Below, piece by piece: positions 1 to 64,000 of a DNA stretch of 64,000 nucleotides. Positions within the stretch are counted from its first letter, which is position 1. Every line of letters starts with the position of its first letter. A model generated the notes under the pieces. The model saw only the letters and a program-made list of their open reading frames with translations. It ran no database searches and was not told the DNA's origin. Position numbers and translations under genes: made by a program. The stretch is from Acidobacteriota bacterium. GTDB taxonomy: Bacteria > Acidobacteriota > Blastocatellia > UBA7656. The stretch lies in the NCBI GenBank assembly GCA_038040445.1, contig JBBPIG010000018.1, positions 62,001 through 126,000 on the forward strand, written 5' to 3'.

Positions 1-3000
1 GACCAACGGCTGTGTGTAGGATTCGTTCGCACCCTCTGCAAGCAGCGGCGCCTCAAGAAACGGCACTGACTCTCCCAGCACCGATTCGTCGCCTGTGACC
101 TTCACATAGAAGCTTGTGACGAACGGAAGCCACAGGAGATCGTCGGAGCATCGCGTTCGCACGCCGCGCCCGGTCGGCGGGTGCCACCAGTGTTGCACGT
201 CGCCTTCTTTGAACTGGCGCGCGGCCGCTCGCAGTATTTGCTCGCGGGCTATCTGTGGCTTCGCGTAGACGAGCGCGCACACGTCCTGCAACTGGTCGCG
301 AAACCCGTAAGCGCCGCCCGATTGATAGAAGGCCGATCGCGCCCACACGCGGCACGAAAGGGTCTGGTAGAGCAGCCAGCGATTCAGCATTGTGTCCATT
401 GCCGGGTCCGGCGTTTTTACTTCTACCGTCTCCAACAACTCATCCCAATGGGCTATGACTTGCTCGATCGCTTGCTTCGCCACGGCAACCTGCTTGTACT
501 TAGCCGCCGTAGCGCGGGCTTCTTCAACGCTGTCGCCTTCGCCGATGATCATAACGACTTCGCGCTCTTCGTCCGGAAGCAACTCGACGACGGCTTGCAT
601 CGCCGCACAAGGATCAAGTCCCGCGCCGACTCGGCCGGAGAGCGTCACCCGGCCGAGAGCGGCAGGGCTCGCGGGCGAGCTGTTACGACCCAGAAACTCT
701 TTGCGGTCACAGGTGATGCTGCGGTCTTTCTCGCTCATATCCACGAATGCTACGCGATGCGCGAACTCGTTGTTGAAGGGATTGCGCGCGAAGATTGCGC
801 CGGTCACGTTATCCACTTCGGTGATGATGTAAGGGGCCATGCGGCTGCGCTCCACACCAAGCACCCATTCCGCATAGCTGGTGACCGAGATTCTCCTCTT
901 TCTTTCTGTTTCATTTCGCAAACGCAGCAACGAGATCTTCACCGGAGCATCCATCGGAACGAAGGCCAGAAGCTCCTGATTGATGCCGTGACTCGCGTGC
1001 TCGAAGAGGGAGTAACCCTGCCCGTGTTTGATCAGGTACCGTTCCGATTCCCGAATCGGCAGCGGCGTCGGCGACCACGTTTCGCCGGTTTCCTCGTCTC
1101 GCAAATATATCGCTTCGCCGGGCGGGTCACTCACCGGATCGTTGGACCAGGGTGTCAATCGATTCTCGCGGCTGTTCACAGACCACGTATAACCGGAGCC
1201 TGTTTCTGAAATTTGAAAACCGAAGTCCTTCGAATTCGATATCACATTCAACCAGGGGGCCGGCGTCCACTGGCCCTCGGCTAAGACGGTGACGTACTCA
1301 CGACCTCCCTGACTGAAACCGCCGAGACCGTTGAAGAAGGCGAGGTCAGGGTCTTGCAGAGTTTGCTCCGGATACTTCCGCGAAGCCGCGCGCGCGACGA
1401 ACCTGGCGGGCAGATCATCCTCGTCAGGCCGCTGCACGAGTTGCTCTTCGAGCGGGCCGCGATCCGCAACGATTACCACGCGCGCAACTGCGTGCAGCAA
1501 GATCCGGTCAGCTTCAGGGATCAAGTCCGAGCGGCGCAGGAATACACCGCCGGGCTTGTCTATCAACGCTTGCGATCCACTCATGCGCACAAGCCGCTGC
1601 ACTTCATCCTGCAAAGATTGAACGTAGCTGGCCGGATGATCATTCAACACCACCAGGTCAAAAACGAGACCCTTCAATCGCAGGTACTCGTGCCCGCGGA
1701 GGAGTTGGCGGACGATGCCCAGGTTGCTCTCTTCGCTGATCCGAACCAGAGCAATCGGCAAGTCGCCGCTTATACCATAAGCCCAGAGGGCCGATTGATC
1801 TCTGGTGTTGAGCTCAAGCACGTGCGAGCGCGGGCGCAGCGAGGGATCCGAATAAAGCAATCGACCTGCGAGCCTCTGAAATAGATGGGCCTCGTCGGCG
1901 TCCATCTGCAAGTGGCGCATCTCGACTTGAGCTTTCGTCCATGCCAATCCTGCCTCCCGCTCGAACGCGTAAGGGTTGTGATACTTGTCGGCAAGCCTTA
2001 ACGCTTCGTCACGCGAGTGCGCAATACCTGTGGCAAATGTTATGCAAGCGGTTTCGCCCGTACCAAGCCGAACGCGATGTCTGAGTGAAAAGATGGGGTC
2101 GAGGACCGCGCCGACTGTGTTTGAAAGCGGGCGGCCCTCCATCACCGCGACCGGGTCGGCAGTCGTGTGCCCGCGTCCGATGAAACGCGCGCGATCAGTT
2201 TCATATTGCACCGCGCCGACGGTCTCACCGTCCACTACGACCACGTGCAGGCCCCAGACCTCTTCCTCATTTGGCGATCGCCTTCGGCGGGTTGCGAGGA
2301 GCCCGCTTTCGCTCGCGATGAATTCAGTCTCGACGGAGAGATTGCTGAAAGCCGGATGCGCTGCGTCCGCGGCGCCAGGCGCGAGCACCACTTCCATGTA
2401 GCTGGTCAATTCGATGTCGCGCGAGCGATTGGTGTTATTGGTAACGCGAACCCGGCGCAGTTCGGTGTTGTCTTCCGGCGAGACTATGATCTCTGTGCGG
2501 GTGACGATTCCGGCATCGCTGCGCCGGAACTCCGCTTTGTCTTCGGCCAACGCAACTTCGTAGGATTGCGGCTTGCCAGGTATTGGCAGATACCCGGCGG
2601 ACCAGACGGCGCCGCTGCGGACATCACGCAGATAACAGAAGCTCCCCCAGTTATCGCGCGTGACGTCTTCCCGCCATCGGCTGATCGCGATCCCGCCGCA
2701 AGCCGAGTAACCGCAGCCTGCCGTTGTCACGACGACCGAATAGACTCCGTTCGAAAGTAGCTGAGTACGCGGGGTTGGCAGGTCCGCCGAAAGAAATCGC
2801 CGAGGATCGGGCGCGCTGAGGCCGCTACGAGTGCCGTCGGATCTCACTTCTTCCGCGCGCGGGCGCGCAAGCGCCACACCTCGCGGAATGCGCTCTTGCA
2901 ACAGCAACTCTGTTGCTTGCACGAGCGGCTCGGAATGAAACCGCTGTTGCATTGCTTTGTCGTTCAGCACATTGTCGAGCGCAACCAGGATCATTCCCTG

Positions 3001-6000
3001 ATGGTGAGTCATGAATGCTCTTATGAACGCGTTCTTCTGATCCGGTTGCAGGCGGTCCTTGGTGTAATCGATCGCTTCGTAAAAACCGTATCCGGTGAGA
3101 GCGCCCTCGCGAGCCAGCCGCCTCATGTTTTCCAGCGCAGCTCGCGGTTCAACCATCGCGGCAAGCACCGTTGAATAGGGCGAGATCACCAGGTCGTCAC
3201 TCAGCCCGCGCTTGAGTCCAAGACCCGGGATACCAAACGGACCGTACTGGTAATTGAGCTGCAGATCGCGAGCGTTGTACGCCGATTCTGAAACCCCCCA
3301 GGGGACGCCGCGCTCGCTGCCGTATTCTATCTGGCGCGCAACTACGGCTCGATCCGTTTGATCGAGCAGAGTGTCAGGGTAAGCCCGCATCACCAATCGC
3401 GGCATCAAGTACTCGAACATGGTAGCCGTCCAGGATACGAGCGCCCGGCTCCCGTCAACTTGAGTAAACGCGCGCCCGAGATGAAACCAGTGCTCTTGCG
3501 GGACGTCTCCCTTCGCAATCGCGATAAAGCTCCCCAGCCGCGCTTCCGAGGCAAGCAAGTCGTAGTACGAGTTATCGCGACTGCCGTCGGTTACGTTGTA
3601 TCCGATGACGAAGACTTTTCGGTCCTCATCAAACAGGAAGCGAAAGTCCATGGTATCGATCATTTCCTGGCTGCGCCGCGCCAGTTCGGCGTAGCGCGCG
3701 GTAAGCTCTGTCGCGGTTCGCGAGGATTGCTCGAGATGGCTCGTCAAAGCGCCCAATCCTCTGAGCGCCTTCGCGCGATTCGGGCTGGAACACTGCTCGA
3801 CTATCTTTTGGAGTTCCGCAAACCTCGCGCGAGCTTCGTCGCAGATGGCTGGCAGCTCATAGAGGGTTGGCACGCGATCCAGCGAGCCGGCGATTCTCTT
3901 CCACTCGGCTGCTACCTCTTCGGAGCAACTTACGATGGTTGGTTCGATGGGAGCAGTCAAACCCCACGTCCACGGCGTAAGGATCGCCAGGTCCCGGCGA
4001 TGCTCGCGCAGTTGATGCATCAGCGCGCGGGTCCAGGAGTTCAATTGTTCGAATTGTGCGCTCCCGTGCTCCTGCGCAAGGGCATTTGCAATGTCGTCAA
4101 TCTCACCCATCCGTTTCGAAAGAGTCTGAAACAGACCAAGCCACCCGGAAAGCGTATCGGGTGGCTCATCGTGCAAGCTCGATACGCACAAGTCGATCTC
4201 TTCGCGCAGTTGTTCGAGCGTGACGGCGCCGGTGCTTTGCCGGACGGCGCCGATCCTGGCCGCCTCGTCGCGCATCAGCGAGATCGTGTCACGCAGGCCT
4301 TCAATCGCCCGCACATCGAACACAGTCTGGTCCGCAACTTCAATGCAGCACTGTTTGAGCGCGAGCAGATGCCCAGCGAGATTCCCGCTATCCACCGTCG
4401 AAACGTACTGAGGGGTGAGCGGCGTAAGCGTCTTCGTGTCGTACCAGTTCAAGAAGTGCCCATGAAAGTGGTCGAGCTTCTTAAGGGTCGCGAGAGTGAG
4501 CTCGAGGCGCTCAACCATCTCGAGCGTGCCGATATAGCCGAAATCGCGAGCAGCCGCGGTCGATAACAACAGAAGCCCGATGTCAGTCGGTGAAGTGCGA
4601 TGCGCGACAGCCGGTCTGGGGTCTTCCTGATAATTGTCGGGTGGAAGCCAGTGATCCTCTTCCCCGACGAAGGCCTCAAAGAATTTCCACGTGCGTCGCG
4701 CAACCAGGCGCGCCATCGCCTTGTCATTCGCTTCGAGAGCTTCGTCTTTCTTCGGCAAGTCCTGACTCACCCAGTAAGCGATCAGGGGCGACGCCGCCCA
4801 AAGGATTAGAAATGGCGACGCGAGCAGGGCCGCGCCAGGCTTGGTGAGCGAAATAGCGACAGCGATCGCCACCGTGAGAACTTCAGCGGGCCACATGAAC
4901 TGCCAAAACGCCAGGAGATCATGCGCACTCCCTCTCTCTGCCTGGGCCGCGGTCACCCACTCGAGCAGTTTCTTTTTTGAAATGAGCTTGCGATAAAAGG
5001 TCACCGCAATCGCGTGAGTCTGCAAGTATGCCTGGTGGGCAATGAACGTCAACGAAAGCCCAAACTGCGCGGTGTTGGTTCGAAAATCACCCCAAACGCT
5101 CCAGAAATGACTCGTCCACGGAATGCCGCGCGGATGAAGCAGCAACGCGTTGGTCACGTGCGCGTAAACCGGAAACGCCAGAATGACCAGGATGGCGACC
5201 GTCCAAAACACCGCTGATCCGGGCAGAATCGTCCAGGCAGCCGCCAGCCATAACAGCACCGTCGGGGCGACCAGACTTCGCCGCATGTTATCGAGTATTT
5301 TCCAACGACTGATCAGCGGCAGCCGGTTGCGCACCGGACGATTGTGCGCGTCTCGCACCCACGGAAACAGCCACCGCGCGATTTGCCAGTCACCTCTGGT
5401 CCACCGGTGTTGCCGCTTCGCATAGGAGTCGTATTGCGACGGATAATCATCGAGAAGTTCGATATCAGTCACCAGGGCGGCGCGAGCGTACAGGCTCTCG
5501 AACAGATCGTGGCTCAAGAGCAAGTTCTCGGGCACGCGATCGGCAAGCGCGGCTTCGAAAGCGTCCACGTTGTAGAGGCCCTTGCCCGTGTAGCTGCCTT
5601 CTCCGAACAGGTCCTGGTACACGTCGGAGACTGCCGTCGTGTACGGATCCATTCCTGTGTGGCCCGACATTATGCGCGCGAAAAATGAATGCGATGCGCT
5701 GGTCAGCGTCATGCTAACGCGAGGTTGAAGAATGCCGTATCCTTCGGTCACCCGATTCACTCGCGGGTCGAGACGAGGTTGATTGAGCGGGTGAATCGCC
5801 GCGCCGATGAGCCGCCGTGCGCTGTCGCGCGGTAGCTGCGTGTCCGAATCGAGGGTAATGACGTACCTGACGCCTGAAAGAAAATCCGGGCCGGCTGTCG
5901 CTACGACGTAGCTCGTATCGCGAGCGCCGCGAAGCAGGCGATTGAATTCATGTAGCTTGCCGCGCTTTCGTTCCCACCCTATCCATTCTCGTTCTACCGG

Positions 6001-7719
6001 GTTCCACTGACGGCGGCGGTGGAACAAGTAGAACCGCTCCGCCGCGGATTCGCTGTAATGCGCATTCAACTCTGCAACACCCCGGGTCGCGGCTTCCAGC
6101 ACACCGTCATCATCGGCCATTTCCGCCTGGGGGGCATCGGCAAAATCCCCCAGAAGCGCAAAATAAATATTCTCATCTCGATTTGCCAGATAGTGCACTT
6201 CCATTCTTTCGAGAAGAGTACGCACAGTTTCTTCGTTCGAGAAAATGGTTGGGATCACGACGAATGTTCGGGCGGTTTCCGGTATACCCGAGGAGGCGTT
6301 CATCTTTGGAAGCGGCTTTGGCTTGAAGAGGACGGTTATGTCGAGGTTCAACGCGCTCAGCACCAGATCGCTAATCGGGACAAGCAACAGCAAAGCGATT
6401 ACAACCAACGCTGCTTGAGAAGCACCCGACACAGACGCATACAAGAGAAACGGCGCGAGAATACCTATCGTCACTACCGTGAACGTTCCCAGATATGAAC
6501 CTGTTGGATGTCTGAGCACACCCCGAACGATCCGCTCGCGCAATCGCATGCGATAGTGGACTTTCTGTTCTAACTGGGCGCGGCCCCGATCGATCAGATA
6601 GTAGCCAACGTGCTGTGTGCGATGATCGTCTGACGCTGAGTCCGGTGGCTGCCCGGCCAGCGCCAGTGCGTGACGGGCGATGTCCTGCTCGGACTCTTTT
6701 GTGCGCTTGGAGATGTTCTCAATAACATGGCGATAGCGATCACGCGTCACGAAGTCCATCAGAGAGTAGGCGCCGATTGGGTCTCCGGCCAGTATCGGAT
6801 CTATCTGGCTGACACTCTCGAAGAAATCCTTCCAGTCAAGCGTTGAAAGCAACCGCATGCTGGTGATGATGTTTCCTACGGTGACTTGAGTAGCGGCTTG
6901 CCTTTGATGCTCGAGATGAACAACCTGCTCGATGGCTGTAGACTCGCTCGCGAGTTTTTTTTCTATCCAGTCGAGCGCCGGCCACACTTCCGGGTCTTGA
7001 TCGCGAAGCCGCTGCGTAAGCTGAACGATGAACGCCCGATCATTGCGGCGGCCCTTTCCCATCGCCGTTTGAAGGGCCGAGATCAGCTCGTCGGGCTCCC
7101 GTCCGCCAATCTCCAGGAGCTTGTCCGCCAGTTTATCGGCCTCCTCTCGCGCATTGCGGGCTGAGACTATGCGGGTCCCAAGACGCCGCAAGTTCTCGAC
7201 CAGAGCGACTCGCAACGTGATTGCAATCGCCCACAGCTCACCGATCGAGAGAGGCGTTACCTGCTGATAGGAACGGATGAAGCGCCTGAGGGTGTCGGCG
7301 TCCAGACGACTGTCGGTGTGAGCGATCAAGGCCAGCGCGATCGCATAGACGCGCGGATAGCCGGCCAGTTCTCCGCTTTGAAGCTTGGGCAGCTCTTTGT
7401 AATAACCCTTGGGTAGGTCCCGGCGGATCTCGCGAAGTTGTTCTTCGACGATATGAAAATTGTCGACCAGCCATTCGGCAGCGGGCGAGACGATACTCTC
7501 ATTGCGAATGGCCTCGGCGAGCGCACGATAGACGGCGATCAGCTTGCGGCCGTTCTCTTCTAATCGGGGAAGAAGCCTCCGGCCGCGCCCTGGTTTGGAA
7601 GATACCTTGTGCGCGGCGGCCAACTCGGCCGCATATTGTTCAAGACGCTCGACGCTGAATAACTCTTCCCGAATCGGGTCTTCATCTGAATTACTGTCAG
7701 AACGACTTATTCGGTCCAA
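1..7719 (-). CDS. ndvB: Cyclic beta-1,2-glucan synthase, C-terminus outside window
   Basis: Giant membrane enzyme of the NdvB/ChvB type, which polymerises UDP-glucose into cyclic beta-1,2-glucan. About 2573 codons are open without a stop on the minus strand up to the left edge. The N-terminus carries the family signature DPIREELFSVERLEQ at about residues 18-32. The GT84 glycosyltransferase signature ITLDSDTQLPRD lies near residues 620-632 (5824-5859). The glycoamylase-like domain shows TSPTDIGLLLLS near residue 1040 and FHGHFLNWYDTKTLTPLTPQ shortly after. The last visible part is GH94 phosphorylase-like (VQHWWHPPTGRG near 150-200). Family members are about 2800-2900 residues, so roughly 250-300 residues are missing and the GH94 catalytic region cannot be checked. 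An in-frame stop at 7735-7737 leaves TTG at 7717-7719 as the likely start, behind an AGGGT-like ribosome site. Function is inferred from motifs. Confidence 0.93.
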   Translation of the reverse strand, partial: MDRISRSDSNSDEDPIREELFSVERLEQYAAELAAAHKVSSKPGRGRRLLPRLEENGRKLIAVYRALAEAIRNESIVSPAAEWLVDNFHIVEEQLREIRRDLPKGYYKELPKLQSGELAGYPRVYAIALALIAHTDSRLDADTLRRFIRSYQQVTPLSIGELWAIAITLRVALVENLRRLGTRIVSARNAREEADKLADKLLEIGGREPDELISALQTAMGKGRRNDRAFIVQLTQRLRDQDPEVWPALDWIEKKLASESTAIEQVVHLEHQRQAATQVTVGNIITSMRLLSTLDWKDFFESVSQIDPILAGDPIGAYSLMDFVTRDRYRHVIENISKRTKESEQDIARHALALAGQPPDSASDDHRTQHVGYYLIDRGRAQLEQKVHYRMRLRERIVRGVLRHPTGSYLGTFTVVTIGILAPFLLYASVSGASQAALVVIALLLLVPISDLVLSALNLDITVLFKPKPLPKMNASSGIPETARTFVVIPTIFSNEETVRTLLERMEVHYLANRDENIYFALLGDFADAPQAEMADDDGVLEAATRGVAELNAHYSESAAERFYLFHRRRQWNPVEREWIGWERKRGKLHEFNRLLRGARDTSYVVATAGPDFLSGVRYVITLDSDTQLPRDSARRLIGAAIHPLNQPRLDPRVNRVTEGYGILQPRVSMTLTSASHSFFARIMSGHTGMDPYTTAVSDVYQDLFGEGSYTGKGLYNVDAFEAALADRVPENLLLSHDLFESLYARAALVTDIELLDDYPSQYDSYAKRQHRWTRGDWQIARWLFPWVRDAHNRPVRNRLPLISRWKILDNMRRSLVAPTVLLWLAAAWTILPGSAVFWTVAILVILAFPVYAHVTNALLLHPRGIPWTSHFWSVWGDFRTNTAQFGLSLTFIAHQAYLQTHAIAVTFYRKLISKKKLLEWVTAAQAERGSAHDLLAFWQFMWPAEVLTVAIAVAISLTKPGAALLASPFLILWAASPLIAYWVSQDLPKKDEALEANDKAMARLVARRTWKFFEAFVGEEDHWLPPDNYQEDPRPAVAHRTSPTDIGLLLLSTAAARDFGYIGTLEMVERLELTLATLKKLDHFHGHFLNWYDTKTLTPLTPQYVSTVDSGNLAGHLLALKQCCIEVADQTVFDVRAIEGLRDTISLMRDEAARIGAVRQSTGAVTLEQLREEIDLCVSSLHDEPPDTLSGWLGLFQTLSKRMGEIDDIANALAQEHGSAQFEQLNSWTRALMHQLREHRRDLAILTPWTWGLTAPIEPTIVSCSEEVAAEWKRIAGSLDRVPTLYELPAICDEARARFAELQKIVEQCSSPNRAKALRGLGALTSHLEQSSRTATELTARYAELARRSQEMIDTMDFRFLFDEDRKVFVIGYNVTDGSRDNSYYDLLASEARLGSFIAIAKGDVPQEHWFHLGRAFTQVDGSRALVSWTATMFEYLMPRLVMRAYPDTLLDQTDRAVVARQIEYGSERGVPWGVSESAYNARDLQLNYQYGPFGIPGLGLKRGLSDDLVISPYSTVLAAMVEPRAALENMRRLAREGALTGYGFYEAIDYTKDRLQPDQKNAFIRAFMTHHQGMILVALDNVLNDKAMQQRFHSEPLVQATELLLQERIPRGVALARPRAEEVRSDGTRSGLSAPDPRRFLSADLPTPRTQLLSNGVYSVVVTTAGCGYSACGGIAISRWREDVTRDNWGSFCYLRDVRSGAVWSAGYLPIPGKPQSYEVALAEDKAEFRRSDAGIVTRTEIIVSPEDNTELRRVRVTNNTNRSRDIELTSYMEVVLAPGAADAAHPAFSNLSVETEFIASESGLLATRRRRSPNEEEVWGLHVVVVDGETVGAVQYETDRARFIGRGHTTADPVAVMEGRPLSNTVGAVLDPIFSLRHRVRLGTGETACITFATGIAHSRDEALRLADKYHNPYAFEREAGLAWTKAQVEMRHLQMDADEAHLFQRLAGRLLYSDPSLRPRSHVLELNTRDQSALWAYGISGDLPIALVRISEESNLGIVRQLLRGHEYLRLKGLVFDLVVLNDHPASYVQSLQDEVQRLVRMSGSQALIDKPGGVFLRRSDLIPEADRILLHAVARVVIVADRGPLEEQLVQRPDEDDLPARFVARAASRKYPEQTLQDPDLAFFNGLGGFSQGGREYVTVLAEGQWTPAPWLNVISNSKDFGFQISETGSGYTWSVNSRENRLTPWSNDPVSDPPGEAIYLRDEETGETWSPTPLPIRESERYLIKHGQGYSLFEHASHGINQELLAFVPMDAPVKISLLRLRNETERKRRISVTSYAEWVLGVERSRMAPYIITEVDNVTGAIFARNPFNNEFAHRVAFVDMSEKDRSITCDRKEFLGRNSSPASPAALGRVTLSGRVGAGLDPCAAMQAVVELLPDEEREVVMIIGEGDSVEEARATAAKYKQVAVAKQAIEQVIAHWDELLETVEVKTPDPAMDTMLNRWLLYQTLSCRVWARSAFYQSGGAYGFRDQLQDVCALVYAKPQIAREQILRAAARQFKEGDVQHWWHPPTGRGVRTRCSDDLLWLPFVTSFYVKVTGDESVLGESVPFLEAPLLAEGANESYTQPLV

Positions 7720-7832
7720 TGAACCCTCGAAGAATTACCGGAAGCTCTTCCTATGTAGATACGAGACGAACACTAAAGCGTGAGCTTCAGCATACCATGA
7801 TACGCGGTGTAACTTCAGGCCGGGAGTTGTTT

Positions 7833-8057
7833 GGTAGTGTCCTAATCTTGTGTTGATCTTTGCAGGTGCCCTGGCGCACGGCCGATGACGGGCGACGGAA
7901 TATTTGGACTGCGGCGGCCTTTGTGCGTTGCCGCCGCTTTTGGTTATCGCCCACGAAACGACAGAAAGCGGTGGCAACGCAAAGACGCCACCGCAGTCCA
8001 AATACGCGGTCGCCCCGATAGTGTCCTAGTCGACCAACACAAGATTAGGACACTACC
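7833..8057. mobile_element. MITE-like element, family A copy 1, carrying a nested repeat
   Basis: A 225-bp non-coding element. It is bounded by 23-bp perfect terminal inverted repeats (7833-7855 and 8035-8057) starting GGTAGTGTCCTAATC. It is flanked by the 8-bp direct repeat AGTTGTTT at 7825-7832 and 8058-8065, the classic mark of transposition. It contains no open frame of its own and must have moved with a transposase supplied in trans. The centre is enlarged compared with the 62-bp copy at 38184-38245 because a second palindromic repeat (family B) sits inside it. It occupies the divergent promoter region between the glucan synthase and the gene at 8221. Confidence 0.85.
7890..8015. repeat. 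Family B inverted hairpin pair (REPIN-like), copy 1
   Basis: Two inverted copies of a unit beginning TTTGGACTGCGG face each other across a spacer of about 30 bp. Each arm is itself a hairpin. The left stem is GCGGCGGC/GCCGCCGC (7911-7918 with 7930-7937). The right stem is GCGGTGGC/GCCACCGC (7968-7975 with 7987-7994), a compensatory C:G to T:A change that keeps pairing. Outer arms GGGCGAC and GTCGCCC close the structure. It interrupts the MITE around it; the short repeat GAT on both sides is compatible with insertion, but the exact junction is uncertain. Confidence 0.75.
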
Positions 8058-8220
8058 AGTTGTTTCGGGGTGCCCTCACCCGAGTTGAGCCGAGGCATTG
8101 CTCCATCCGGTCAAATGAGGTAAGTTTCCCGCATCACCGGATTGCGATTGCTCTGAGCAGAAGGTCGTCTTTCAATGCGCAATCTGAAATCCGCAACCTT
8201 AGATTGGAAGAGACCCGGCT

Positions 8221-9270
8221 ATGGCAGTCAGCTTCCAGCCGACTTCGAAACTCGCGGTTAACTTTGCCGACAATCTCTGCCGATGGGACGGCACAAGGGC
8301 GCCTCATTACGAGGTGTGGTTTCTGACACTCAATCATCGCGCCTCGCAACGGGGCTTCTGGTTTCGCTACGCATTGGAATGGCCGGCGGTTTCAGAGCGT
8401 GACTCTAAGCCAAACGGGTCCTTGTGGGCCGCCGGGTTCTGCCGAGCTTCCCCGGAACAGAATTTCGGAGTGAAACGTGAGTATCCGATCGACCAGTTCG
8501 CCTTCGAAGGCCGGGAAGAATTCAGGCTGACGCTTGGCGACGGTCTATTCTCTTCCTCTCGCGCGTCGGGCAGGGTGGACACTGGCGGCCATTGCGTTGA
8601 GTGGGACTTAAGCTATGAACCGTGCCAAACGACTTACCATCACGTGACTCGAACCCTGGTTCGACTCGCGAGGCCTTCATCTTTTGTGTGCTCGCCGAAT
8701 CTGGACGCGAGTTTCAGCGGCACAATTGTAATCGACGGCCGGCCTATCATTCTTGAAGACGAGCCGGGCTGCCAATCGCACCTGTGGGGCCGGAAGCACG
8801 TTGACGATTGGGTCTGGGTTCATTCGAACGCGTTTGAGAATCATCCTGGCACTGTGTTTGAAGGACTCGCCGCGAAGCCGCGCCGGGCAGGCCGCACGCT
8901 TCCCCCGGTTCAATCCCTGTACCTGCGCCACCGAGGGGAAGAGCACCGCTTCGTGCGGCTGCGACTAGCCGAGCAATGGCAGCGCAAGCTGGGAATGGGC
9001 TACTGGTCGTTCTCTGCGATGAACGCTCGCGTCTATATCGAAGGCGCAGCTCAATGCCGATTACGCGATATGCTCCAGGCCGAGTACTCGGACCCGGACG
9101 GCGAGCGGTTGTACTGCATCAATAGCGAGGTGGCGAATCTGAAGATCAGGTTGTTCCGGCGGGTTCATGGGCTTCGCTGGCGGCACGTCGAAACGATCAA
9201 GGCTTATGCGACGGCACACGTCGAGCACGCGTCGCGAATGATGGACGGCGGAGTCGCGGTCGCCTTTTAG
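8221..9270 (+). CDS. CrtC/AttH-like lipocalin-fold protein (tentative)
   Basis: 349-residue protein without a signal peptide or membrane segment. The sequence is rich in aromatic residues and has features I associate with the hydroxyneurosporene synthase (CrtC)/AttH/tocopherol-cyclase-like lipocalin fold. Examples are GFWFRYAL near residue 46, a GTIVIDGRP-type strand near residue 173, and the segment HVDDWVWVHSNAF near residue 197, where such proteins place substrate-pocket residues. The fold assignment comes from memory of the family pattern and the substrate cannot be stated. The gene stands alone, divergent from the glucan synthase, with MITE copy 1 upstream and MITE copy 2 just downstream. 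The ATG at 8221 has only a weak purine-rich leader. No carotenoid or tocopherol genes are nearby, so a role in those pathways is not supported. Confidence 0.5.
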   Translation: MAVSFQPTSKLAVNFADNLCRWDGTRAPHYEVWFLTLNHRASQRGFWFRYALEWPAVSERDSKPNGSLWAAGFCRASPEQNFGVKREYPIDQFAFEGREEFRLTLGDGLFSSSRASGRVDTGGHCVEWDLSYEPCQTTYHHVTRTLVRLARPSSFVCSPNLDASFSGTIVIDGRPIILEDEPGCQSHLWGRKHVDDWVWVHSNAFENHPGTVFEGLAAKPRRAGRTLPPVQSLYLRHRGEEHRFVRLRLAEQWQRKLGMGYWSFSAMNARVYIEGAAQCRLRDMLQAEYSDPDGERLYCINSEVANLKIRLFRRVHGLRWRHVETIKAYATAHVEHASRMMDGGVAVAF

Positions 9271-9318
9271 TGCTTCCAACGGACTGCATCTGTGCTCGTT
9301 GTTCTGACAAGAGCCGTG

Positions 9319-9347
9319 GGTAGTGTCCTAATTATTAGGACACTACC
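9319..9347. mobile_element. Minimal 29-bp MITE, family A copy 2
   Basis: A perfect palindrome: 14-bp arms GGTAGTGTCCTAAT and its reverse complement around a single T. It is flanked by the perfect 8-bp direct repeat GAGCCGTG at 9311-9318 and 9348-9355. The arms are the outer 14 bp of the terminal repeats of the copy at 7833. The element is therefore either an internally deleted copy that kept only its ends or a minimal transposable unit. It lies 41 bp before the start of the DUF433 gene, where a hairpin could influence that promoter or leader. Confidence 0.88.
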
Positions 9348-9387
9348 GAGCCGTGTGCTAGATTCACTCTAAAGCTAAGGAGCCAAT

Positions 9388-9642
9388 ATGAGGACCCGCA
9401 AGCGAAAAGAGCTTGGTCAATACATCGTCTCCGATCCGGAGATTTGCGGTGGGGAACTGACATTCATAGGTACTCGAAAGTTCGTAAAGGACGTGCTTTA
9501 TATGTTGGCCAAGGGTTATGACTGGGACCGTATAATCTATGAATTCGATGGCCACATTAATCACGAGGCCATTGCCGAAGCGATAGATCTAGCTCGGCAA
9601 GCTTTGATCGACAAAACGGCGAAGCCGCGGCGCGCAGCATGA
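9388..9642 (+). CDS. DUF433 antitoxin (VapB45-like)
   Basis: 84-residue protein. The central part (DPEICGGELTFIGTRKFVKD, then a Y/W-rich helix and DGHINHEAIAEAIDLARQAL) matches the DUF433 winged-helix family. Those proteins are antitoxins for DUF5615 PIN-like toxins. They bind DNA at their own promoter and neutralise the partner. The ATG at 9388 follows a good ribosome site (AAGGAGCC). The stop overlaps the start of the next gene by ATGA (9639-9642), typical of translational coupling. A 29-bp palindromic mobile element lies directly upstream and may have changed the expression of the pair. Toxin-antitoxin function is inferred from family and arrangement. Confidence 0.82.
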   Translation: MRTRKRKELGQYIVSDPEICGGELTFIGTRKFVKDVLYMLAKGYDWDRIIYEFDGHINHEAIAEAIDLARQALIDKTAKPRRAA

Positions 9643-10025
9643 ACGTCCTTGATGAGAACATCGTGCGCGAGGAGCGCGAACACTTACAATCCTGGAACGT
9701 ACACTTTCGGCTGATCGGCGACGATCTTGGGCGGCTCGGGATGAAGGACCGCAATGAGATCATCCCTCTCTTGCACAATCTACGGCTGCCAACTTTCTTC
9801 ACTCGGGATCGGGATTTTTATCGACCGGACCTGCGCCACGCTGGATACTGTCTGGTATTCCTTGATGTTGCTCATGACGAAGCAGCACAATACATAAGTC
9901 GCTTCTTACGGCTTGCCTCCTTTCGCAGTCGGACTCAGCGAATGGGCAAAGTTGTTCGCGTGCGCCGAGGCGGAGTGAGCTACTGGCAGGTGGGCTCTGA
10001 AAAGCAAAGCGCGACTAGCTGGTAA
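9639..10025 (+). CDS. DUF5615 PIN-like toxin
   Basis: 128-residue protein paired with the upstream DUF433 gene by a 4-bp overlap. It begins MNVLDENI, the first acidic site of DUF5615 PIN-like nucleases. A second acidic patch FFTRDRDFYRPDLR follows near residues 63-76, matching the conserved T-x-D-x-DF motif. Toxins of this group are thought to be Mg-dependent ribonucleases held inactive by the DUF433 partner. The C-terminal 30 residues are basic and serine-rich and look like an extension beyond the fold. No catalytic residue is obviously missing. Confidence 0.78.
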   Translation: MNVLDENIVREEREHLQSWNVHFRLIGDDLGRLGMKDRNEIIPLLHNLRLPTFFTRDRDFYRPDLRHAGYCLVFLDVAHDEAAQYISRFLRLASFRSRTQRMGKVVRVRRGGVSYWQVGSEKQSATSW

Positions 10026-10149
10026 TGTCATCTGCCACTTGTCCGGTCGAGCGGTACGCAACAAGGTTGGCTAGGTTTTCAGACTAAGCGCCAACGGCTG
10101 TAGTCTAAGCCGTATGCAGAAGATTCCACCTGTAGCGAGGAAGTTGACT

Positions 10150-12225
10150 ATGAAACGAGAAAATAAAGGCTCCTTCAAGCTTGGATTCGCAACGCGCCGA
10201 GCTGCTTCGGCAGTGCTCGCGCTCGCAATCGCCGGAGCGCTCGCGCTTGGCGCGATCATGCCCGTCGTTGCCGATACCAAATCGAAGGCGGCCGGCTCCG
10301 CCCTCACCGCCGATCAAAAGATCATTCACCTGCTCAACCGGATTGGCTACGGCCCGCGTTCCGGCGACGTCGAGCGAGTCAAGCGAATGGGCATCGACAA
10401 GTACATCGATCTTCAGTTGCACCCGGACCGCGTAGACGATCCCGGCATAGAGGCGCGGCTGGCGAATTTTCCGTCGCTGCGCATGAGCCTTGCCGAGATT
10501 CAGCAGAAGTATCCGCCTCCGCAGTTGCTCGCGCGCCAACTCGGTCTGAAGCAGGGAAAGAACGCTCCGGTTCTACCTCCAGGCGAGGGGGCTGAGGAAA
10601 ACACAAAGCGCGAATACAGGCAGCAAGTGATGGCCTACTATCAGGAAAACAACCTCAGGCCACCTCAGTTTTTGCTGCAGGAGCTGCAAAGCCAGAAGAT
10701 CATCCGCGCGGCCTACAGCGAACGCCAGCTTCAGGAAGTGATGACCGATTTCTGGTTCAATCATTTCAATATCTTTTGGGCAAAGAACGCCGACCGCAAC
10801 CTGACCACCGATTATGAGATGAATGTCATCCGTCCGAACACGATGGGTACGTTCAAAGACTTGTTGATGGCGACGGCGAAGAGCCCGGCGATGCTGGTCT
10901 ACCTGGACAACTTTCAGTCGATGTCCCCGGATGCTCAACTGCCTCAGCGCCGGGGTGGCCAGCTTCAGCGCAGGCCTGGAGCGCTTGGGGGCGGACTGGG
11001 CAACCCGCGACGGGGTCAGACTTCAAACGATCCGATCTACCGGCAGCAACAAGTCGATCGCGAAATGCAGCGCGATCAAATGCGCGATCCCGATCAGATG
11101 ATCCAACAGCAGAGACAAGCGCCAGCCGCGAACGGGCTCAGGAAACGTAAGCCCGGCATTAACGAAAACTATGCTCGCGAGATCATGGAGCTTCATACGC
11201 TGGGGGTCGAGGGCGGCTACACTCAGAAGGATGTCCAGGAAGTGGCGCGCTGCTTGACCGGATGGACGCTCGATCGTCCGCGGCAGGGCACGCAGTTCGT
11301 CTTTCGAGCGTTTATGCACGACAACGGCGAGAAAATCGTGCTCGGCAAGAAGATTCCCGCGGGCGGTGGAATCAAAGATGGCGAGATGGTCGTCGACATC
11401 CTGGCCCATCATCCGAGCACCGCGAAGTTCATCTCGACCAAGCTGGTGCGCAAATTCGTTAGCGACACGCCGCCACAATCGCTTGTTGACCGGGTGACTG
11501 CGGTGTACACGAAGACGGACGGCGACATCCGCGAGATGCTGCGGACGATCATTACCTCGCCGGAGTTCAACACGAAGGAAGCTCATCGCGCTAAGATCAA
11601 GTCGCCTTTCGAGCTGGCGGTATCGGCCGTTCGTGCGCTGGGCGCCGATGTGACCGTACCGCTTCAGACCGCGCAGTTCATCGCGAAGATGGGCCAGCCG
11701 CTCTACTTGTATCAAGCGCCCACCGGCTATCCCGACAGGGCAGACCAGTGGGTCAACACCGGCGCATTGCTCGAGAGATTGAATTTTGGTCTGGCGCTAA
11801 CGACCAACAAACTCCGCGGCGCGTCGTTCGATGTGAAGCGTGCCGCCGGGGATGTTGAAATGTCGGATCGGCAACAGGTGATGGCGAAGGCGATTGCGTC
11901 GCTGTTGAACGGTGACGTTTCGCCGCAGACTCGAGCCGTCCTCGAGAAGCAGTTGAAAGAGGGCGTATCTGTGAAGGGTGAACTCGGCGCTGTGCCGCCG
12001 ATTCCCACGGGCGATGATGTGATGGCCGAGAATTCCATGGAAGCCCTGCCTCCGACCCAGGGCGCCGGCAAGGGACAAAAAGGCATCGGCAACCCCGAGC
12101 AAATGGAACGGCGGTTCGGAGTGCGCGCGAATCTGCGTCCTCAGATCGCGATGTCGGGGGACGACCTCGAGAGCGCAAAGGCATTCGGTCTTGTGCTCGG
12201 CTCGCCGGAGTTCCAAAGAAGATAA
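10150..12225 (+). CDS. DUF1800 family exported protein
   Basis: 691-residue DUF1800 protein, an abundant acidobacterial and planctomycete family of unknown biochemical role. It is nearly always encoded next to a DUF1501 protein, as here. The start at 10150 is preferred to ATG 10114 because GAGGAAG precedes it and the protein then opens with a basic segment and a hydrophobic helix (residues about 19-40) consistent with a signal peptide. Family marks include HLLNRIGYGPR, FWFNHFNIFW and NENYAREIMELHTLG. Between about residues 265 and 335 there is a Q/R/G-rich low-complexity insert not expected in the core fold. The gene is followed after 85 bp by DUF1501 and is probably co-transcribed with it. 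Confidence 0.9.
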   Translation: MKRENKGSFKLGFATRRAASAVLALAIAGALALGAIMPVVADTKSKAAGSALTADQKIIHLLNRIGYGPRSGDVERVKRMGIDKYIDLQLHPDRVDDPGIEARLANFPSLRMSLAEIQQKYPPPQLLARQLGLKQGKNAPVLPPGEGAEENTKREYRQQVMAYYQENNLRPPQFLLQELQSQKIIRAAYSERQLQEVMTDFWFNHFNIFWAKNADRNLTTDYEMNVIRPNTMGTFKDLLMATAKSPAMLVYLDNFQSMSPDAQLPQRRGGQLQRRPGALGGGLGNPRRGQTSNDPIYRQQQVDREMQRDQMRDPDQMIQQQRQAPAANGLRKRKPGINENYAREIMELHTLGVEGGYTQKDVQEVARCLTGWTLDRPRQGTQFVFRAFMHDNGEKIVLGKKIPAGGGIKDGEMVVDILAHHPSTAKFISTKLVRKFVSDTPPQSLVDRVTAVYTKTDGDIREMLRTIITSPEFNTKEAHRAKIKSPFELAVSAVRALGADVTVPLQTAQFIAKMGQPLYLYQAPTGYPDRADQWVNTGALLERLNFGLALTTNKLRGASFDVKRAAGDVEMSDRQQVMAKAIASLLNGDVSPQTRAVLEKQLKEGVSVKGELGAVPPIPTGDDVMAENSMEALPPTQGAGKGQKGIGNPEQMERRFGVRANLRPQIAMSGDDLESAKAFGLVLGSPEFQRR

Positions 12226-12229
12226 GAAG

Positions 12230-12294
12230 GTTCAGGGTTCCGGGTTCAGAGTTCAGGGTTCCGAACCCTGAACTCTAAACTCTGAACCCTGAAC
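12230..12294. repeat. Inverted repeat between DUF1800 and DUF1501
   Basis: About 32 bp of GGTTC/AGAGTTCAGG-type sequence followed at once by its near-perfect inverse (family K). It would form a long hairpin in the transcript between two genes that are probably co-transcribed. It has no T-run, so complete termination is not expected; it could stabilise or attenuate the message. Confidence 0.7.
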
Positions 12295-12310
12295 GAGTGG
12301 AGTAAGAACC

Positions 12311-13576
12311 ATGGCAGTAACACGAAGACTCTTTCTCAAATCATCGGGGGTGGCGCTGGCGAGCTTTGCTGCCACGCCCTCGTTCTTGAAGCGCGCGGTG
12401 TTGGCGCAAACAGCCGGCATTACGGGCAAGGACCGCCCAATTATCATCGCGATCTTTCAACGAGGCGCCATGGATGGAATCTCGGCGGTGATTCCATTCG
12501 GCGATAAGAGCTACTACAGCGTTCGCCCAAATATCGCGATACCGGCGCCGAAGAGCGGGAACCCGGACGCGGCGCTCGATCTGGACGGCTATTTCGCGCT
12601 TCATCCGCAGCTCGCGCCGTTCAAGGCGATCTACGACGAAGGCCATCTTGCCATCGTTCACGCGGTAGGCTCGCCCGACAACACCCGATCGCACTTCGAC
12701 GCGCAGGACTATATGGAATCGGCGACGCCCGGCAATAAGGGCACGGCCGACGGTTGGCTGAATCGTTACATGCAGGCGAAGAAGGACCCGAAGGCAACGT
12801 CCTTTCGCGCGGTGTCTTTCACCGCGAACCTGCCGCGAACGATGCTCGGCCCGGCGCCCGCGATTGCCCTGACCAATATCGGAGACTTCGGAGTGCGCGC
12901 AGGGCAAGGAAACAGCCAGGTGGCGAAGGGCTTCGAGGCGCTTTACTCACAGGGTATGGGCGATGCGCTGCACGGGACCGGCAAAGAAGCCTTCGAAGCA
13001 GTGAAGATGTTGAAGAAGGCGAACCCACAGCAATACCAGGCGGCAAACGGCGCCAACTATCCTCGGTCGCCCTTTGGGAATTCGCTGCTTCAAATCGCGC
13101 AGTTGATCAAGTCCGACGTCGGCGTCGAAGTCGCATTCACCGACGTTGGCGGCTGGGACACACACGCTAATCAAGGAAGCTCTCGCGGACAGTTGGCGAA
13201 CCGTTTACAGGACTTGAGTCAGGGCATCGGCGCTCTGTACAAGGATCTTGGCGATCGCATGCGAAACATCGTGATCCTGACTATGACCGAGTTCGGCCGC
13301 ACGATCAGGCAGAACGGCTCGGGCGGAACCGATCACGGGCACGCGAGCTGTTTGTTCGTGGCCGGCGGCCCGGTGAAGGGTGGCAAGGTCTACTGCAAGT
13401 GGCCGGGGCTTGCGACTGAGCAGTTGTACGAAGGCCGAGACCTCGCGCTAACCACCGACTTCCGCGATGTGTTTTCGGAGATCGCCGCGCGTCACCTGGG
13501 GGCGAGCAACCTGAACGGGATCTTCCCGGGCTTCAACGCGAGTCCGTCGAACTTCCGCGGATTCATTCGCGCATAG
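12311..13576 (+). CDS. DUF1501 family exported protein
   Basis: 421-residue DUF1501 protein (alkaline-phosphatase/sulfatase-like fold). The N-terminus MAVTRRLFLKSSGVALASF is a twin-arginine signal (RRLFLK) leading to a cleavage-like ATPSFLKRAVLAQ region. Conserved features include FQRGAMDGISAVIPFGD, HAVGSPDNTRSHFDAQDYME, DVGGWDTHANQG and TMTEFGRTIRQNGSGGTDHG. The last two are typical metal-site-like D/H clusters of the family. It sits 85 bp after DUF1800, separated by a hairpin repeat. The pair is thought to act together in the cell envelope, but no activity has been assigned. A perfect 8-bp stem-loop lies 55 bp downstream. Confidence 0.92.
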   Translation: MAVTRRLFLKSSGVALASFAATPSFLKRAVLAQTAGITGKDRPIIIAIFQRGAMDGISAVIPFGDKSYYSVRPNIAIPAPKSGNPDAALDLDGYFALHPQLAPFKAIYDEGHLAIVHAVGSPDNTRSHFDAQDYMESATPGNKGTADGWLNRYMQAKKDPKATSFRAVSFTANLPRTMLGPAPAIALTNIGDFGVRAGQGNSQVAKGFEALYSQGMGDALHGTGKEAFEAVKMLKKANPQQYQAANGANYPRSPFGNSLLQIAQLIKSDVGVEVAFTDVGGWDTHANQGSSRGQLANRLQDLSQGIGALYKDLGDRMRNIVILTMTEFGRTIRQNGSGGTDHGHASCLFVAGGPVKGGKVYCKWPGLATEQLYEGRDLALTTDFRDVFSEIAARHLGASNLNGIFPGFNASPSNFRGFIRA

Positions 13577-13630
13577 TAGCGTAAGCTGCCAGTTTGCGCC
13601 TTGACTGTCACTCACTGATTATTAGCGGCG

Positions 13631-13650
13631 GAGGGCTCACGAGAGCCCTC
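13631..13650 (+). terminator. Stem-loop after DUF1501
   Basis: Perfect 8-bp stem GAGGGCTC/GAGCCCTC with an ACGA loop. The tail is CTTGTC rather than a clean U-run. It probably ends the DUF1800-DUF1501 transcript, but it could also be the leader of the VWA gene starting at 13675. Confidence 0.45.
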
Positions 13651-13674
13651 TTGTCGCATGAGCCAAGCCCGAGC

Positions 13675-14699
13675 ATGAACTTCCGTCAAACAGCCCTCGC
13701 GACGTGTATCGTTCTGGCAAGCTTTATCGGCCCGCCCTCAACCCTCGCGCAAGAAAAACAGAGCGACAACCCCATCAAAGTTCAAACTACTCTGGTAAGT
13801 GGCAGGGCAGATATATTCCCGGGTTGAAGCTTTCAGACTTCAAGTTGTATCAGGACCGGATCGAGCAAACCATCGCGGTATTCGAGGCCTCGGAAGAACC
13901 GCTCAACATAGCGTTGCTCCTCGATACAAGCAGAAGCACCGAACAGGTTTTAGACGACATAAAGAAGGACGCCGCCAACTTTCTCAAAGAGCTGAGGCCA
14001 CAAGACCGCGCGATGGTTATCAGCTTTGACTACGATGTGCACGTGCTGAGCGTGCTGACTTCGGATCGAAACGCGTTGGAGCGCGCGATCAAGAATGCCG
14101 GGATTGGCGAACAGGTAGGGACCCTGCTGCGCGACGCTGTGGCCGTGGTGATCGAACGGCACTTCAAACGCGTTGAGGGCCGCAAAGCGATAATCTTGCT
14201 GACCGACGGAAAAGACCACGGAAGTCGCATTGACGAGCAAGAACTGTTGGATGAGGCCGCTGAGTCGGGCGCGATGGTTTATCCGATTTTCTTCGAGACA
14301 GGCTTCCCACGCCGAGGTTGGAACGGGCCACCGTTTCAGTTTCCGCGGGGCAGGCGCGGCGGATGGGGAAGACGCGATCGGTTTCCGCCTGTGCAACGCC
14401 CTCAACCAAGCGAGCGGCGGCGCCGCGTCGAGATGAAGAACGAGGAAGCGATGAGTTTCCTGACCGATCTTTCTGAGGTCTCCGCGGGACGTTTTTACAG
14501 CAGCGAGGTCTCGGACTTGAAGAAGACCTTCAAGCTGGTTGCCGACGAGCTTCGTCATCAGTATCGGCTGGGCTTTTATCCCGGCGCCGCCAAGGCTGAT
14601 GGGCAACGTCATGTGTTGCGGGTTCAGGTCAACAACCCGGATGCGGTGGTGAGGGCGCGGCGAAGCTATCACGCTGCGAGTTTCGCAAATGGGTCCTGA
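13675..14699 (+). pseudogene. VWFA-related acidobacterial protein, frameshifted near N-terminus
   Basis: The reading frame from ATG 13675 encodes a signal peptide and the family entry strand (IKVQTTLV), then reaches a stop after SGRADIFPG (13825-13827). A second frame resumes the family sequence at once with QGRYIPGLKLSDFKLYQDR and runs to 14699. This continuation has the VWA MIDAS motif DTSRS (DxSxS) and a TDGKDHGSR loop, as in VWFA-related acidobacterial proteins. In intact relatives about ten residues (a strand plus S/T-D-R) separate LVS from GRY. The data fit loss of 3n+1 bases just after the GTAAGT at about 13795-13800. A P/R/G-rich loop near 14320-14410 is also unusual. A sequencing error cannot be excluded, but a one-base error alone would not supply the missing strand. 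Confidence 0.75.
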
Positions 14700-14784
14700 T
14701 CTGAAACCCGACGCGGAACCCGGGTTCATTTCGGCCAAAAGAACGACGTTGTAGTCGGCGGATCGTTTGCAGTACAGTTGCCTT

Positions 14785-15027
14785 ATGACAACGGCCTACG
14801 ATGAACTTCTTAACCGGGCCAGAAGGCTCTCTCCAGAGGAGAGAGTACGGCTCGCGGACGCACTGCTCGAAGAGGAACTGGGCTTCGGCATGTGGCAGAG
14901 CCGCGCTGACGTTCAAGACGCGGCTGGGTACGTCGAGCGGATTCGGAAAGAGTCGATGCGCGCGCCGAATGGTGGATTGAAGGATCCGGACGAATTCCTG
15001 AACGAGGTTGAAGCCTTCGATGAGTGA
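14785..15027 (+). CDS. Antitoxin-like protein of a VapBC-type pair
   Basis: 80-residue acidic protein starting at ATG 14785. The helix-turn-like opening YDELLNRARRLSPEERVRLA is typical of small addiction-module antitoxins that read L-S-P-E-E-R-x-x-L-A-D. It overlaps the start of the PIN toxin by 8 bp (15020-15027), so the two are translationally coupled. The C-terminal half is probably the toxin-binding tail. DNA binding at its own promoter is expected for the group but no operator was identified. Confidence 0.72.
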   Translation: MTTAYDELLNRARRLSPEERVRLADALLEEELGFGMWQSRADVQDAAGYVERIRKESMRAPNGGLKDPDEFLNEVEAFDE

Positions 15028-15418
15028 GCCCGCTTGGCTGGAGCTTAGAAGCGCGCTCGTTGACACCGGGGTCTTCATACTTTGGTATCGTGGCGATGCC
15101 CGGGCCAGGCGGTTCTTCCGAAACCAACACACCATAATCTACTACAGCAAGGTGGTCCGGAAAGAACTACTCCGGCCGCCCATCAGCGATTCCGAGCGGC
15201 GTCGCATTCTGGCGTTGCTTCGAACGATGAGGTTAATCAACCCCGACCTTCAGATTGCGGCTGCTTATAGTGATCTGTTGGGACGGTATCCCTATCTTCG
15301 AGATCATCTCGCCGGCGCGCTGATCGCAGCGACTGCCTGGGCGAAGAACCTTCCGATCGTTACTGTGAATCGTCGACACTTTGACCCAATAGCTGAGATC
15401 GAGGTCATTTCCTTCTGA
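15020..15418 (+). CDS. PIN-domain toxin (VapC-like)
   Basis: 132-residue PIN domain. Acidic positions expected for a metal-dependent ribonuclease are present: ALVDTGVF (residues 12-19), VVRKELLRPP (about 45-54) and a C-terminal HLAGALIAATAWAKNLPIVT segment followed by NRRHFDP. The start ATG at 15020 lies inside the antitoxin gene. The usual D-x-x-IAA near the C-terminus appears as HLAGALIAA, so the acidic residue normally seen there is not obvious. This may reduce activity or reflect a divergent subfamily. Confidence 0.72.
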   Translation: MSEPAWLELRSALVDTGVFILWYRGDARARRFFRNQHTIIYYSKVVRKELLRPPISDSERRRILALLRTMRLINPDLQIAAAYSDLLGRYPYLRDHLAGALIAATAWAKNLPIVTVNRRHFDPIAEIEVISF

Positions 15419-15520
15419 ACTTCTATTGCGCGTTCAAGGCGACAGCGGCTATTCTCTGCTCGCTGTGCGTGGCCAGAGCTGACGACGCTGGTCCAGACTT
15501 ATTAAGAAAGAGGTTATGCG

Positions 15521-16285
15521 ATGCAAGCAAAGATAGCAGCAGTTCGCGACGCAGTCTCAACCGAAGAATGGCAAGCGCGGGTGGATCTGGCCGCCGCGTA
15601 TCGGCTGGCAGCCCATTTCGGATGGGACGATTTGATCTTCACCCACATCTCCGCGCGAGTGCCCGGACCCGACCACCACTTCTTGATCAACCCCTATGGA
15701 CTGATGTTCGATGAGATCACCGCGTCCAGCCTTGTTAAGATCGGTCTCGATGGCAACAAGGCGATGGAGAGCCCTTACTCTATCAATCCGGCTGGCTTCA
15801 CGATTCACAGCGCGGTCCACGCGGCTCGCGAAGACGCGTTGTGCGTGATGCACCTTCATACGCGGCACGGCGTCGCCATTTCCGCCAAGAAGCACGGGCT
15901 GCTCCCGATTTCGCAACAGTCGTTGTTCGCGCTCGCCTCGATCGCCTATCACAACTACGAAGGCCTCGCGTTGAATGAAGACGAGAAGCCCCGGCTGGTC
16001 ACCGACCTCGGCGACAAGAACAACCTGATACTGCGCAACCATGGCTTGCTGACGATCGGCACGAACGCCGCCGAAGCATTCCTGGGCATGTATAACCTCG
16101 AGCGCGCCTGCGAGATTCAGCTACTCGCCGAGTCCGGCGGCGCCGAGCTTGTGCAAATAGCGAAGCCGATACTCGACGGTATTACCGCCCAGGTGAAGGT
16201 TGTTACCAAAGGCATTGGAGCCGATCTGGTTTGGCCGGGACTTTTGCGAAAGCTGGACAAGATTGATCCATCATATCGCGACTGA
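15521..16285 (+). CDS. Class II aldolase/adducin family protein
   Basis: 254-residue cytosolic protein of the class II aldolase/adducin (FucA/AraD-like) fold. Zinc ligands expected for the family are visible as MHLHTRHG (residues about 110-117) and NHGLLTIG near residue 174. The opening helix [25 protein letters not shown] also matches the group, including adducin-head-like and sugar-phosphate aldolase members. The substrate cannot be told from sequence. It is preceded by a weak AAGAGG leader. It is followed on the same strand by a sulfatase, separated by a large hairpin repeat, so co-transcription is possible but not shown. Confidence 0.85.
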
Positions 16286-16381
16286 CCTGGGAGCGCAGGC
16301 ATCCTGCCTGCCTCTTTCTCCTAATGGCCATTTCTCTTTCCCCATAACGCCGGGCAGGCAGGGATGCCTGCGCTCCCAGGT
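16285..16381. repeat. Family C inverted hairpin pair
   Basis: Two facing copies (16285-16312 and 16352-16381) of a unit that reads ACCTGGGAGCGCAGGCATCC and continues into TGCCTGCC. Each arm contains its own hairpin (GCAGGCA with TGCCTGC), so the whole resembles a REPIN. It lies between the aldolase-like gene and the sulfatase. A single copy of the same unit occurs at 26032-26073. Confidence 0.8.
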
Positions 16382-16409
16382 CGCGCTCCCAGGCACGCTC
16401 CAAGGAAGG

Positions 16410-17783
16410 ATGACCAAGCTCAGAACCCGAAGCCTCCTGGTGCTTGCCATTAGCCTGACGCTATGGCCGCTGTCCGAGCAGCGAGCCTCCGCGCAACGGC
16501 GGCCAAACATCATCTTCATCTATGCGGACGACATGGGCTACGGCGACGTAGGCTGCTACGGCGCCAAGTCGATCAAGACCCCGAATCTCGATCGAATGGC
16601 CGCGCAGGGTTTGCGACTCACCAGCTTCTATTCTGTCTCGCCGGTCTGCACCCCCTCCCGCGCCGCGCTTATGACCGGACGCTACGCGGCCAGGATGGGC
16701 ATCGATCAAATGCGGTTGCGGAACGTGCTGTTTCCGTCCGACAAGACCGGCCTGCCTCAGTCTGAAACAACCGTCGCTCGAGCGCTGAAGGACCGAGGTT
16801 ACCAAACGGCTTGCATCGGTAAGTGGCATCTGGGGCATGTTAGTCCCCACCGCCCGGTCGATCACGGCTTCGATTACTACTTCGGTATTCCCTATAGCAA
16901 CGACATGAGCCCGACTCCAATTGTGCGCAATGGTGACGTGGTCGAGGAACCAGCGAAACAGGACACGCTCACCCGCCGCTACACGGAAGAGGCGATCGGC
17001 TTCATCGAGCGCGCACGAGGAGTGCCGTTCCTTCTCTATCTGGCGCACAACATGCCACACATCCCGTTGCACGCGTCGGCTCAGTTCAAAGGAAAGTCCG
17101 CCGCCGGGCTCTATGGCGACGTCATCGAGGAGTTGGATTGGAGCGTAGGTGAAATTCTGAAAGCGTTGAAGCGATTCGGGCTTGATCGCGACACAATCGT
17201 CTTCTTCGCCAGCGACAATGGCCCGTGGTATCAGGGCAGCGCCGGACCGCTGCGTGGGCGCAAGGGGTGGACTTACGATGGCGGCGTGCGCGTGCCCGGC
17301 ATCGTGCGTTGGCCGGGACACATCCCGCCGGGCCGAGTCTCCGATGAAGCGGTTTCCACGATTGATTTCTTTCCGGCCGCGCTGGCGCTGGCGGGTGAGA
17401 AAAACATTGCCGCCGCATCGAACCAGCCGTTGGACGGCAAGAATGTTCTGCCGTTCTTGCTTGGACAGGAGAAGAAGCGCCCTGAGAATCTCTACCTTTT
17501 CTTTGACGGCCCATACCTTCAAACGGCGCGCGCCGGGCGTTGGAAGATTCACGTCGCGCGCTGGAACATTCCGCGATACACGGCGGCTTCGGGCCAGCAG
17601 AAGAACATGCGGCTGGCGAAGGCGGAACTCTTTGACATGAATGCCGACCTGGGCGAGAGCTACGATGTCGCGGCGGAGCAGGCGAGTATAGTCAGGGAGC
17701 TCAAAACGCGGATCATTGCGGCGCTGCGGACGTTTCCAACGGAGATTCAGTCAGCGAACGCGGAACTGCTCGAGGCACAGTAA
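16410..17783 (+). CDS. Secreted type I sulfatase
   Basis: 457-residue sulfatase starting at ATG 16410 behind AAGGAAGG. A hydrophobic signal peptide (residues about 8-28) ends near ASAQ. The fold opens with [15 protein letters not shown], giving the two metal-binding aspartates. The signature [14 protein letters not shown] holds the Cys that a formylglycine-generating enzyme would convert to the catalytic residue. GKWHLGH and FFASDNGPW supply further metal and sulfate contacts. It resembles arylsulfatases and N-acetylgalactosamine-6-sulfatases; the exact substrate is unknown. No maturation enzyme is encoded in the window. Confidence 0.92.
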
Positions 17784-17803
17784 GGTTCTCGTAAAGGTAA
17801 AGT

Positions 17804-18403
17804 ATGTTCCAACTACGAAGTCGATCACGCTTCCTGGTGGTAGTGCTTAGCTTTTGGTTAATGTCCTGCGGCATGGCCTTCGGGCAAGACCGGCCCCATT
17901 CGCAACAAACGCCGTTCCGCGGTGGAATCAATCAGGTCAAAGATCCCGATCGTCCTCGGCCCGTGCGCAACGATGTGGCCCAGCCGGGAGAAGAGATCGT
18001 CACTCTGCGCTACTTCAAGATCAAGAAGGGCAGCTTCGATGAGTTTCTCAAAGCGAGCGTCGACGGCGTTTGGCCCTACTTCGAGAAGCTCGGCAGCCGG
18101 GTGATCGGCATGTGGAAGGTGATCACGCCCGCCGGCGTTGACGGTGCGCCGTCGACCGAGAACAAAGACTACGACGAGGTTTATCTATCGACGCGATACG
18201 CCAGCCTCGAGCATTGGAAGGCGTCGCGTGACGGGGTGCTTCACGGCGGGAACGGGCCTGATTGGGTGAAGTGCAAGGCAGCGCTCGACCGGCGAGCTGC
18301 GCTCACCATTTCTACCAACGTCATCTTCCTCAAAGGGCTGATGGCGCCGGGTGGACCTTACTTCATGCCCGGCCTGAGCGAAACGTACGAGAAGCCGAAA
18401 TAA
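17804..18403 (+). CDS. Exported NIPSNAP-like protein
   Basis: 199-residue protein with a signal peptide (hydrophobic core about residues 9-25, ending FGQ). After a proline-rich linker, the region ETVTLRYF-like EIVTLRYFKIKKGSFDEFLK followed by a W and YDEVYLSTRYASLEHWKASR has the spacing of NIPSNAP/dimeric alpha-beta barrel domains. Such domains often bind small ligands. The gene begins 20 bp after the sulfatase and is probably in the same transcript. No catalytic residue can be named. Confidence 0.6.
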   Translation: MFQLRSRSRFLVVVLSFWLMSCGMAFGQDRPHSQQTPFRGGINQVKDPDRPRPVRNDVAQPGEEIVTLRYFKIKKGSFDEFLKASVDGVWPYFEKLGSRVIGMWKVITPAGVDGAPSTENKDYDEVYLSTRYASLEHWKASRDGVLHGGNGPDWVKCKAALDRRAALTISTNVIFLKGLMAPGGPYFMPGLSETYEKPK

Positions 18404-18432
18404 ATCGAGTTGGTCCTGTCAACATCTAGGAC

Positions 18433-21282
18433 TTATTCATATCTCAACGCGACCATCGGATCCACTCGCGCCGCTCGTCGTGCCGGCAGATAGCCGGCGA
18501 TCGCCGCAACGCCAACCATCAACAGAACCGCAAACGAGATAGTCAGCGCATCGGTTGCCGCGAGTCCGAACAGCATGCTCGCAATGAGGCGAGTGGTTGC
18601 CACCGCCGCACCTAATCCGATGACCACGCCGATCAAAACGACCAGCATCGTTTCGCCCATGACCATTCGAGTGACCCGCGGAGCTGAGGCGCCGAGGGCC
18701 ATCCGGATGCCGATCTCATTGGTACGGCGCGCGACCCCGTAAGACATCACGCCGTAGAGTCCAATGCAGGCTAGCAACAACGCAAGCACGCCGAAGAAGC
18801 CCGATAGCGTGGCGAACAGCCGTTCTTGGGTGAGTGAGTCGTCGGCTTGCTGGCTCTGCGTCTTCACGTCGAACAACGGCAGGTTGCTGTCCACCTCGCG
18901 GACGGCATCGCGGATTGCGGCCGTCATCGCGCTTGTGTCTCCGAAGGTGCGCACGATGAACGTCGCGTGCCTCGGGATACTCTGCAGATATGGAAGGTAG
19001 ATGGTCGGCTCGCTTTGACTGCGCATGTCGGTGTATTTCGCGTCCCTGGCGACGCCGATGATTTCGATCTGGCCGCTGGTTTCCGGGCCTCCGAAGCCGA
19101 ATCGCCGTCCCAGCGCGTTCTCATCGCCAAAGTACTTGCGCGCCATCATCTGGTTGATCACCGCTACCCGCGGCGAAGTTTCCTCATCGCGCTCACTCAG
19201 ACCCCGACCCAACAAAATGGGCATCTCGATCGTCTCGAAAAAATGCGCTCCCACAGTATTGACCTTGGCGTCGTTGTTATCGGTGGGCTGCGATGTGTTT
19301 CCCTGCACGTCGATGCTTCTGGTTTGGGCCTGGCCGCTGAGCAGTGGAATGAGTGATACGGAGGCCGAACGCACGCCGGGCACGGCTTCGAGCCTTTCAG
19401 TCATTCGCCGATAGAGCTGTGCCATCTGCGGCCTGTCATAGCCGTTTAAACCTGGCTCAACGCTAAACAGCAGCAGGTTCTCGCGATTGAATCCGATATC
19501 CACATTCTGCAAGTTGCGCAACGTGCGGACGAAGAGTCCCGCGCCGACCAGGAGCACTAAAGACATCGCCACCTGAACAATAATCAAGGATTTAGTGAGA
19601 ATAGACCGGGTACCGCCGGTCACGCTTCTGGCGTTATCCTTCAGCGCCGGTGTCAGATCAACTTTTGTAGCGCGCAACGCCGGTGCGAGTCCGAACAGCA
19701 GACCGGTTGCAAGTGAGACTGCGAACGTAAAGCCAAGCACGCGTAGATCGATTTTGAGATCCACTCCGAGTTCACCACCTCCCCACGGGCGCAAGGTCAA
19801 CAGCATGTCCTTGCCCCAATAAGCGAACAGCGCGCCGGCCGTGCCGCCAAGGATTGCCAGAAGCACACTCTCGGTTAGGAGTTGCCGAACCAGTCGCCAG
19901 CGGCTCGCCCCCAGCGCCAGCCGCACCGCGATCTCTTTCTGCCTCGTGGCGGCTCTAGCCAAGAGCAGGTTGGCGACATTAGCGCATGCTATGAGCAGCA
20001 CAAACCCCACGATCACCATCAAGATCGTCAGCGGCTGCGAGTAGGCGCTGCGCAACTCGGTCATCCCCTGGCTGCCGGAAGCTCCTCGGAGCCTGGGCAC
20101 ATCCCGCGGCGCCGGATTCTGCGCCTGTCCCTGGGGTGGGAAACGGGCAAGCGCCGCGTCCCAACCCTCTTGCGCGCTCTGTTGAAAAATACTTCCGAAG
20201 CTCGCCGCCGCCTGCTCCGTCGTCACCCCGGAGTTCATCCTTCCCATTATCTGGAGCCACCAGAACCAAGGTCCGTTCAGCGAGGATTCGTGCGGGCTCA
20301 CCTGCGGTTGCATCGAAAAAGGAATGGAGAGATCGGGCGACCAGCCGACCTGCGACGCTCCCATAAATTCAGGGGCTGTGATTCCGACGATAGTAAAAGA
20401 CACGTTGTTGATATTGACCGTTTTGCCCACGGCTTCCGGGTCCTGCCCAAACCGGCGCTGCCAGTAGCGATGGGTGATCACTGTAACGGGCGAGGCGCCG
20501 GCCTTGTCATCATCGGGCGCGATCGTCCTGCCCATCGTGGCTCGCACGCCCAACCCAGGATAGTAGCCGCCGGAAACTAGCTGACCCGTGGCGATTTCCG
20601 GCTGGCCATCAACGCTGACGTTCAGTTGATGCAGCGGCGCAAAGGCGAAGACGTCCGAGAGAGTATCGTTGTTATCGCGAAATCGCTCAAAGGTGAGATA
20701 GGAGAAGGATGTGCTCGTTCTCATACCTGTCGCCGGATCTGTTTTGGTACTTCCCATGATCCCGCGCGACAGGCCCCGTTGCCCACCGAGCCAGCTGAAG
20801 AGCACAAGTTCATTCGGCTTCTTGACCGGCAGCATCTTCAGAAGCACGGCGTCGACCAGACTGAACAGGGCGGTGTTCGCGCCGATGCCCAGCGCTAGTG
20901 AAAGCACGGCTATCACGGTGAAGGCTTTGCTTTTGAGCAGCATTCGCAGGCCGTACCGCAGGTCTTGTCCAAGTGATCCCATACCGATTCCTCCCGTTCT
21001 ATGCCGCGATTCAATCCGGGCTTCTGCCGCGAGACGTCTCTTGATCCACGCGTGAGTCACGGGTCGTTTGGCGCGGATCAATTCGCACTCGAGGAGCCGC
21101 CAGTCCTTGATGTGAGCCGTCGCGCGCTGATGAGCCTCTTGCTCCGAAGCGCCGTCAGCCAAAGCGTCTTCGTAGACGGCTTCGAGGTGCTGGGCCATCT
21201 CGTCGACCATTTCCGATTCGCGCTCGGGGCCGAGCTTCAGCGGCGCCAAATTCTTACGAACGTAATCTTTCCAATCAGGCAT
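18433..21282 (-). CDS. ADOP-family FtsX/MacB-type permease
   Basis: 949-residue permease of the ADOP (acidobacterial duplicated orphan permease) family. Residues 1-95 form the soluble prefix domain typical of this group ([15 protein letters not shown] onwards). A first membrane helix lies near 115-140 ([19 protein letters not shown]). A MacB-like periplasmic domain follows to about 370. The first FtsX three-helix unit is near 430-550, with [20 protein letters not shown] second periplasmic domain spans about 600-760. A second FtsX unit runs to the end, closing [12 protein letters not shown]. There is no ATPase in the protein or next to it, hence 'orphan'. It is preceded by a PadR regulator on the same strand with a 38-bp gap, so the two form an operon. 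Its transported substrate is unknown. Confidence 0.94.
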
Positions 21283-21320
21283 GACTTTGCCCTTTGCCCT
21301 TTGCTCTTGCTCTTTGCCCT

Positions 21321-21659
21321 TTAGCCCTCAACCGGGTTCACTCTCGCTACACGATCGAGTGCGGCGAAGAAGTCGGCCCAGGTTTGACGTTGCTCGGTGA
21401 GGACTTTGCGCCCTGCGGACGTGAGCTTGTAATACCGGCGCCGGCGCTGCCCGGCCTTCTCAACCCAGCGGCCATTAATCCACCCGCGAGTTTCCAGGCG
21501 GTAGAGCAACGGATAGAGCGAGGCGACGTGAAACTGAAGTACGCCTTCCGACCTCTGCTCGATGAGCTTGGCGATTTCGTAGCCGTGTCTCGCGCGTTCT
21601 TCGACCAGCGCGAGTATCAGCATCTCTGCGCTGCCTCTTTTGACTTCCTGGTTTAGCAT
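21321..21659 (-). CDS. PadR family transcriptional regulator
   Basis: 112-residue winged-helix regulator. The start [19 protein letters not shown] at 21659 is preferred over the longer frame, because PadR-family proteins begin just before this G-S/T-x-E-x-L-I-L-x-L motif. Further matches are [31 protein letters not shown] and [11 protein letters not shown], the classic wing and recognition-helix elements. It is encoded directly before an ADOP permease, a standard acidobacterial pairing in which PadR is believed to repress the permease. A perfect 21-bp palindrome upstream (21671-21691) is a candidate binding site. Confidence 0.93.
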
Positions 21660-21670
21660 ATGGGATCTCA

Positions 21671-21691
21671 ATATATGGCGTCGCCATATAT
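21671..21691. promoter_or_regulatory. Candidate PadR operator
   Basis: Perfect inverted repeat of 10-bp arms (ATATATGGCG and its reverse complement) around one T, 11 bp upstream of the PadR start. Length, AT-rich ends and position are right for a homodimeric winged-helix repressor acting on its own operon. It is not part of the other palindrome families in the window. Confidence 0.65.
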
Positions 21692-21823
21692 ACTTCGAAT
21701 GTTGGTGCAAAGTCAACAGCCGATGGCAATAACGAGTCCGCTTACAGGAGTGAGAGGGGTACAGTTGAAGAAGCGCGAAGGATCGTTTGGCCTCAGCAGT
21801 TTTGACTCAGGAAGCAGGAACGG

Positions 21824-22223
21824 TTAGGACTTAAGCTGAACAAGGAACTCGTGAGGCGGCGCCAGCAGAATGACCCGGCGGGTCGGATAGGTATAGATTA
21901 CGTCGAAGTTGTTGGTTACATCGCGGCCGAGAATAGAAACGTCGCTGGTTGTTTTATCAGCGAAAACGGCGAACGGTCCTTGAACATTCACTTGTTTTCC
22001 ATCGGCACGGACGAAAGCTAGACGACTCTGGATGAAGAGACAATCAACCTTGCCACCTACGCCGCCTAATTCCGGGGTGTCGTCAGCCGGCAGAGCGAGT
22101 TCAGCAAGCATCGAGTAGGAACATTACCGCCTGCCAGCTTCCCGATGGTGTCTGGACGGCGGCGTCAACTACCGGTCGCAGAACGCCGTCCCTGAAGAGA
22201 TGCCAACGACCGTCAATACGCAT
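21824..22223 (-). pseudogene. Broken clan AA aspartic protease (retropepsin-like)
   Basis: The N-terminal part from ATG 22223 (MRIDGRWHLFRDGVLRPVVD, then WQAVMFLLDA) leads into the active-site strand of a retropepsin-like protease. It meets a stop immediately after FLLDAC. The rest of the fold (MLAELALPADDTPELGGVGG to the end at 21824) continues in another frame. Relatives read FLLD-[TA]-G-A-D-x-T followed by some ten residues before LAEL. The sequence therefore looks as if a few tens of bases, including the catalytic D-x-G-A core, were lost at a short ATGC microhomology. It overlaps the preceding DUF5678-like gene by 11 bp, the same two-gene order as the intact pair at 27021-27793. Confidence 0.72.
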
Positions 22224-22488
22224 AGATGCGCTCGCGCCTCTCGCGCGGGACGAACTGCACAAACGGCTCGTCGTCGGGGTGCTTCTCGGCGGCCAGCCGT
22301 CGTGCCTCCGAGGCTTCGTCGGCGACAAACACCTCGCCATCGGTCACTGCAAGGTACTTACCGGGAAACCGCTCGAAGAGTGCCGCCCCGTGCGCGGTCA
22401 ACCATTCTCCGTTGCGTCGGAACCGCGCCATACGCGCGTTGAATTCCAAGTCCTGTGGCTCTTCAGTTATGATGAGCTTGTGGTTCAC
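22213..22488 (-). CDS. DUF5678-like small protein
   Basis: 91-residue protein. Its core (GEWLTAHGAALFERFPGKYL, then DGEVFVADEASEARRLA and FVQFVPRERRERIYA) has the W-x6-9-Y-x-G-K/Q-[YW]-[VL]-A...DG pattern of DUF5678. This family is of unknown function. It precedes the broken aspartic protease with an 11-bp overlap. It is homologous in pattern to the protein at 27021, which is likewise followed by an aspartic protease. The repeated pairing argues for a functional unit, possibly substrate and protease or regulator and protease; that is inference. Confidence 0.7.
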   Translation of the reverse strand: MNHKLIITEEPQDLEFNARMARFRRNGEWLTAHGAALFERFPGKYLAVTDGEVFVADEASEARRLAAEKHPDDEPFVQFVPRERRERIYAY

Positions 22489-22636
22489 GCCCCTACGATA
22501 TCATTCTTCGTGAACCGCAACAATCACGACGTTATGACCTGGGTCTTTGCAGTTCGAGCCACCTGCTGGGCTGCCTAAAGGGAAGAAACTACAACGCTGC
22601 TCCGTCTAACCTTCAAACCACCGAAAGGAGACTCTT

Positions 22637-23119
22637 ATGATTAGGAGAATCACCGTCGTCGTGGCGCTCATCGCCTGTTTAATGTTTTCCCTTTTCACAC
22701 TCGAAACAGATGCATCCGACTGGATCGGCATCTATGCGCGCATCGACAAGGTAGTCTTTGAGCCTAATGCGACAGCACCCGAACGGATTCAGATCTGGGG
22801 GGCGTTCGCGCTCGCGAGCAAGCAGGATCGCAATAGCTACGACTCCGCCAGGCGGGGCTATCTCTACTATTCAATCAAGCCGGGCAAGGAGGATGTCTGC
22901 CGCAAGGAATGGGCCGACCTCAAGGCGATCGCCGGCACCGGCCAGGTAATCGGATTCGGGGGCCGCAACATGCCGATTGGCCTCGTACGGAAGGCCGATG
23001 ACAAAGCGACCGATCCCGATGTCTATCCAGTGGGCTACGGTCTGATGAAGATGAGCGAACGTGGAACCGATTACCCGCCGATCCATGAGTTGAGGTCGCT
23101 TCCAAGGGAGCCAAAATGA
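22637..23119 (+). CDS. Exported protein of unknown function
   Basis: 160-residue protein behind a strong ribosome site (AAAGGAG). Signal peptide: residues about 1-27 (hydrophobic core VVVALIACLMFSLFTL, ending TDAS). The mature part includes a WGAFALAS segment, one Cys (DVCRKEW) and a GYGLMKM segment. I recognise no catalytic motif; similar exported proteins occur in acidobacterial genomes. The stop overlaps the next start by ATGA (23116-23119), so it is the first gene of a tightly coupled three-gene operon with the desaturase fusion and a membrane sulfatase-fold enzyme. This suggests an envelope or lipid role. Confidence 0.75.
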   Translation: MIRRITVVVALIACLMFSLFTLETDASDWIGIYARIDKVVFEPNATAPERIQIWGAFALASKQDRNSYDSARRGYLYYSIKPGKEDVCRKEWADLKAIAGTGQVIGFGGRNMPIGLVRKADDKATDPDVYPVGYGLMKMSERGTDYPPIHELRSLPREPK

Positions 23120-24213
23120 TTGAGGCTCGCCTGCTCCGGCAGGCGAAATGGGCCAACTGGGATCTTCTGCTCGTCGCGCTTGCGTTGGCGCATGGCGGTC
23201 TGGTTTTGGCCTGGCCTTCGATCCCGCTCATCGCGCTCGGCCTGTGGTGGAATGCGAATAGTATCTCTCACAACTTCATCCACCGGCCGTTCTTCAGGGC
23301 ACGCGCGCTGAACGGCATGTTCTCTTGCTACCTCAGCCTGCTGCTCGGTTTTCCGCAATCGCTTTGGCGCTCGCGCCACCTCGCTCATCACTTCGCCCGA
23401 GAGGGCGGGCGAGACCGGCCTGAGTCGAGGCTCGCGCCGCTCGACATCGGCGCCGCGATCGCGCTGTGGTGCACGCTGCTCGTCTTTGCTCCGGCGTTTG
23501 CGCTGACGGTTTACCTGCCGGGCTTTTTGCTGGGCATCGCCCTATGCTACTTGCAGGGACACTACGAGCACGGTCGCGGGACGGTCAGCCACTACGGCAG
23601 CCTGTATAACCTTCTGTTCTTCAACGACGGGTATCACATCGAGCATCACGCGCGCCCAGGCGCGCACTGGCGAGAGCTGCCCCAACAGAGAGCAGAGAAC
23701 GAAAACGCGAGCCGCTGGCCGGCGGTGCTGCGGTGGCTTGAGTGCGTGAACCTGTGCGCGCTCGAACGCCTCGTCTTGCGGTTGCCAGCCCTCCAGCGAT
23801 TTGTGTTGAAGCGTCACGAACGCGCAATATGCCGGTTGTTAACCGAATTGCCGTCGCCCCGGCGAGTCGGAATCGTTGGCGGCGGACTGTTCCCGCGCAC
23901 GGCGATTATTCTAAGCCGGTTGCTGCCCGAGTCGAAGCTCGTGCTTATCGATTTGAGCGCCGATAATCTCGCCATTGCCCGGCGTTTTGTGACCGGCGAC
24001 GCGGAGTATATCAACGAACGATTCGCGCCTGATGTGCCGTGTGATTTCGACTTGCTGACAATCCCTCTCGCATTCGCCGACGACCGTCGCGCGATCTATC
24101 GGCGGCCTTCCGCCCCGGCCGTGCTGGTGCACGATTGGATCTGGCGAAAACGCGGATCAAGCGTGATCGTTTCGTGGTTCCTGCTGAAGCGATTGAATCT
24201 GGTGAGACGATGA
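23116..24213 (+). CDS. Fatty-acid-desaturase-like protein fused to a Rossmann domain
   Basis: 365-residue two-domain protein. Residues 1-185 are a membrane di-iron domain with three histidine boxes in the order of fatty acid desaturases/hydroxylases: SHNFIH (H52, H56), HLAHH (H88, H91, H92) and HIEHH (H174, H177, H178). Hydrophobic helices lie at about 16-48, 65-80 and 110-145. Residues 250-365 begin with VGIVGGGLFPRTA and VLIDLSADNLAIARRF, a glycine-rich nucleotide loop plus acidic strand end as in SAM-dependent methyltransferases. No specific catalytic motif follows. I do not know this fusion as a characterised enzyme. Translational coupling on both sides (ATGA overlaps) ties it to a secreted protein and a membrane sulfatase-fold enzyme. 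A lipid-modifying role is plausible. Confidence 0.75.
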   Translation: MIEARLLRQAKWANWDLLLVALALAHGGLVLAWPSIPLIALGLWWNANSISHNFIHRPFFRARALNGMFSCYLSLLLGFPQSLWRSRHLAHHFAREGGRDRPESRLAPLDIGAAIALWCTLLVFAPAFALTVYLPGFLLGIALCYLQGHYEHGRGTVSHYGSLYNLLFFNDGYHIEHHARPGAHWRELPQQRAENENASRWPAVLRWLECVNLCALERLVLRLPALQRFVLKRHERAICRLLTELPSPRRVGIVGGGLFPRTAIILSRLLPESKLVLIDLSADNLAIARRFVTGDAEYINERFAPDVPCDFDLLTIPLAFADDRRAIYRRPSAPAVLVHDWIWRKRGSSVIVSWFLLKRLNLVRR

Positions 24214-25961
24214 GAGCGCTAGCGTTGCTGGGCGTATTCGTCATAGCGAAGCTGGTGATTCTTGCGGGACGCCCAATTCAGCTCTCGGTCTGGACGCCGA
24301 TAGCATATTTCTGGCAGGACGTGCTGGTTGCGCTGGCGTTCGCATTGCTGGACGGCATAGTGAGGCGGGCATGGTTTGGCTGGACACTGTATGCAGCAGC
24401 GGTCGCGTATGTGACGATCAATGTCGGCGTCGCGCGGGTGCTGTCGTCTCCGCTCACCTGGCCGATGCTCGGTGCTGCGGGCGGGGCGCTCTCGGATTCG
24501 ATCAAGCGTCACGCTACTCCGGCCAACTTCGCGGTGATGTCGGTTGTCGTTGCAGCCGCCGTAGCCTCTCCATTGTTTCTTCGACGCATAGAGCTGAAGT
24601 CTCGCGCCGCGCTGATCATCCCGGCGTTGGTTCTCGTAGCGATCGGCCCGCTCGCTAGTTCAAGAGTCGATGCCATCGGCTTGGATCGCAACGCAATCAT
24701 GGCGCTCGCCTCGAGCGCACTCCCGCGAATCTGGTGGCGCTCGGCTGATGCTGGAGCTGATGAGGACTGGCAGGTTAGCCCGGTTGCCGGTGACATTGCC
24801 CGCGAGGATCTGTCTCGTTTGCGGAGCAGCAGCGCGGGCCGCAATGTCGTGTTGATCCTGCTCGAATCCGCGGGAGCTGAATACCTCCAGCCCTACGGCT
24901 CAAGCCGCGATCCAATGCCCAATCTTTCAGAGCTCGCGCGGGCCGCCATCGTGTTCGACAACGCCTATGCAGTCTATCCTGAGAGCATCAAGGAACTCTT
25001 TTCGGTGATCTGCTCACGCTATCCTGCAATGGACACCGCGAGCGAGAACTATTCGTGGATCACGACTCCATCGCTTGCTGCGGTGCTCGGACGAGCAGGT
25101 TACCGAGCCGCGCTCTTTCACTCCGGCCGATTCATGTACCTGGGTATGTATGACGTAGTCGCGAATCGCGGCTACGAGGTTTTGGAGGACGCGGGCGCGA
25201 TCGGAGGGAATCACGAATCGAGCTTCGGAGTCGACGAACCCTCGACGGTGCATCGAGCCCTTGGCTGGATCGACTCGCTGGCGCCCGGCGAGCGGTTCTT
25301 TCTCACGTACCTTCCGGTTGCCGGGCATCATCCTTATGACACGCCCGAGCCCGGCCCGTTTCCCGAGGGAGCGGATTCCGATCGCTACCTGAACGCGCTG
25401 CACTATGCGGACGCCGCGCTGGGAAGTTTGATCGAAGGACTAAGAGAGCGCCGCCTGTACGATCGCACGCTGTTCGTGATCTTCGGCGATCATGGCCAGG
25501 CGTTTGGCCAACACGAGGGGAACTACGGACACTCGCTCTTCCTTTACGATGAGAACCTTCACGTCCCCTATCTGATCGCGGCGCCAGGACTGATCGACGA
25601 ACAAGTGCGCGTCACCCGGACGATCAGCCTGATTGACACCGCGCCAACGATCCTTGATCTGGTTGGGCTGCCGCCACCGGCGGGATACCAGGGAAGCACC
25701 GCGCTTGAAGCCGAGCCGCGACTGGCTCTTTTTTGTACCGACTATTCTTTGAGATTGCTGGGGCTGCGCGACGGCTGCTGGAAGTACATTTACGAGATGG
25801 ACTCGGGCCGCTCGAAGCTGTTCGACCTGCGCGAAGACGCTTCGGAGCTGACGGATCTGTATCTCCTTTATCCGGATCGAGTGGCGGCCTATCGCGCGCA
25901 CCTCGAGCGTTGGAGCTCGGCACAAAAAGCGCTCATCGCGAATCGAGGGAGCGGTCCGTAG
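24210..25961 (+). CDS. Membrane sulfatase/LTA-synthase-like phosphotransferase
   Basis: 583-residue protein whose start ATG at 24210 overlaps the previous stop by ATGA. The first 180 residues contain about five hydrophobic helices. The periplasmic part is a PF00884-type sulfatase/alkaline-phosphatase fold: NVVLILLESAGAEYLQPYGS gives the first metal site. MPNLSELARAAIVFDNAYAV precedes the nucleophile region PESIKELFSV, where Ser rather than Cys is present, as in phosphoglycerol or phosphoethanolamine transferases that use Ser/Thr. FGDHGQAFGQHEGNYGHS supplies the later metal ligands. There is no C-x-P-S-R sulfatase signature. It probably transfers a phospho-headgroup to a lipid or glycan, or is a sulfohydrolase relative; the substrate is unknown. 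Confidence 0.82.
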   Translation: MRALALLGVFVIAKLVILAGRPIQLSVWTPIAYFWQDVLVALAFALLDGIVRRAWFGWTLYAAAVAYVTINVGVARVLSSPLTWPMLGAAGGALSDSIKRHATPANFAVMSVVVAAAVASPLFLRRIELKSRAALIIPALVLVAIGPLASSRVDAIGLDRNAIMALASSALPRIWWRSADAGADEDWQVSPVAGDIAREDLSRLRSSSAGRNVVLILLESAGAEYLQPYGSSRDPMPNLSELARAAIVFDNAYAVYPESIKELFSVICSRYPAMDTASENYSWITTPSLAAVLGRAGYRAALFHSGRFMYLGMYDVVANRGYEVLEDAGAIGGNHESSFGVDEPSTVHRALGWIDSLAPGERFFLTYLPVAGHHPYDTPEPGPFPEGADSDRYLNALHYADAALGSLIEGLRERRLYDRTLFVIFGDHGQAFGQHEGNYGHSLFLYDENLHVPYLIAAPGLIDEQVRVTRTISLIDTAPTILDLVGLPPPAGYQGSTALEAEPRLALFCTDYSLRLLGLRDGCWKYIYEMDSGRSKLFDLREDASELTDLYLLYPDRVAAYRAHLERWSSAQKALIANRGSGP

Positions 25962-26031
25962 GATGTAGCAATTGGCCAATCGATTCCATCGCGACCGAAC
26001 TCTGCCAACCCGGAAGTTCGCCGAGACTTGC

Positions 26032-26073
26032 CCTGGGAGCGCCCTGGGAGCGCAGGCATCCCTGCCTGCCTGG
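26032..26073. repeat. Family C hairpin, single copy
   Basis: One copy of the family C unit (GGGAGCGCAGGCATCC onwards), with a duplicated start (CCTGGGAGCG twice). The partner arm seen at 16352-16381 is missing or decayed (CGCTCC near 26130). It lies in the 225-bp gap before the CYTH gene; nothing else is recognisable there. Confidence 0.65.
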
Positions 26074-26186
26074 TGTTGTCGCGAGAAAGCTGATCGCCGT
26101 TAGCGGAAAGCACCCCCACGGATGGCTGCGCTCCTAGACCGGCCGATTGACGGTTGCGCGGCACGCAGTGAATAATACGGCTTCGA

Positions 26187-26780
26187 ATGAGCCAGGCCCC
26201 CGAGACCCCCGTGACAAAAGAAACGAACCTTGAAGCAGAAGTCAAAATCGCTTGCGGCGATCTGAACCGCCTACGCAAGGCAGGTTTCGAGCTAGAGGTT
26301 CTCGAACCGCGCCACTTTGAAGACAATTGGCTGTTGGACTCGGCGGATAAAACGCTCCTGGCCCACGGGGCGGCGCTGCGCATCCGCGCGGTGGAAGGCC
26401 GAGGCTACGTCACCTACAAAGGCGTCGTTCACGAGGGCGGCTCGACAGTCAAAGTGCGTGAGGAAATCGAAGTCGAGACTTCCGCGCCCGATCAAATGTT
26501 TGATTTGTTTGAACGTCTGGGGTTTCGGCGCTCGTTTCGCTATCAAAAATATCGAACCACTTACCAGCTCACCGTTGATGGCGCCGGCCTCAAAGTAGTG
26601 CTTGATGAAACGCCGATGGGGACCTTCATAGAGATCGAAGGCGATGAGACGAAAGTAGCTCTGGTGTTCGAAGCTGCAGGATTCTCTGCCGGCGAGATTG
26701 TTCGCGAAAGCTATCCGGAGCTTCAGGCGTCGCGTTGCAAAGAGCGGGGCGTCCCGCTCGAGGACCTGGTTTTCAAATAG
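26187..26780 (+). CDS. CYTH-domain protein (class IV adenylate cyclase/thiamine-triphosphatase type)
   Basis: 197-residue CYTH protein. The N-terminal signature E-x-E-x-K is present as LEAEVKI (residues 11-17). Basic and acidic tunnel residues follow in LRIRAVEGRGYVTYKG, VKVREEIEVE, YQKYRTTYQL, VVLDETPMGTFIEIEGDE and VRESYPEL. These are the strand motifs of CyaB-like/triphosphate tunnel enzymes. Such proteins act on triphosphate substrates (ATP, thiamine triphosphate or polyphosphate). Which one is used here cannot be told. It is a single gene with no coupled neighbour. Confidence 0.9.
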   Translation: MSQAPETPVTKETNLEAEVKIACGDLNRLRKAGFELEVLEPRHFEDNWLLDSADKTLLAHGAALRIRAVEGRGYVTYKGVVHEGGSTVKVREEIEVETSAPDQMFDLFERLGFRRSFRYQKYRTTYQLTVDGAGLKVVLDETPMGTFIEIEGDETKVALVFEAAGFSAGEIVRESYPELQASRCKERGVPLEDLVFK

Positions 26781-27020
26781 TCAGTAGCGAGGCGGCGCTC
26801 ATAGGAAATGCTCGCGAGGTTGACGGCAAGTCTGCCCTCACGTCACGGACCTGGAGGTTGTAGCTCACTTCATCATAATCGACACTCCCGGTTGGCGAGG
26901 CCAACCTATCAAGAGGGTAAATTCTCGGAAGCAGAAGATCAGCGCTTACGCCACCTGCAAAATGCGGAGGCTTTGAGGTAGGATTACCAAAGCAAACGAG
27001 CCGAAAAAGGAACACTACAC

Positions 27021-27362
27021 ATGTCAGGCAGTACGATCGAAGACATCCTCAGAGAGATCGCCCAATTGCCACAGTCTGAGCAGAACAGGCTTCGACACTT
27101 GCTCGACCAGCGGGAGGATCAAACGGCCTCTCGTGACCGCGCTGTTTCGCTTGCTCCGGTTCCAGACAGCACGCGTGAGCTGCAATGGGTTATTGCTCAC
27201 GCACCCCAGTACGCCGGTCAGTGGGTAGCGCTCGATGGCGATCGCCTAATCGCGCACGGACCAGTTGCCAGTGAGGTCTTTGACGCGGCGGATGCCGACG
27301 GCGCACATCTCCCCTTGATCACTTTCGTTGAGCACCCAGAGAAGGTGTACGCAGGCTTCTGA
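27021..27362 (+). CDS. DUF5678-like protein of a protease module
   Basis: 113-residue protein with a good leader (AAAAAGGAAC). The N-terminal 45 residues are a charged helix (EDILREIAQLPQSEQNRLRH). The C-terminal domain (LQWVIAHAPQYAGQWVALDG, then IAHGPVASEVFDAADADG and EHPEKVYAGF) is DUF5678-like and aligns by eye with the protein at 22213-22488. The next gene, an aspartic protease, starts 2 bp after its stop. The N-terminal helix is not present in the other copy and could be a separate interaction segment. Function unknown. Confidence 0.75.
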   Translation: MSGSTIEDILREIAQLPQSEQNRLRHLLDQREDQTASRDRAVSLAPVPDSTRELQWVIAHAPQYAGQWVALDGDRLIAHGPVASEVFDAADADGAHLPLITFVEHPEKVYAGF

Positions 27363-27364
27363 AG

Positions 27365-27793
27365 ATGCCCACCCAACTCAACTTCGATGAAGAGCTTCGG
27401 TATCCAGATGATCCGTCAGGGATCACCATACCAGTGCTGCTGACTCACGGTGAGAAGTCTCTTCGGGTTACCGCGAAGGTTCTTCGCGTTACCGCGAAGG
27501 TAGACACGGGTGCTCAAGTCTGTCTCTTCGCGCAGGAGGTTGGGTTGAGACTTGGGCTCGAGGTTGAGCAAGGTACGCCGATAGTCCTATCCAGCATCGG
27601 CGGTTCAGTGGATGCGTTTGGTCATGAAGTCTTTCTTCAAGCCGGCAAGCTTGCGTTCGAGAGTCGAGTTTACTTTGCCAAGTACCCGGGCTTGCCCCGC
27701 AATGTGCTGGGGCGTCAAGGTTGGCTGCGGAATCTCAGATTGGCTGTCATTGATTACGATAGCTTGCTCTATCTGAGCGCGTATGACTCGTGA
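27365..27793 (+). CDS. Clan AA (retropepsin-like) aspartic protease
   Basis: 142-residue protein with the single-domain retropepsin pattern: active-site strand VDTGAQVCLF (catalytic D-T-G-A, residues about 47-56), a flap region SSIGGSVDAFGH, and a hydrophobic-hydrophobic-Gly-like end NVLGRQGWLRNL. Such proteins act as homodimers. Just before the active site the seven residues LRVTAKV occur twice in tandem, from a 21-bp duplication (27461-27481 and 27482-27502) that would lengthen the first strand pair. Encoded 2 bp after a DUF5678-like protein. This is the intact version of the broken pair at 21824-22488. Confidence 0.78.
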   Translation: MPTQLNFDEELRYPDDPSGITIPVLLTHGEKSLRVTAKVLRVTAKVDTGAQVCLFAQEVGLRLGLEVEQGTPIVLSSIGGSVDAFGHEVFLQAGKLAFESRVYFAKYPGLPRNVLGRQGWLRNLRLAVIDYDSLLYLSAYDS

Positions 27794-27843
27794 TCACGCA
27801 TTCGTCTCGGCAAGCACAATCCGACCGGATAGCGTAAGGCAGA

Positions 27844-27952
27844 TTTGCGGATCTTTGCGTCTTTGCGAGAAACAAGGACCGGGTTTACGAAAAGATCGGT
27901 TACGTACTTGAGACACGGCCGGGGTTCGCGCAAAGAGGCAAAGATCCGCAAA
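27844..27952. repeat. Family D inverted repeat
   Basis: 24-bp arms of the TTTGCGGATCTTTGCG type at 27844-27867 and 27929-27952, facing each other. It lies between convergent genes (protease on plus, cytochrome on minus) and may serve as a bidirectional terminator or transcript-end structure. Confidence 0.7.
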
Positions 27953-28002
27953 GGTCGCAAAGAAGTTATCGACCGTGTCTTGTGATGTGATTCTGGTCGT
28001 GG

Positions 28003-29181
28003 CTACCTGGCTCGGGGCTGAAACCTGGAGCCATCGACAATTGTGTTGAGCCTGATCTCGGTGAACTTGCGGACAAACCCAAAAGGCGGGCGAGACCACG
28101 TGATCGTGAACGGCAGCTTTACTCCGCTCACCTCGCGATAGTCATCGAAGTCCGTCACCTCGGGGATCGAACCAAAGGCAGTCTTGAACGCCACGTACTT
28201 GCGAACTAGCAACCCGCTCTGGGCGTCGAAGTAGAGCTTCTCGCGATCGTCCTCGCGCGATGTCGCCCCAACGACATAAGCTTCTCGATCTCCGACCTTC
28301 TCCTTCGCGAGCACTCTCATTTGCGGATAGCTCTCTCTGATCTTCAGATACCTGAAGAAGTCAGCTTCGCGTTTCGTCACGGCCAATTCTTTGCCGGCCA
28401 TCTCACGTTGCCCGCGCAAGTCTTTGGTCCAGCCTTTCGAGCCGTCGAAGCCTTCCGCGGTAGCGCCAGGTGGATTGTTCCTGATGATCAGCAGTTTGTC
28501 GGGCGCCGCTTGAATGATCTCGATTGGAAGCGTCTGCGGAGGTGTCATTCGATCGGTTGTAGTCTCGGCGCCGCGTGACACTCGCGTCTTAAGCTTTTCA
28601 ATCGCAGCCGCTCCGCCAACTGCGCGAATGTATCGCTCGATGACTTCATCTGTGGAAGGCAGCGCCGCAGGCTTCGCAGCGACCACTGTGACATCGGGCG
28701 CCGGACTCATAGCTATATCGATAGGCGGGAGCGGCTCGGTGTTGTGCTGGCCTCGGTGGCAGGTGTAACAGGTGATGGCGGGATTGTTGCTGAAACTCTC
28801 TTTGTTGAGATTGCGCGTCATCGCAATCATTTTGCGCGCGGCGAGTTTCGCCGACTTTGCATCGCTGTCCCAGGGATTGGTGTGGCAATGAGTGCAGTCG
28901 ACTCCCATCGAAGCCGACATGAAATACATCACGCCGTCGAGTTCCGACGCCGGCAGTCCCGTCAGTACCTGAATGTTCTTGTAGACTTGCTCGGCGGTCT
29001 TCTCTTCGCCGGCAGGCGTTTGTCGAGCCGGCGGATCAAAAGCGGCGGTTTGAATCTCGGTACCTAGTAAGCAGACAGCCGCCACGAGCACTGCCCCACT
29101 TATGGAATGAGTGCGGGTGGCTCGATCACCTCGGAACTCCGTTACTTCTATATCTTCGGCTATTTCTTCGGCTCGGGGCAC
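28003..29181 (-). CDS. Dihaem reaction-centre-type cytochrome c
   Basis: 392-residue exported cytochrome. A basic start leads to a hydrophobic signal helix (residues about 29-45). Two haem-binding motifs are present, CTHCH near residue 95 and CYTCH near residue 137. The segment YFMSASMGVDCTHCH resembles the cytochrome subunit of photosynthetic reaction centres (CytoC_RC), a domain also found in non-photosynthetic acidobacteria. Residues 170-392 form a second beta-rich domain (IERYIRAVGGAAAIEKLKTR onwards) similar to lipoprotein-carrier-like repeats. The start overlaps the end of the Spy-like gene by 22 bp, so it is the last gene of the sigma/anti-sigma operon. No photosynthesis genes are in the window; an electron-transfer role in respiration is more likely. 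Confidence 0.82.
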   Translation of the reverse strand: MPRAEEIAEDIEVTEFRGDRATRTHSISGAVLVAAVCLLGTEIQTAAFDPPARQTPAGEEKTAEQVYKNIQVLTGLPASELDGVMYFMSASMGVDCTHCHTNPWDSDAKSAKLAARKMIAMTRNLNKESFSNNPAITCYTCHRGQHNTEPLPPIDIAMSPAPDVTVVAAKPAALPSTDEVIERYIRAVGGAAAIEKLKTRVSRGAETTTDRMTPPQTLPIEIIQAAPDKLLIIRNNPPGATAEGFDGSKGWTKDLRGQREMAGKELAVTKREADFFRYLKIRESYPQMRVLAKEKVGDREAYVVGATSREDDREKLYFDAQSGLLVRKYVAFKTAFGSIPEVTDFDDYREVSGVKLPFTITWSRPPFGFVRKFTEIRLNTIVDGSRFQPRAR

Positions 29182-29567
29182 CGGCAGTCCTCCTGCGTGA
29201 CTATCGTGTCAAACCGCTCTTGCTGATCGGCGGCCAGCAGCGCTCGCATCTGGCCGCGCGCTCTCTCACGCACAACGTCGTAGCGCGGGCGCACATCGGC
29301 GCAGACTGCCTTGTAGTCGTCACGCGTTCGATCGAGTATCCCGCGCATCGAGGACGCTTGCTCATCGTTCAATGTAAGCTCGCGCTTTAACGTTTCAAAG
29401 TAGGCATCGGTATCGCGGATCGACACCGCCGCCGTCTGATTACCCTGCGTCGTGTTGCTCCGCGATCGATAGATCCCATCGAGCGAGGCCCCGGTTAAGC
29501 CGCCAAGCGCAAACACTATCAGAAACACGCCCCATATCTTTACCTGGGCTTTTCTTTGAGAATTCAT
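29160..29567 (-). CDS. CpxP/Spy-like periplasmic sensor or chaperone
   Basis: 135-residue protein with one N-terminal membrane or signal helix (VFLIVFALGGLTGASL, about residues 13-28). A helical domain follows with ELTLNDEQASSMRGILDRTR near residue 64, the LTxxQ-type motif of CpxP/Spy and heavy-metal-resistance proteins. The C-terminus ends CRCPEPKK with two cysteines that might bind metal or haem. The start overlaps the anti-sigma stop by ATGA (29564-29567). It probably senses envelope stress or metal for the sigma factor encoded upstream. Confidence 0.7.
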   Translation of the reverse strand: MNSQRKAQVKIWGVFLIVFALGGLTGASLDGIYRSRSNTTQGNQTAAVSIRDTDAYFETLKRELTLNDEQASSMRGILDRTRDDYKAVCADVRPRYDVVRERARGQMRALLAADQQERFDTIVTQEDCRCPEPKK

Positions 29568-29992
29568 TTTGGTTCCTTTCCTCCCTCGTCAGCAAACAGG
29601 GTCGCCAACACTTCTTCGGTTGAGATCGCGCATTCGTCGGTCGTCGACAGCGCACAGGTCCCGCCGGTCACGACGCGGCTGATATTGTCGGCGGCTGGAC
29701 TGGCAGCAGGATTTGAGACTGGCGCGTTTGCTCTTGAGACCCAGAACGCCAGCGCAGCCGCAATCGTCACCAGCAACAAAGCGGCGACCGCGCGCGACGC
29801 AACTAACAGTGTCGCGAACCACCCGCTTCCCTGCTCCGCCGGCCGCTGAAACTCAGATTCAATCCGAGCGCGCAGTCGCGCGTGAAGAAAGGGCGACGAG
29901 CCTATCCTCTCAGCCTCGTCCTCGCCTATTCCCCCGCCTCGCGCGACGATCCTGGTCAATCGGTCGAGTTGTTCATCAGATGTTTGATTCAT
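29564..29992 (-). CDS. Membrane anti-sigma factor (putative)
   Basis: 142-residue protein from ATG 29992 (MNQTSDEQLDRLTRIVARGG). It has a cytoplasmic N-terminal part of about 55 residues, one membrane helix (AVAALLLVTIAAALAFWV, about residues 68-85) and a short periplasmic tail. The layout fits anti-sigma factors but no zinc-binding H-x3-C-x2-C motif is present. It follows the ECF sigma gene and is coupled to the Spy-like gene, which supports the role. Assignment is by position and topology. Confidence 0.62.
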   Translation of the reverse strand: MNQTSDEQLDRLTRIVARGGGIGEDEAERIGSSPFLHARLRARIESEFQRPAEQGSGWFATLLVASRAVAALLLVTIAAALAFWVSRANAPVSNPAASPAADNISRVVTGGTCALSTTDECAISTEEVLATLFADEGGKEPK

Positions 29993-30005
29993 TGCGTTCC
30001 CCCTA

Positions 30006-30088
30006 TTCACCGCGGAGGCGCCGAGATCGCAGAGATTACGCAAAGACTCTCTGCGTTTTCTCTGCGTCCTCCGCGTCTTTGCGGTGAA
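30006..30088. repeat. Inverted repeat between sigma and anti-sigma genes
   Basis: Imperfect arms TTCACCGCGGAGG... and its inverse around a short loop, of the same CGCAAAGACG-type class as 27844-27952. It fills the 109-bp gap inside the sigma/anti-sigma operon and might uncouple expression of the two genes. Confidence 0.6.
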
Positions 30089-30101
30089 CGGTCATTTCCC
30101 T

Positions 30102-30743
30102 TCACACAAACTCCCCGAGCACACGGCGCAGCGACCGTCGCGCTCGGTGAGCCCGAACCTTCACCTTGGAAACCTTCCATCCCATTAGCTCCGCAATCTC
30201 GGCGACTGTCAGTTCCTCGGCGTCGAGCAGCGTGAGCACCAGTCGATCATCGGCGCTCAACCGCGCAAGCAGCTTATTCGCCAGGTCACGCGAAATTGCG
30301 GCGGACTCGGCATCCCGATCTGTTGATCCCGACCCCACCCGCGCGTTCAGCCAGACAATCTCGTCACCAGTGATATCGCTGATAGAACCTTCAGGGCGGC
30401 GGCGCGCTCGCCGCAACTCGTCATAGCAGGAGTTGATCGCTACGCGAGAAAGCCATGCGGCAAACGAGGGCCCGCGCTCGGACGAGTAAGCTCCCATAGC
30501 GAAATAGACTTTTGTGAACACATCTTGAAGTATCTCTTCGACTCTCTCCGGCCGATTGAAGAAGCGCCCAACCATTCGGGCGACGCGGCGTCGATGGCGT
30601 TCGAAGATCTGCTCGAACGCCGACTCATCGCCCGCGACTGCGGCCTCGACCAGCGATTCATCCGTCGCCTCGATTGGCGCTGACAGGAATGGCTCGATGG
30701 TCGCGAGATCTATGTTGCCAGCGGTTTCATCCATTCGAGACAT
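30102..30743 (-). CDS. ECF RNA polymerase sigma factor
   Basis: 213-residue sigma-70 family protein. Region 2 runs FEQIFERHRRRVARMVGRFF then ERVEEILQDVFTKVYF and FAAWLSRVAINSCYDELRR. Region 4 runs LSADDRLVLTLLDAEELTVA then ELMGWKVSKVKVRAHRARRSL, a helix-turn-helix for the -35 element. Regions 2 and 4 are separated by a linker of about 45 residues, as in ECF factors. The start may be M1 or M4 (30734). The genes downstream (anti-sigma, Spy-like, cytochrome c) suggest an envelope-redox or metal-stress regulon. Confidence 0.92.
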   Translation of the reverse strand: MSRMDETAGNIDLATIEPFLSAPIEATDESLVEAAVAGDESAFEQIFERHRRRVARMVGRFFNRPERVEEILQDVFTKVYFAMGAYSSERGPSFAAWLSRVAINSCYDELRRARRRPEGSISDITGDEIVWLNARVGSGSTDRDAESAAISRDLANKLLARLSADDRLVLTLLDAEELTVAEIAELMGWKVSKVKVRAHRARRSLRRVLGEFV

Positions 30744-31066
30744 TCGATCTAAGTTTGAGGGCAGCTCGCGAGTTTCTTAGCGAATCGGCGCGTGATGCGT
30801 AATGCGTGACCCGTGACCGGAGCGCGCATCTGCTGTCTCACTTCTATTGGCGCATGAACAGCAATAAGTATTAACGCTCGGGAAAGGGATCTGGTTACGA
30901 CCGCGGTATTGTTTTCGGGTTCAGCTTCAACGAGAGCCCGCCGGGAATCTGACGCCGATGCGCACAATCAACGACGGACCCGCCATCAAGCCGTCGTGGC
31001 TGATCCTGTAGTGTTGACTTGACTTAGGACATTCCCGAAAGCGTCAAACGATCAAGCAGCTTCAAT
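30744..31066. other. Gene-free stretch upstream of the sigma operon
   Basis: 323 bp with no supported gene. It contains a short run of GCGTGATGCG-type sequence (about 30790-30820) and, near 31010-31036, a sequence vaguely like decayed family A ends (GTAGTGT ... TTAGGACA) but without a direct repeat. The sigma operon promoter should lie here; no convincing -35/-10 pair was identified. Confidence 0.5.
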
Positions 31067-31492
31067 CTAAGAAATCCAGTCTTCAACTCGGAGGTTAGGG
31101 ACTCGTCTAAAATCCACAAGGTTCCTCGAGAGCAGAGTCGCGTCATTAGCCAATACGACAGCAGCGATCTTAAGGTCCATCGTACCGACCCGTGTGCGAA
31201 CACCCTTCAGCCGCTGATACTCCTGAGCAGCAGATTCATCAAAGTCCAAAACAAGGATGGACCGGTAGCCGTCGAGTTGTTCTCTCAGTCTCCGATATGC
31301 GTCGATCTGTTGAGCCATAGTTCGCGCCCTGGATAGATACGCAAGCCGACCTCTCATCTGCTCCTCGAAGCTCACGATTGTGGTTGACACACCCTCCGCC
31401 TCGACGAGTTTCAGCTTTCTAAGTAAGAGCTGACGGTCGAAAGTGCCACGATGCTCAAGCAGACTGAGATGGTCGGTGTCGAGTACGTACAT
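31067..31492 (-). CDS. VapC-like PIN toxin, full-length paralogue
   Basis: 141-residue PIN protein. Catalytic-type acidic sites: MYVLDTDHLSLL (D5, D7), the FEEQMRG segment near residue 43, and GTMDLKIAA near residue 105, where D-L-K-I-A-A matches the conserved third acidic residue. LLSRNLVDFRRVPNLRVEDW ends the fold. Begins directly after the antitoxin stop on the minus strand. A closely related but shorter toxin is encoded at 46587. The mode of action is expected to be RNA cleavage. Confidence 0.85.
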   Translation of the reverse strand: MYVLDTDHLSLLEHRGTFDRQLLLRKLKLVEAEGVSTTIVSFEEQMRGRLAYLSRARTMAQQIDAYRRLREQLDGYRSILVLDFDESAAQEYQRLKGVRTRVGTMDLKIAAVVLANDATLLSRNLVDFRRVPNLRVEDWIS

Positions 31493-31702
31493 TCACTGTT
31501 TCTTAGATCGACGCTTCGCCGTCTTCGGTCGTTGCGATTCTCGATACGCCCGGCCGAGGGCCATAGCTTCGTTGTAAGTAGGGTCATCATCAAAGGTGCC
31601 CGCGATCTTTTCCCACCACGGCTGATGTTGCGCCGCCTTCAAGCGCTTCATCTCGGCCTCGAGCGCCGCCACCCGCAATTCGAGCTCTTTTACTGCCATC
31701 GC
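31493..31702 (-). CDS. Cognate antitoxin with coiled-coil start
   Basis: 69-residue protein from ATG 31702 behind GGAGAGAGG. Residues 3-25 (ELELRVAALEAEMKRLKAAQ) are a heptad-patterned helix. A conserved core W..I.GTF.DDP.Y.EAM.LGR.YRES follows, then a very basic tail. The same layout is found in the protein at 46332-46586, also followed by a PIN toxin. It lacks a recognisable ribbon-helix-helix or AbrB domain; dimerisation through the coil is likely. Confidence 0.78.
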   Translation of the reverse strand, partial: AMAVKELELRVAALEAEMKRLKAAQHQPWWEKIAGTFDDDPTYNEAMALGRAYRESQRPKTAKRRSKKQ

Positions 31703-31750
31703 CTCTCTCCTCTGTAGGTCATCATAAGCCACCGCCACCCACGGCTCAAC

Positions 31751-34045
31751 CTATCGCCCGCCGATTGTAAATCTCAACCCAACACGAGCCAGCAGCGGGG
31801 GGCCGAGCGTTCTGATCGGGGTACGGCCGATGTCGTAGCGTTGATTGAATAGGTTTTCAATGGCGCCAAACACTTCAACTCCGCCACCGAGAGAGCGCGA
31901 CGCGAATGCATCAAGCGTGAAATATTGGTCGAGCCGGAATTGGTTCTGGTCGTCGTCAAACTGTGACCCGCCGGCGCGCCCTTGAAACGCGACGGTCACC
32001 ACGCGCGGGTCCGAGTAGCGCGCTTGAAACGTCATCACATGACGCGGAACCTGCGGAATGAGCAAGCCCTCCAACGAGGTGTTAGCCGGAAACTTCAACA
32101 CTGTAGCATCGACAAATTGATACCCGCCTGAGAGCGTAAATGCGTTGGTGATGCGAGCCTCGGCTTCCATTTCCACGCCGACCGAACGCGTGCGGCCAAG
32201 GTTCTGGCGCTGCCGGGTTATCAAAGCGGGCGTAACGGTTAACGTGACGTTGGCGATCGGTCGAGTAAGCTCGGCCCAGAAGAATGTTCCGCGAACGTTG
32301 AGCCTTCTATCGAACGCCGCAACGCTGGCTCCCGCTTCTCCGCCGGTGAGCCGCTCGGCTTGAAGCTTGTCGTTTGCGAGCGTCAGAACGTTGCCCACTC
32401 GGAATGAGCGATACAACTCGTTCAGCGTCGGCGCTCTGAACGCGCGGTAGCCGGACACCATCAGCGAGATGTTGTCGCTCACCTTGTGAAGCAACGACAC
32501 CCGCGGACTGAATGCGGTCTCGATTCGATCGGCAAACCGGGTAACCGTCACCGGAGTCTGAGCCGGAAGCGGACGCGACGCCAAAAAAGCGTCGTAGTTG
32601 CGCCAGCGATCTCCTCGCACGGCCAGGGTCAGCAGCCATCGCGGAGTAATGCGAATGATGTCTTGTCCGAAGACGCCGAGTGTTCGCTCGCGCCCTCCCA
32701 CTCCCACCGTCGAGGTTACGCGGCCGGCTACAAACACAAGCTCATCACTCGCGCCTCGCACCTCGCGCGCATCAACGCCGGCAACAAGAGTCTGCCGCGA
32801 TCCAGCCGCGCGCGACCACTGGCTGACAAAGCCCACCTGCTGAGCCGGCACTCGCTGGCTGCGCGTAAACGTCTCGCTGTTGCGATCGGCAGCGACGGCC
32901 GTGAAGTCTTGATTGTAGATCTCCGTGAGCGCGAAGGCCCGAGCGGACAAGGAGCCGGCGCGCATCGACTGAAGGTCGCTTCCGATTGATAACTGGCGAA
33001 TGTAGGTGTTGTTCGTTTGTAGCGGCGTGCCGTTCTCGCGGGCCTCATCGAAGATCGAGCCGCGCAGAAAGACCCGGCCTCTATCTGAAACCAACCGTTG
33101 AAGCGTCAGCTCCAGTGTCTTGTGCTCGGCTCCGGCCTTCGTATCGACCACGCCGCGTTGCGCTTCATCGACCAGCACGTAACCATCGGTGTGAAAAACT
33201 TCAGCCGAGAGATTTGCCGCCCACTGAAACAATCCGCCGCCGGCGAAGAGCGACATATCCGGAGTCTGCTGGTTACCGTACGAGGCTTCAAAGGAAAGCG
33301 CCGCGTCGCGCGCATCGCGGGTGATCAAGTTGATCACCCCGCCGAGCGCGTCCGTGCCGTAGAGACTCGATGCGCCGCCTTGAACGACTTCAATGCGGTT
33401 GATCGCTTCGCGGGGAACTCGACCCCAGAAAATCCATCCGCCAAACGGGTCGTTGATGGGAATGCCATCGGCGAGAACGACAGCGCGGCTGGCGCCGCTT
33501 GCCCCAACCCCGCGCAGCGACACACCCTGCGAAGTAGGATTCGCGGTGCGGCTGCCTGAGCGGCGAAACAATGAGAAACCCGGAATCTGTCGCAACGCAT
33601 CGTCAATCGTCAACGCTGCGGTGATTGCGAGATCTTCCTTGGATAGCACGGCAACGCTTGCGGCCGTGTCGCTCACCCGAGTCTCGGTGCGCGAGGCCGT
33701 AATCGACATCTGTTCCGATAGCCGTTCCGCAGCGAGCGTAATCCGGATGCGAGCCGAGTCCGCGTCGCCGGCGTTCCAAACGCGACTGGCGGTTTCGAAC
33801 CCGCGCGCGCGAATGGTCATCATCGCGGCGTCGCCTTGCGCGTCGAAAACGAAACGGCCTTCGGCGTCTGTCGTTCGAGTGACCGTCGCTGCCTTGTCGG
33901 CGAACGTGATCTCGGCCCCGGAAATTGGGGCGCCGGCCTGATCCGTTACGACGCCTTCCACCTTCTTGTTGCCCTGAGGCGCCGCGTACGCATGAACGGC
34001 AACAGAGAGAGCAACGAGAACGAGTGCGAATTTCAATATCTTCAT
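31751..34045 (-). CDS. TonB-dependent outer-membrane receptor
   Basis: 764-residue receptor. Signal peptide residues 1-21. Residues about 25-105 form a carboxypeptidase-regulatory-like beta domain (VEGVVTDQAGAPISGAEITF). The plug domain follows: SRTETRVSDTAASVAVLS, then IPGFSLFRRSG, VSLRGVGASGASRAVVLADG and VQGGASSLYGTDALGGVINL. The rest is a 22-strand barrel closing with VFGAIENLFNQRYDIGRTP and LARVGLRFTIGGR. The plug sequences resemble vitamin B12/siderophore receptors, but the ligand cannot be told. The terminal residue is not the usual aromatic one. The VapBC-like pair lies just downstream on the same strand. Confidence 0.93.
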   Translation of the reverse strand: MKILKFALVLVALSVAVHAYAAPQGNKKVEGVVTDQAGAPISGAEITFADKAATVTRTTDAEGRFVFDAQGDAAMMTIRARGFETASRVWNAGDADSARIRITLAAERLSEQMSITASRTETRVSDTAASVAVLSKEDLAITAALTIDDALRQIPGFSLFRRSGSRTANPTSQGVSLRGVGASGASRAVVLADGIPINDPFGGWIFWGRVPREAINRIEVVQGGASSLYGTDALGGVINLITRDARDAALSFEASYGNQQTPDMSLFAGGGLFQWAANLSAEVFHTDGYVLVDEAQRGVVDTKAGAEHKTLELTLQRLVSDRGRVFLRGSIFDEARENGTPLQTNNTYIRQLSIGSDLQSMRAGSLSARAFALTEIYNQDFTAVAADRNSETFTRSQRVPAQQVGFVSQWSRAAGSRQTLVAGVDAREVRGASDELVFVAGRVTSTVGVGGRERTLGVFGQDIIRITPRWLLTLAVRGDRWRNYDAFLASRPLPAQTPVTVTRFADRIETAFSPRVSLLHKVSDNISLMVSGYRAFRAPTLNELYRSFRVGNVLTLANDKLQAERLTGGEAGASVAAFDRRLNVRGTFFWAELTRPIANVTLTVTPALITRQRQNLGRTRSVGVEMEAEARITNAFTLSGGYQFVDATVLKFPANTSLEGLLIPQVPRHVMTFQARYSDPRVVTVAFQGRAGGSQFDDDQNQFRLDQYFTLDAFASRSLGGGVEVFGAIENLFNQRYDIGRTPIRTLGPPLLARVGLRFTIGGR

Positions 34046-34065
34046 TCAGCTCACACCTGGGTACG

Positions 34066-34180
34066 AAATCCGTGCGAATCCGTCAAACCCGTGTCATCGG
34101 TGGTCTATGAGTTCGCGGGAATCGTATTGCCAGCGCCGCATAGACCACGGATGACACTGATTCGACTGATTTGCGCGGAT
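34066..34180. repeat. Family F inverted repeat, copy 1
   Basis: Facing arms at 34066-34109 and 34139-34180 built on GTGTCATCGGTGGTCTATG and its inverse, with CCGT/GGAT-type continuation. Fills the gap upstream of the TonB receptor and downstream of the PQQ dehydrogenase. A related copy is at 36727-36809. Confidence 0.7.
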
Positions 34181-34267
34181 ACCGCTCCTTCACTAGTGAA
34201 GCGCATGTTACAGGTCGCTAGCCTCTCAAGATTAAGCCGGCGTCCCACACACAGGGTGCCCGGCGGG

Positions 34268-36292
34268 TTAAGGGAGCGCAAATGCTACGACGTGGTCGCC
34301 CATCTTAGTTCCCAGCTTTCCGTGCCCGCCCGCGCAGATCACCACATACTGCTTGCCGCCAATTTGATAAGTCATCGGAGTCGCCTGGGCGCTCGCGGGC
34401 AGTGGAACCTTCCAAACTTCTTTGCCGGTTTCAACATCGAACGCTCGCAGATAAGTATCCATCGCAGCGGCGATGAACACCAATCCTCCAGCGGTCACCA
34501 TCGACCCACCGAGGTTGATCGAACCCCAATTCCTGGACTCCGGGAAAAAGCCGAGCTGCGCAATCGTTCCGAGCGGCACTTCCCATCGCACTGCGCCCGT
34601 CCCGAGATCGACCGCAGTCAACGCGCCCCACGGCGGCGGATTGCACGGCACGCCGCTCGGGCCGCGAAGGTGCTCGCGATACATCGCATAAGGCGTTCCT
34701 GTTTGGCGGCCAAACTCGCCCTTGAATCGGCTCCCTCCCCCCGATGCCCGCAAACTGTTGTACTCTTCGCGCGGGATGAGCTTGACCAGCGTAGCCACCC
34801 GATTCGTGTTTGTGATCAACAGCCCGCGGGTCCGATCATAGGACATTCCGCTCCAGTTCATCCCGCCGGCGTTGCCGGGAAAGACGATCGTGCCTTCGAG
34901 ACTCGGCGGAGTGAATAAGCCTTCCGAGCGAGCGCCGCTGAGGAGCTTGCGGCAAGCATCGCGATCGGCGGGTGTTATTCCGAAGGCGTCCTCTTCGGTG
35001 AGCTTCTGCGGAACGATCGCCTTCGGAAGCTTCGGGAAAGGCTGAGTGGGCGAAGCCTCTTCGCCGGGAACGGTGCTCTTAGGCACGGCGCGTTCTTCAA
35101 CTGGGAACAGCGGCTTGCCGGTCGCGCGATCCAAAACGAAGATATGGCCGATCTTCGTTCCCACTGCGACTGCGGGAATGCCGCGGCCGCCGCGCTTCAC
35201 CGTGATAAGCATCGGTTGCGAGGCTACGTCGTAGTCCCACAAATCGTGATGCACGACCTGAAAGTGCCAAACGACTTTGCCGGTTGCGGCGCGCAACGCG
35301 ACCACTGAATTAGCGTACTCGTTGTTGCCTTTGCGTTCGCCGCCGTAGAAGTCGGGGCTCGGGCTGCCGGTCGGGACAAACACCAGATTGCGCTCGGAGT
35401 CCACCGAGATGATCGACCAGGCGTTGGCGGCGCCGGTTCGTGTAGCGCTCTCACCTTGCCAGGTCCTTCGCGCGGGATCATTGGTGTCTTTGGGTATGGG
35501 GTCCCAACTCCAAGCGAGCTTGCCAGTGCGAGTGTTGTAGGCGCGAACGACTCCGCGCTCGAGCTCGACGCCTCGATTGTCACCCATCGACGAGCCTACG
35601 ATGAGCAGATCGCCGATCACCGCCGGAGGCGAAGTGACTTGGTAGTCGCCACGATCGACAAGCCTCACGTCGCGAGTCAGGTCAACCTGTCCGTCCTGTC
35701 CGAAGTCTTTGCAAGGCTCGCCGGTCGCCGCATCCAGAGCGATCAAGCGCGCATCGATAGTCGCGACATAAATTCGGCGCTTGCCGGTCTTTCGATCTGC
35801 CCAGGTGGAAACGCCTCGCGAAGTAATCTCCGAGTAGCCTTTGGTTAGATCGACCTTTGGATCATAGCTCCAGCGTTCGGTTCCCTTCTCAGGATCGAGC
35901 GCGATCACGCGATTGAATGGAGTGCTGAGATAGAGGGTGCCGTCAACGAAGATCGGTGTCGCCTCGAACGCAGCGTTGTTCACCGATCGGCCCTTAACGT
36001 CCGAGGCCCCGGTTCGATAAGTCCATGCCACCTTCAGAGTTTTAACGGTATCGAGATTGATCTGCTTGAGCGGGGAATATCGCGAGCCTCCGGGATCACG
36101 ACCGTAAGCGGGCCACTCGCCGTCTTGCTTAGCGGAATCGCTTGCGGCGACCGCATTGAGGTTGAGAAATAAGCTAACTGCAATAGTGACCGCGCTGCAG
36201 ATTGGCAGCGTACGGGAGAATGAACTTAGACAGCACCGTGGTTTCCCACAACGGGATCGTTCGTGCAATGTTGGAGTGGTTCCTCGCTTCAA
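34268..36292 (-). CDS. PQQ-dependent (quinoprotein) dehydrogenase
   Basis: About 674 residues with an eight-bladed quinoprotein propeller: repeated W-motifs such as GTERWSYDPKV, GKLAWSWDP, GKVVWHFQVVHHDLWDYD, and a C-terminal GKEVWKVPLPASAQATPMTY. The HHDLWDYD segment and a GGxNWSG-type loop (NAGGMNWSGMSYD) are typical of glucose-dehydrogenase-like and alcohol-type PQQ enzymes. There is a hydrophobic export signal around residues 32-50, giving a periplasmic location. No in-frame ATG precedes this signal; the frame opens at TTG 36292 and the true start is uncertain. No PQQ biosynthesis genes are nearby. A second sugar-dehydrogenase-type propeller gene lies upstream on the same strand. Confidence 0.88.
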   Translation of the reverse strand: MKRGTTPTLHERSRCGKPRCCLSSFSRTLPICSAVTIAVSLFLNLNAVAASDSAKQDGEWPAYGRDPGGSRYSPLKQINLDTVKTLKVAWTYRTGASDVKGRSVNNAAFEATPIFVDGTLYLSTPFNRVIALDPEKGTERWSYDPKVDLTKGYSEITSRGVSTWADRKTGKRRIYVATIDARLIALDAATGEPCKDFGQDGQVDLTRDVRLVDRGDYQVTSPPAVIGDLLIVGSSMGDNRGVELERGVVRAYNTRTGKLAWSWDPIPKDTNDPARRTWQGESATRTGAANAWSIISVDSERNLVFVPTGSPSPDFYGGERKGNNEYANSVVALRAATGKVVWHFQVVHHDLWDYDVASQPMLITVKRGGRGIPAVAVGTKIGHIFVLDRATGKPLFPVEERAVPKSTVPGEEASPTQPFPKLPKAIVPQKLTEEDAFGITPADRDACRKLLSGARSEGLFTPPSLEGTIVFPGNAGGMNWSGMSYDRTRGLLITNTNRVATLVKLIPREEYNSLRASGGGSRFKGEFGRQTGTPYAMYREHLRGPSGVPCNPPPWGALTAVDLGTGAVRWEVPLGTIAQLGFFPESRNWGSINLGGSMVTAGGLVFIAAAMDTYLRAFDVETGKEVWKVPLPASAQATPMTYQIGGKQYVVICAGGHGKLGTKMGDHVVAFALP

Positions 36293-36836
36293 TTTCTTTC
36301 GTCCACCGTTTGCGAAGTATTCATCGCCGGGTCACACGTTCGTTTCAGGCTGGCGTCACGTCGATTTGCGGTATCGAGTATCGTAGATTTATGACGCTTG
36401 CGCAAATACGAAGTAGCTCCGGAGTGGTGACTTGGACTGCGATATGGGCTGCGGCGGGGCTCGACAGATTTGGACCGGGCGGCGTGCGCGTCATTTTGGA
36501 ACAGCCGCGCCCCGCCGCCGCTTTGGCTCAGGCGTCGGGAGTTCGCAAAGACGGAGGATTGACTAGCCAAAGCGCCGCCACTGAACACGCACTACACAGA
36601 CGCGAATCGGGCGGCGCGCTCCATATGGACTGAGCCGGCCTACGCCGTTTTTGTGCTGATCGAGCGCCTGGGCTACCATCGCCGCGACAACGAAGTCAAC
36701 GAACTCGCGGAGTAGCTAAAGGGAACAGACCGCGGATGACGCGGATGCGACGGATTTTCACGGATAATATCCGCGTAAATCCGCCCAATCCGCGTCACCC
36801 GTGGTCTAGCCGCCTTGTTGCTGACCATGCCAATCT
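36293..36836. other. 544-bp gene-poor spacer with hairpins and a possible gene remnant
   Basis: Contains a GC-rich hairpin (GCTGCGGCGGGGC near 36450 with its inverse near 36510-36525) and a family F inverted repeat at 36727-36809. It also holds a 50-codon open stretch at 36563-36715 on the plus strand that reads like a natural protein end (IWTEPAYAVFVLIERLGYH then a charged tail) but has no start codon. I cannot name the source of this fragment. No intact gene is supported. Confidence 0.45.
36727..36809. repeat. Family F inverted repeat, copy 2
   Basis: AGACCGCGGATGACGCGGAT faces ATCCGCGTCACCCGTGGTCT around CACGGATAATATCCG. Same class as 34066-34180. It lies just beyond the 3' end of the sorbosone-dehydrogenase-like gene and may act as its transcript end. 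Confidence 0.7.
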
Positions 36837-38114
36837 CTACTTGCTCTTCGAATAACTCACGCGCCAGATCTTGTTCGCACCATCGTCCGTGATCAGCATC
36901 GAACCGTCCTTCAACACCAGCAAGCTGACCGGCCGGCCCCACACTTCCGCTTTGTCTTCTCCAAGCATCCAGCCGGTGACGAAATCATCGTAGCCGCCCA
37001 CCGGCTTCCCGTTCTTGAATCTTATGCGAATGATCTTGTAGCCGGTGCGGTTCGTGCGATTCCACGATCCGTGCAACGCTACAAACGCGTCGCCCTGGTA
37101 GTCAGACGGAAACGACTTGCCTTCGTAGAAGACCATACCCAGAACCGCTGAATGAGCCTGAATCAAAACGTCCGGCACAACCGCTTTCGCCACAAGGTCC
37201 GGGCGCTCGTCTTTGCGACGCGGGTCCTCGTGTTGACCGATGTATCCGTAAGGCCAACCGTAGAACGCACCGTCTTTGATAGCCGTTACGTATTCCGGAA
37301 CCAGATCCTCCCCGATCAGATCGCGCTCCTCGACCGCCGCCCAGAGCTGTTTAGTCGTCGGGTTCCACGCAAGTCCGACAGGATTGCGAGTACCGCTCGC
37401 GTAGATGCGATGACCCGTCCCGTCGGGATTGTATTCGGAGATCGCCGCGCGGATCGGCGGTTCGCCCGCGTTCACATTGGACCCAGAGCCGACGGCTACG
37501 TACATCTTCGTGCCCGCCTGATTGAAGATCACGTTGCGAGTCCAATGTCCGGGCCCGCCGGGAAGCTCAGCAATCTTCTCGGGCTCGCCCGCGGCCTGGG
37601 TCTGACCCGACTTGTACTTGAACCGCACGATGCCGTTGATATTGCCGACATAAAGGTAGTCGCGCCAGAATGCGAGCCCGAACGGGCGTGTTAGACCCGT
37701 AGCGAACACGAACCGCTCGTCGACCCGGCCGTCGCCGTTCGAATCACGCAGGATCGAGACGCGGTTGGCTTGCGGTTCACTGACGAACACATCCCCGTTT
37801 GAAGCAAGCGCCATCGACCGCGGCTGCTGCAAATCGCCTTCGGCAAAAACGTCGATCTGAAAGCCCGGCGGCAGCGTCAACTGCGCGCCCTCCGGCCTCG
37901 GAATGACGCGCGACTGATTGCGCGGCCCAGTGAGCACCTCCGGTGGCGGCAGGTCCGAGACCTTTATGTCATAGTGGCGAAGCTCGTTTGGCCGCGAGGT
38001 CTTTATCGGCGACTGTGCGCAGGAGAAACCGACTAGGATGAAGGAGCCAACGACCAGAACCGAGACGCATGCAAAGGCCCATCTGATTGAAGCAGCGACG
38101 TTCCTAAATCTCAT
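36837..38114 (-). CDS. Sorbosone/glucose-dehydrogenase-type beta-propeller protein
   Basis: 425 residues from ATG 38114, chosen because GGAGGTAAGA directly precedes it. Signal helix at about residues 13-33, ending near FSCAQS. The propeller shows the soluble PQQ glucose dehydrogenase/L-sorbosone dehydrogenase pattern: LPPGFQIDVFAEGDLQQPRS, GDVFVSEPQANRVSILRD, RPFGLAFWRDYLYVGN, IYASGTRNPVGLAWNP, and WNRTNRTGYKIIRIRFKNG with a closing MLITDDGANKIWRVSY. Expected to be periplasmic and PQQ-linked, substrate unknown. A family A mobile element sits 70 bp upstream in the divergent promoter region. Confidence 0.88.
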   Translation of the reverse strand: MRFRNVAASIRWAFACVSVLVVGSFILVGFSCAQSPIKTSRPNELRHYDIKVSDLPPPEVLTGPRNQSRVIPRPEGAQLTLPPGFQIDVFAEGDLQQPRSMALASNGDVFVSEPQANRVSILRDSNGDGRVDERFVFATGLTRPFGLAFWRDYLYVGNINGIVRFKYKSGQTQAAGEPEKIAELPGGPGHWTRNVIFNQAGTKMYVAVGSGSNVNAGEPPIRAAISEYNPDGTGHRIYASGTRNPVGLAWNPTTKQLWAAVEERDLIGEDLVPEYVTAIKDGAFYGWPYGYIGQHEDPRRKDERPDLVAKAVVPDVLIQAHSAVLGMVFYEGKSFPSDYQGDAFVALHGSWNRTNRTGYKIIRIRFKNGKPVGGYDDFVTGWMLGEDKAEVWGRPVSLLVLKDGSMLITDDGANKIWRVSYSKSK

Positions 38115-38183
38115 TCTTACCTCCGAGCTGGATATCGATGTGTTACACAATTCTCCCACAAAGCGAGGCGAATCAAAAAGGTT

Positions 38184-38245
38184 GGTAGTGTCGAAATCTT
38201 GTGTTGATACTGTCTAGTCGACCTACACAAAATTAGGACACCACC
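38184..38245. mobile_element. MITE, family A copy 3
   Basis: 62-bp imperfect palindrome with ends GGTAGTGTC and GGACACCACC. The core shares CTTGTGTTGAT and TAGTCGACC with the copy at 7833. It is flanked by AAAAGGTT (38176-38183) and AAAAGTTT (38246-38253), an 8-bp direct repeat with one mismatch. The larger number of mismatches suggests an older insertion. It lies between divergently transcribed genes. Confidence 0.8.
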
Positions 38246-38313
38246 AAAAGTTTGGGGGGAGGCTCGAGCCCTTTTCTTGTGCCCGCGGGCTGTCGATCAT
38301 TTATAATCGGGCA

Positions 38314-38493
38314 ATGCCGAAGCGACAGATCGGGGTGGAAGTTTTGATAGAAGACCATCTCTGGAGCGAAGCTCAAAGCCAATACGTGTATTCGTTTCGC
38401 TGCCCGGCCTGCAGCCAGTTGAGACTCATCCCCGAACTTGGAATCTACCGATGCGACTGCGGCTCCTGGCTGATCGTAACCAATCAGAGATGA
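38314..38493 (+). CDS. Small zinc-ribbon-like protein
   Basis: 59-residue open frame, ATG 38314 to TGA 38491. The C-terminal half reads FRCPACSQLRLIPELGIYRC then DCGSWL: C-x2-C and C-x-C pairs about 15 residues apart, as in a small zinc ribbon. The N-terminal half is acidic and aromatic. No strong ribosome site is seen, but codon use and the ordered Cys pairs argue for a real gene. Possible role: DNA/RNA or protein binding. It is followed directly by a heptamer-repeat hairpin. Confidence 0.6.
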   Translation: MPKRQIGVEVLIEDHLWSEAQSQYVYSFRCPACSQLRLIPELGIYRCDCGSWLIVTNQR

Positions 38494-38499
38494 GAGAAT

Positions 38500-38657
38500 G
38501 ATGCGTGATGCGTGAAACGTGATGCGTGATGCGTGATGCGTGAAACGTGATGCGTGATGCGTGATCGCGACTCGTGCGGCGACAATGATAGTATCCGGTC
38601 TGTCACGCATCACGCATCACGCATCACGCATCACGCATCACGGTTCACGCATCACGG
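38500..38657. repeat. Heptamer (GTGATGC) repeat hairpin, family E copy 1
   Basis: Tandem GTGATGC units with occasional GTGAAAC variants (38500-38565) face an inverted tandem array (38603-38657) across about 37 bp. It would form a long hairpin between the zinc-ribbon gene and the VOC gene. Other copies are at 52246-52356 and 62167-62392. Confidence 0.82.
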
Positions 38658-38696
38658 TTACTTCACAACAAAAAAACAGGATAGGGGGGAACGGCT

Positions 38697-39089
38697 ATGA
38701 CGGAAGCAGCGGCCCAGTTCGGGCTATCGAGTATCGGACAGATTTCAGTAAACACTCACGACGTGAAGAAGGCGATCGCATTCTATCGCGACACGCTTGG
38801 AATGAAGTTCCTGTTCGACACGGGACACATGGCTTTCTTCGATTGCGGCGGCATACGGCTTATGCTCTCTACGCCGGAAAAGCCTGAGTACGATCATCCG
38901 AGTTCGTTCATCTACTATCGAGTTGCGGATATTCAGCACGCGTATGAGCTTCTGTTGTCGCGCGGCGTACACTTTGAAGAGAAGCCCACCTTCGTCGCGC
39001 GGCTTGCTGATCACGATCTGTGGATGGCTTTCTTCCGCGACGTAGACAACAATCCGCTGGTGCTGATGAGCGAAGTACCGCGGGCCTGA
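38697..39089 (+). CDS. VOC (glyoxalase/bleomycin-resistance) superfamily protein
   Basis: 130-residue single-module-pair VOC protein. It begins with the pattern IGQISVNTHDVKKAIAFYRD followed by LGMKFLFDTGHMAFFDCGG. The second module has VADIQHAYELLLSRGVHFEE and ends AFFRDVDNNPLVLMSEV. Metal ligands are probably the His and Glu positions of the family, but no specific enzyme can be assigned. Start ATG follows GGGGGAACGG. It probably acts in the cytosol on a small hydrophobic or electrophilic compound. Confidence 0.85.
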   Translation: MTEAAAQFGLSSIGQISVNTHDVKKAIAFYRDTLGMKFLFDTGHMAFFDCGGIRLMLSTPEKPEYDHPSSFIYYRVADIQHAYELLLSRGVHFEEKPTFVARLADHDLWMAFFRDVDNNPLVLMSEVPRA

Positions 39090-39097
39090 TCACTCCC

Positions 39098-39316
39098 TCA
39101 CTGGGCGCTATCATCGTGGAGCTTGAAGAAGACCTCGAGCGTTACCTGGTATTCGATCTCGCCGTCTCGGATAGCGCCCCGTTGCTCGCAGACTTCAAAC
39201 CAACGCAGATCGCGGATCGTCTTACCTGTACGCTCGATTGCCACTTCGATCGCATTGCTGAAGCTCTCGTTCGAGGTCCCGACGATTCTAATCCCTTTGA
39301 AAACGTCTTTTGCCAT
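39098..39316 (-). CDS. Dodecin
   Basis: 72-residue dodecin, a flavin-binding dodecamer used for flavin storage. Recognised by FKGIRIVGTSNESFSNAIEV, the central DLRWFEVCEQRGAI (with the flavin-stacking Trp) and GEIEYQVTLEVFFKL. Start ATG 39316 follows GGAGAGG. It converges with the VOC gene with only 8 bp between the stops. Confidence 0.9.
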   Translation of the reverse strand: MAKDVFKGIRIVGTSNESFSNAIEVAIERTGKTIRDLRWFEVCEQRGAIRDGEIEYQVTLEVFFKLHDDSAQ

Positions 39317-39387
39317 TGCCTCTCCTCTCGATCGTTGATGCTCCTACGTTAACACACCGCGCGATCAGTAAGAACGTGGAAGAAGAG

Positions 39388-39461
39388 CATGGAGTTCAGG
39401 CTTTAGCCTGGTTGTGTGTCGGACAAGGAATGTACAACCAGGCTAAAGCCTGAACTCCATG
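39388..39461. repeat. Family H perfect inverted repeat
   Basis: 28-bp perfect arms beginning CATGGAGTTCAGGCTTTAGC at 39388-39415, inverted at 39434-39461. Each arm also has its own AGGCT..AGCCT hairpin. Located between the promoter of the dodecin gene and the 3' end of the methyltransferase gene on the minus strand. Confidence 0.85.
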
Positions 39462-39471
39462 CCCTTCTTTC

Positions 39472-40095
39472 TCACGCGTCTCTTTTTGCCGCGCCTCGGT
39501 AAATCTCTCCCAGGATCCGCGGGGTGTCGGGCATCTGGTAGCGATCGAGCTCGATCATCTCAAAACCCGCCGCTCTGATCATCTGATCGATCTGTCGATT
39601 CATATTGCAGCCGCATCCAATGAGCTTCTCAACTGGGTTCCAGAAGTCCTGCCGTTTTGCGACTCGCGGATCATCGCTGCGGCCGTGCTCTAGAAAAACG
39701 TACTCGCCTTCGCGATTGAGTACGCGCCGGATCTCTGCGAGTGCCGAGGCGGCGTCGCGTATCGAGCAAAGAGTGAACGTAGTAACGACACCATCAAACG
39801 CCTCGTCTTCGAAAGGAAGTCGTCCGCTCGCGTCGAGCTTGATCAGCTCGACGGGCAAACGGGCTTCGGCGATTCTCTTGTCGACTCGGCGCGGCAGCAT
39901 CCGTTCACTATCGATGGCGGTCAGCCTCGTCACCTGCCGCGGATAGAAGCCCAGATTCAGCCCCGTCCCGAAGCCGACTTCAAGCACGTTTCCGCGCAAC
40001 CGAGCCAGCGCTTTGCGGCGTTGTTCTTGAACCATCGCGTTTCCCAGACCCCAATCAAGAAGGCGCGGGAAAACATAGTTTGAATAGATGCCCAT
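39472..40095 (-). CDS. Class I SAM-dependent methyltransferase
   Basis: 207-residue methyltransferase. Motif I VLEVGFGTGLNLGFY (residues about 37-51), motif II acidic end TAIDSERML, and motif IV GVVTTFTLCSIRD are present. VFLEHGRSDDPRVAKRQDFW, then CGCNMNRQID resembles UbiE/COQ5-like and phospholipid-methyltransferase-like proteins of the kind sometimes called PmtA-related. The substrate is unknown. Upstream sequence is made of ATTTTGGATT repeats that reach to the start codon, so a standard ribosome site is not obvious. Confidence 0.85.
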   Translation of the reverse strand: MGIYSNYVFPRLLDWGLGNAMVQEQRRKALARLRGNVLEVGFGTGLNLGFYPRQVTRLTAIDSERMLPRRVDKRIAEARLPVELIKLDASGRLPFEDEAFDGVVTTFTLCSIRDAASALAEIRRVLNREGEYVFLEHGRSDDPRVAKRQDFWNPVEKLIGCGCNMNRQIDQMIRAAGFEMIELDRYQMPDTPRILGEIYRGAAKRDA

Positions 40096-40097
40096 CT

Positions 40098-40185
40098 CGA
40101 TTTTGGATTTCCGATTTTGGATTTTGGATTTGGATTTGGATTCTCGTCTGCACGATCTTCAATCCAAAATCGCAAATCCAAAATC
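40098..40185. repeat. ATTTTGGATT-type inverted repeat
   Basis: AT-rich repeats GATTTTGGATTTCC etc. (40098-40142) face CAATCCAAAATCGCAAATCC-type sequence (40160-40185). It fills the whole gap between the hydrolase and the methyltransferase on the minus strand and touches both genes. Confidence 0.7.
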
Positions 40186-40994
40186 TATCGCTTGGAAGTT
40201 TTCAGTTTCTGCGCGAGCATCCACCCAAACAGTTCGGGCTCGGCGTAAGCCTTGTCCCACGAGTTGTGACCGATCCCTTCATACTCGTTGTAGCGAACGT
40301 TTCCGCCCGCCGCCTTCAAAGCCTCGACCATCTTACGAGACTCGGAGACAGGCACAACCGGATCCGCTGCTCCGTGAAAGACCCACACCGGAGTCTTACC
40401 AACCTTCGAAGCGACGGCGCCATAGGGATCAGCCGCAGTACCGGGAGGTGCTGCTTCAGGTGGGAGCGAGAGCCGTGGCGGAGGGCGAACGCCTCCGCAC
40501 ACGACAGCATAAGCGGCGAATCTGGCGGGGTTGCTTGCAGCCATGAACCACAAGCCGTAGCCGCCCATCGAGAGACCTGTAAGATATGTTCTCTTCGGAT
40601 CGCCGTTGAATTCTTCGACGGCTTGGTCGAGCGCCTTCAAGGCTTGCGCTTGCATATCGCGCTCGGTCCACCAGCGGTTCCGGGGACATTGCGGAAGGAC
40701 GACAATGAAACCGAGGCTCTCGCGCTGCCGCAAAAGCGCAGGGCCGATGCCCACGTTGGTTTGAGCCACGTTGTCGTCGCCTCGCTCGCCCGCGCCGTGA
40801 AGAAAAAGAATCACCGGCCACTTCTTCTTCCTGGTCCATCCCTTCGGTGTGAAAACCCTAAAGCGATACTCGGTCGTCCCGATCGTGATAGCGCGATTCT
40901 GAAACGCTTCACCATCCTGGCTGGCGCGACCCGGCAACGCCAGCAACAGGGCGCCGGTCAGCGATAGCATTGTCACTCCTCTAGCCGTGAACAT
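40185..40994 (-). CDS. Exported alpha/beta hydrolase
   Basis: 269-residue secreted esterase/peptidase-like hydrolase. Signal helix at about residues 8-25. ILFLHGAGERGDDN is the oxyanion strand, GLSMGGYGLW the nucleophile elbow (Ser in G-x-S-x-G), VFHGAADPVVPVSES carries the acidic residue, and YEGIGHNSWDKAY the catalytic His. The closest general group is polyhydroxybutyrate-depolymerase/phospholipase-carboxylesterase-like proteins. Substrate unknown. Confidence 0.88.
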   Translation of the reverse strand: MFTARGVTMLSLTGALLLALPGRASQDGEAFQNRAITIGTTEYRFRVFTPKGWTRKKKWPVILFLHGAGERGDDNVAQTNVGIGPALLRQRESLGFIVVLPQCPRNRWWTERDMQAQALKALDQAVEEFNGDPKRTYLTGLSMGGYGLWFMAASNPARFAAYAVVCGGVRPPPRLSLPPEAAPPGTAADPYGAVASKVGKTPVWVFHGAADPVVPVSESRKMVEALKAAGGNVRYNEYEGIGHNSWDKAYAEPELFGWMLAQKLKTSKR

Positions 40995-41114
40995 CCCGAT
41001 TCCTCCCGCAACATCTTAATCACGCGAAGAGAATCAGCACAATGCCGTAAGCGAACTGCCCTCTGCCTTAACGAGTCGATGACACGATCATTTAAAGTGC
41101 AATAAAAGGGCAAT

Positions 41115-41386
41115 CCCACCAACGCAGTTGGTGGTTCGTTCATACTCAGCCTACAACGATGATGCGTGCCGATCCGCTCGTGGAATTCAACCAACGCAGT
41201 TGGTGGTTCGTTCATACTCAGGCTACAACGACAATCCTTGACCTTCTTGAACAGCTTTCTCGAATGTAGGCCGGGTATGAACCATCCACCAACTGCGTTG
41301 GTGGGATTCAAAAGTAGGCGTGACCGTCTTCGAATGTAGGCCGAGTATGAACCATCCACCAACTGCGTTGGTGGGATTCAGAAATA
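41115..41386. repeat. Four-copy palindromic repeat cluster (two direct, two inverted)
   Basis: Four units of about 40-45 bp, built on CCAACGCAGTTGGTGG plus TTCGTTCATACTCAG and CTACAACGA. Copies 1 and 2 (about 41115-41160 and 41188-41229) run in one direction. Copies 3 and 4 (about 41266-41310 and 41331-41384) run in the other. Spacers differ in sequence and length, so it is not a CRISPR. It occupies the gap between the hydrolase and LytR-like genes, upstream of the hydrolase and downstream of the regulator. Confidence 0.85.
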
Positions 41387-41431
41387 GGAGTGTGCGTCTT
41401 CGAATGAGGCCACCGCCTCGGCGGCATTCGT

Positions 41432-42211
41432 CTAGAAGCCGAGACGCTGCTTCAACGCCCGCACCCGATCGCGGGCCACCGGAAGCTCGGTCCGCTTCTC
41501 GTCTTTCAAGCGCACGACCACGCCTCCCGCGAACCACGAATGCACCTCCCGCACGTGATCCAGGTTCAGCAACGTCGAGCGATGTATGCGAATGAACTTG
41601 TTGGGATCGAGCTTTTGCTCGAGCTCGCCGATCGTCGAGTCGACGACGTAACTCTTATCCGAAGTCACGGCATAAGTCAGCTTGTCCCTGGCAAGAAAAT
41701 GCGTGACACGGCGAAGCGCGATGAACTGAACGCGGTCGCCGCTTCGTGACGCGACCTTATCCGCGTAACCGGCTCCGCCTGATCGCAACGCCGCGGCGAG
41801 ACGCTCGACTACGTCGCGAAGGTCGGGTCTTGTCGCGCTTCCGCGAAGCCGCTCGATCTTATCGATCGCGCGATCGAGATGTTCGCTTTCTATTGGCTTG
41901 AGCAGGTAGTCGATCGAGTTCACTTCGAACGCGCGCAGCGCATATTGATCGAACGCGGTCGTAAATACGACCAGCGGCTGCGAGGCCAGCCGCGACAGCA
42001 GCTCGAACCCGTTCAGCCCGGGCATCTGGATGTCGAGAAATAAGGCGTCCACGTTCTCGGTGGATAGAAAACCGAACGCGGCCTCGGGATCGGTGGTGCT
42101 GCCGACGACTTCGACTCGGCCGGTAGCCTTTAGCAAGCGCGCAAGCCGCTTCAACGCGAGCGGCTCATCGTCTACAAGAAAAACGCGAAGTAGAGGTTGA
42201 GTCGCGCTCAT
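41432..42211 (-). CDS. LytTR-type response regulator
   Basis: 259-residue regulator. Receiver domain: LRVFLVDDEPLALKRL gives the acidic pocket, LFLDIQMPGLNGFELL the phospho-acceptor Asp, and IDYLLKPIE the conserved Lys. LytTR DNA-binding domain in the last 100 residues: VQFIALRRVTHFLARDKLTY, then FIRIHRSTLLNLDHVREVHS. It is encoded 62 bp downstream of its sensor kinase on the same strand. LytTR regulators bind pairs of short repeats; no such site was found in the window. Confidence 0.95.
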   Translation of the reverse strand: MSATQPLLRVFLVDDEPLALKRLARLLKATGRVEVVGSTTDPEAAFGFLSTENVDALFLDIQMPGLNGFELLSRLASQPLVVFTTAFDQYALRAFEVNSIDYLLKPIESEHLDRAIDKIERLRGSATRPDLRDVVERLAAALRSGGAGYADKVASRSGDRVQFIALRRVTHFLARDKLTYAVTSDKSYVVDSTIGELEQKLDPNKFIRIHRSTLLNLDHVREVHSWFAGGVVVRLKDEKRTELPVARDRVRALKQRLGF

Positions 42212-42273
42212 ACTGGTGCACGCGTATGGGAGCGCGGCGGCCCGCCCCGCCGATTGCGCCCTAAGCTTAAGTC

Positions 42274-43389
42274 CTAAACATAGGCGGGCGGGACTCCAGC
42301 GCTCCAGGGAATCGAGATCGTAACCGCGGTAAGATTATCGCGTCTCGACAACTCCAGCGCTGCCTGCTCATCAAACAGCGCGGTCAATCGCGACTGAAGA
42401 TTGTCCAGCCCATGACCGGCTTTGATGGCATCCGCATTGAAGCCGGGCCCGTCGTCGCGAACTTCGATGGTCACTCGACTGCCGGCCAAACGCGCGGTGA
42501 TGCGAACTTCGCCGCCCTCGCGCCTCGCCGCAACCACGTGCTTCAGACTGTTCTCGACCAGCGTCTGCACGGACAAAGGCGGAACCTCGATCGCTTGAAG
42601 CTCAGCCGGAACATCAATCGAGTAGTGCAGCTTATCGCCAAAGCGCGCCTTCTCGATTTCGAGATAGTCATTGACGATCTTCAGCTCACGGCCGAGCGGC
42701 ACCGTGCTGGTTTGATTCGAATCGAGCGAGAACCGCAGAAGGGCGGCCAGCCGTTCCACCAATCGCTCGGCCAGCTTCGGGTCCTCCTGAATCAACGATG
42801 AAATCGAGTTGAGCGTGTTGAACAAGAAGTGAGGATGGATACGCGACTCGAGCGAAGACAGCCGCGCTTCGATGGCGAGCTTGCGCGCGCGCTCTTCTTC
42901 GAGCTCTTTCAGTTGGAGCTTGCGAGTCGTTACTTCAAGTCTATGCTTCAGGCCTTCGTACAGGTACCTGCTCACGCCGATGATCAGCGCGATTACTATC
43001 GCCACCACAAGCGTAGACCGAAAGTACACCCAGTAATGCGCCGGCGGAAAGATGCCCATCCTGGTCAAGATGAACACCGCGATCAAGCAACCAATCGCCG
43101 ACAGCATGAGCAGAGTGGTCACGTAGTAAACCCAGCTAAGAGGGAACGGCTGACGTGCGCAGTGAGGCGCTACCCGAGGCATCACCAGCGCCATTATGGT
43201 TCCGCAGCAGTTGGCGTAGACGAGCGACGTGATCAGCACGCTGACGAGCTGCGAACTCGTCATACTGGTGGTCAATAGCCAGTTCAGCACGAGCACGGCC
43301 AGCGCGGAAGAGGCGTTGACACACAGGATCAGAACGAGCGTAAGCGCAAATGATTTTCGCCTTGCCGGTTGATCAGCGATGCTGCTCAT
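42274..43389 (-). CDS. LytS/AlgZ-type sensor histidine kinase
   Basis: 371 residues from ATG 43389; an in-frame start at 43470 would add 27 residues. Four to five hydrophobic helices cover about residues 15-145. A coiled linker (KHRLEVTTRKLQLKELEEER) leads to the His_kinase domain with SRIHPHFLFNTLNSISSLIQ, where the first His is phosphorylated. An HATPase domain follows with LVENSLKHVV and VRDDGPGFN and GHGLDNLQSRL. It pairs with the LytTR regulator downstream. The signal sensed is unknown. Confidence 0.92.
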   Translation of the reverse strand: MSSIADQPARRKSFALTLVLILCVNASSALAVLVLNWLLTTSMTSSQLVSVLITSLVYANCCGTIMALVMPRVAPHCARQPFPLSWVYYVTTLLMLSAIGCLIAVFILTRMGIFPPAHYWVYFRSTLVVAIVIALIIGVSRYLYEGLKHRLEVTTRKLQLKELEEERARKLAIEARLSSLESRIHPHFLFNTLNSISSLIQEDPKLAERLVERLAALLRFSLDSNQTSTVPLGRELKIVNDYLEIEKARFGDKLHYSIDVPAELQAIEVPPLSVQTLVENSLKHVVAARREGGEVRITARLAGSRVTIEVRDDGPGFNADAIKAGHGLDNLQSRLTALFDEQAALELSRRDNLTAVTISIPWSAGVPPAYV

Positions 43390-43506
43390 CTTTACGCTGC
43401 ATAATCGGATGAACGGCAGGAAAGGGCAGACAAAGCCCGTTACTCGGCGAAATTCGCCGACTTGTTGCACCTGGGTTATGAGGAATCGCGGTCGCGATCG
43501 AGAACC

Positions 43507-43794
43507 CTACGGCCTTCTCTTTTCTAGCTCATCGATCATTATGCTTCTGACGTCCAGCTCCTCCCCGGCCACCGACTGCAGTGCGTCTACAGCACTATTG
43601 AAGTGAAAAGTGTCGCGATCGCCCCCGAACATGTACCACTCAGGCACGCGTCGCCCTACGAGCGAATATGCCCAGTACATCAACGAGGCGTACATATCAA
43701 CGTCTTGGTTGCTCCGTTGAATGTTCTCAATGTTGCGCACCCCGATTCGAATTCGAGACTCGCTGATGTGAATTGAATTCACAGAATCACTCAT
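43507..43794 (-). CDS. Small protein of unknown function
   Basis: 95-residue protein from ATG 43794 with a strong ribosome site (AGGGAGGT). It opens MSDSVNSIHISESRIRIGVR and contains DMYASLMYWAYSLVGRR and a closing acidic helix. There is no signal peptide and no membrane helix. I do not recognise a family. It lies upstream of the two-component genes on the same strand with 117 bp between, so it could belong to the same transcript. Confidence 0.6.
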   Translation of the reverse strand: MSDSVNSIHISESRIRIGVRNIENIQRSNQDVDMYASLMYWAYSLVGRRVPEWYMFGGDRDTFHFNSAVDALQSVAGEELDVRSIMIDELEKRRP

Positions 43795-44095
43795 ACAAGT
43801 ACCTCCCTTTTGTGTCCCCATATCCAGTCGGAGGTTCAGTCTCTCGTCAGGTTAGGGCGGTAAAGTTTAAGGCATCTGTCAAATGGCGAGTGAACGACAT
43901 GGCGCCCCGCTGGGGCGCGTATCTCTCTGGACATTCTCTATAAACATGCAACCCCTAACGGAGTTGCGGGCGCAGACCGGACAGTCTTTGAGTAACTCCG
44001 TCGCTCTCGGCGCGGCGTTCCACGGCGAGATTCTGACCCAATCACTCGGCAGTACTTGATCGAGAGCCGGGCGATCGGCTACGTTTGTTCGTGCT
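43795..44095. other. Divergent promoter region with a GC hairpin
   Basis: 301 bp between the small protein gene and the S46 peptidase. It holds a 7-bp perfect stem GCGCCCC/GGGGCGC with loop GCT at 43902-43918, and facing CTAACGGAGTTGCG and AGTAACTCCGTCG segments (about 43953-44006). No gene is supported. The divergent promoters were not pinned down. Confidence 0.5.
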
Positions 44096-46168
44096 ATGAG
44101 AAGACTAAACACCGCCGCGATAGTACTGACGTTTCTGATCCAAGCTCCGGTGCTGCATGCCGACGATGGGATGTGGACCTTTGACAATCCGCCGCGCAAG
44201 CAGTGGAAAGAACGCTACAAGTTCGAGCCCGCTGACGCGTGGCTTGAACACTTGAGGCTCGCGTCGGTGCGCTTGAACGACGGCGGCTCCGGATCGTTCG
44301 TCTCGCCCGACGGATTGATGGTGACCAATCAGCACGTCGCGAGCGGCCAGCTTCAAAAAGTCTCGACCAAAGAAAAGGACTACACCAAAGAAGGCTTCTA
44401 CGCGCGAACAAGTGATGAAGAGCTTAAATGCCCCGACCTCGAATGCAACGTGCTCATCTCCTATGAAGACGTTTCTGCTCGCGTGCAATCGGCCGTCAAG
44501 CCGGGCGCTTCCAACAAAGAAGCGAGCGAGCAGCGCAAAGCCGTCATCGCGGCGATAGAGAAGGAAGCTGCGGCGAAGACCGGCCTGAAGTGCGACGTCA
44601 TCTCGCTGTATAGCGGCGGCGAGTACTGGTTGTATCGCTTCAAGAAGTACACCGACATTCGCCTGGTCTTTGCGGTCGAGGAGCAGATCGCTTTCTTCGG
44701 CGGCGACTACGACAACTTCACCTATCCGCGTTATGACCTCGATGTAGCTTTCTTCCGCGCCTACGAAGACGACAAGCCGGCGAAAACCCCGCACTACTTC
44801 AAGTGGTCCGCCGCGGGACCGGGCGACAGCGAGCTCATCATCCTGCCAGGCAATCCAGGCTCGACTGCCCGGCTGCTGACGCTCGCCCAAATTCAATATC
44901 AACGCGATGCCGGCAATCCGCTTCAAAAGCAGGTTTGGACTTCCCGCCGCGATGCGCTGATGCGCTACGCCGAGCGCGGGCCGGAGCAGGCCCGGCAAGC
45001 GGGCACGACAATCCGCTCGCTTAACAACTCGCTCAAACGGCTGGCCGGCCAGCAAGAAGGCTTGATGAACTCGCGGATGATGGGGAAGAAAGAAGCCGAA
45101 GAGAAAGCGCTACGCGACGCGGTCGCGGGGCGAGCCGATGTGAAAAAGGCTTACGGTGGGTCGTGGGAGCAGATAGCCTCGGCTTACAGCGAGCTTCCGG
45201 CGATGGCCGCGCGGATCGCGTTCTCGAATCTCACGCCCTCGCGTCTGGGAACGATCGCGTCCCAACTTGTGCGTTACGCCGAGGAAATACAGAAGCCGAA
45301 TGACAAACGCTACGACGAGTTCCGCGACTCGAAGCTCTCGTCGTTCACGTTCGCGCTGATGTCGCCCGCGCCGATTTATCCGGAGATGGAAGAAGCGGTG
45401 CTCACGGCCTGGCTCGAAGAGGGGCTCAAGTCTCTTGGCCCGAACGACCAGTTCATCAAAGCTGCGCTCGGCGGCTCGACTCCCGCCGCAGTGGCGAAGC
45501 AAGCAGTCAGGGGAACAAAACTCGGCACCGTCGCATCGCGCGAGGCGTTGCGGTTGGGCGGCGCCGACGCGATCGCTAAGGCAGACGATCCGATGATCGT
45601 GCTGGCGCGGCGCATCGAGCCGATCATTCGTGAGCTGCGCGCCTGGAACGAAGAGAAAATCCTGAACGTCGAAGCGAGCGCCGGCGAGATGCTCGCCAAG
45701 GCACGATTCGCGGTTTACGGAAAGAGTTTACCGCCCGACGCGAACTTCAACTTGCGAATCAGCTACGGGCGGGTGTTGGGTTACGAAGAAGACACGACGC
45801 TTGTGCCCTACAAGACGACCTTCTTCGGGTTATACGACCGCGCTCGGAGCTTCGACGAGAAGCCGCCTTACGATCTGCCCGGGCGCTATCGTGAAGGCAA
45901 AGACAAATTGGATCTCTCAACTCCGTTGAACTTCGTGTACACGGCGGACACGATCGGCGGAAACTCAGGCAGCCCGGTGATCAATCGCAACGGCGAGTTG
46001 GTGGGGTTGAACTTCGACAGCAACATACAGAAGCTGCCGAATCGCTACTGGTACGTTGATGAAGCAGAAGGCGGCCGCGCAGTCGGGGTTCACAGCGCGG
46101 CGATCATTGAGGCGATGAAGAAGCTGTACGGGGCGGACAAGCTGGTGAAAGAAATTCTTGGTCAGTAG
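44096..46168 (+). CDS. S46 family dipeptidyl peptidase (DPP7/DPP11-like)
   Basis: 690-residue exported serine peptidase. Short signal peptide (residues 1-22, ending LHA). The mature N-terminus [11 protein letters not shown] is typical of S46 peptidases. The catalytic His is in [15 protein letters not shown] (about residue 83), an Asp in [20 protein letters not shown]-type sequence near residue 210, and the Ser in [20 protein letters not shown] near residue 628. Such enzymes remove dipeptides from peptide N-termini in the periplasm during protein use. The residue that sets DPP7 versus DPP11 specificity was not determined. Confidence 0.94.
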
Positions 46169-46331
46169 ACGCGGTAATCGTTCTTTTACTGCGAGGCCGT
46201 CGCTGAGATTGACTAATTGCCGCGTCAGAGCAGGCTTATACTTCGGGTATCGCCGTGCAGAAGGCAGTCTTGAAACTGTGAAGAGCACAACCACGCTTTG
46301 CGGCAGAGGCATAAACGGAGGATCAAACGCT

Positions 46332-46586
46332 ATGGCAGTACCAGGAATTGAGCACCGCGTTGCTGCACTGGAAGCGGAGATGGCGCGGGTGAAAGAGCAA
46401 TTGGAGAAAGCTGTCCCCTCACAGGGAGACTGGCTGGATGAAATCTATGGCGCCTTCGCGGATGATCCGCACTTCGAGGAGGCTATGCGGCTGGGAAGAG
46501 AATACAGGGAGTCACTGCGTCCCGCAGCATCCAGGAAACCGGCCCGCAAAGCAGCGAAGAAAGTGGTGAAAGGGCGTCGGCGTTGA
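46332..46586 (+). CDS. Antitoxin, paralogue of that at 31493-31702
   Basis: 84-residue protein behind GGAGG. It has the same plan as its paralogue: coiled-coil start (EHRVAALEAEMARVKEQLEK), core W.DEIYGAF.DDP.FEEAM.LGREYRES, and a longer lysine/arginine-rich tail (about 25 residues). It is followed with no gap by a PIN toxin that has lost an internal segment. If the toxin is inactive, this antitoxin may persist as a neutraliser of the related toxin at 31067; that is speculation. Confidence 0.78.
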   Translation: MAVPGIEHRVAALEAEMARVKEQLEKAVPSQGDWLDEIYGAFADDPHFEEAMRLGREYRESLRPAASRKPARKAAKKVVKGRRR

Positions 46587-46940
46587 ATGTACATACTAGA
46601 CACTGACCACCTGAGTCTGTTGGGACGAGCCAACAGCTTGGAGGAGCAGATGCGTGGCTGGATGGCACATCTGGCGCGAGCTCGCGTGCTAGCTCAGCAA
46701 ATCGAAGCCTATCATCGGCTCAAGGAGTTCTTGGATCGCTATCTGAAGGTCACTGTACTCGAGTTTGATGAAGCGGCAGCCATCGAGTTCACGCGGCTGC
46801 GAAGTCTGCGCCTTCGCGTTGGAACGATGGATTTGAAGATCGCGGCAATTGCGCTCACACACGATGCAACAGCGCTTACCAGAAACGTCAAAGACTTCGG
46901 TCTTGTACCCGGCTTACGCGTAGAAGATTGGACGCGATAA
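46587..46940 (+). CDS. VapC-like PIN toxin with internal deletion
   Basis: 117-residue toxin whose ends match the 141-residue protein at 31067-31492: MYILDTDHLSLL at the start and GTMDLKIAAIALTHDATALT and VPGLRVEDW at the end. Between LLGRANS and LEEQMRG it lacks about 24 residues found in the paralogue, including the strand equivalent to GVSTTIVSF. The deletion keeps the frame. All three acidic clusters remain, but loss of a core beta strand makes correct folding doubtful. It may be a decaying toxin. Confidence 0.75.
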   Translation: MYILDTDHLSLLGRANSLEEQMRGWMAHLARARVLAQQIEAYHRLKEFLDRYLKVTVLEFDEAAAIEFTRLRSLRLRVGTMDLKIAAIALTHDATALTRNVKDFGLVPGLRVEDWTR

Positions 46941-47022
46941 CCGGTCCGAGAGAACCTTAGCCAGTAGAACGCAGTGGGCGTGCCCGAGAACTCTATAGTC
47001 TTGAAGTCGAGTAAGACGATGA

Positions 47023-47472
47023 GTGAATCTGACGAGGGACCAAGCATCTACGAGAATTGGAAAGCTGCGTTGCTTGGCAACGGCTCGAGAGGTAGCGGAT
47101 TACCTGGGATCGACCAAGAAGTTTTTCGACTTCGTTCTCGCGTTCCTCCCAGATCCTCCTTCCGTCCGGCCTTATGAGTGGGCTCAACATTCCTGGGACA
47201 CAAAACCTATGAAGGCATCTCTGAAGACGATTTACAAGTATCGATCAAAAGCCCTTCACGGCGGGAAGCCCTTTCCCGCGCCAATGTGTCACTCCCCAGA
47301 TAGGCTCGGGCTGGAAGTAGGCTTGGGAGAAATACCTACCGGCCTAGCCACAAGTACTAAAGGAGGAACTTGGCTAAATGAGGACACGCCAATGCTGTTG
47401 CATACCTTTGAGTACATTGTTCGTGGAGCCTTGCTCAACTGGTGGCAATCACTGACTCTTGACCGACACTGA
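47023..47472 (+). pseudogene. Possible HEPN-like gene remnant
   Basis: 149 open codons after a stop at 47020-47022. The part KASLKTIYKYRSKALHGGKP followed later by TPMLLHTFEYIVRGALLNWW has the R-x4-H-type element (RSKALH) and flanking helices of Apea-like HEPN domains, whose members are often RNases. The first residues come from GTG with no ribosome site, and upstream sequence in the other frames does not add the rest of such a protein. It is most likely a 5'-truncated or frameshifted remnant. Its position, after a VapBC-like pair and before an orphan antitoxin, fits a decaying accessory segment. Confidence 0.45.
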
Positions 47473-47638
47473 GCCACGCAACATCAACATACGGTTGGTT
47501 GTCGTTATTAGAGGGCCGAGCTACGGCAATCGCGCCCGTGCCGCACCTAGCTTGCTTCCGCACCTTTGCTGTGAAGATCAGCACAGGTTAGAGTGGCAGC
47601 GTAGCGGCGCTCAGAACTCGTTCCATCCGAGGTAACAG

Positions 47639-47872
47639 ATGAAGCTAACAATAGAGTTGCCAGATAGCTTGATTGCACAGCTTAACGAACGGCAGATTCC
47701 CGAAGAAGAGATGAAGGCGGTCGCTGTCGCGGCCTTAGAAACATGGCTTTCTCAACAGCATTCAACGAATGGTGGCCGCTTTACTGAAAGCGCTGTCCCT
47801 TTCGTTCGCCGGTTGATCGCAGAGAATCGCGAGCTTTTTGACGCGCTGGCTCAACGGCAGCAACGCCGGTAA
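47639..47872 (+). CDS. Orphan antitoxin-like protein
   Basis: 77-residue protein with a good leader (GAGGTAACAG). It opens MKLTIELPDSLIAQLNERQI, a beta strand plus helix typical of ribbon-helix-helix-like antitoxins, and continues with EEEMKAVAVAALETWLSQ. No toxin follows: the next gene is a convergent S9 peptidase 29 bp away. It could control a toxin elsewhere or be a relic. Confidence 0.6.
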   Translation: MKLTIELPDSLIAQLNERQIPEEEMKAVAVAALETWLSQQHSTNGGRFTESAVPFVRRLIAENRELFDALAQRQQRR

Positions 47873-47901
47873 GGATCACCGCCGCGGTTAAAACAGTTGG
47901 C

Positions 47902-50112
47902 TTACTGCCGGCGTGACTCAGCCTCAGAAGCCGCGCGGCCTCCCTCCGCCCCCGCGGCCAGTCGCCCTTCCCACCACTTCAGCTCTTGATAGTAGCGATG
48001 CACGGTGTTCCACGGCGTCCAGCCGCCGTGATATGAATCAGGGTAGCGGATGAACATGGCCGGAACCCGCCGCTTCTTGAGCGCCGTGTACATCTGTTCC
48101 GCCTGTTCTATCGGCACCCGCAGATCCGATTCGCCGTGGACGAACAGCGTCGGCGTCGTGACGTTTGCCACGTGAGTGATCGGTGAAAGCTTGACCAAAA
48201 GCTCCCTGCTCTTCGGCTCCCACGGCGACCCGAAGAACTCACTCTCCTTGGTGCGCGGAATGTCAGCGGTGCCATAGTCGCTGATCCAGTTTGAAATACC
48301 CGCGCCCGAAATCGCCGCTGCAAACCGGGTCGTTTGCGTGATGATCCAGTCAGTCAGAAAGCCACCGTACGAATAGCCGGTTACACCCATTCGCTTTTCG
48401 TCGATCGCATACCGCTTCACCACGTAATCCACTCCGGCCATCACATCCTGGTAATCCAGAACTCCCCAGCCGCCCCAGGTGCCCCACAAAAACTTCTCGC
48501 CGTATCCAGTCGAGCCGCGCGGGTTTGTGTACAGCACAACGTAGCCGTTAGCCGCCCACAACTGAAACTGAAACGAGAAGTCGTTGCCGTAAGCGCCGTG
48601 TGGTCCGCCGTGCGTGCTCAGAATCAACGGATACTGACGCTTCGCCGGGTCGTAATCGCGCGGCCGCAATACCCAGCCTTCGATCTCGGCGCCGTCTTTG
48701 CTGGGATAGAGGATCCGCTCGGCCCGGCTCAAGTTCAGTTCGCTCATCAGCGCGTCGTTGAAACCTGACAGCTTCCTTTCATTCGCGCCGTCCATTTGCG
48801 AGGCGAAGACTTCAGAGGCATGTGTGGAATCAGTTGCCGCATATGCCACACGGTCGAACGCTGCCGAGATGCTGAACCCGCTCATGCCGCGTTCGCCACG
48901 CGTGACTTGCTCAACCAAGCCGCCGCCAGCCGGGACTCGAAACAGATGCGCGCTGCCGCCGATGCCGCCGTTGAAATAAATGAAGCGCCCGTCCGCGCTC
49001 CACATGGTGTTGCCGGCCAGCAGGTCCCAGCTCGCGGTGAGGTTCTTCAGCGCACCGCCTTCGGCTGGCACGCTGTACACATCTACCGGCGCGCCATGAT
49101 TCTGTTTCGCCGCAATCACCGCAGTCAAACTCTGCTGGCGGCGGAAGACTATGTTGCGCCCATCAGGCGAAAACGAAGGAGCGCTATGATTAAAGCCGTC
49201 ATCGGTAAGCCGTTTGATCTGACCCTCGATCGTCACCATCCACAAATCGGATCGCTCATATGTGTACTCGTCGCGCTGGTGAGCGTTGGCCTCGATAACC
49301 AGCGCCCCGCTGTCGGGACGCCAGGCTGCCGACTGCACGTTCACGCCGAGATGAGTGATCTGCTTCGGGTTTCCGCCGGATCGAGGCACGAGGTATAGCT
49401 CGTCGGGCGGCGTCGCCATCGGATCGCGCGGATCCGGCAAGTAACCTCGTCCATCAAACCGATAGTCCATCCAATCGAACACGCGCCCTTTGAAGCGTTC
49501 GTTAATCTGGCGTTCGAAATCTGACGCGTACTGTTTAGGAGGTCTCGCCGCCGGCGGTGTCTTTTTGGTGAAGGCGATCCATTGATTGTCCGGGCTGAAG
49601 ATCGGCGTCCCCGCGACTCCCGGAATTTGGAACGGCTCTCCGGCCGGCTGATTCCCGGGGCGATCAATGGTCAGAAACCAGATCGGGTTTGCCTCTTCCC
49701 CTGCGGTAGCGGCCGCTCTTCGGCGCGAGTTGAAAGCGATCAGCTTGCCGTCCGGACTCCAACGCGGATTCGAAGCATTGGCGGCCGGGTTCGTTATCCG
49801 CCTTGGCGCCGTGGAAGCATCGAACGGAGCAAGCCAGATTTCGCTATTGCGGCGGTTCTCGGCTTCGACGATGTAAGTGCGCACGAACGCCACCCAGAGG
49901 CCATCGGGAGAAATGGCTGGGCTGCCGATGCTCTCCACGCGATAGTAGTCTTTCAGCTCCAGGGCGCGCCCGGTTTGTGACGGGGCCGGGCTATTCTGGT
50001 GCGCTCCGGCTGCCCGAACCGGTTCAGGCAGGGACGACAGCGCGAACCAAAATGCCAAAGCGAGACAAGCCGCACGTGACGTTTTACACTTGAACGAGAT
50101 GCTTCTCGGCAT
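47902..50112 (-). CDS. S9 family prolyl oligopeptidase-like peptidase
   Basis: 736 residues from ATG 50112, preferred over 50139 because GGAGGTGAG directly precedes it. Signal peptide about residues 1-34. An N-terminal seven-bladed propeller (repeats such as PAISPDGLWVAFVRT, NPRWSPDGKLIAF, SPDNQWIAFTKK, APSFSPDGRNIVF) leads to an alpha/beta-hydrolase domain. There LILSTHGGPHGAYG is the oxyanion region, GVTGYSYGGFLTDW the nucleophile Ser, FVHGESDLRVP the Asp and YPDSYHGGW the His. This is the acylaminoacyl-peptidase/dipeptidyl-peptidase group. Periplasmic peptide degradation is the likely role, complementing the S46 peptidase upstream. Confidence 0.94.
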   Translation of the reverse strand: MPRSISFKCKTSRAACLALAFWFALSSLPEPVRAAGAHQNSPAPSQTGRALELKDYYRVESIGSPAISPDGLWVAFVRTYIVEAENRRNSEIWLAPFDASTAPRRITNPAANASNPRWSPDGKLIAFNSRRRAAATAGEEANPIWFLTIDRPGNQPAGEPFQIPGVAGTPIFSPDNQWIAFTKKTPPAARPPKQYASDFERQINERFKGRVFDWMDYRFDGRGYLPDPRDPMATPPDELYLVPRSGGNPKQITHLGVNVQSAAWRPDSGALVIEANAHQRDEYTYERSDLWMVTIEGQIKRLTDDGFNHSAPSFSPDGRNIVFRRQQSLTAVIAAKQNHGAPVDVYSVPAEGGALKNLTASWDLLAGNTMWSADGRFIYFNGGIGGSAHLFRVPAGGGLVEQVTRGERGMSGFSISAAFDRVAYAATDSTHASEVFASQMDGANERKLSGFNDALMSELNLSRAERILYPSKDGAEIEGWVLRPRDYDPAKRQYPLILSTHGGPHGAYGNDFSFQFQLWAANGYVVLYTNPRGSTGYGEKFLWGTWGGWGVLDYQDVMAGVDYVVKRYAIDEKRMGVTGYSYGGFLTDWIITQTTRFAAAISGAGISNWISDYGTADIPRTKESEFFGSPWEPKSRELLVKLSPITHVANVTTPTLFVHGESDLRVPIEQAEQMYTALKKRRVPAMFIRYPDSYHGGWTPWNTVHRYYQELKWWEGRLAAGAEGGRAASEAESRRQ

Positions 50113-50183
50113 ACTCACCTCCACCGGCTGAACTACCATTCGAACCTGGAGTGTAGAAGGCTGTACTTCGATCCACCGGTCGC

Positions 50184-50222
50184 CTACTCATATCGCAACG
50201 CTACGATCACGTCAACCCCGCC
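50184..50222 (-). pseudogene. C-terminal relic of an ADOP permease
   Basis: Reading the minus strand to the TAG at 50184-50186 gives GGVDVIVALRYE and stop. The intact permease at 18433 ends [12 protein letters not shown] and stop. Only about 12 codons remain recognisable. This looks like the leftover end of a deleted ADOP gene. Confidence 0.5.
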
Positions 50223-50356
50223 TATCTTGCAGACCCATGAACGATAGTGCTTTCTTTAGAGTCGTTTTCGAGAGATATTATCTTTGCTCGAGAAGTTGAT
50301 TGTCCTCGAGTTGCCCGCGCGGCTTGAGCAGTTAATCATTTAGAGGGAGGAGTCAA

Positions 50357-50797
50357 ATGCGAGTCATCACAACAGCGCTCTCGATATTGATTTTCGCTGC
50401 TTTGTTAGGAACGGCGGTTAAGGGTTATAGGGAGCATTCCTTCGCATCCACCAGTGAAGGTGCGCAGGATACCGCCTATCTCGACCGGCGAATCACTATG
50501 CTGGAAAACAAGCTCAACACAGTCGAATCAAGCTTGAGAAGGCTCGAGTCCCAGGCGATGAGTCCGGAACGCTCCGCGCCGAGTCAGCCTGGCCGGGACC
50601 CCGAGACGTCGGTGTTGCGGAGCGAAGTAGAACTACTGAAAATGCGCGTGAGAGATCTTGAATGCGGACTCTTACACCTTGATGAGCGAACTCTATCGGC
50701 CAGCGCCAAAGAGGCCAGGAAGCGAACTGGCTTGCAACCGATGGAGCATTGCCGGCTCAACCCGGAAGCGCCGGTTCAACTCTTTACGCAGAGGTGA
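50357..50797 (+). CDS. Membrane-anchored coiled-coil protein of unknown function
   Basis: 146 residues behind GGGAGGAG. One N-terminal hydrophobic helix (residues 5-22) acts as anchor or signal. Two heptad-patterned helices follow (DRRITMLENKLNTVESSLRR and SVLRSEVELLKMRVRDLECG) with a P/S-rich linker between. The C-terminus holds two cysteines. No family was recognised. It is an isolated gene between a relic and a convergent coiled-coil gene. Confidence 0.65.
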   Translation: MRVITTALSILIFAALLGTAVKGYREHSFASTSEGAQDTAYLDRRITMLENKLNTVESSLRRLESQAMSPERSAPSQPGRDPETSVLRSEVELLKMRVRDLECGLLHLDERTLSASAKEARKRTGLQPMEHCRLNPEAPVQLFTQR

Positions 50798-50951
50798 GCG
50801 ACCTCAACGCAGAGGCCAACAAGTCACCTCTGATTTCTCGTTCGCCTTCGTTGCTTGACGAAAAAACAGCTTTTGAGACGCAAGAAGCGCTTGAGGAGTA
50901 AGCTGCGCAGGTCAGCCCTCGTGTGGTCTGCGGTTGCGGTTCCACTTGAGG

Positions 50952-51362
50952 CTAGCTTCCAACCTTTTCCAGCTTGTCCAGCCGCTCTCCCTGGTCTCTC
51001 AAATCCGCGTAGAGTTCCCCTATGCTACGATTGAACAAGTCGAACTGGTGTCGGAGCTTGCGAAAGCCCTTCTCCATTTCTTGCCGCAATGTTTCAATGT
51101 CAGCCTTGACCTCGGTTCGGAATTCGTTGAGATCAGCTTTGAACTCGGTTCGAAGTTCCTGGAGATCAGCCTTGACCTCGGTTCGGAGTTCAGTCAATTG
51201 GGCTTGCACCGCCTCCCACATTGGGAGAGTGTCTTTTAGCCGTTTATCAACCTTCGTCTCGAGGCTATCCAGCCGCGTCTCCAGCCTCTCAACAGCGGCG
51301 ATGATTCGGTCGAGCTTCTCGTCTTGCGAGCCGTTCAGCTTTTGTGTCAGGTCCTTGCTCAT
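50952..51362 (-). CDS. Coiled-coil protein with 11-residue repeats
   Basis: 136-residue, almost wholly helical protein behind GGAGG. The middle contains tandem 11-residue units ELRTEVKADLQ, ELRTEFKADLN and EFRTEVKADIE, followed by TLRQEMEKGFR, encoded by near-identical 33-bp DNA repeats (about 51098-51196). Hendecad repeats give a right-handed coiled coil. The repeat number could vary by slippage. Similar proteins are widespread in cyanobacteria and acidobacteria with no assigned role. Confidence 0.75.
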   Translation of the reverse strand: MSKDLTQKLNGSQDEKLDRIIAAVERLETRLDSLETKVDKRLKDTLPMWEAVQAQLTELRTEVKADLQELRTEFKADLNEFRTEVKADIETLRQEMEKGFRKLRHQFDLFNRSIGELYADLRDQGERLDKLEKVGS

Positions 51363-51504
51363 AACTACCTCCGGTAAGAGCTAGGCGCCGTTCACCCAGG
51401 ATTCGACAACCTGCGCTGATTATAATCGCGCTCGTCTCAAGAGTAAAAAGAAAACCTGAGCACCTTGCGAACTCGGATGAACTCAAACAAAATGGGCCGA
51501 CCCA

Positions 51505-52260
51505 ATGAAGATCACCGCCACGGTTATCACGCTTAACGAAGAGCACAACATAGCGGACGCGCTCGAAACGCTTTCGTGGGCAGACGAGATCATCGTCGTA
51601 GATTCGGAGAGCACCGATCGTACGGTTGAAATCGCCAGGCGGTTCACCGATCGAGTGTTTGTCAAATCATGGCCCGGTTACTCGGCGCAAAAGAATTTCG
51701 CCGCCGAGCAGGCAAGCAACGATTGGATCTTGAGCCTGGACGCTGACGAGCGTGTTTCGAAAGAACTGGCCGGCGAGATACGACAGCTCAAGAGCGGCGC
51801 CGAACCTGAGGCGGCGGTTTTCCGAATACCTCGACGCACGTTTTATCTCGGTCGCTGGATAAAGCATTCCGGCTGGCGTCCCGATTACAAGCTGCGGCTC
51901 TACCATCGCAGGCGGGCTCGCTGGCGAGGCGACTATGTACACGAGACTCTGGAGGCTGATGGAACGGTGGAAACATTGCGCGGCGACTTGCTTCACTACA
52001 CCGTTCGCAACGCATCCGAGCATCAGCTAAGGATGGACCGCTACACGACCCTTGCCGCGGAGCAAAGTTACTCGCAAGGCAAGCGTGCGTCGTTGGTCTC
52101 GCTACTTGTTTCGCCGGTCGCTGTGTTCCTTCGCTCGTACATACTCAAGCTTGGCTTGCTGGACGGCGTGCCGGGTTTCGCGATTGCGCGCTTCGCGGCC
52201 CACTACGAGTTTCTAAAGAATCTGAAATTGTGGGAGATGAGAATGAAACGTGATGCGTGA
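51505..52260 (+). CDS. GT2 glycosyltransferase (WaaE/KdtX-like)
   Basis: 251-residue family 2 transferase. It begins KITATVITLNEEHNIADAL, with IIVVDSESTDRT and the D-x-D-like LSLDADERVS metal site (about residues 73-82). RPDYKLRLYHRR and GDYVHETLE are typical of the LPS core glucosyltransferase group. The last residues, MKRDA, are encoded by the heptamer repeat that begins at 52246, so the original C-terminus may have been altered by repeat insertion. It converges with a GT4 gene; both probably serve envelope polysaccharide synthesis. Confidence 0.9.
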   Translation: MKITATVITLNEEHNIADALETLSWADEIIVVDSESTDRTVEIARRFTDRVFVKSWPGYSAQKNFAAEQASNDWILSLDADERVSKELAGEIRQLKSGAEPEAAVFRIPRRTFYLGRWIKHSGWRPDYKLRLYHRRRARWRGDYVHETLEADGTVETLRGDLLHYTVRNASEHQLRMDRYTTLAAEQSYSQGKRASLVSLLVSPVAVFLRSYILKLGLLDGVPGFAIARFAAHYEFLKNLKLWEMRMKRDA

Positions 52261-52356
52261 TCCGTGATGCGTGATACGTGATGCGTGCTGCGTGATCGGC
52301 CAAGTGACAGCACCTTGCCCTTCACGCATCACGGATCACGCTTCACCCATCACGCT
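52246..52356. repeat. Heptamer (GTGATGC) repeat hairpin, family E copy 2
   Basis: Tandem GTGATGC-like units (52246-52297) face inverted units (52321-52356). The arms reach into the 3' ends of both convergent glycosyltransferase genes, supplying the final codons KRDA of one and KRDG of the other. It probably works as a bidirectional terminator. Confidence 0.82.
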
Positions 52357-53458
52357 TCCCTTCCCCGATCACTTCGCTGTAGAGCGCCTCGATTTGATCG
52401 ATGATCTGCTCGCGGCCGAAGCGCGCGTAAACATCCCGCTGCCCCTGAACCGACAACCGCTCGCGAAGCGGCGCGTCCGAAACCAACCACAGCAGCTTGT
52501 CCGTGAGCGCATGAACGTCGCGCGGCGGAAACAACAACCCGGTCACGTTGTCCTTGACGATTCCGGCGATGCCTCCGACATTCGAAGCGAGCACGGCACG
52601 TCGCGCGGCCATAGCTTCGATGGTCACCAGCGAGAAGCCTTCGTCCCAAGACGGAACGACAACCACATCGACCGCTGCAAGCAGCTCGGGGATGTGCCGG
52701 ACTTGACCCGTGAATCGAACCTTCTCGCCAACACCGAGTGAAGCAGCCAGCCGGTTCAGGTGAGCGGTGAACGGGCACTCCTCTTCGTGCTCTTCTCCGA
52801 CGATCAGGAACTCCACATCCGCGCGCATTCGCGCTACCGTGGCCGCCGCGCGAATGAACTCCTCCTGGCCTTTCGCGGGCGTCACCTGACCTATACAGGC
52901 GACGGCTATGTTAGCTCGCAGGCGGAACATCGCTCTGGCGGCATCGCGTTCGATTGGTTTGAAGCGCTCTGGATCAATCCAGTTCGGCAGGGTGCGCACC
53001 CGCTCATCGGGAAGCCCGAGGCGCTCAATTACCGACTCGCGCACGCTGTCTGATACCGCAATCACCGCCGCCACGTCGCGCAGCATCCATCGATAAAGCG
53101 CGTGGCGCTTCAGCGGCAGGTAATGATGCCGAGTCAAGATGAGCTTGACTCCGTTTGTTTGTCGGCACGCGAGCGCCGCCACCAGGTAGTCGCGTCCCAT
53201 GTGTGCGTGAACGATTTCGATCCCGTGCGCGTCTACAAGCTCGGTGATCGCGCGCGCCGACTGAAGGTCGAGAGAGTGTCGAAGCGGCATCTCGTGCCAC
53301 GAGGCAATCACCCCCGCAAGCGGGCCGCGCAGCGGACTCTCAGGTCTGACCGCGAGATAGATCGCGTGCCCTCGACTGGCCAACGCGCGCACGAGGTCGG
53401 CGACGTGAACCTCTCCGCCGCCCATCTCGCTCGCCGAGCAAACCTGGAGGATCTTCAT
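52343..53458 (-). CDS. GT4 family glycosyltransferase
   Basis: 371-residue GT-B transferase. The N-terminal glycine-rich loop SASEMGGGEVHVADLVRALA and IEIVHAHMGRDY precede a C-terminal domain. That domain has IGQVTPAKGQEEFIRAAATV, VRFTGQVRHIPELLAAVDVV and PSWDEGFSLVTIEAMAARRA, with the E-x7-E motif of GT4 enzymes, and DKLLWLVSD near the end. Donor and acceptor are unknown. The last residues come from the family E repeat. It lies opposite the GT2 gene, suggesting a shared envelope-glycan task. Confidence 0.92.
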   Translation of the reverse strand: MKILQVCSASEMGGGEVHVADLVRALASRGHAIYLAVRPESPLRGPLAGVIASWHEMPLRHSLDLQSARAITELVDAHGIEIVHAHMGRDYLVAALACRQTNGVKLILTRHHYLPLKRHALYRWMLRDVAAVIAVSDSVRESVIERLGLPDERVRTLPNWIDPERFKPIERDAARAMFRLRANIAVACIGQVTPAKGQEEFIRAAATVARMRADVEFLIVGEEHEEECPFTAHLNRLAASLGVGEKVRFTGQVRHIPELLAAVDVVVVPSWDEGFSLVTIEAMAARRAVLASNVGGIAGIVKDNVTGLLFPPRDVHALTDKLLWLVSDAPLRERLSVQGQRDVYARFGREQIIDQIEALYSEVIGEGKRDG

Positions 53459-53570
53459 GGGAGTTCCTCGAACGCGCAGGCGAACCGTTGCGCACCACGT
53501 GAATTGCTATCGATCGAGTTGCGAAGCTGGTGCAATGGCCAAGCTTGACAATAGTGCGCGGCCCTAATTT

Positions 53571-53619
53571 AATCCAGATGATCCGTTGGATCAATCCAGA
53601 TGATCCGTTGGATCAATCC
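53571..53619. repeat. 22-bp tandem repeat upstream of pilD
   Basis: Two identical copies of AATCCAGATGATCCGTTGGATC (written here in parts: AATCCAGAT plus GATCCGTTGGATC) at 53571-53592 and 53593-53614, plus a 5-bp third start. Each copy contains the inverted pair GATCC/GGATC. It lies between divergent genes, about 100 bp before the prepilin peptidase start. It could be a regulator site or simple slippage. Confidence 0.7.
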
Positions 53620-53721
53620 ACCGCTCGCCAAAGTTCGCACAGACTTCGCTGAGTTGATGAGAAAGCGAAACCGCGCAACGCGTAGTCGGCGATTCGTTCT
53701 CGGCGAGCAAGAAAGGTGCTG

Positions 53722-54585
53722 ATGGAATATCTTCCGCCTTACTCAATAGGCGCTGTTGTTTTCATTTTTGGCCTGCTGATCGGGAGCTTTCTCAATGTCG
53801 TCATCTATCGGCTGCCGCTGGGCGAATCCATCGTCTTTCCGGATTCGCATTGTCCCTCCTGTAACGCTGAGATCAAGTGGTATGACAACGTTCCTGTCGT
53901 CAGCTACGCGCTTCTACTTCAAGGACGTTGCCGAAACTGCCGTGCACGAATCTCGCCGATTTATCCCGCGGTGGAATTGTTAGTCGGGTGCCTTTATCTT
54001 TTCCTTTTCATAATCCACCGAGATCAAATCAACACTGCGCCGTGGCTGCCCCTGGTCGTCGACGTCGTTTTCGTTTCGTTGATCGTCCCGCTGGTGTTCA
54101 TCGATTTGCGCCACAAGCTTCTGCCAAACGCGATCACCTATCCCGGGCTGGTGCTGCTCCTGGTGTTGCGTGCCATTGCTCCGGACCCCTGGATACTATC
54201 TCACGCGCCCAAGCTTTTCGGGCTCGAGAGCGCGCCGGTCTGGGCGCAGTCATTGTTCGGGTCTGTGCTGGGCGCGGTTGTCGGCGGGGGGAGCTTGTGG
54301 CTGGTGCGGGAGGCATATTATCGCTTGAGGCACGTCGAAGGAATGGGGCTGGGCGACGTGAAGATGATGCTGATGGTTGGAGCTTTTCTTGGTTGGCAGC
54401 TCACGTTGTTGACGATCTTCCTGGGATCGCTGATTGGATCACTGGTCGGCGTGCTGCTGATCCTGCTTCGCGGTGGTACTATGAAAATGCAAATCCCGTT
54501 TGGGGTCTTTCTTGGTCCGGCTGCAATAATATCTTTGTTTGTTGGGCAACAGTTGATCGTGTGGTACGTGGGGATGTATCGGTAG
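53722..54585 (+). CDS. pilD: Prepilin peptidase (type IV leader peptidase, A24)
   Basis: 287-residue inner-membrane aspartic peptidase. The N-terminal cytoplasmic domain has SFLNVVIYRLPLGESIVFP and the zinc-site pairs CPSC (residues about 48-51) and CRNC (about 72-75). The two catalytic aspartates lie in FIDLRHKLLPN and in MGLGDVKMMLM (GxGD). About seven hydrophobic helices are visible. The presence of both Cys pairs indicates the form with N-methylation activity. It processes type IV pilins or type II secretion pseudopilins; none are encoded here. The symbol follows the usual name of this family. Confidence 0.94.
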   Translation: MEYLPPYSIGAVVFIFGLLIGSFLNVVIYRLPLGESIVFPDSHCPSCNAEIKWYDNVPVVSYALLLQGRCRNCRARISPIYPAVELLVGCLYLFLFIIHRDQINTAPWLPLVVDVVFVSLIVPLVFIDLRHKLLPNAITYPGLVLLLVLRAIAPDPWILSHAPKLFGLESAPVWAQSLFGSVLGAVVGGGSLWLVREAYYRLRHVEGMGLGDVKMMLMVGAFLGWQLTLLTIFLGSLIGSLVGVLLILLRGGTMKMQIPFGVFLGPAAIISLFVGQQLIVWYVGMYR

Positions 54586-54669
54586 TTCCCAGTCTTGAGA
54601 CGCACGCGATCTCAGATAACGGCTCGGAAGCCGACGGGCGAGCGAACTCTCGCCCTCGAGGGTAAAGAG

Positions 54670-56370
54670 ATGAAAAGGCGAAGTTGGGCGGCAACTTTGA
54701 TTCTCCTGTTCGTCGCATCGGCGCCGATTACTCCGCGCGCTGCTTCGCGGGAACCTGTCCGCGCTCGACGCGGCATGGTCGCGTCCACCAGCGAGATCGC
54801 TTCGCGGGTTGGGGTCGAGATAATGCAGCGCGGCGGAAACGCGATCGACGCGGCGGTGGCAGTCGGGCTCGCGCTCGCAGTGACCTGGCCGAGTGCCGGC
54901 AACATTGGGGGAGGCGGCTTCATGATGATTCGCCGCGCTAACGGCAATACCGAAATCATTGACTATCGTGAGCGCGCGCCGCTCGCCGCCTCGCGAGATA
55001 TGTATCTCGACAAGAACGGCGGCGTGATCAAGGGCGCATCGACCGTAGGCTACAAGGCGGTGGGCGTGCCGGGAACAGTTGCCGGCCTGTCGCTGGCGCT
55101 CGAGCGTCACGGCAAACTGAAATGGGCTGAGGTCATTGAACCCGCGCGCAAGCTGGCAACCGAAGGATTCACCGTCAGCTATCACCTCTCTCGAAGCTTG
55201 CAAGGTGCGGAGAGCAAGAAGCTTCTCACTCAATTCCCCGACAGTAACAGGATCTTTCTGCGCGATGGCCGGTTCTATGACGAAGGCGAGCGGCTCCTTC
55301 AGCCTGAACTGGGCGCGACTCTTGCTCGATTGAAAGACAAGGGACCGCGCGAGTTCTACGAAGGAAAGACCGCGCAGATGATCGCCGGCGACATGAAAGC
55401 TAACGGCGGGCTGATAACCGAAAAGGACCTGAAGCAATACGAGCCGACTATTCGCAAGCCGCTCAAGGGAACGTATCGCGGCTACGAGATCGTCACGATG
55501 CCGCCGCCGTCTTCGGGTGGCGCGGCGTTGCTCGAGATGTTGAACATTCTCGAACACTACAACCTCGCCGAACTTGGACCCGGCTCATCGGACACGATTC
55601 ATCTGCTAGTAGAATCTCAGCGTCGCGCGTTCGCCGATCGCGCTGAGTTTATGGGCGATGCTGACTTCGTCAAAGTGCCGGTCGAGGGATTGATCTCAAA
55701 GAAGTACGCAGATGATCTCGCGAAGACGATCGACTCGGAGCGCGCGACGCCAAGCGACAAAGTCCGAGCCGGGAAGCCTGAGTCAACCCAGACGACACAT
55801 TTCACGATCATCGACGAAGAAGGCAATGTCGTCAGCAACACCTACACACTCAACGGCGGCTACGGCTCGGGGGTGACGGTGCGCGGAACCGGAATGCTGC
55901 TCAACAACGAGATGGACGACTTCACCTCGAAGCCCGGCGTTCCCAACGCGTATGGCTTGCTTCAGAGTGAAAACAACGCCATCGCGCCGCGTAAACGTCC
56001 GCTCTCGGCTATGACTCCGACGATCGTGTTGAAAGATAACAAGGTATGGTTCGCGATCGGCAGCCCGGGCGGTCCGACGATCATCAACACCGTTCTGCAA
56101 GTGATTGTGAATGTCGTAGACTTCGGCATGAGCATTCAGCAGGCGATCGACACTCCGCGCTTTCATCATCAATGGATGCCGGACCGGATAGAGTTCGAGC
56201 CGCTCGGCATCAACCGCGACACTCGAATGGCGCTTGAAAGGAAGGGGCACGTCTTTGCTGAGAAGGCTCGAAACATGGGCGACGCTGAAGGCGTGATGAT
56301 CGACCCGAAAACCGGGATGCGATTGGGAGCTTCTGATCCGAGGTCAGGTGGAGTTCCGGTTGGGTATTAG
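54670..56370 (+). CDS. ggt: Gamma-glutamyltranspeptidase
   Basis: 566 residues from ATG 54670 (leader GAGGGTAAAGAG). Signal peptide about residues 1-25. The autoprocessing site is in STQTTHFTIIDEEGNVV, where the first Thr of TTHF becomes the catalytic N-terminal nucleophile. GTGMLLNNEMDDFTSKPG and PLSAMTPTIVLKDNKVWFAI, then GSPGGPTIINTVLQVI complete the small-subunit active site. The large subunit begins ARRGMVASTSEIASRVGVEI with GNAIDAAVAVG. It is periplasmic, cleaving glutathione and gamma-glutamyl peptides. Confidence 0.96.
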   Translation: MKRRSWAATLILLFVASAPITPRAASREPVRARRGMVASTSEIASRVGVEIMQRGGNAIDAAVAVGLALAVTWPSAGNIGGGGFMMIRRANGNTEIIDYRERAPLAASRDMYLDKNGGVIKGASTVGYKAVGVPGTVAGLSLALERHGKLKWAEVIEPARKLATEGFTVSYHLSRSLQGAESKKLLTQFPDSNRIFLRDGRFYDEGERLLQPELGATLARLKDKGPREFYEGKTAQMIAGDMKANGGLITEKDLKQYEPTIRKPLKGTYRGYEIVTMPPPSSGGAALLEMLNILEHYNLAELGPGSSDTIHLLVESQRRAFADRAEFMGDADFVKVPVEGLISKKYADDLAKTIDSERATPSDKVRAGKPESTQTTHFTIIDEEGNVVSNTYTLNGGYGSGVTVRGTGMLLNNEMDDFTSKPGVPNAYGLLQSENNAIAPRKRPLSAMTPTIVLKDNKVWFAIGSPGGPTIINTVLQVIVNVVDFGMSIQQAIDTPRFHHQWMPDRIEFEPLGINRDTRMALERKGHVFAEKARNMGDAEGVMIDPKTGMRLGASDPRSGGVPVGY

Positions 56371-56418
56371 GCCTGTAAAGCCTTGCTCTGATATACGAAT
56401 GTTCGTATAGTAGGCGAG

Positions 56419-56739
56419 ATGAAGCTGGCGTGTTTCGTTGGTACGGCGCGCGAGGATTTGGCAGCCTTCCCCGAGTCCGCACGTCGACGCGCCGGTTACG
56501 AATTGTTCATGGTACAAGTGGGCCGCGAGCCCGCAGACTTCAAGCCCATGCCGAGCGTGGGGCCGGGCGCCTATGAGATTCGCGTGCGCGACGAAGCCGG
56601 CACGTTTCGCGTGATCTACGTGGCGAAGTTCGAGCATGCGGTTTACGTGCTACATGCCTTTCAGAAGAAAACACGGAAGACCTCACAGGCAGACATCGAA
56701 CTGGCGGCGAGGCGTTACAAGCTGATCGGAGAGGGATAA
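56419..56739 (+). CDS. higB: HigB-like (Gp49-type) toxin
   Basis: 106-residue RelE-fold toxin of the phage-derived Gp49/HigB group. Recognised by FVGTAREDLAAFPESARRRA near the N-terminus, the GPGAYEIRVRDEAGTFRVIY strand pair and VYVLHAFQKKTRKTSQADIE near the C-terminus. Its stop overlaps the start of the antitoxin (TAATG at 56737-56741), with toxin before antitoxin as in HigBA. Expected to cut ribosome-bound mRNA. Confidence 0.9.
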   Translation: MKLACFVGTAREDLAAFPESARRRAGYELFMVQVGREPADFKPMPSVGPGAYEIRVRDEAGTFRVIYVAKFEHAVYVLHAFQKKTRKTSQADIELAARRYKLIGEG

Positions 56740-57032
56740 TGAAGAAACCCAACAAGCGCATCACACGGGGCAGCGGCAATGTGTTTCTAGATCTGGGCTT
56801 TCCGCCGCACGAGGCGGTCGTCATGCTGCTGCGCTGTGAACTGGCCGAGGCGCTACGGAAATGGATAGCCCGCGAGGGTTTGACGCAAGCGCAGGCGGCC
56901 ACGCGTCTAGGCGTGGTACAACCGCGCATCTCCGAGATCGCACGCAACAAGGTGGACAAGCTCTCGCTCGACTACCTGGTGGGCTTGTGCACGAAGGCCG
57001 GCGTGTCGGTCGCAGTGAGATTAGCAGCGTAA
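56739..57032 (+). CDS. higA: HigA-like XRE antitoxin
   Basis: 97-residue antitoxin with a Cro/C1-type helix-turn-helix: LAEALRKWIAREGLTQAQAA then TRLGVVQPRISEIARNKVDK. The N-terminal 30 residues (SGNVFLDLGFPPHEAVVMLL) are a conserved feature of the HigA partners of Gp49-type toxins. It is expected to bind and silence its own operon together with the toxin. A 12-bp inverted repeat follows downstream (57052-57063 with 57155-57166). Confidence 0.92.
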   Translation: MKKPNKRITRGSGNVFLDLGFPPHEAVVMLLRCELAEALRKWIAREGLTQAQAATRLGVVQPRISEIARNKVDKLSLDYLVGLCTKAGVSVAVRLAA

Positions 57033-57051
57033 GCCCCTGGCCGAACCTGTC

Positions 57052-57166
57052 GCTCCGGTTTCAGAAACCGCGGCTTGGCAAAATTCTCATAGAGACCACC
57101 TGCAAGGATGCGGCGGTTCGCTCGCCGCAAATCAAGCAGCATGACGGAAACGCCTGAAACCGGAGA
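57052..57166. repeat. Inverted repeat after HigA
   Basis: 12-bp perfect arms CTCCGGTTTCAG (57052-57063) and its inverse (57155-57166), separated by about 90 bp. Could end the higBA transcript or be a small non-coding element. Nothing else was recognised in this gap. Confidence 0.55.
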
Positions 57167-57196
57167 AGTGACGGCGCTTTAGGTTGTAAAGTTTAA

Positions 57197-58123
57197 ATGG
57201 ACTTCTGGTTACTAAATGACCTCGACTTGAGCGATCCGCTCAATATGGAAATTTGGAGTCACTCCGTAGCCGAACAGGAGAAGATTCAGCCCTACCGAAG
57301 TGATTGGCAAATTGGCGAGATCGGCGCGCAACAGGCTATGCGGTTTCCGTTTAAGCTCCCGTGGGTTCCTGACCCAGTAGGGCTCGACTGGGATAAGGAG
57401 GATGCCGTGCTGATAGTTGGATCTGCTTACGGCCCCTTCATTGGAGGCGACGGTCGGAAGCATGAAATTCCGCCCCACTCATACGCTTGTGAGACCTGCG
57501 AAGAGTTTGGCAGAGTTTTCTTTGAGAAGGTCATTCGATCGCGGCCTTACTATAGCCGAATTAGCGAACTTGCCTCTGGAGTTATTAAGACTTGCCGGTT
57601 GATAGCGCTCTTTGATCTATGCCGCGTAGCTTTCGTTCGACGGGCTCCGGAACATGATAAGGGCGGCGATGGCATAGCCAATTGCGCCCCGGAGCTTTTT
57701 ACACGATATGTCGAATCATCGAAATCGAACGAATGGCTCTGGCGGCGCGTGATCGCGAGCGAGGCGAGAACCATTCTAGCGCTTGGCACTGTTGCTGAGC
57801 ATGGCGTTTTGCGTCTCTTCGCTCGCAATCTTCAGGATGCCGTGATCAGGGACTCAGTTGAATCCACGATCATCTTTGAGCGCAAAGGTCTTGATCATAG
57901 GTGGCCAGCCCGTTACGCCAACAGACATCGGATGCTAAAAACTCGAAAGGTAATGTCGCCAATTCCATTCTGGAAGATCGATGGCCGAACGGCGGCTGGA
58001 TTCCATCGGACATGGAATGTAGCTGTGGTGCCTCATCCAACTGGCGCACGCGGGGATTTCGGCTCCTATCCGATAGAAGCGTTGCGGGAAGCCTACAAGC
58101 GCCGATACGAATCTAATGTGTAG
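57197..58123 (+). CDS. Protein of unknown function, possibly uracil-DNA-glycosylase fold
   Basis: 308-residue cytosolic protein between two toxin-antitoxin loci. Three segments have the order and spacing of uracil-DNA-glycosylase-like proteins: DAVLIVGSAYGPFIGG near residue 74 (the glycine-rich first motif), TILALGTVAEHGVLRLF near residue 194 (helix start), and VVPHPTGARGDFGSYP near residue 280 (the H-P-[ST] motif). Cys pairs (YACETCEEF and CRLIALFDLCR) could bind a metal or cluster but are not in the pattern of Fe-S glycosylases. The assignment is weak and made by eye. The location in an accessory island makes a DNA-damage or defence role possible. Confidence 0.4.
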   Translation: MDFWLLNDLDLSDPLNMEIWSHSVAEQEKIQPYRSDWQIGEIGAQQAMRFPFKLPWVPDPVGLDWDKEDAVLIVGSAYGPFIGGDGRKHEIPPHSYACETCEEFGRVFFEKVIRSRPYYSRISELASGVIKTCRLIALFDLCRVAFVRRAPEHDKGGDGIANCAPELFTRYVESSKSNEWLWRRVIASEARTILALGTVAEHGVLRLFARNLQDAVIRDSVESTIIFERKGLDHRWPARYANRHRMLKTRKVMSPIPFWKIDGRTAAGFHRTWNVAVVPHPTGARGDFGSYPIEALREAYKRRYESNV

Positions 58124-58466
58124 CTCCACCTACTCCACCTAACGAATACGCCCATACGGCCGCAGATCCCTTTGACGCATTAACACCTGATTTTCAGCGT
58201 TCCAGTTCCAAGCCGCGGCCCGGTTGACGCAAGAACCTTTAACGCGGCGCGAAGCATGAGGCTTGCCTAGGAACTTTGGAACAAGTAATAATCTGCCGGT
58301 CGGGAAGTTCCTGGAACTATTAAGGAATAAGGACATGAAGATAGAGCGTCCCCATCGTGAGATCGTGGATAGAGAGACCGCCTTGGAACGGATGAAGTCG
58401 TTGCCGAAGCGCAGGCAGAAACTGATTGCCGCTATTAGACGACAGGCGCGCACACGGAGCAGTCAA

Positions 58467-58673
58467 ATGAACTTCATTGTCGAGTTGGAACAAGAAGAAG
58501 ACGGACGCTGGATTGCTGAGGTCGCCGATATTCCAGGCGCTTTCGCTTATGGTCAATCACAACAGCAAGCCTTGGCCAAGGTCGAGGCGCTGGCGTTGCG
58601 CGCTATCGCTGACAGGCTCGAGCACGGAGAGATTGCCGCCGATCTCGTCAGCGTTACGTTTGCAGCAGGATGA
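58467..58673 (+). CDS. hicB: HicB-type antitoxin
   Basis: 68-residue HicB fold: MNFIVELEQEEDGRWIAEVA, DIPGAFAYGQSQQQALAKVE and ALALRAIADRLEHGE match the partial-RNase-H-like domain of short HicB proteins. A GGAG lies 8 bp before ATG 58467. The frame is open further up to ATG 58335, which would add a basic N-terminal helix (MKIERPHREIVDRETALERM onwards) also preceded by a plausible leader. This may be a fused second element. The toxin gene hicA, which should follow, is a remnant only. Confidence 0.85.
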   Translation: MNFIVELEQEEDGRWIAEVADIPGAFAYGQSQQQALAKVEALALRAIADRLEHGEIAADLVSVTFAAG

Positions 58674-58735
58674 GCCAATGGTCATCAACAAAAAGGTAGG
58701 CGGATCCTTGCTGCGCTTGCACGCTGTTATGTACA
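58670..58735 (+). pseudogene. hicA: hicA remnant
   Basis: The sequence after the hicB stop (ATGA overlap) reads MSQWSSTKR and then a stop. With a one-base shift it continues RILAALAR before similarity ends. MSQWSSTK-x-RR-x-LAAL-x-RIGW is the standard start of HicA toxins. The gene therefore carries a frameshift and has lost everything after about residue 18, including the catalytic His region. The antitoxin is solitary. Confidence 0.7.
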
Positions 58736-58776
58736 CAGCCTGCCGCCAGCGTCACGATGAGTATTAGAATAGTGTT

Positions 58777-59058
58777 GTGCAGATCCGCTACCACATCAAT
58801 CCAACGACCGGACTGCCGCACATTTACGACCACTTCGTTTCGGAGAATGAAGTTGAGGATATCCTCGGTCGACCGCTACAAGATATACGTGGACGTGATG
58901 ACTCTCGCATTGCGATCGGTCAGACTGGAGAGGGGCGATATCTGAAGGTGATCTACGTGCTTGATCCAATTCCAGACTCCGTTTTCGTCATAACCGCATA
59001 CGAGCTGGGTCCGAAGGCAAAGCGGGCAATCCGCCGTAAACGAAGGAAAAACCTATGA
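58777..59058 (+). CDS. DUF4258/BrnT-like toxin
   Basis: 93-residue protein starting at GTG 58777. The pattern IRYHINPTTGLPHIYDHFVS, VEDILGRP, GRDDSRIAIGQTGEGRYLKV and DSVFVITAYELGPKAKRAIR is that of small RelE-like/DUF4258 toxins, with a basic C-terminus. Its stop overlaps the next start by ATGA (59055-59058). It is expected to be an RNase toxin neutralised by the following gene. Confidence 0.78.
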   Translation: MQIRYHINPTTGLPHIYDHFVSENEVEDILGRPLQDIRGRDDSRIAIGQTGEGRYLKVIYVLDPIPDSVFVITAYELGPKAKRAIRRKRRKNL

Positions 59059-59339
59059 GTGCTGAAAAATATCCGCGCGGATGGAATGAGGCGCGAGTTC
59101 GTCGCGTGCTCGAATATTACGAATCGCAAAGTGATGAAGAAGCTGCGGCTGAAATTGAAACAGCTTTTGAAAGCACCACGATGGAAGTCCCCGTCGCTCT
59201 CGTACCGGAAGTACGTCGATTAATAGCAAAACGAAAGCGGGCACGCCCGACGAAGAAGCAAAACACCACGCTCCAGCCGCGGAGCCGCGCGCAACGTCGA
59301 TCCAAGACTCAAAGAAATTCTCGCGCGGCTCGCGGCTGA
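59055..59339 (+). CDS. Antitoxin of the DUF4258-type pair
   Basis: 94-residue protein. Residues 1-60 (YPRGWNEARVRRVLEYYESQ, an acidic helix, then MEVPVALVPEVRRLIAKR) match the small antitoxins that follow DUF4258-type toxins. Residues 61-94 are a serine/arginine/lysine-rich tail not usual in the family, perhaps from a shifted stop. It is coupled to the toxin by a 4-bp overlap and lies 39 bp before tyrS. Confidence 0.7.
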   Translation: MSAEKYPRGWNEARVRRVLEYYESQSDEEAAAEIETAFESTTMEVPVALVPEVRRLIAKRKRARPTKKQNTTLQPRSRAQRRSKTQRNSRAARG

Positions 59340-59378
59340 ACGTGAGGCCTCGGATCGTCTTCAGCACGGAGAGCCTGC

Positions 59379-60593
59379 GTGACTATAAACGAACAAATAA
59401 GCCTCCTTCGAAAAGGCACGGTCGACTGCATTCCCGAAGACGAGCTTCGGCGCAAGCTTGAACGCGCCGCGAAGACTGGCAAGCCGCTTCGTGTGAAAGC
59501 CGGTTTCGATCCGACCGCGCCGGACATTCATCTCGGGCACACCGTGCTCATCCGCAAGATGCGCCACTTTCAACAACTAGGGCACACAGTCATTTTTTTG
59601 ATCGGCGACTTCACCGGGATGATTGGCGATCCCTCGGGACGATCAGCGACGCGGCCGGCGCTCACTCGCGAACAGATCGACGATAACGCCGAGACCTACA
59701 AGCAACAGATCTTCAAGTTGCTCGACCGCGAGCGCACCGAAATCAGGTTCAACAACGAATGGTTTTCAAAGTTCACCGCCGATGAACTTGTCCGTCTGGC
59801 GGGAAAGGCAACCGTCGCGCAGTTGCTCGAGCGCGATGATTTCAAAAAGCGCTTCCAGGCTCAAGCGCCCATAAGCCTGCACGAGCTGCTCTACGCGCTG
59901 GCGCAAGGCTACGATTCGGTAGCTCTTGAAGCCGATGTCGAGCTCGGCGGCACTGATCAGAAGTTCAACTTGCTGATGGCGCGTCAGGTTCAGCAAGCCT
60001 ACGGCGTGAAAGAGCCGCAGCTCATTATGACCACGCCGTTGCTTGAAGGACTCGATGGTGTGCAGAAGATGTCCAAGAGTCTGAACAACTACATCGGCAT
60101 AACCGAATCCCCGCGCGATATTTTCGGCAAGGTTATGTCGATCAGCGATGAGTTGATGTGGCGTTACTACGAACTGCTGACCGATGAGTCTTTGACCGAT
60201 ATCACCGTGCTGAGAGCGGCGGTCGAGCGCGGCGAGCGGCATCCTCGTGACCTGAAAGCTGAGCTCGCTCGCCGCATCGTCGCCGACTTTCATTCGCAAG
60301 CGGAAGCAGATGAAGCAAGCCGCGAGTTCGATCAGTTGTTCCGCGACCGCCAGACTCCGACGGACATTCCAACTATCGAGAAGCCTGCGGCTGCGATCAA
60401 GTTGGTGAAGCTGTTGGCCTCCGAAGGCCTAGCGCCTTCCGTAGCAGAAGCACAGAGGCTCATTGCACAAGGTGGCGTCAGAGTGAACGGCGAGCGAGTG
60501 AGCGACATCAAGCTCGAAGTTGGATCGCAGCCGGGCGATGTAGCAATGATCCAGGTCGGCAGCCGAAAGTTCTTGCGTGTTGTGTTCACGTGA
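59379..60593 (+). CDS. tyrS: Tyrosyl-tRNA synthetase
   Basis: 404-residue class I aminoacyl-tRNA synthetase that charges tRNA-Tyr. GTG start at 59379 with GGAG upstream. HIGH-type motif [20 protein letters not shown], tyrosine-site segments [18 protein letters not shown] and [20 protein letters not shown], and the KMSKS loop [14 protein letters not shown] are all present. A C-terminal S4 RNA-binding domain begins around residue 340 ([20 protein letters not shown]). The KMSKS form marks the TyrZ-like bacterial subclass. No T-box or other leader was recognised; the gene follows a toxin-antitoxin pair directly. Confidence 0.97.
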
Positions 60594-60614
60594 AGACATA
60601 TAGGGCCGTCTCCT

Positions 60615-60715
60615 TTTGGACTGCGGCGCGGTCTTTGCGTTCGCGCCGCTTTCCATCTTGTCTTCTATCATTCAGCCAACGCGGCGCGAACGCACAGACC
60701 GCGCCGCAGTCCAAA
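60615..60715. repeat. Family B inverted hairpin pair (REPIN-like), copy 2
   Basis: TTTGGACTGCGGCGCGG... faces its inverse across about 30 bp. Each arm has an 8-bp hairpin stem GCGGCGCG/CGCGCCGC (60623-60630 with 60642-60649, and 60681-60688 with 60700-60707). The stem sequence differs from copy 1 at 7890, yet pairing within and between arms is kept. It lies between tyrS and the M20 gene. Confidence 0.82.
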
Positions 60716-60747
60716 TAGGCCGCGTACGCGTTAGGATGAGGAGCCCG

Positions 60748-62055
60748 ATGAAACGTAGAGAATTCAACCTGAGTCTGCTTTCCGGAGTCGCGGCGATCGG
60801 TCTACCCCGATGGCGTTCCCAGTCTGGCCCACGAGTCAACGGCGCGCGAATAGTCGAACACCTCACTGCCCTTTCACAATTCGGCAAGAACCCCCAAGGC
60901 GGAGTCAGCCGAGTCGCCTTCAGCGAAGCCGATCGTCAGGGGCGCGAGTACGTCGCGGGCTTGATGCGCACGGCCGGGCTCGACGTCAGCATCGATGCGG
61001 CCGGCAACATCGTGGGCCGGCGCGCTGGAAGCGATTCGACGTTGAAGCCTCTGGTGATGGGCTCGCACATCGACTCGGTGCCCGAAGGCGGGAACTATGA
61101 CGGCGATGTCGGCTCGCTCGGCGCGATCGAAGTTGCGCAGACGCTGGCGGAACACAAGCTCACGACTCGTCATTCGCTGCAAGTCATCATCTTCGCGGAC
61201 GAAGAGGGCGGCACTATCGGCAGTCACGCCATCAGCGGCGAGATCACTGACAAGCAACTCAACCTCGTTAGTAACAGCGGCAAGACAATTCGCGACGGAA
61301 TCAGGTTCATCGGCGGCGATCCTGATAAGCTCACAAGCATCCGCCGCAAGCGCGGTGACATCGCTGCGTACCTCGAGCTGCACATCGAGCAAGGCGGCAT
61401 TCTGGACACCGAGAAGATCAACATCGGCGTAGTCGAAGGCATCGTCGGTATCACCCAATGGGAAGTCAAGATCGAAGGCTTCGCCAACCACGCCGGCACG
61501 ACGCCGATGAACCAGCGACGCGATGCGATGCTCGCCGCGGCGAAGTTTATCGAAGCAGTCAATCGAATCGTGACCAGCGTGCCGGGTCGCCAGGTCGGTA
61601 CGGTCGGCAAGATCCAAGCGTCGCCGGGAGCTTACAACGTCATCCCCGGAAAAGTGGTTGCCGGTCTGGAGCTGCGCGATCTGGATGCAGCAAAGATTCA
61701 GATGTTATATCAGAAGATTCGCGCCGAGGCCGGCGAAATAGCCAAGTCAACCGGAACGGCGTTTGACTTCACCGAGACTAACAGCATTGTGCCCGCGCCA
61801 ACGGATGAGCGCTTGAGAAAGCTGATAGATGAAACGGCTCGCGGGCTCGGCCTTACGACAAAGTGGATGCCGAGCGGCGCAGGTCACGACGCGCAGGAGA
61901 TCGCCCGGCTCGGCCCAGTCGGAATGATCTTCGTGCCGAGCGTGGCTGGCATCAGTCACTCTCCGAAAGAATATTCGCGTCCGGAAGACATATCCAACGG
62001 CGCAAACGTTCTGCTTCATACGGTGCTGAAGCTCGACACGATGAGGCTGCAATAG
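60748..62055 (+). CDS. M20 family amidohydrolase (allantoate/N-carbamoyl-amino-acid hydrolase type)
   Basis: 435 residues from ATG 60748 (leader GGATGAGGAG). N-terminus MKRREFNLSLLSGVAAIG is a twin-arginine-like export signal. Metal ligands: MGSHIDSVPEGGNYDGDVGS, FADEEGGTIGSHAISG, YLELHIEQGG, and GAGHDAQEIARLGPVGMIFV near the end. Dimerisation-domain motif FANHAGTTPMNQRRDAMLAA. This is the Zn/Mn-dependent ureidoglycolate/allantoate/N-carbamoyl-L-amino acid hydrolase group. Exported members are less common; the substrate is unknown. Confidence 0.92.
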   Translation: MKRREFNLSLLSGVAAIGLPRWRSQSGPRVNGARIVEHLTALSQFGKNPQGGVSRVAFSEADRQGREYVAGLMRTAGLDVSIDAAGNIVGRRAGSDSTLKPLVMGSHIDSVPEGGNYDGDVGSLGAIEVAQTLAEHKLTTRHSLQVIIFADEEGGTIGSHAISGEITDKQLNLVSNSGKTIRDGIRFIGGDPDKLTSIRRKRGDIAAYLELHIEQGGILDTEKINIGVVEGIVGITQWEVKIEGFANHAGTTPMNQRRDAMLAAAKFIEAVNRIVTSVPGRQVGTVGKIQASPGAYNVIPGKVVAGLELRDLDAAKIQMLYQKIRAEAGEIAKSTGTAFDFTETNSIVPAPTDERLRKLIDETARGLGLTTKWMPSGAGHDAQEIARLGPVGMIFVPSVAGISHSPKEYSRPEDISNGANVLLHTVLKLDTMRLQ

Positions 62056-62166
62056 TCCCGTTCACCTTCCGCACCAACCCCTCCCCACCGAGAATTCTTC
62101 AATCTCCGGCAACCAAACCGCAGATCCAGTGGCTGGAAGTTTTGATTGACAAATCTTTTTGCTGGT

Positions 62167-62392
62167 AAGTGATGCGTGATCCGTGATGCAGATCAGTGAA
62201 ATATGAAGCTCACAGTTGAAGTGGCCGGGCATAGGGTCACAGGTCGGAAAGGTGGGCTTGCCCCCGCTCTTGTCTCTCAGCTTTGCTCGAGGAGAGTAGC
62301 GAGGGCCGGGGGCAAGCCACCCTTCCCGACCTGTGACCCTACGCCCGGCCACTTCAATTGTGAGCGTCATGTTTCACGCATCACGTTTCACT
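62167..62392. repeat. Heptamer repeat hairpin (family E copy 3) with a nested inverted repeat
   Basis: Outer arms of GTGATGCGTGATCC type (62168-62200) and TTTCACGCATCAC (62370-62392) enclose a different inverted repeat (family J, 62205-62368). The nesting suggests that J entered an E hairpin or spread together with it. Located between convergent genes. Confidence 0.65.
62205..62368. repeat. Family J long inverted repeat
   Basis: Arms of about 65 bp (62205-62269 and 62303-62368) containing TTGAAGTGGCCGGGCATAGG, GGTCACAGGTCGG and GGGCTTGCCCCC and their inverses, with a loop of about 33 bp. It has no coding capacity beyond chance frames. This is the longest inverted repeat in the window. Confidence 0.82.
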
Positions 62393-62410
62393 GCGCGCCA
62401 CGGGAATGGC

Positions 62411-62947
62411 TCAGGAAGCCGCTTTGAAGGCGCTTTGCAGTCGGTACGTTCCCCATGCAACAACGAGTGACGCGCCATCACCCGACTTCTCGAGAGTCAT
62501 CTTGAGCACGTCCTGGGGCGCGCCGTCTTTGGCGAAGCGAAGCGGCGATTCAAGCACGACGGTCTCCGGCTTGAGCGGCCTTGTTATAGCCGACGACACG
62601 AGCAGCGTCCAATTCCGTTGCTCGTCGGGGCGCGCGAAGATCGCGTACTTCCCTGGCGCAAGCTTCTTACCACCGAAGTCCAACGCGACTGTGGTCTCAA
62701 GCGTCGTCGGATCGTTCATTCCCATAAACCACGCCAGCCCGGGCTTGATCATCTCATCCAGGTTTCTCGGCCCGAGCTTGGGTGTGCCGTAGTGAATCGT
62801 CACCTTTCCTTTTCCAAGCATGATGCTGATCGTGTCATCAACCGGATCGTGCGAACTCGCCGCCGTTTCCGAGGACCGGTTTGCGCACGCCCAGGCGACG
62901 CCCAGTCCAACAACCCCTATCAGCAGGACGACTAAAGTTTTTTTCAT
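62411..62947 (-). CDS. DUF2911 family exported protein
   Basis: 178-residue protein with an N-terminal hydrophobic segment (residues 4-20) ending in GVAWAC, a possible lipidation Cys (residue 21). The mature domain matches DUF2911: VTIHYGTPKLGPRNLDEM, then WFMGMNDPTTLETTVALDFG and KKLAPGKYAIFARPDEQRNW. The function of the family is unknown; it is common in Acidobacteriota and Bacteroidota. It converges with the M20 gene across the J repeat. Confidence 0.88.
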   Translation of the reverse strand: MKKTLVVLLIGVVGLGVAWACANRSSETAASSHDPVDDTISIMLGKGKVTIHYGTPKLGPRNLDEMIKPGLAWFMGMNDPTTLETTVALDFGGKKLAPGKYAIFARPDEQRNWTLLVSSAITRPLKPETVVLESPLRFAKDGAPQDVLKMTLEKSGDGASLVVAWGTYRLQSAFKAAS

Positions 62948-63144
62948 AACTGCTCCTCAACCTAAATTTGGCACCCAGTTAGCCTATTTCAGCACTACGC
63001 ATCGGTCAAGCGGCGGCGAGATCGAGGCGTTAGCGATTCTATAAGATCGATAGCGCGCTTGAAGTTTCAGACGCCACCTTCTATCGTTCGACCACGCGAA
63101 CAGTTGCCGATATGATCAACACGAATCGAGTGAGGAGAACGACT

Positions 63145-64000
63145 ATGACGAGGAACCGCACTGCAAGGCTGTCAGCCGCGCTAATGATCGGCCGCGCGGC
63201 TCTGCTGTTGTGTGTGCTGCCGCTTTGCATACGGACGGCGGCCGCTCAAGAGACGGCGCTCGATCGTTACATCGCAAAACCCGACGCTAGCTATTCGTGG
63301 AAGCTGGTCAATACGATTGCGGGCCCGGGCTATCACGGCTACGTTATCGATCTCGCTTCGCAAACCTGGCGTAGCGCGGCCGATGTGGATCGCCCGGTGT
63401 GGAGGCACTGGCTCACAATCGTCAAGCCCGACAAGACGGTCTCAAACAAAGCGCTGTTGTTCATCGGCGGCGGCAGTAATCGCGACGCTGCCCCTGTGAA
63501 GATTTCGGATCGGCTCGCCAGCTTCGCGATGGAATCAAACACCGTCGTGGCCGAGCTTGGCATGGTTCCGAATCAGCCGCTCTTCTTTTCGGACTCGAAA
63601 GAAAAAGGCAGATCGGAAGACGACCTCATCGCTTACAGCCGGGTGAAGCAGATGCAAACCGGCGATGACACGTGGCTGGTGCGGCTGGCAATGGTCAAGA
63701 GCGGCGTCCGCGCGCTGGACGCGATGCAGGAGTTCCTCGCAAGCGACGCCGGCGGCAAGCTCAAAGTCGATCAGTTTGTTGTATCAGGCGGATCGAAGCG
63801 CGGCTGGACGACGTGGCTTGTAGCCGCCGTGGACAAGCGAGTCATCGCAATTATGCCGACCGTGATCGACGCGCTGAACTCCGAGGTGATCACTCGGCAT
63901 CATTTCGAAGCCTATGGTTTCTTCTCGCCCTCGCTGAACGACTACGTCAATCACAAGCTCTTCCCAGACAAGATTGGGACTCCCGAGTATAAACATATCC
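63145..64000 (+). CDS. PhoPQ-activated PqaA-type protein, C-terminus outside window
   Basis: 285 residues visible, open at the right edge. Signal peptide about residues 1-34 (leader GAGGAGAAC). Family pattern of PF10142: WRHWLTIVKPD, ALLFIGGGSNRDAAP, VVAELGMVPNQPLFFS, VDQFVVSGGSKRGWTTWLVA (nucleophile-elbow-like G-x-S-x-R-G) and VIAIMPTVIDALN. Proteins of this type are exported alpha/beta-hydrolase-like proteins linked to antimicrobial-peptide resistance in Salmonella; their activity is not established. The remainder, with the expected acidic and His residues, lies outside. Confidence 0.9.
   Translation, partial: MTRNRTARLSAALMIGRAALLLCVLPLCIRTAAAQETALDRYIAKPDASYSWKLVNTIAGPGYHGYVIDLASQTWRSAADVDRPVWRHWLTIVKPDKTVSNKALLFIGGGSNRDAAPVKISDRLASFAMESNTVVAELGMVPNQPLFFSDSKEKGRSEDDLIAYSRVKQMQTGDDTWLVRLAMVKSGVRALDAMQEFLASDAGGKLKVDQFVVSGGSKRGWTTWLVAAVDKRVIAIMPTVIDALNSEVITRHHFEAYGFFSPSLNDYVNHKLFPDKIGTPEYKHI

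Follow-up and report, generated by a model that had tools for sequence, protein, structure and literature searches.

Three intergenic palindromes with common ends, each flanked by a short direct repeat (Table 1), occur in the 64,000-nucleotide stretch of acidobacterial DNA analysed here (the window; positions 62001-126000 of contig C18 in a 6.75 Mb draft genome of 72 contigs). They raise the question of whether such elements were distributed by transposition and, if so, which kind of transposase would recognise their ends.

A family of palindromic elements in the window and the genome

The first-pass annotation had described the three palindromes as a three-copy MITE family with 8-bp target-site duplications, located in front of genes and in two cases between divergent promoters. 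Direct reading of the sequence confirmed the palindromes, their shared ends and their flanking repeats, as well as the genomic setting: site 1 lies between a minus-strand gene starting near 7719 and a plus-strand gene (8221-9270), site 3 between a minus-strand gene (36837-38159) and a plus-strand gene at about 38314, and site 2 is flanked by two plus-strand genes. Eight end-like sites are found in the window at up to 3 mismatches, against 1.42 expected, and none of 100 shuffles reached this number. Short direct repeats of the GTGATGCGTGA type were also seen at 38497-38600, immediately downstream of the small gene starting near 38314.

Table 1. Coordinates of the MITEs in the window and of IS1-like remnants and transposons elsewhere in the same genome
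Feature	Position	Strand	Remarks
Element 1, full-size MITE	7833-8057 (225 bp)	+	non-coding; terminal inverted repeats of 26 bp at 7833-7858 and 8032-8057
Element 1, left 8-bp target-site duplication	7825-7832		AGTTGTTT; direct sequence reading
Element 1, right 8-bp target-site duplication	8058-8065		AGTTGTTT; direct sequence reading
Element 1, inner palindrome	7890-8015		arms 7890-7940 and 7965-8015, 84% complementary; core TTTGGACTGCGGYGG
Element 2, 29-bp palindrome	9319-9347		two 14-bp ends plus one base
Element 2, left target-site duplication	9311-9318		GAGCCGTG
Element 2, right target-site duplication	9348-9355		GAGCCGTG
Element 3, 62-bp internally deleted MITE	38184-38245	+	both ends retained
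Element 3, left target-site duplication	38176-38183		AAAAGGTT
Element 3, right target-site duplication	38246-38253		AAAAGTTT; 7/8 versus left
Truncated clade A transposase	C5:120971-121657		without N-terminal part; one recognisable end, no second
Decayed 2.1-kb IS1-like transposon	C5:131902-134005 (L146:4103-6206)		duplication ACAATTGG; SfiI-like restriction enzyme and N6/N4 methyltransferase
Intact IS1-like transposon, clade D	C14:103250-106708		duplication GAGCCGCG; HigBA-type cargo

The count of three copies holds for the window; the genome contains at least 26 two-ended copies, in forms of 212-226 bp, 92 bp, 62 bp and 29-33 bp. The 14-mer end itself was found at 62 genomic sites with at most 1 mismatch, as opposed to none when the pattern was reversed as a control. 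The 225-bp element has about 20 complete or almost complete relatives, which share 83-96% identity with it (divergence from the window copy, 4-17%); partial copies are also present, and several contigs terminate within a MITE. Members of the family have the ends GGTAGTGTCCTAATCTTGTGTTG..., their terminal repeats are 26-27 bp long (96% complementary in copy 1), and the full-size MITE folds as one long hairpin (z = -14.7).

Flanking duplications are exact (8/8) in 13 of the 26 copies, reach at least 7/8 in 19 and are absent from five, and no swapped duplications were found among the copies without one. When the left flank of each copy was paired with the right flank of another, the best of 650 pairings matched at 6/8 and none reached 7/8. 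The duplicated length is 8 bp, with none of the 13 perfect repeats extending to 9 bp; a 9-bp duplication surrounds a 32-bp palindrome on contig C69, and the copy on C21 has a near-perfect 12-bp flanking repeat (11/12). Transposition with 8-bp duplications, a proposal that would fall if most copies lacked such repeats, is thus upheld genome-wide. Target sites have no visible consensus, and only 6 of 25 are situated inside a frame that runs for 250 codons or more without a stop, compared with 74% of random nearby positions; the insertions are mostly intergenic and avoid reading frames. In the nearest genomes compared (G001 and G005), alignment of the flanks of the window MITEs stops past the coding part, the intergenic flanks not being conserved. 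The elements, being short (29-226 bp), non-coding and bounded by inverted ends, with duplications of fixed length at independent sites, are a transposed MITE family.

Other repeats accompany the family. The core of the inner palindrome occurs at 73 genomic sites with at most 1 mismatch; since many of these are outside MITEs, a second repeat family has apparently been incorporated into the MITE. A separate intergenic palindrome of about 100 bp in the window (60615-60717; TTTTGGACTGCGGCGCGG...CCGCGCCGCAGTCCAAAT) has the same core and is devoid of MITE ends. A second set of elements, about 145 bp long and with ends GGTAGTGTCCTAA[C/G]TTCAATT..., is represented by C5:15877-16022 and C46:24205-24348 and by single ends at C13:50189, C16:99117, C36:7604 and C20:79137; no clear duplications were visible where both ends were seen.

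Transposons sharing the MITE ends

A 23-bp end pattern, allowing up to 3 mismatches, was searched in 39 genomes, mostly of relatives. Genome G032 contained exactly two matching sites, which turned out to be both ends of a single 3,544-bp element flanked by a perfect GTCTGAGA duplication and carrying an IS1-like transposase; the sole site in G008 is likewise the end of an element with an IS1-like transposase. Further loci were then gathered by transposase search, with ends picked by inverted-repeat match alone (at least 18/24 matching) and with regions wider than the 1.5-kb flanks, beyond which the second ends lay (elements of 3-5 kb). In this first set, exact 8-bp duplications were found at 17 of 23 loci and exact 9-bp duplications at 2 of 23. 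A second collection, from contigs of GTDB genomes, comprised at least 565 transposase relatives, the best 80 of which yielded 57 loci with such ends, 48 of them with an exact 8-bp duplication; four elements (L281, L282, L284 and L287, also present under G handles) are common to both sets. The same ends and an 8-bp duplication were recovered in three of four plasmid records (Acidiphilium multivorum, Mesorhizobium loti, Hoeflea sp.). Transposase matches without verifiable ends (G124b, G131c, G016, G003b and contig-edge cases) were not counted, and a TIR-domain cargo gene in G129b was dropped as evidence owing to two conflicting choices of ends.

The closest parent, the 5,180-bp element G112a with the duplication GGAATTCC, has ends identical to those of the MITE at 22/23 and 21/23 positions; the corresponding values are 21/23 in G081 and 20/23 in G032. 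Similarity between MITE and parents is confined to the ends, the interior of the MITE matching no parent. For the G032 element, located upstream of a gene read as metK, insertion is shown directly: at least eight congeners possess the conserved left-flank block and metK separated by just a short variable spacer, without the element. The duplication sits inside this variable spacer, so the exact pre-insertion 8-mer is unreadable. In the same left flank of G032 and its congeners, at about 1503-1530 of L152, the block TTACATAATCTCTATTATCAGACGCA hardly varies within the genus, although the adjoining spacer is unconserved; the block resembles a Xer/dif-type site.

The transposases of these elements are single-frame proteins of 270-343 aa with conserved residues D107, D179 and E244, and no overlapping InsA/InsB' pair with a frameshift was present. 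They match Pfam DDE_Tnp_IS1 at 27.6 and 29.4 bits (gathering threshold 24.1), and the best full-length NCBIfam model is that of IS1, at 81.8 and 97 bits, below the cut-off of 100. A profile of the transposase had no sequence match among solved structures, and NCBI annotates its relatives as IS1 family transposase.

All verified parent elements exceed the length of a simple IS and contain additional frames. The 65 elements with verified duplications that were used for the cargo analysis measure 1,604-6,033 bp (median 3,459 bp), and clustering of their 191 passenger frames gave 147 clusters, which shows how variable the cargo is. G+C content is lower in the element than in its flanks in 62 of 64 cases. 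Recurrent cargo includes P63C-domain proteins (7 elements), PD-Lambda-2_B-like HTH/M78 proteins (5), STAND/AAA ATPases (3) and DNA methyltransferases that have an Mrr-type domain (3). Type II restriction-modification, a ClpP-like protease and many unannotated genes are also carried. A small protein of 70-100 residues ending in ...KGGxARAxxLSxxxRxxIAKKAAxxRW (hereafter the RW protein) was found in 11 elements of the first set, its motif being 204-256 bp from one element end. The protein is encoded at L231, L228, L229, L239, L147, L154 and other loci, and the copies scanned fell into no Pfam or NCBIfam family; one plasmid record names a small gene at this position 'histone H1'.

End types track the clades of the transposase tree, with 7 label changes against a mean of 11.5 after shuffling (none of 200 shuffles was as low), and clades B, C and D each form one starred branch. 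Clade A elements have the inner end motif TGTGTTG or TGTGGTG, 8-bp duplications and transposases with a zinc ribbon, and the MITE ends are of the clade A type. Clade B elements (TTTGAAATC) have 9-bp duplications; the C69 palindrome, which has the centre AATTTGAATT, shares this duplication length. The earlier remark that no transposase family known for 8-bp duplications is encoded alongside the MITEs is correct for the window and does not extend to the genome, where the matching clade is represented by a truncated transposase and another clade (D) by an intact transposon, the only intact IS1-like one found there (Table 1). The truncated protein groups weakly (support 86/72, below 95) with that of G003, an element that has AATCTTGTGT in its ends in common with the MITE. 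Searches of the genome yielded no intact transposase of the matching clade; with just the truncated one at hand, the MITEs are probably stranded, and hence now immobile there, unless an intact copy falls in an assembly gap.

Proposed mobilisation and decay of the elements

We consider it very likely that the MITE ends are recognised in trans by an IS1-like DDE transposase from the cargo-carrying clade that agrees with the MITE in its ends and in its 8-bp duplication. Such a protein would bind the ends of the MITE, pair them and insert the element, mostly between genes and without a fixed target sequence, at a staggered cut of 8 bp; repair of the gaps would then give rise to the 8-bp duplications. 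The MITE itself would have originated from this clade, and internal deletion would yield its short forms.

IS1595, IS256, ISL3 and IS66 also make 8-bp duplications, and it was from these families that the first-pass annotation drew its candidates. Equal duplication length is what they have in their favour, and IS1595 additionally has an N-terminal zinc ribbon of the type found in IS1 (NF050000 match). The ends of the elements lead elsewhere, however, namely to transposases whose best full-length model is IS1 (97 and 82 bits). IS1595 scored 21 bits against an NCBIfam cut-off of 75 in one protein, with no DDE_Tnp_IS1595 Pfam match, and no full-length model of IS256, ISL3 or IS66 reached its cut-off in the transposases scanned; the one model bearing the name of IS256 that did so describes a 4-Cys zinc ribbon. 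At the level of sequence models the four families are excluded, and we regard mobilisation by any of them as very improbable. Even less credible is the idea that the elements are palindromes of the REP/BIME type that a Y1 (RAYT) transposase has mobilised. Like REPs, the elements are short, palindromic and mostly intergenic, and the GTAG near their ends could be read as the tag of a known class, the GTAG REPs (PMC3733652); their inner palindrome may itself be REP-like. Nevertheless, transposition of the RAYT/IS200 type produces no target duplication (as PMC8944449 states for IS200/IS605), whereas 19 of the 26 MITE copies have one (at least 7/8) and their ends match those of DDE transposons. The target duplications rule out the REP/RAYT explanation for the outer element.

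An IS1-like mobilisation leaves room for different accounts of the smallest forms and of present activity. The 62- and 92-bp copies retain both ends without the middle of the 225-bp form and, as far as their sequences tell, are internal deletions of it. Five palindromes are just 29-33 bp long, and the proposal of shrinkage down to hardly more than the two ends, supported in part, fits them less well than the 62- and 92-bp copies: most of their centres are not derived from the 225-bp form and differ from one another, and the perfect 29-bp palindrome, sought in 162 genomes of the class, was found only in the window. With duplications of 8/8, 7/8, 7/8 and 9/9 at four of the five, and with such dissimilar centres, these palindromes could be independent mobile units, the smallest transposing form. 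We think this unlikely, given that the perfect form recurs in none of the other genomes searched, that ends one base apart would leave little room for a synaptic complex, and that internal deletion in place already accounts for the 62- and 92-bp copies; with moderate confidence, we regard the 29-33-bp palindromes as what shrinkage has left of longer elements and not as a minimal form that moves. As to the stranded state of the family, an intact clade A transposon hidden in an assembly gap might still mobilise the MITEs today. The 72-contig draft, in which contigs end inside MITEs, and the 13 duplications that are still perfect lend this some weight; against it stand the divergence of the copies and the sole clade A transposase found, from which the N-terminal part and a second end are missing. 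Continuing activity appears doubtful, albeit a possibility to be reckoned with, and loss of mobility in this genome is the reading that we retain.

Relation to known mobile elements and implications

Classical IS1 elements encode InsA/InsB' with a frameshift within about 0.7-1.2 kb, whereas the parents described here have a single transposase frame, measure 1.6-6 kb and contain unrelated passenger genes; GGT ends and duplications of 8-9 bp are common to both. Single-frame IS1 groups exist, and lengths in the ISMhu11 group of IS1 range from about 0.9 to 4.6 kb. In the literature searched, we found no mention of ISMhu11, nor of the IS1 family in combination with antiphage defense, cargo and transposon. 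ISAba3, of the IS1 family, shares GGTRGTG-type ends with the parents, which have the DDE domain of the IS1 model; ISAba3-like copies have a 24-bp TIR, GGTGGTGTTTCAAAAAGTATGCTG, and an 8-bp duplication around the unit that they bound, Tn6645 (PMC6382973).

The relationship between MITE and parent has a precedent in MITEs that a co-resident IS mobilises in trans, such as MITEAba12 with ISAba12, where a short non-coding MITE with terminal inverted repeats and fixed-length duplications is homologous to the IS at the ends only (PMC6382973). All of these features recur here; the differences are that an IS1-like cargo transposon making 8-bp duplications takes the place of the IS, that no intact parent of the right clade was found in the same genome, and that the MITE has extreme forms of 29-33 bp. 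Tn7-like transposons likewise have fixed ends and, between them, a variable cargo in which defence genes occur (PMC8649781). The parents described here are much smaller, rely on one small IS1-like DDE transposase with an 8-bp duplication, and the list of their cargo families includes no TnsABC-type genes. REP/BIME sequences differ from the MITE in that the latter has target duplications and DDE-transposon ends.

The MITE family is in itself ordinary, and no new class is claimed; what is unusual is the widespread occurrence of its cargo-carrying IS1-like parents. On balance, we lean slightly towards the view that the MITEs point to an extensive and hitherto undescribed group of IS1-like transposons with variable cargo (in several cases phage-defence or toxin-antitoxin genes), often an RW protein near one end and strict 8-bp duplications, distributed in Acidobacteria, Planctomycetes, Alphaproteobacteria, Nitrospirae and other phyla. 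If this is true, the group would constitute a compact vehicle for defence genes, hidden behind the record name 'IS1 family transposase'. The MITE ends lead to a signature, consisting of GGTAGTG ends, an 8-bp duplication, an IS1-like DDE protein and often an RW protein, which delimits mobile units of 2-6 kb to the base in many phyla. Because these units carry restriction-modification systems (including the SfiI-like pair in the genome studied here), PD-Lambda-2-like genes, STAND-type ATPases, a ClpP-like protease and many unannotated genes, searches based on the signature could reveal new defence or addiction modules and help to explain their movement.

What the first reader, a model, noticed from the sequence alone, without database searches (positions are those of the whole stretch)
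21824..22488. Recurring DUF5678-aspartic protease two-gene module, broken copy
A DUF5678-like gene overlaps a retropepsin-like protease gene by 11 bp. The same order occurs 4.5 kb away at 27021-27793. The window thus has two homologous modules of a small protein of unknown function plus a clan AA protease. Here the protease has lost its active-site core through a deletion at an ATGC microhomology. The tight pairing resembles toxin-antitoxin or substrate-protease modules, but I know of no description.
Basis: partly seen in the sequence, partly recalled or inferred. Interest (0 to 1): 0.7.

Follow-up and report, generated by a model that had tools for sequence, protein, structure and literature searches.

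The report
DUF5678–retropepsin two-gene module
A small protein of unknown function (DUF5678) is encoded next to an HIV-type protease so consistently in some soil bacteria and archaea that the two probably work as one regulated unit, with the small protein most likely restraining the protease; the copy reported here has a broken protease.

Summary
Window 22213-22488(-) is DUF5678, and the retropepsin-like gene overlapping it by 11 bp is broken at its active site by a deletion of about 44 nt. Window 27021-27793(+) is a second, related module with an intact reading frame.

The pairing is real. In 297 genomes of the phylum (the named relatives are Acidobacteriota), 42 of 56 DUF5678 ORFs have a retropepsin directly downstream. 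In 194 genomes of a Woesearchaeota phylum, 30 of 43 do. Starting from the protease, 61 of 62 related loci have DUF5678 directly upstream; the 62nd is a contig edge.

Two features point to mechanism. Some DUF5678 proteins carry unrelated swapped N-terminal domains, including antitoxin families (AF2212-like, RelB-like) and HTH_17. DUF5678 also ends in a conserved C-terminal tail (GGW in most bacteria, variants of ETMIF in archaea). DUF5678 genes occur without a protease, but no protease of the searched family was found without DUF5678.

My best reading is an antitoxin-like regulator that restrains a co-encoded retropepsin. A repressor-protease pair like ImmR-ImmA is the main rival. No toxicity or binding was shown, and a pseudo-complex model gave no confident docking. 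I found no description in the papers I could search.

The parts
22213..22488 (-). DUF5678 protein, type B (91 aa, GTG start)
   Evidence: PF18929 E 3.8e-7, residues 37-83; also found in the whole-genome search as C18:84240-84380
22101..22223 (-). N-terminal remnant of the type-B retropepsin, overlapping DUF5678 by 11 bp; frame stops just after the catalytic Asp region (FLLDAC*)
   Evidence: translation; comparison with L077, L066, L069, L010
22105..22112 (-). deletion junction; about 44 nt missing relative to paralogue L077
   Evidence: sequence comparison by eye
21824..22111 (-). C-terminal remnant of the same retropepsin in another frame (GGVGG, ILGRDVTNN)
   Evidence: ORF; own retropepsin profile E 2e-7 downstream of DUF5678 in L003; no Pfam match alone
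27021..27362 (+). DUF5678 protein, type A (113 aa)
   Evidence: PF18929 E 6.8e-10
27365..27793 (+). type-A retropepsin-like protease (142 aa), 2 bp downstream
   Evidence: PF13650 E 9.4e-6, over cut-off; relative L082 modelled as retropepsin fold
27503..27511 (+). catalytic motif DTG
   Evidence: alignment A2, D47 invariant in 39 proteases
27461..27502 (+). 7-codon in-frame tandem duplication (LRVTAKV twice) directly before DTG
   Evidence: sequence; absent from relatives such as L186

Best explanation
DUF5678 and the retropepsin form a dedicated two-gene unit. DUF5678 is a small alpha-beta-beta-alpha-beta domain with a flexible conserved C-terminal tail. It is made first from a shared, often overlapping message, binds the newly made retropepsin, and holds it inactive. 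The tail most likely docks on the protease, either in the substrate cleft or at the dimer interface. Where an antitoxin or DNA-binding head is fused to its N-terminus, that head probably lets DUF5678 repress its own operon. Loss or turnover of DUF5678 would free the protease to cut cellular proteins. Shown here: the pairing, the retropepsin fold and mostly intact active site, the swapped heads, the conserved tail, and losses seen only on the protease side. Inferred: shared message, inhibition, tail docking, autoregulation, toxicity. The window's first module is a decayed example with the DUF5678 frame still open.
For: Pairing: 42 of 56 phylum ORFs and 30 of 43 archaeal ORFs; 61 of 62 in reverse. 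Swapped heads: AF2212-like 42.5 bits (cut-off 21.6; L039) and 7 more members; RelB-like 42.4 bits (cut-off 27; L045) and L079; HTH_17 45.2 bits (cut-off 27; L133). Asymmetry: 11 of 53 DUF5678 genes without a protease against 0 of 61 testable proteases without DUF5678, Fisher p 1.2e-4. Conserved tail: GW at 90% or more although low confidence in the models. DUF5678 and protease distances correlate more strongly (r 0.72) than either does with the N-terminal heads (0.43, 0.36; 98 pairs). A DUF5678 gene overlaps a Fic/Doc gene (57.7 bits) with no protease present (L073). AF2212/DUF104 as an antitoxin family: PMC2701414, passages read.
Against: No toxicity, binding or cleavage data. The pseudo-complex model has pTM 0.58, so it gives no confident placement of DUF5678 on the protease. 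Archaeal DUF5678 proteins have no N-terminal head, and most bacterial heads match no antitoxin family even when scanned alone (21 heads). No match in plasmids, phages or viral contigs. 7 of 39 partner proteases depart from D[TS]G. The type-A reverse set was gathered with patterns from DUF5678-linked proteases and partly selects for DTG.
Confidence: 0.42

Rival explanations
1. Repressor-protease pair like ImmR-ImmA: DUF5678 is the substrate. The retropepsin cleaves DUF5678, perhaps near its tail, to release or destroy a DNA-binding regulator and switch on the operon or other genes.
For: HTH_17, AF2212-like and RelB-like heads are DNA-binding types. Zn-protease/Xre pairs of this logic are known (PMC2701414, passages). 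Strict co-occurrence also fits enzyme and substrate.
Against: Archaeal DUF5678 proteins have no DNA-binding head yet keep the protease, so repressor cleavage cannot be the common core. No cleavage site could be tested.
Confidence: 0.28
2. DUF5678 is an activator, chaperone or adaptor that helps the retropepsin fold, dimerise or find a substrate, rather than an inhibitor.
For: Strict pairing and upstream gene order. The introduction of PMC11957791 says that the few known bacterial A2 peptidases involve other factors that activate them or take part in a cascade.
Against: DUF5678 persists without the protease in 11 of 53 genes. Antitoxin-type heads are not expected of a chaperone.
Confidence: 0.17
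3. The two genes are merely neighbours in a common operon or mobile cassette without direct interaction.
For: Co-inheritance alone would give correlated distances.
Against: Pairing spans bacteria and archaea with diverse proteases. Retropepsins are almost absent elsewhere in the flanks: 70 hits in the slot, 2 elsewhere in 379 kb, one of which is in fact paired. No third gene is conserved: the largest cluster of flanking genes has 5 of 227.
Confidence: 0.06

Closest known systems
Type II toxin-antitoxin modules (AF2212/DUF104-PIN, RelB-RelE, Phd-Doc)
   Same: Small two-gene unit, regulator first, often overlapping genes, exchangeable N-terminal heads of the same families, many copies per genome, decayed copies
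   Different: Effector is a retropepsin rather than a nuclease, Fic or RelE toxin. No toxicity shown. Not found on the plasmids or phages searched.
COG2856/ImmA Zn-protease with Xre regulator (ImmR-ImmA; RosmerTA)
   Same: Protease gene paired with a small, sometimes DNA-binding partner
   Different: Aspartic not Zn protease; partner core is DUF5678 not Xre; archaeal partners have no HTH; genes found separate, no fusions in the loci read
RimB, bacterial retropepsin of the RimABK set (PMC11957791, outline and abstract read)
   Same: Bacterial retropepsin-like enzyme working with partner proteins
   Different: RimB acts on the glutamate tail of RpsF with RimK; no DUF5678 partner is mentioned in what I read
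APRc, Rickettsia retropepsin (PDB 5c9f)
   Same: Closest solved fold: Z 13.9, 118 residues, rmsd 2.3
   Different: Title and abstract listings describe a surface-related role; no DUF5678 partner mentioned there

Membership tests
DUF5678 (PF18929) | score over Pfam's curated cut-off | tested here: met
   30.3 and 39.1 bits against 23.2 for the two window proteins
Retropepsin-like aspartic protease (clan AA, A2; PF13650) | family profile over cut-off | tested here: met
   window 27365-27793: 26.7 against 24.3; 38 of 39 partners match PF13650 at E 0.05 or better
Retropepsin-like aspartic protease (clan AA, A2; PF13650) | catalytic D[TS]G and hydrophobic-hydrophobic-Gly motif in one intact frame, reported copy 21824-22223 | tested here: not met
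   frame breaks after the Asp region: pseudogene
Retropepsin-like aspartic protease (clan AA, A2; PF13650) | retropepsin fold | tested here: met
   relative L082 modelled; Z 13.9 to 5c9f, 13.1 to FIV protease; sequence profile finds FIV protease at E 1.3e-6
Retropepsin-like aspartic protease (clan AA, A2; PF13650) | homodimer with proteolytic activity | not testable with these tools
   needs bench work
Type II toxin-antitoxin system | two small adjacent genes on one strand, regulator first | tested here: met
Type II toxin-antitoxin system | antitoxin with a DNA-binding or known antitoxin domain | tested here: inconclusive
   met for a minority (AF2212-like, RelB-like, HTH_17); not for window proteins, most heads or archaea
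Type II toxin-antitoxin system | effector toxic alone and neutralised by the partner | not testable with these tools
   needs expression tests
Type II toxin-antitoxin system | carried by plasmids or phages | tested here: not met
   no match in plasmids, phages, viral contigs at the sensitivities used. This is common but not universal in such systems, and it is my guess that these collections hold few Acidobacteriota elements
ImmA (COG2856) Zn-protease pair | zincin protease with HEXXH | tested here: not met
   partner is an aspartic protease

The most novel reading that the evidence does not exclude
DUF5678 is a previously unrecognised antitoxin core and the retropepsin is a toxin: a toxin-antitoxin class, shared by bacteria and archaea, in which an HIV-type protease is kept off by a small protein whose C-terminal tail plugs it and whose DNA-binding head is freely exchanged.
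Probability: 0.3. Interest if true: 0.82.

Novelty: new variant of a known kind. Interest (0 to 1): 0.62.

Why it matters
It gives DUF5678, a family without an assigned function, a specific and testable partner. It also gives a widespread group of prokaryotic retropepsins a likely regulator. If the protease proves toxic and DUF5678 neutralises it, this would be a new kind of effector in toxin-antitoxin biology and a natural protein inhibitor of retropepsins.

Tried and rejected
Mobile-element carriage: tblastn or pattern searches with type-A protease or DUF5678 in plasmids, phages and viral contigs found nothing. Whether DUF5678 has a known fold: Foldseek's best E was 2.6 and VIA-align's best Z 3.8, both in chance range. 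That listing is inconclusive and does not show a new fold. A sequence profile of DUF5678 found only weak hits (best 0.018). Natural DUF5678-protease fusions: none in the loci held at that time. A conserved third gene: none. The flanking genes are mixed, with PIN 3 of 79 and transposase 2 of 79 (79 of the 227 flanking ORFs were scanned); enrichment was not tested. The common helical N-terminus (LEQIIxxxxxLPxxE) looked to me like an addiction-module domain, but Pfam did not support this. Lesions concentrating at the active site (window copy 1, L077, the duplication in window copy 2): seen, but other broken copies break elsewhere, so no claim is made. Pseudomonadota: only the centre genome itself, 1 of 398, has DUF5678.

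Rows dropped or judged by eye: from 58 matches I counted 56 ORFs, because two ORFs hold two matches each. For the 53-gene asymmetry test I dropped three doubtful hits (L042, L043, L074). L025 counts as paired by its motif. In archaea 24 were called by profile and 6 by motif and reading (L146, L168, L169, L172, L177, L181); the motif scan also gave one false call (L178), which I did not count, and L176 lies at a contig edge but stays in the 43. The matches (58 relatives) were read only in part and enter no pairing count.

Full report
What is in the window. On the minus strand, 22213-22488 encodes a 91-aa DUF5678 protein (PF18929, 30.3 bits against a cut-off of 23.2). A second frame starts at 22223 inside it, an 11-bp overlap, and reads MRIDGRWHLFRDGVLRPVVDAAVQTPSGSWQAVMFLLDAC before a stop. 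The rest of the protein is in a different frame at 21824-22111. Intact relatives show that this is one retropepsin-like gene: L066, L069 and L010 and L207 from another species of the same genus. Against the paralogue L077, about 44 nt are missing just after the catalytic Asp codon. L077 is itself frameshifted at almost the same place. At 27021-27362 and 27365-27793 on the plus strand lies a second module, with DUF5678 at 39.1 bits and Asp_protease_2 at 26.7 against 24.3. Its frame is open and has DTG, but seven codons are duplicated directly before the DTG.

How general the pairing is. The window lies in a 6.7-Mb genome with four PF18929 matches. A draw of 297 genomes of its phylum gave 58 matches in 20 genomes. 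I read all of them (loci, read). They are 56 ORFs: 42 have a retropepsin directly downstream on the same strand (37 intact, 5 broken or fragmentary: L003, which is the window copy, and L035, L060, L068, L077) and 14 have none. The partners were checked independently: 38 of 39 aligned partners match PF13650. Of the 39, 32 have D[TS]G and 7 another middle or last residue (DCG 2, DPG 2, DTV, DGG, DRG). These 39 were gathered mostly with a motif that required such a site, so the invariance of the Asp is partly built in.

The reverse direction. A scan of genome contigs with 7 type-A proteases gave 62 relatives. Nearly all are Acidobacteriota MAGs (Blastocatellia, Bryobacterales); one is labelled Gammaproteobacteria and one Woesearchaeota. 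My own DUF5678 profile finds DUF5678 directly upstream in 61 of 62, and the remaining locus begins 20 bp before the protease. This holds for that retropepsin family, not for all: in the window's genome there are 21 PF13650 matches. Of the 20 fetched, 5 have a DUF5678-like gene upstream (L008, L010, L018, L019, L024). The others, including the AF_0612-like ones as I recall that family, do not.

Beyond bacteria. In the phylum of the Woesearchaeota genome, 31 of 194 genomes have DUF5678, 43 matches. In 30 of 43 a retropepsin follows; one more is at a contig edge. There the DUF5678 proteins are mostly about 60-90 aa with no added head. In the phylum of the Gammaproteobacteria MAG only that genome has it, 1 of 398. 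As a control, over 379 kb of DNA around DUF5678 genes, 70 retropepsin hits lie in the downstream slot and 2 elsewhere. One of those 2 (L025) is in fact paired, and the other (L159) is convergent with its DUF5678. No third gene recurs: the largest cluster among 227 flanking genes has 5 members.

Anatomy of DUF5678. The domain is modelled as alpha-beta-beta-alpha-beta with no significant structural neighbour. It ends in a conserved tail: G and W near the end are conserved at 90% or more in 60 aligned domains, yet the tail is modelled with low confidence, as expected of a peptide that orders on a partner. Archaeal tails end in variants of ETMIF, and type-B tails in RIYAC or similar. So tail and protease subtype change together, which may also reflect shared descent. 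Of 178 domain rows, 128 have an aromatic residue among the last three; no background rate was computed.

Heads. Some bacterial DUF5678 proteins carry N-terminal domains over Pfam cut-offs from families unrelated to one another: AF2212-like (L039, L129 and others), RelB-like (L045, L079) and HTH_17 (L133). Weaker ribbon-helix-helix-like matches occur in L049, L078, L112 and L118. AF2212/DUF104 is described as an antitoxin family of PIN toxins related to AbrB (PMC2701414, passages). This concerns a minority: AF2212-like 8, HTH_17 1, and RelB-like 5 in A1 and 1 in A5, among 52 and 61 scanned proteins that overlap in several loci. The common helical head and the window's own head match no such family. 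DUF5678 and protease sequence distances correlate more strongly (r 0.72) than heads do with either (0.43 and 0.36; 98 pairs), which suggests that the core pair stays together while heads are exchanged.

Losses are one-sided. Dropping three doubtful hits, 11 of 53 DUF5678 genes have no protease, while 0 of 61 testable type-A proteases lack DUF5678 (Fisher p 1.2e-4). The two samples were collected differently, so the p-value is a guide only. Orphans include one overlapping a Fic/Doc gene (L073). In the same-genus genome G889, one lies before a DUF2281-PIN pair (L204).

The protease. A model of relative L082 has the retropepsin fold: Z 13.9 to the Rickettsia enzyme 5c9f and 13.1 to FIV protease. 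A sequence profile of the partners finds FIV protease at E 1.3e-6. The same model, made as a read-through pseudo-complex, has pTM 0.58, so the placement of DUF5678 on the protease is not informative.

Reading. The simplest account of a strict pair with the regulator first, exchangeable antitoxin-type heads, a conserved tail and protease-side losses is an antitoxin-like regulator restraining a co-encoded protease (0.42). A substrate relation as in ImmR-ImmA (0.28) and an activator or adaptor (0.17) remain open. No experiment was available to separate them.

Literature. Searches of the held library for DUF5678 (one paper, unrelated by its title and abstract), retropepsin with toxin-antitoxin (none), aspartic protease with antitoxin terms (nothing relevant in the listings), protease toxin with several toxin-antitoxin terms (none) and clan AA aspartic protease (listings, nothing on this pair) found no description. 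The 2009 toxin-antitoxin survey (PMC2701414) does not contain the words aspartic, aspartyl or retropepsin. The 2023 NetFlax paper (PMC10440598) contains none of these nor DUF5678. Subscription papers and preprints were not searched.

Noticed in passing
window 27461-27502: Seven-codon tandem duplication directly before the DTG of the second module's protease; the other type-B copy in the genome (L077) is frameshifted right after its LLDAG. Lesions near the active site recur in this genome.
   Followed up: partly
L073:2944-3683: DUF5678 gene overlapping a Fic/Doc gene by 4 bp, with no retropepsin.
   Followed up: partly
L204:1487-2382: DUF5678 gene followed by DUF2281 and PIN (VapBC-like) genes in a genome of the same genus.
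   Followed up: partly
L077:3590-4600 (G000:C9): Two DUF5678 genes in tandem before a frameshifted type-B protease.
   Followed up: no
window 27365-27790: Weak match to PADLOC candidate PDC-M52B (E 1.4e-5), so a retropepsin appears among candidate defence models.
   Followed up: no
L015, L020: Retropepsins without DUF5678 in the same genome lie next to genes that look by eye like DUF2281-PIN and Phd-RelE pairs.
   Followed up: no
L013:1156-1710: A 90-aa gene before a short retropepsin reads by eye like a diverged DUF5678 (WLFIEV...GKLVATAEE...PAFVG) but matches no family.
   Followed up: no
window 18433-21716: By eye, a large MacB/FtsX-type permease next to a PadR-type regulator, a common pair in this phylum as I recall.
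   Followed up: no
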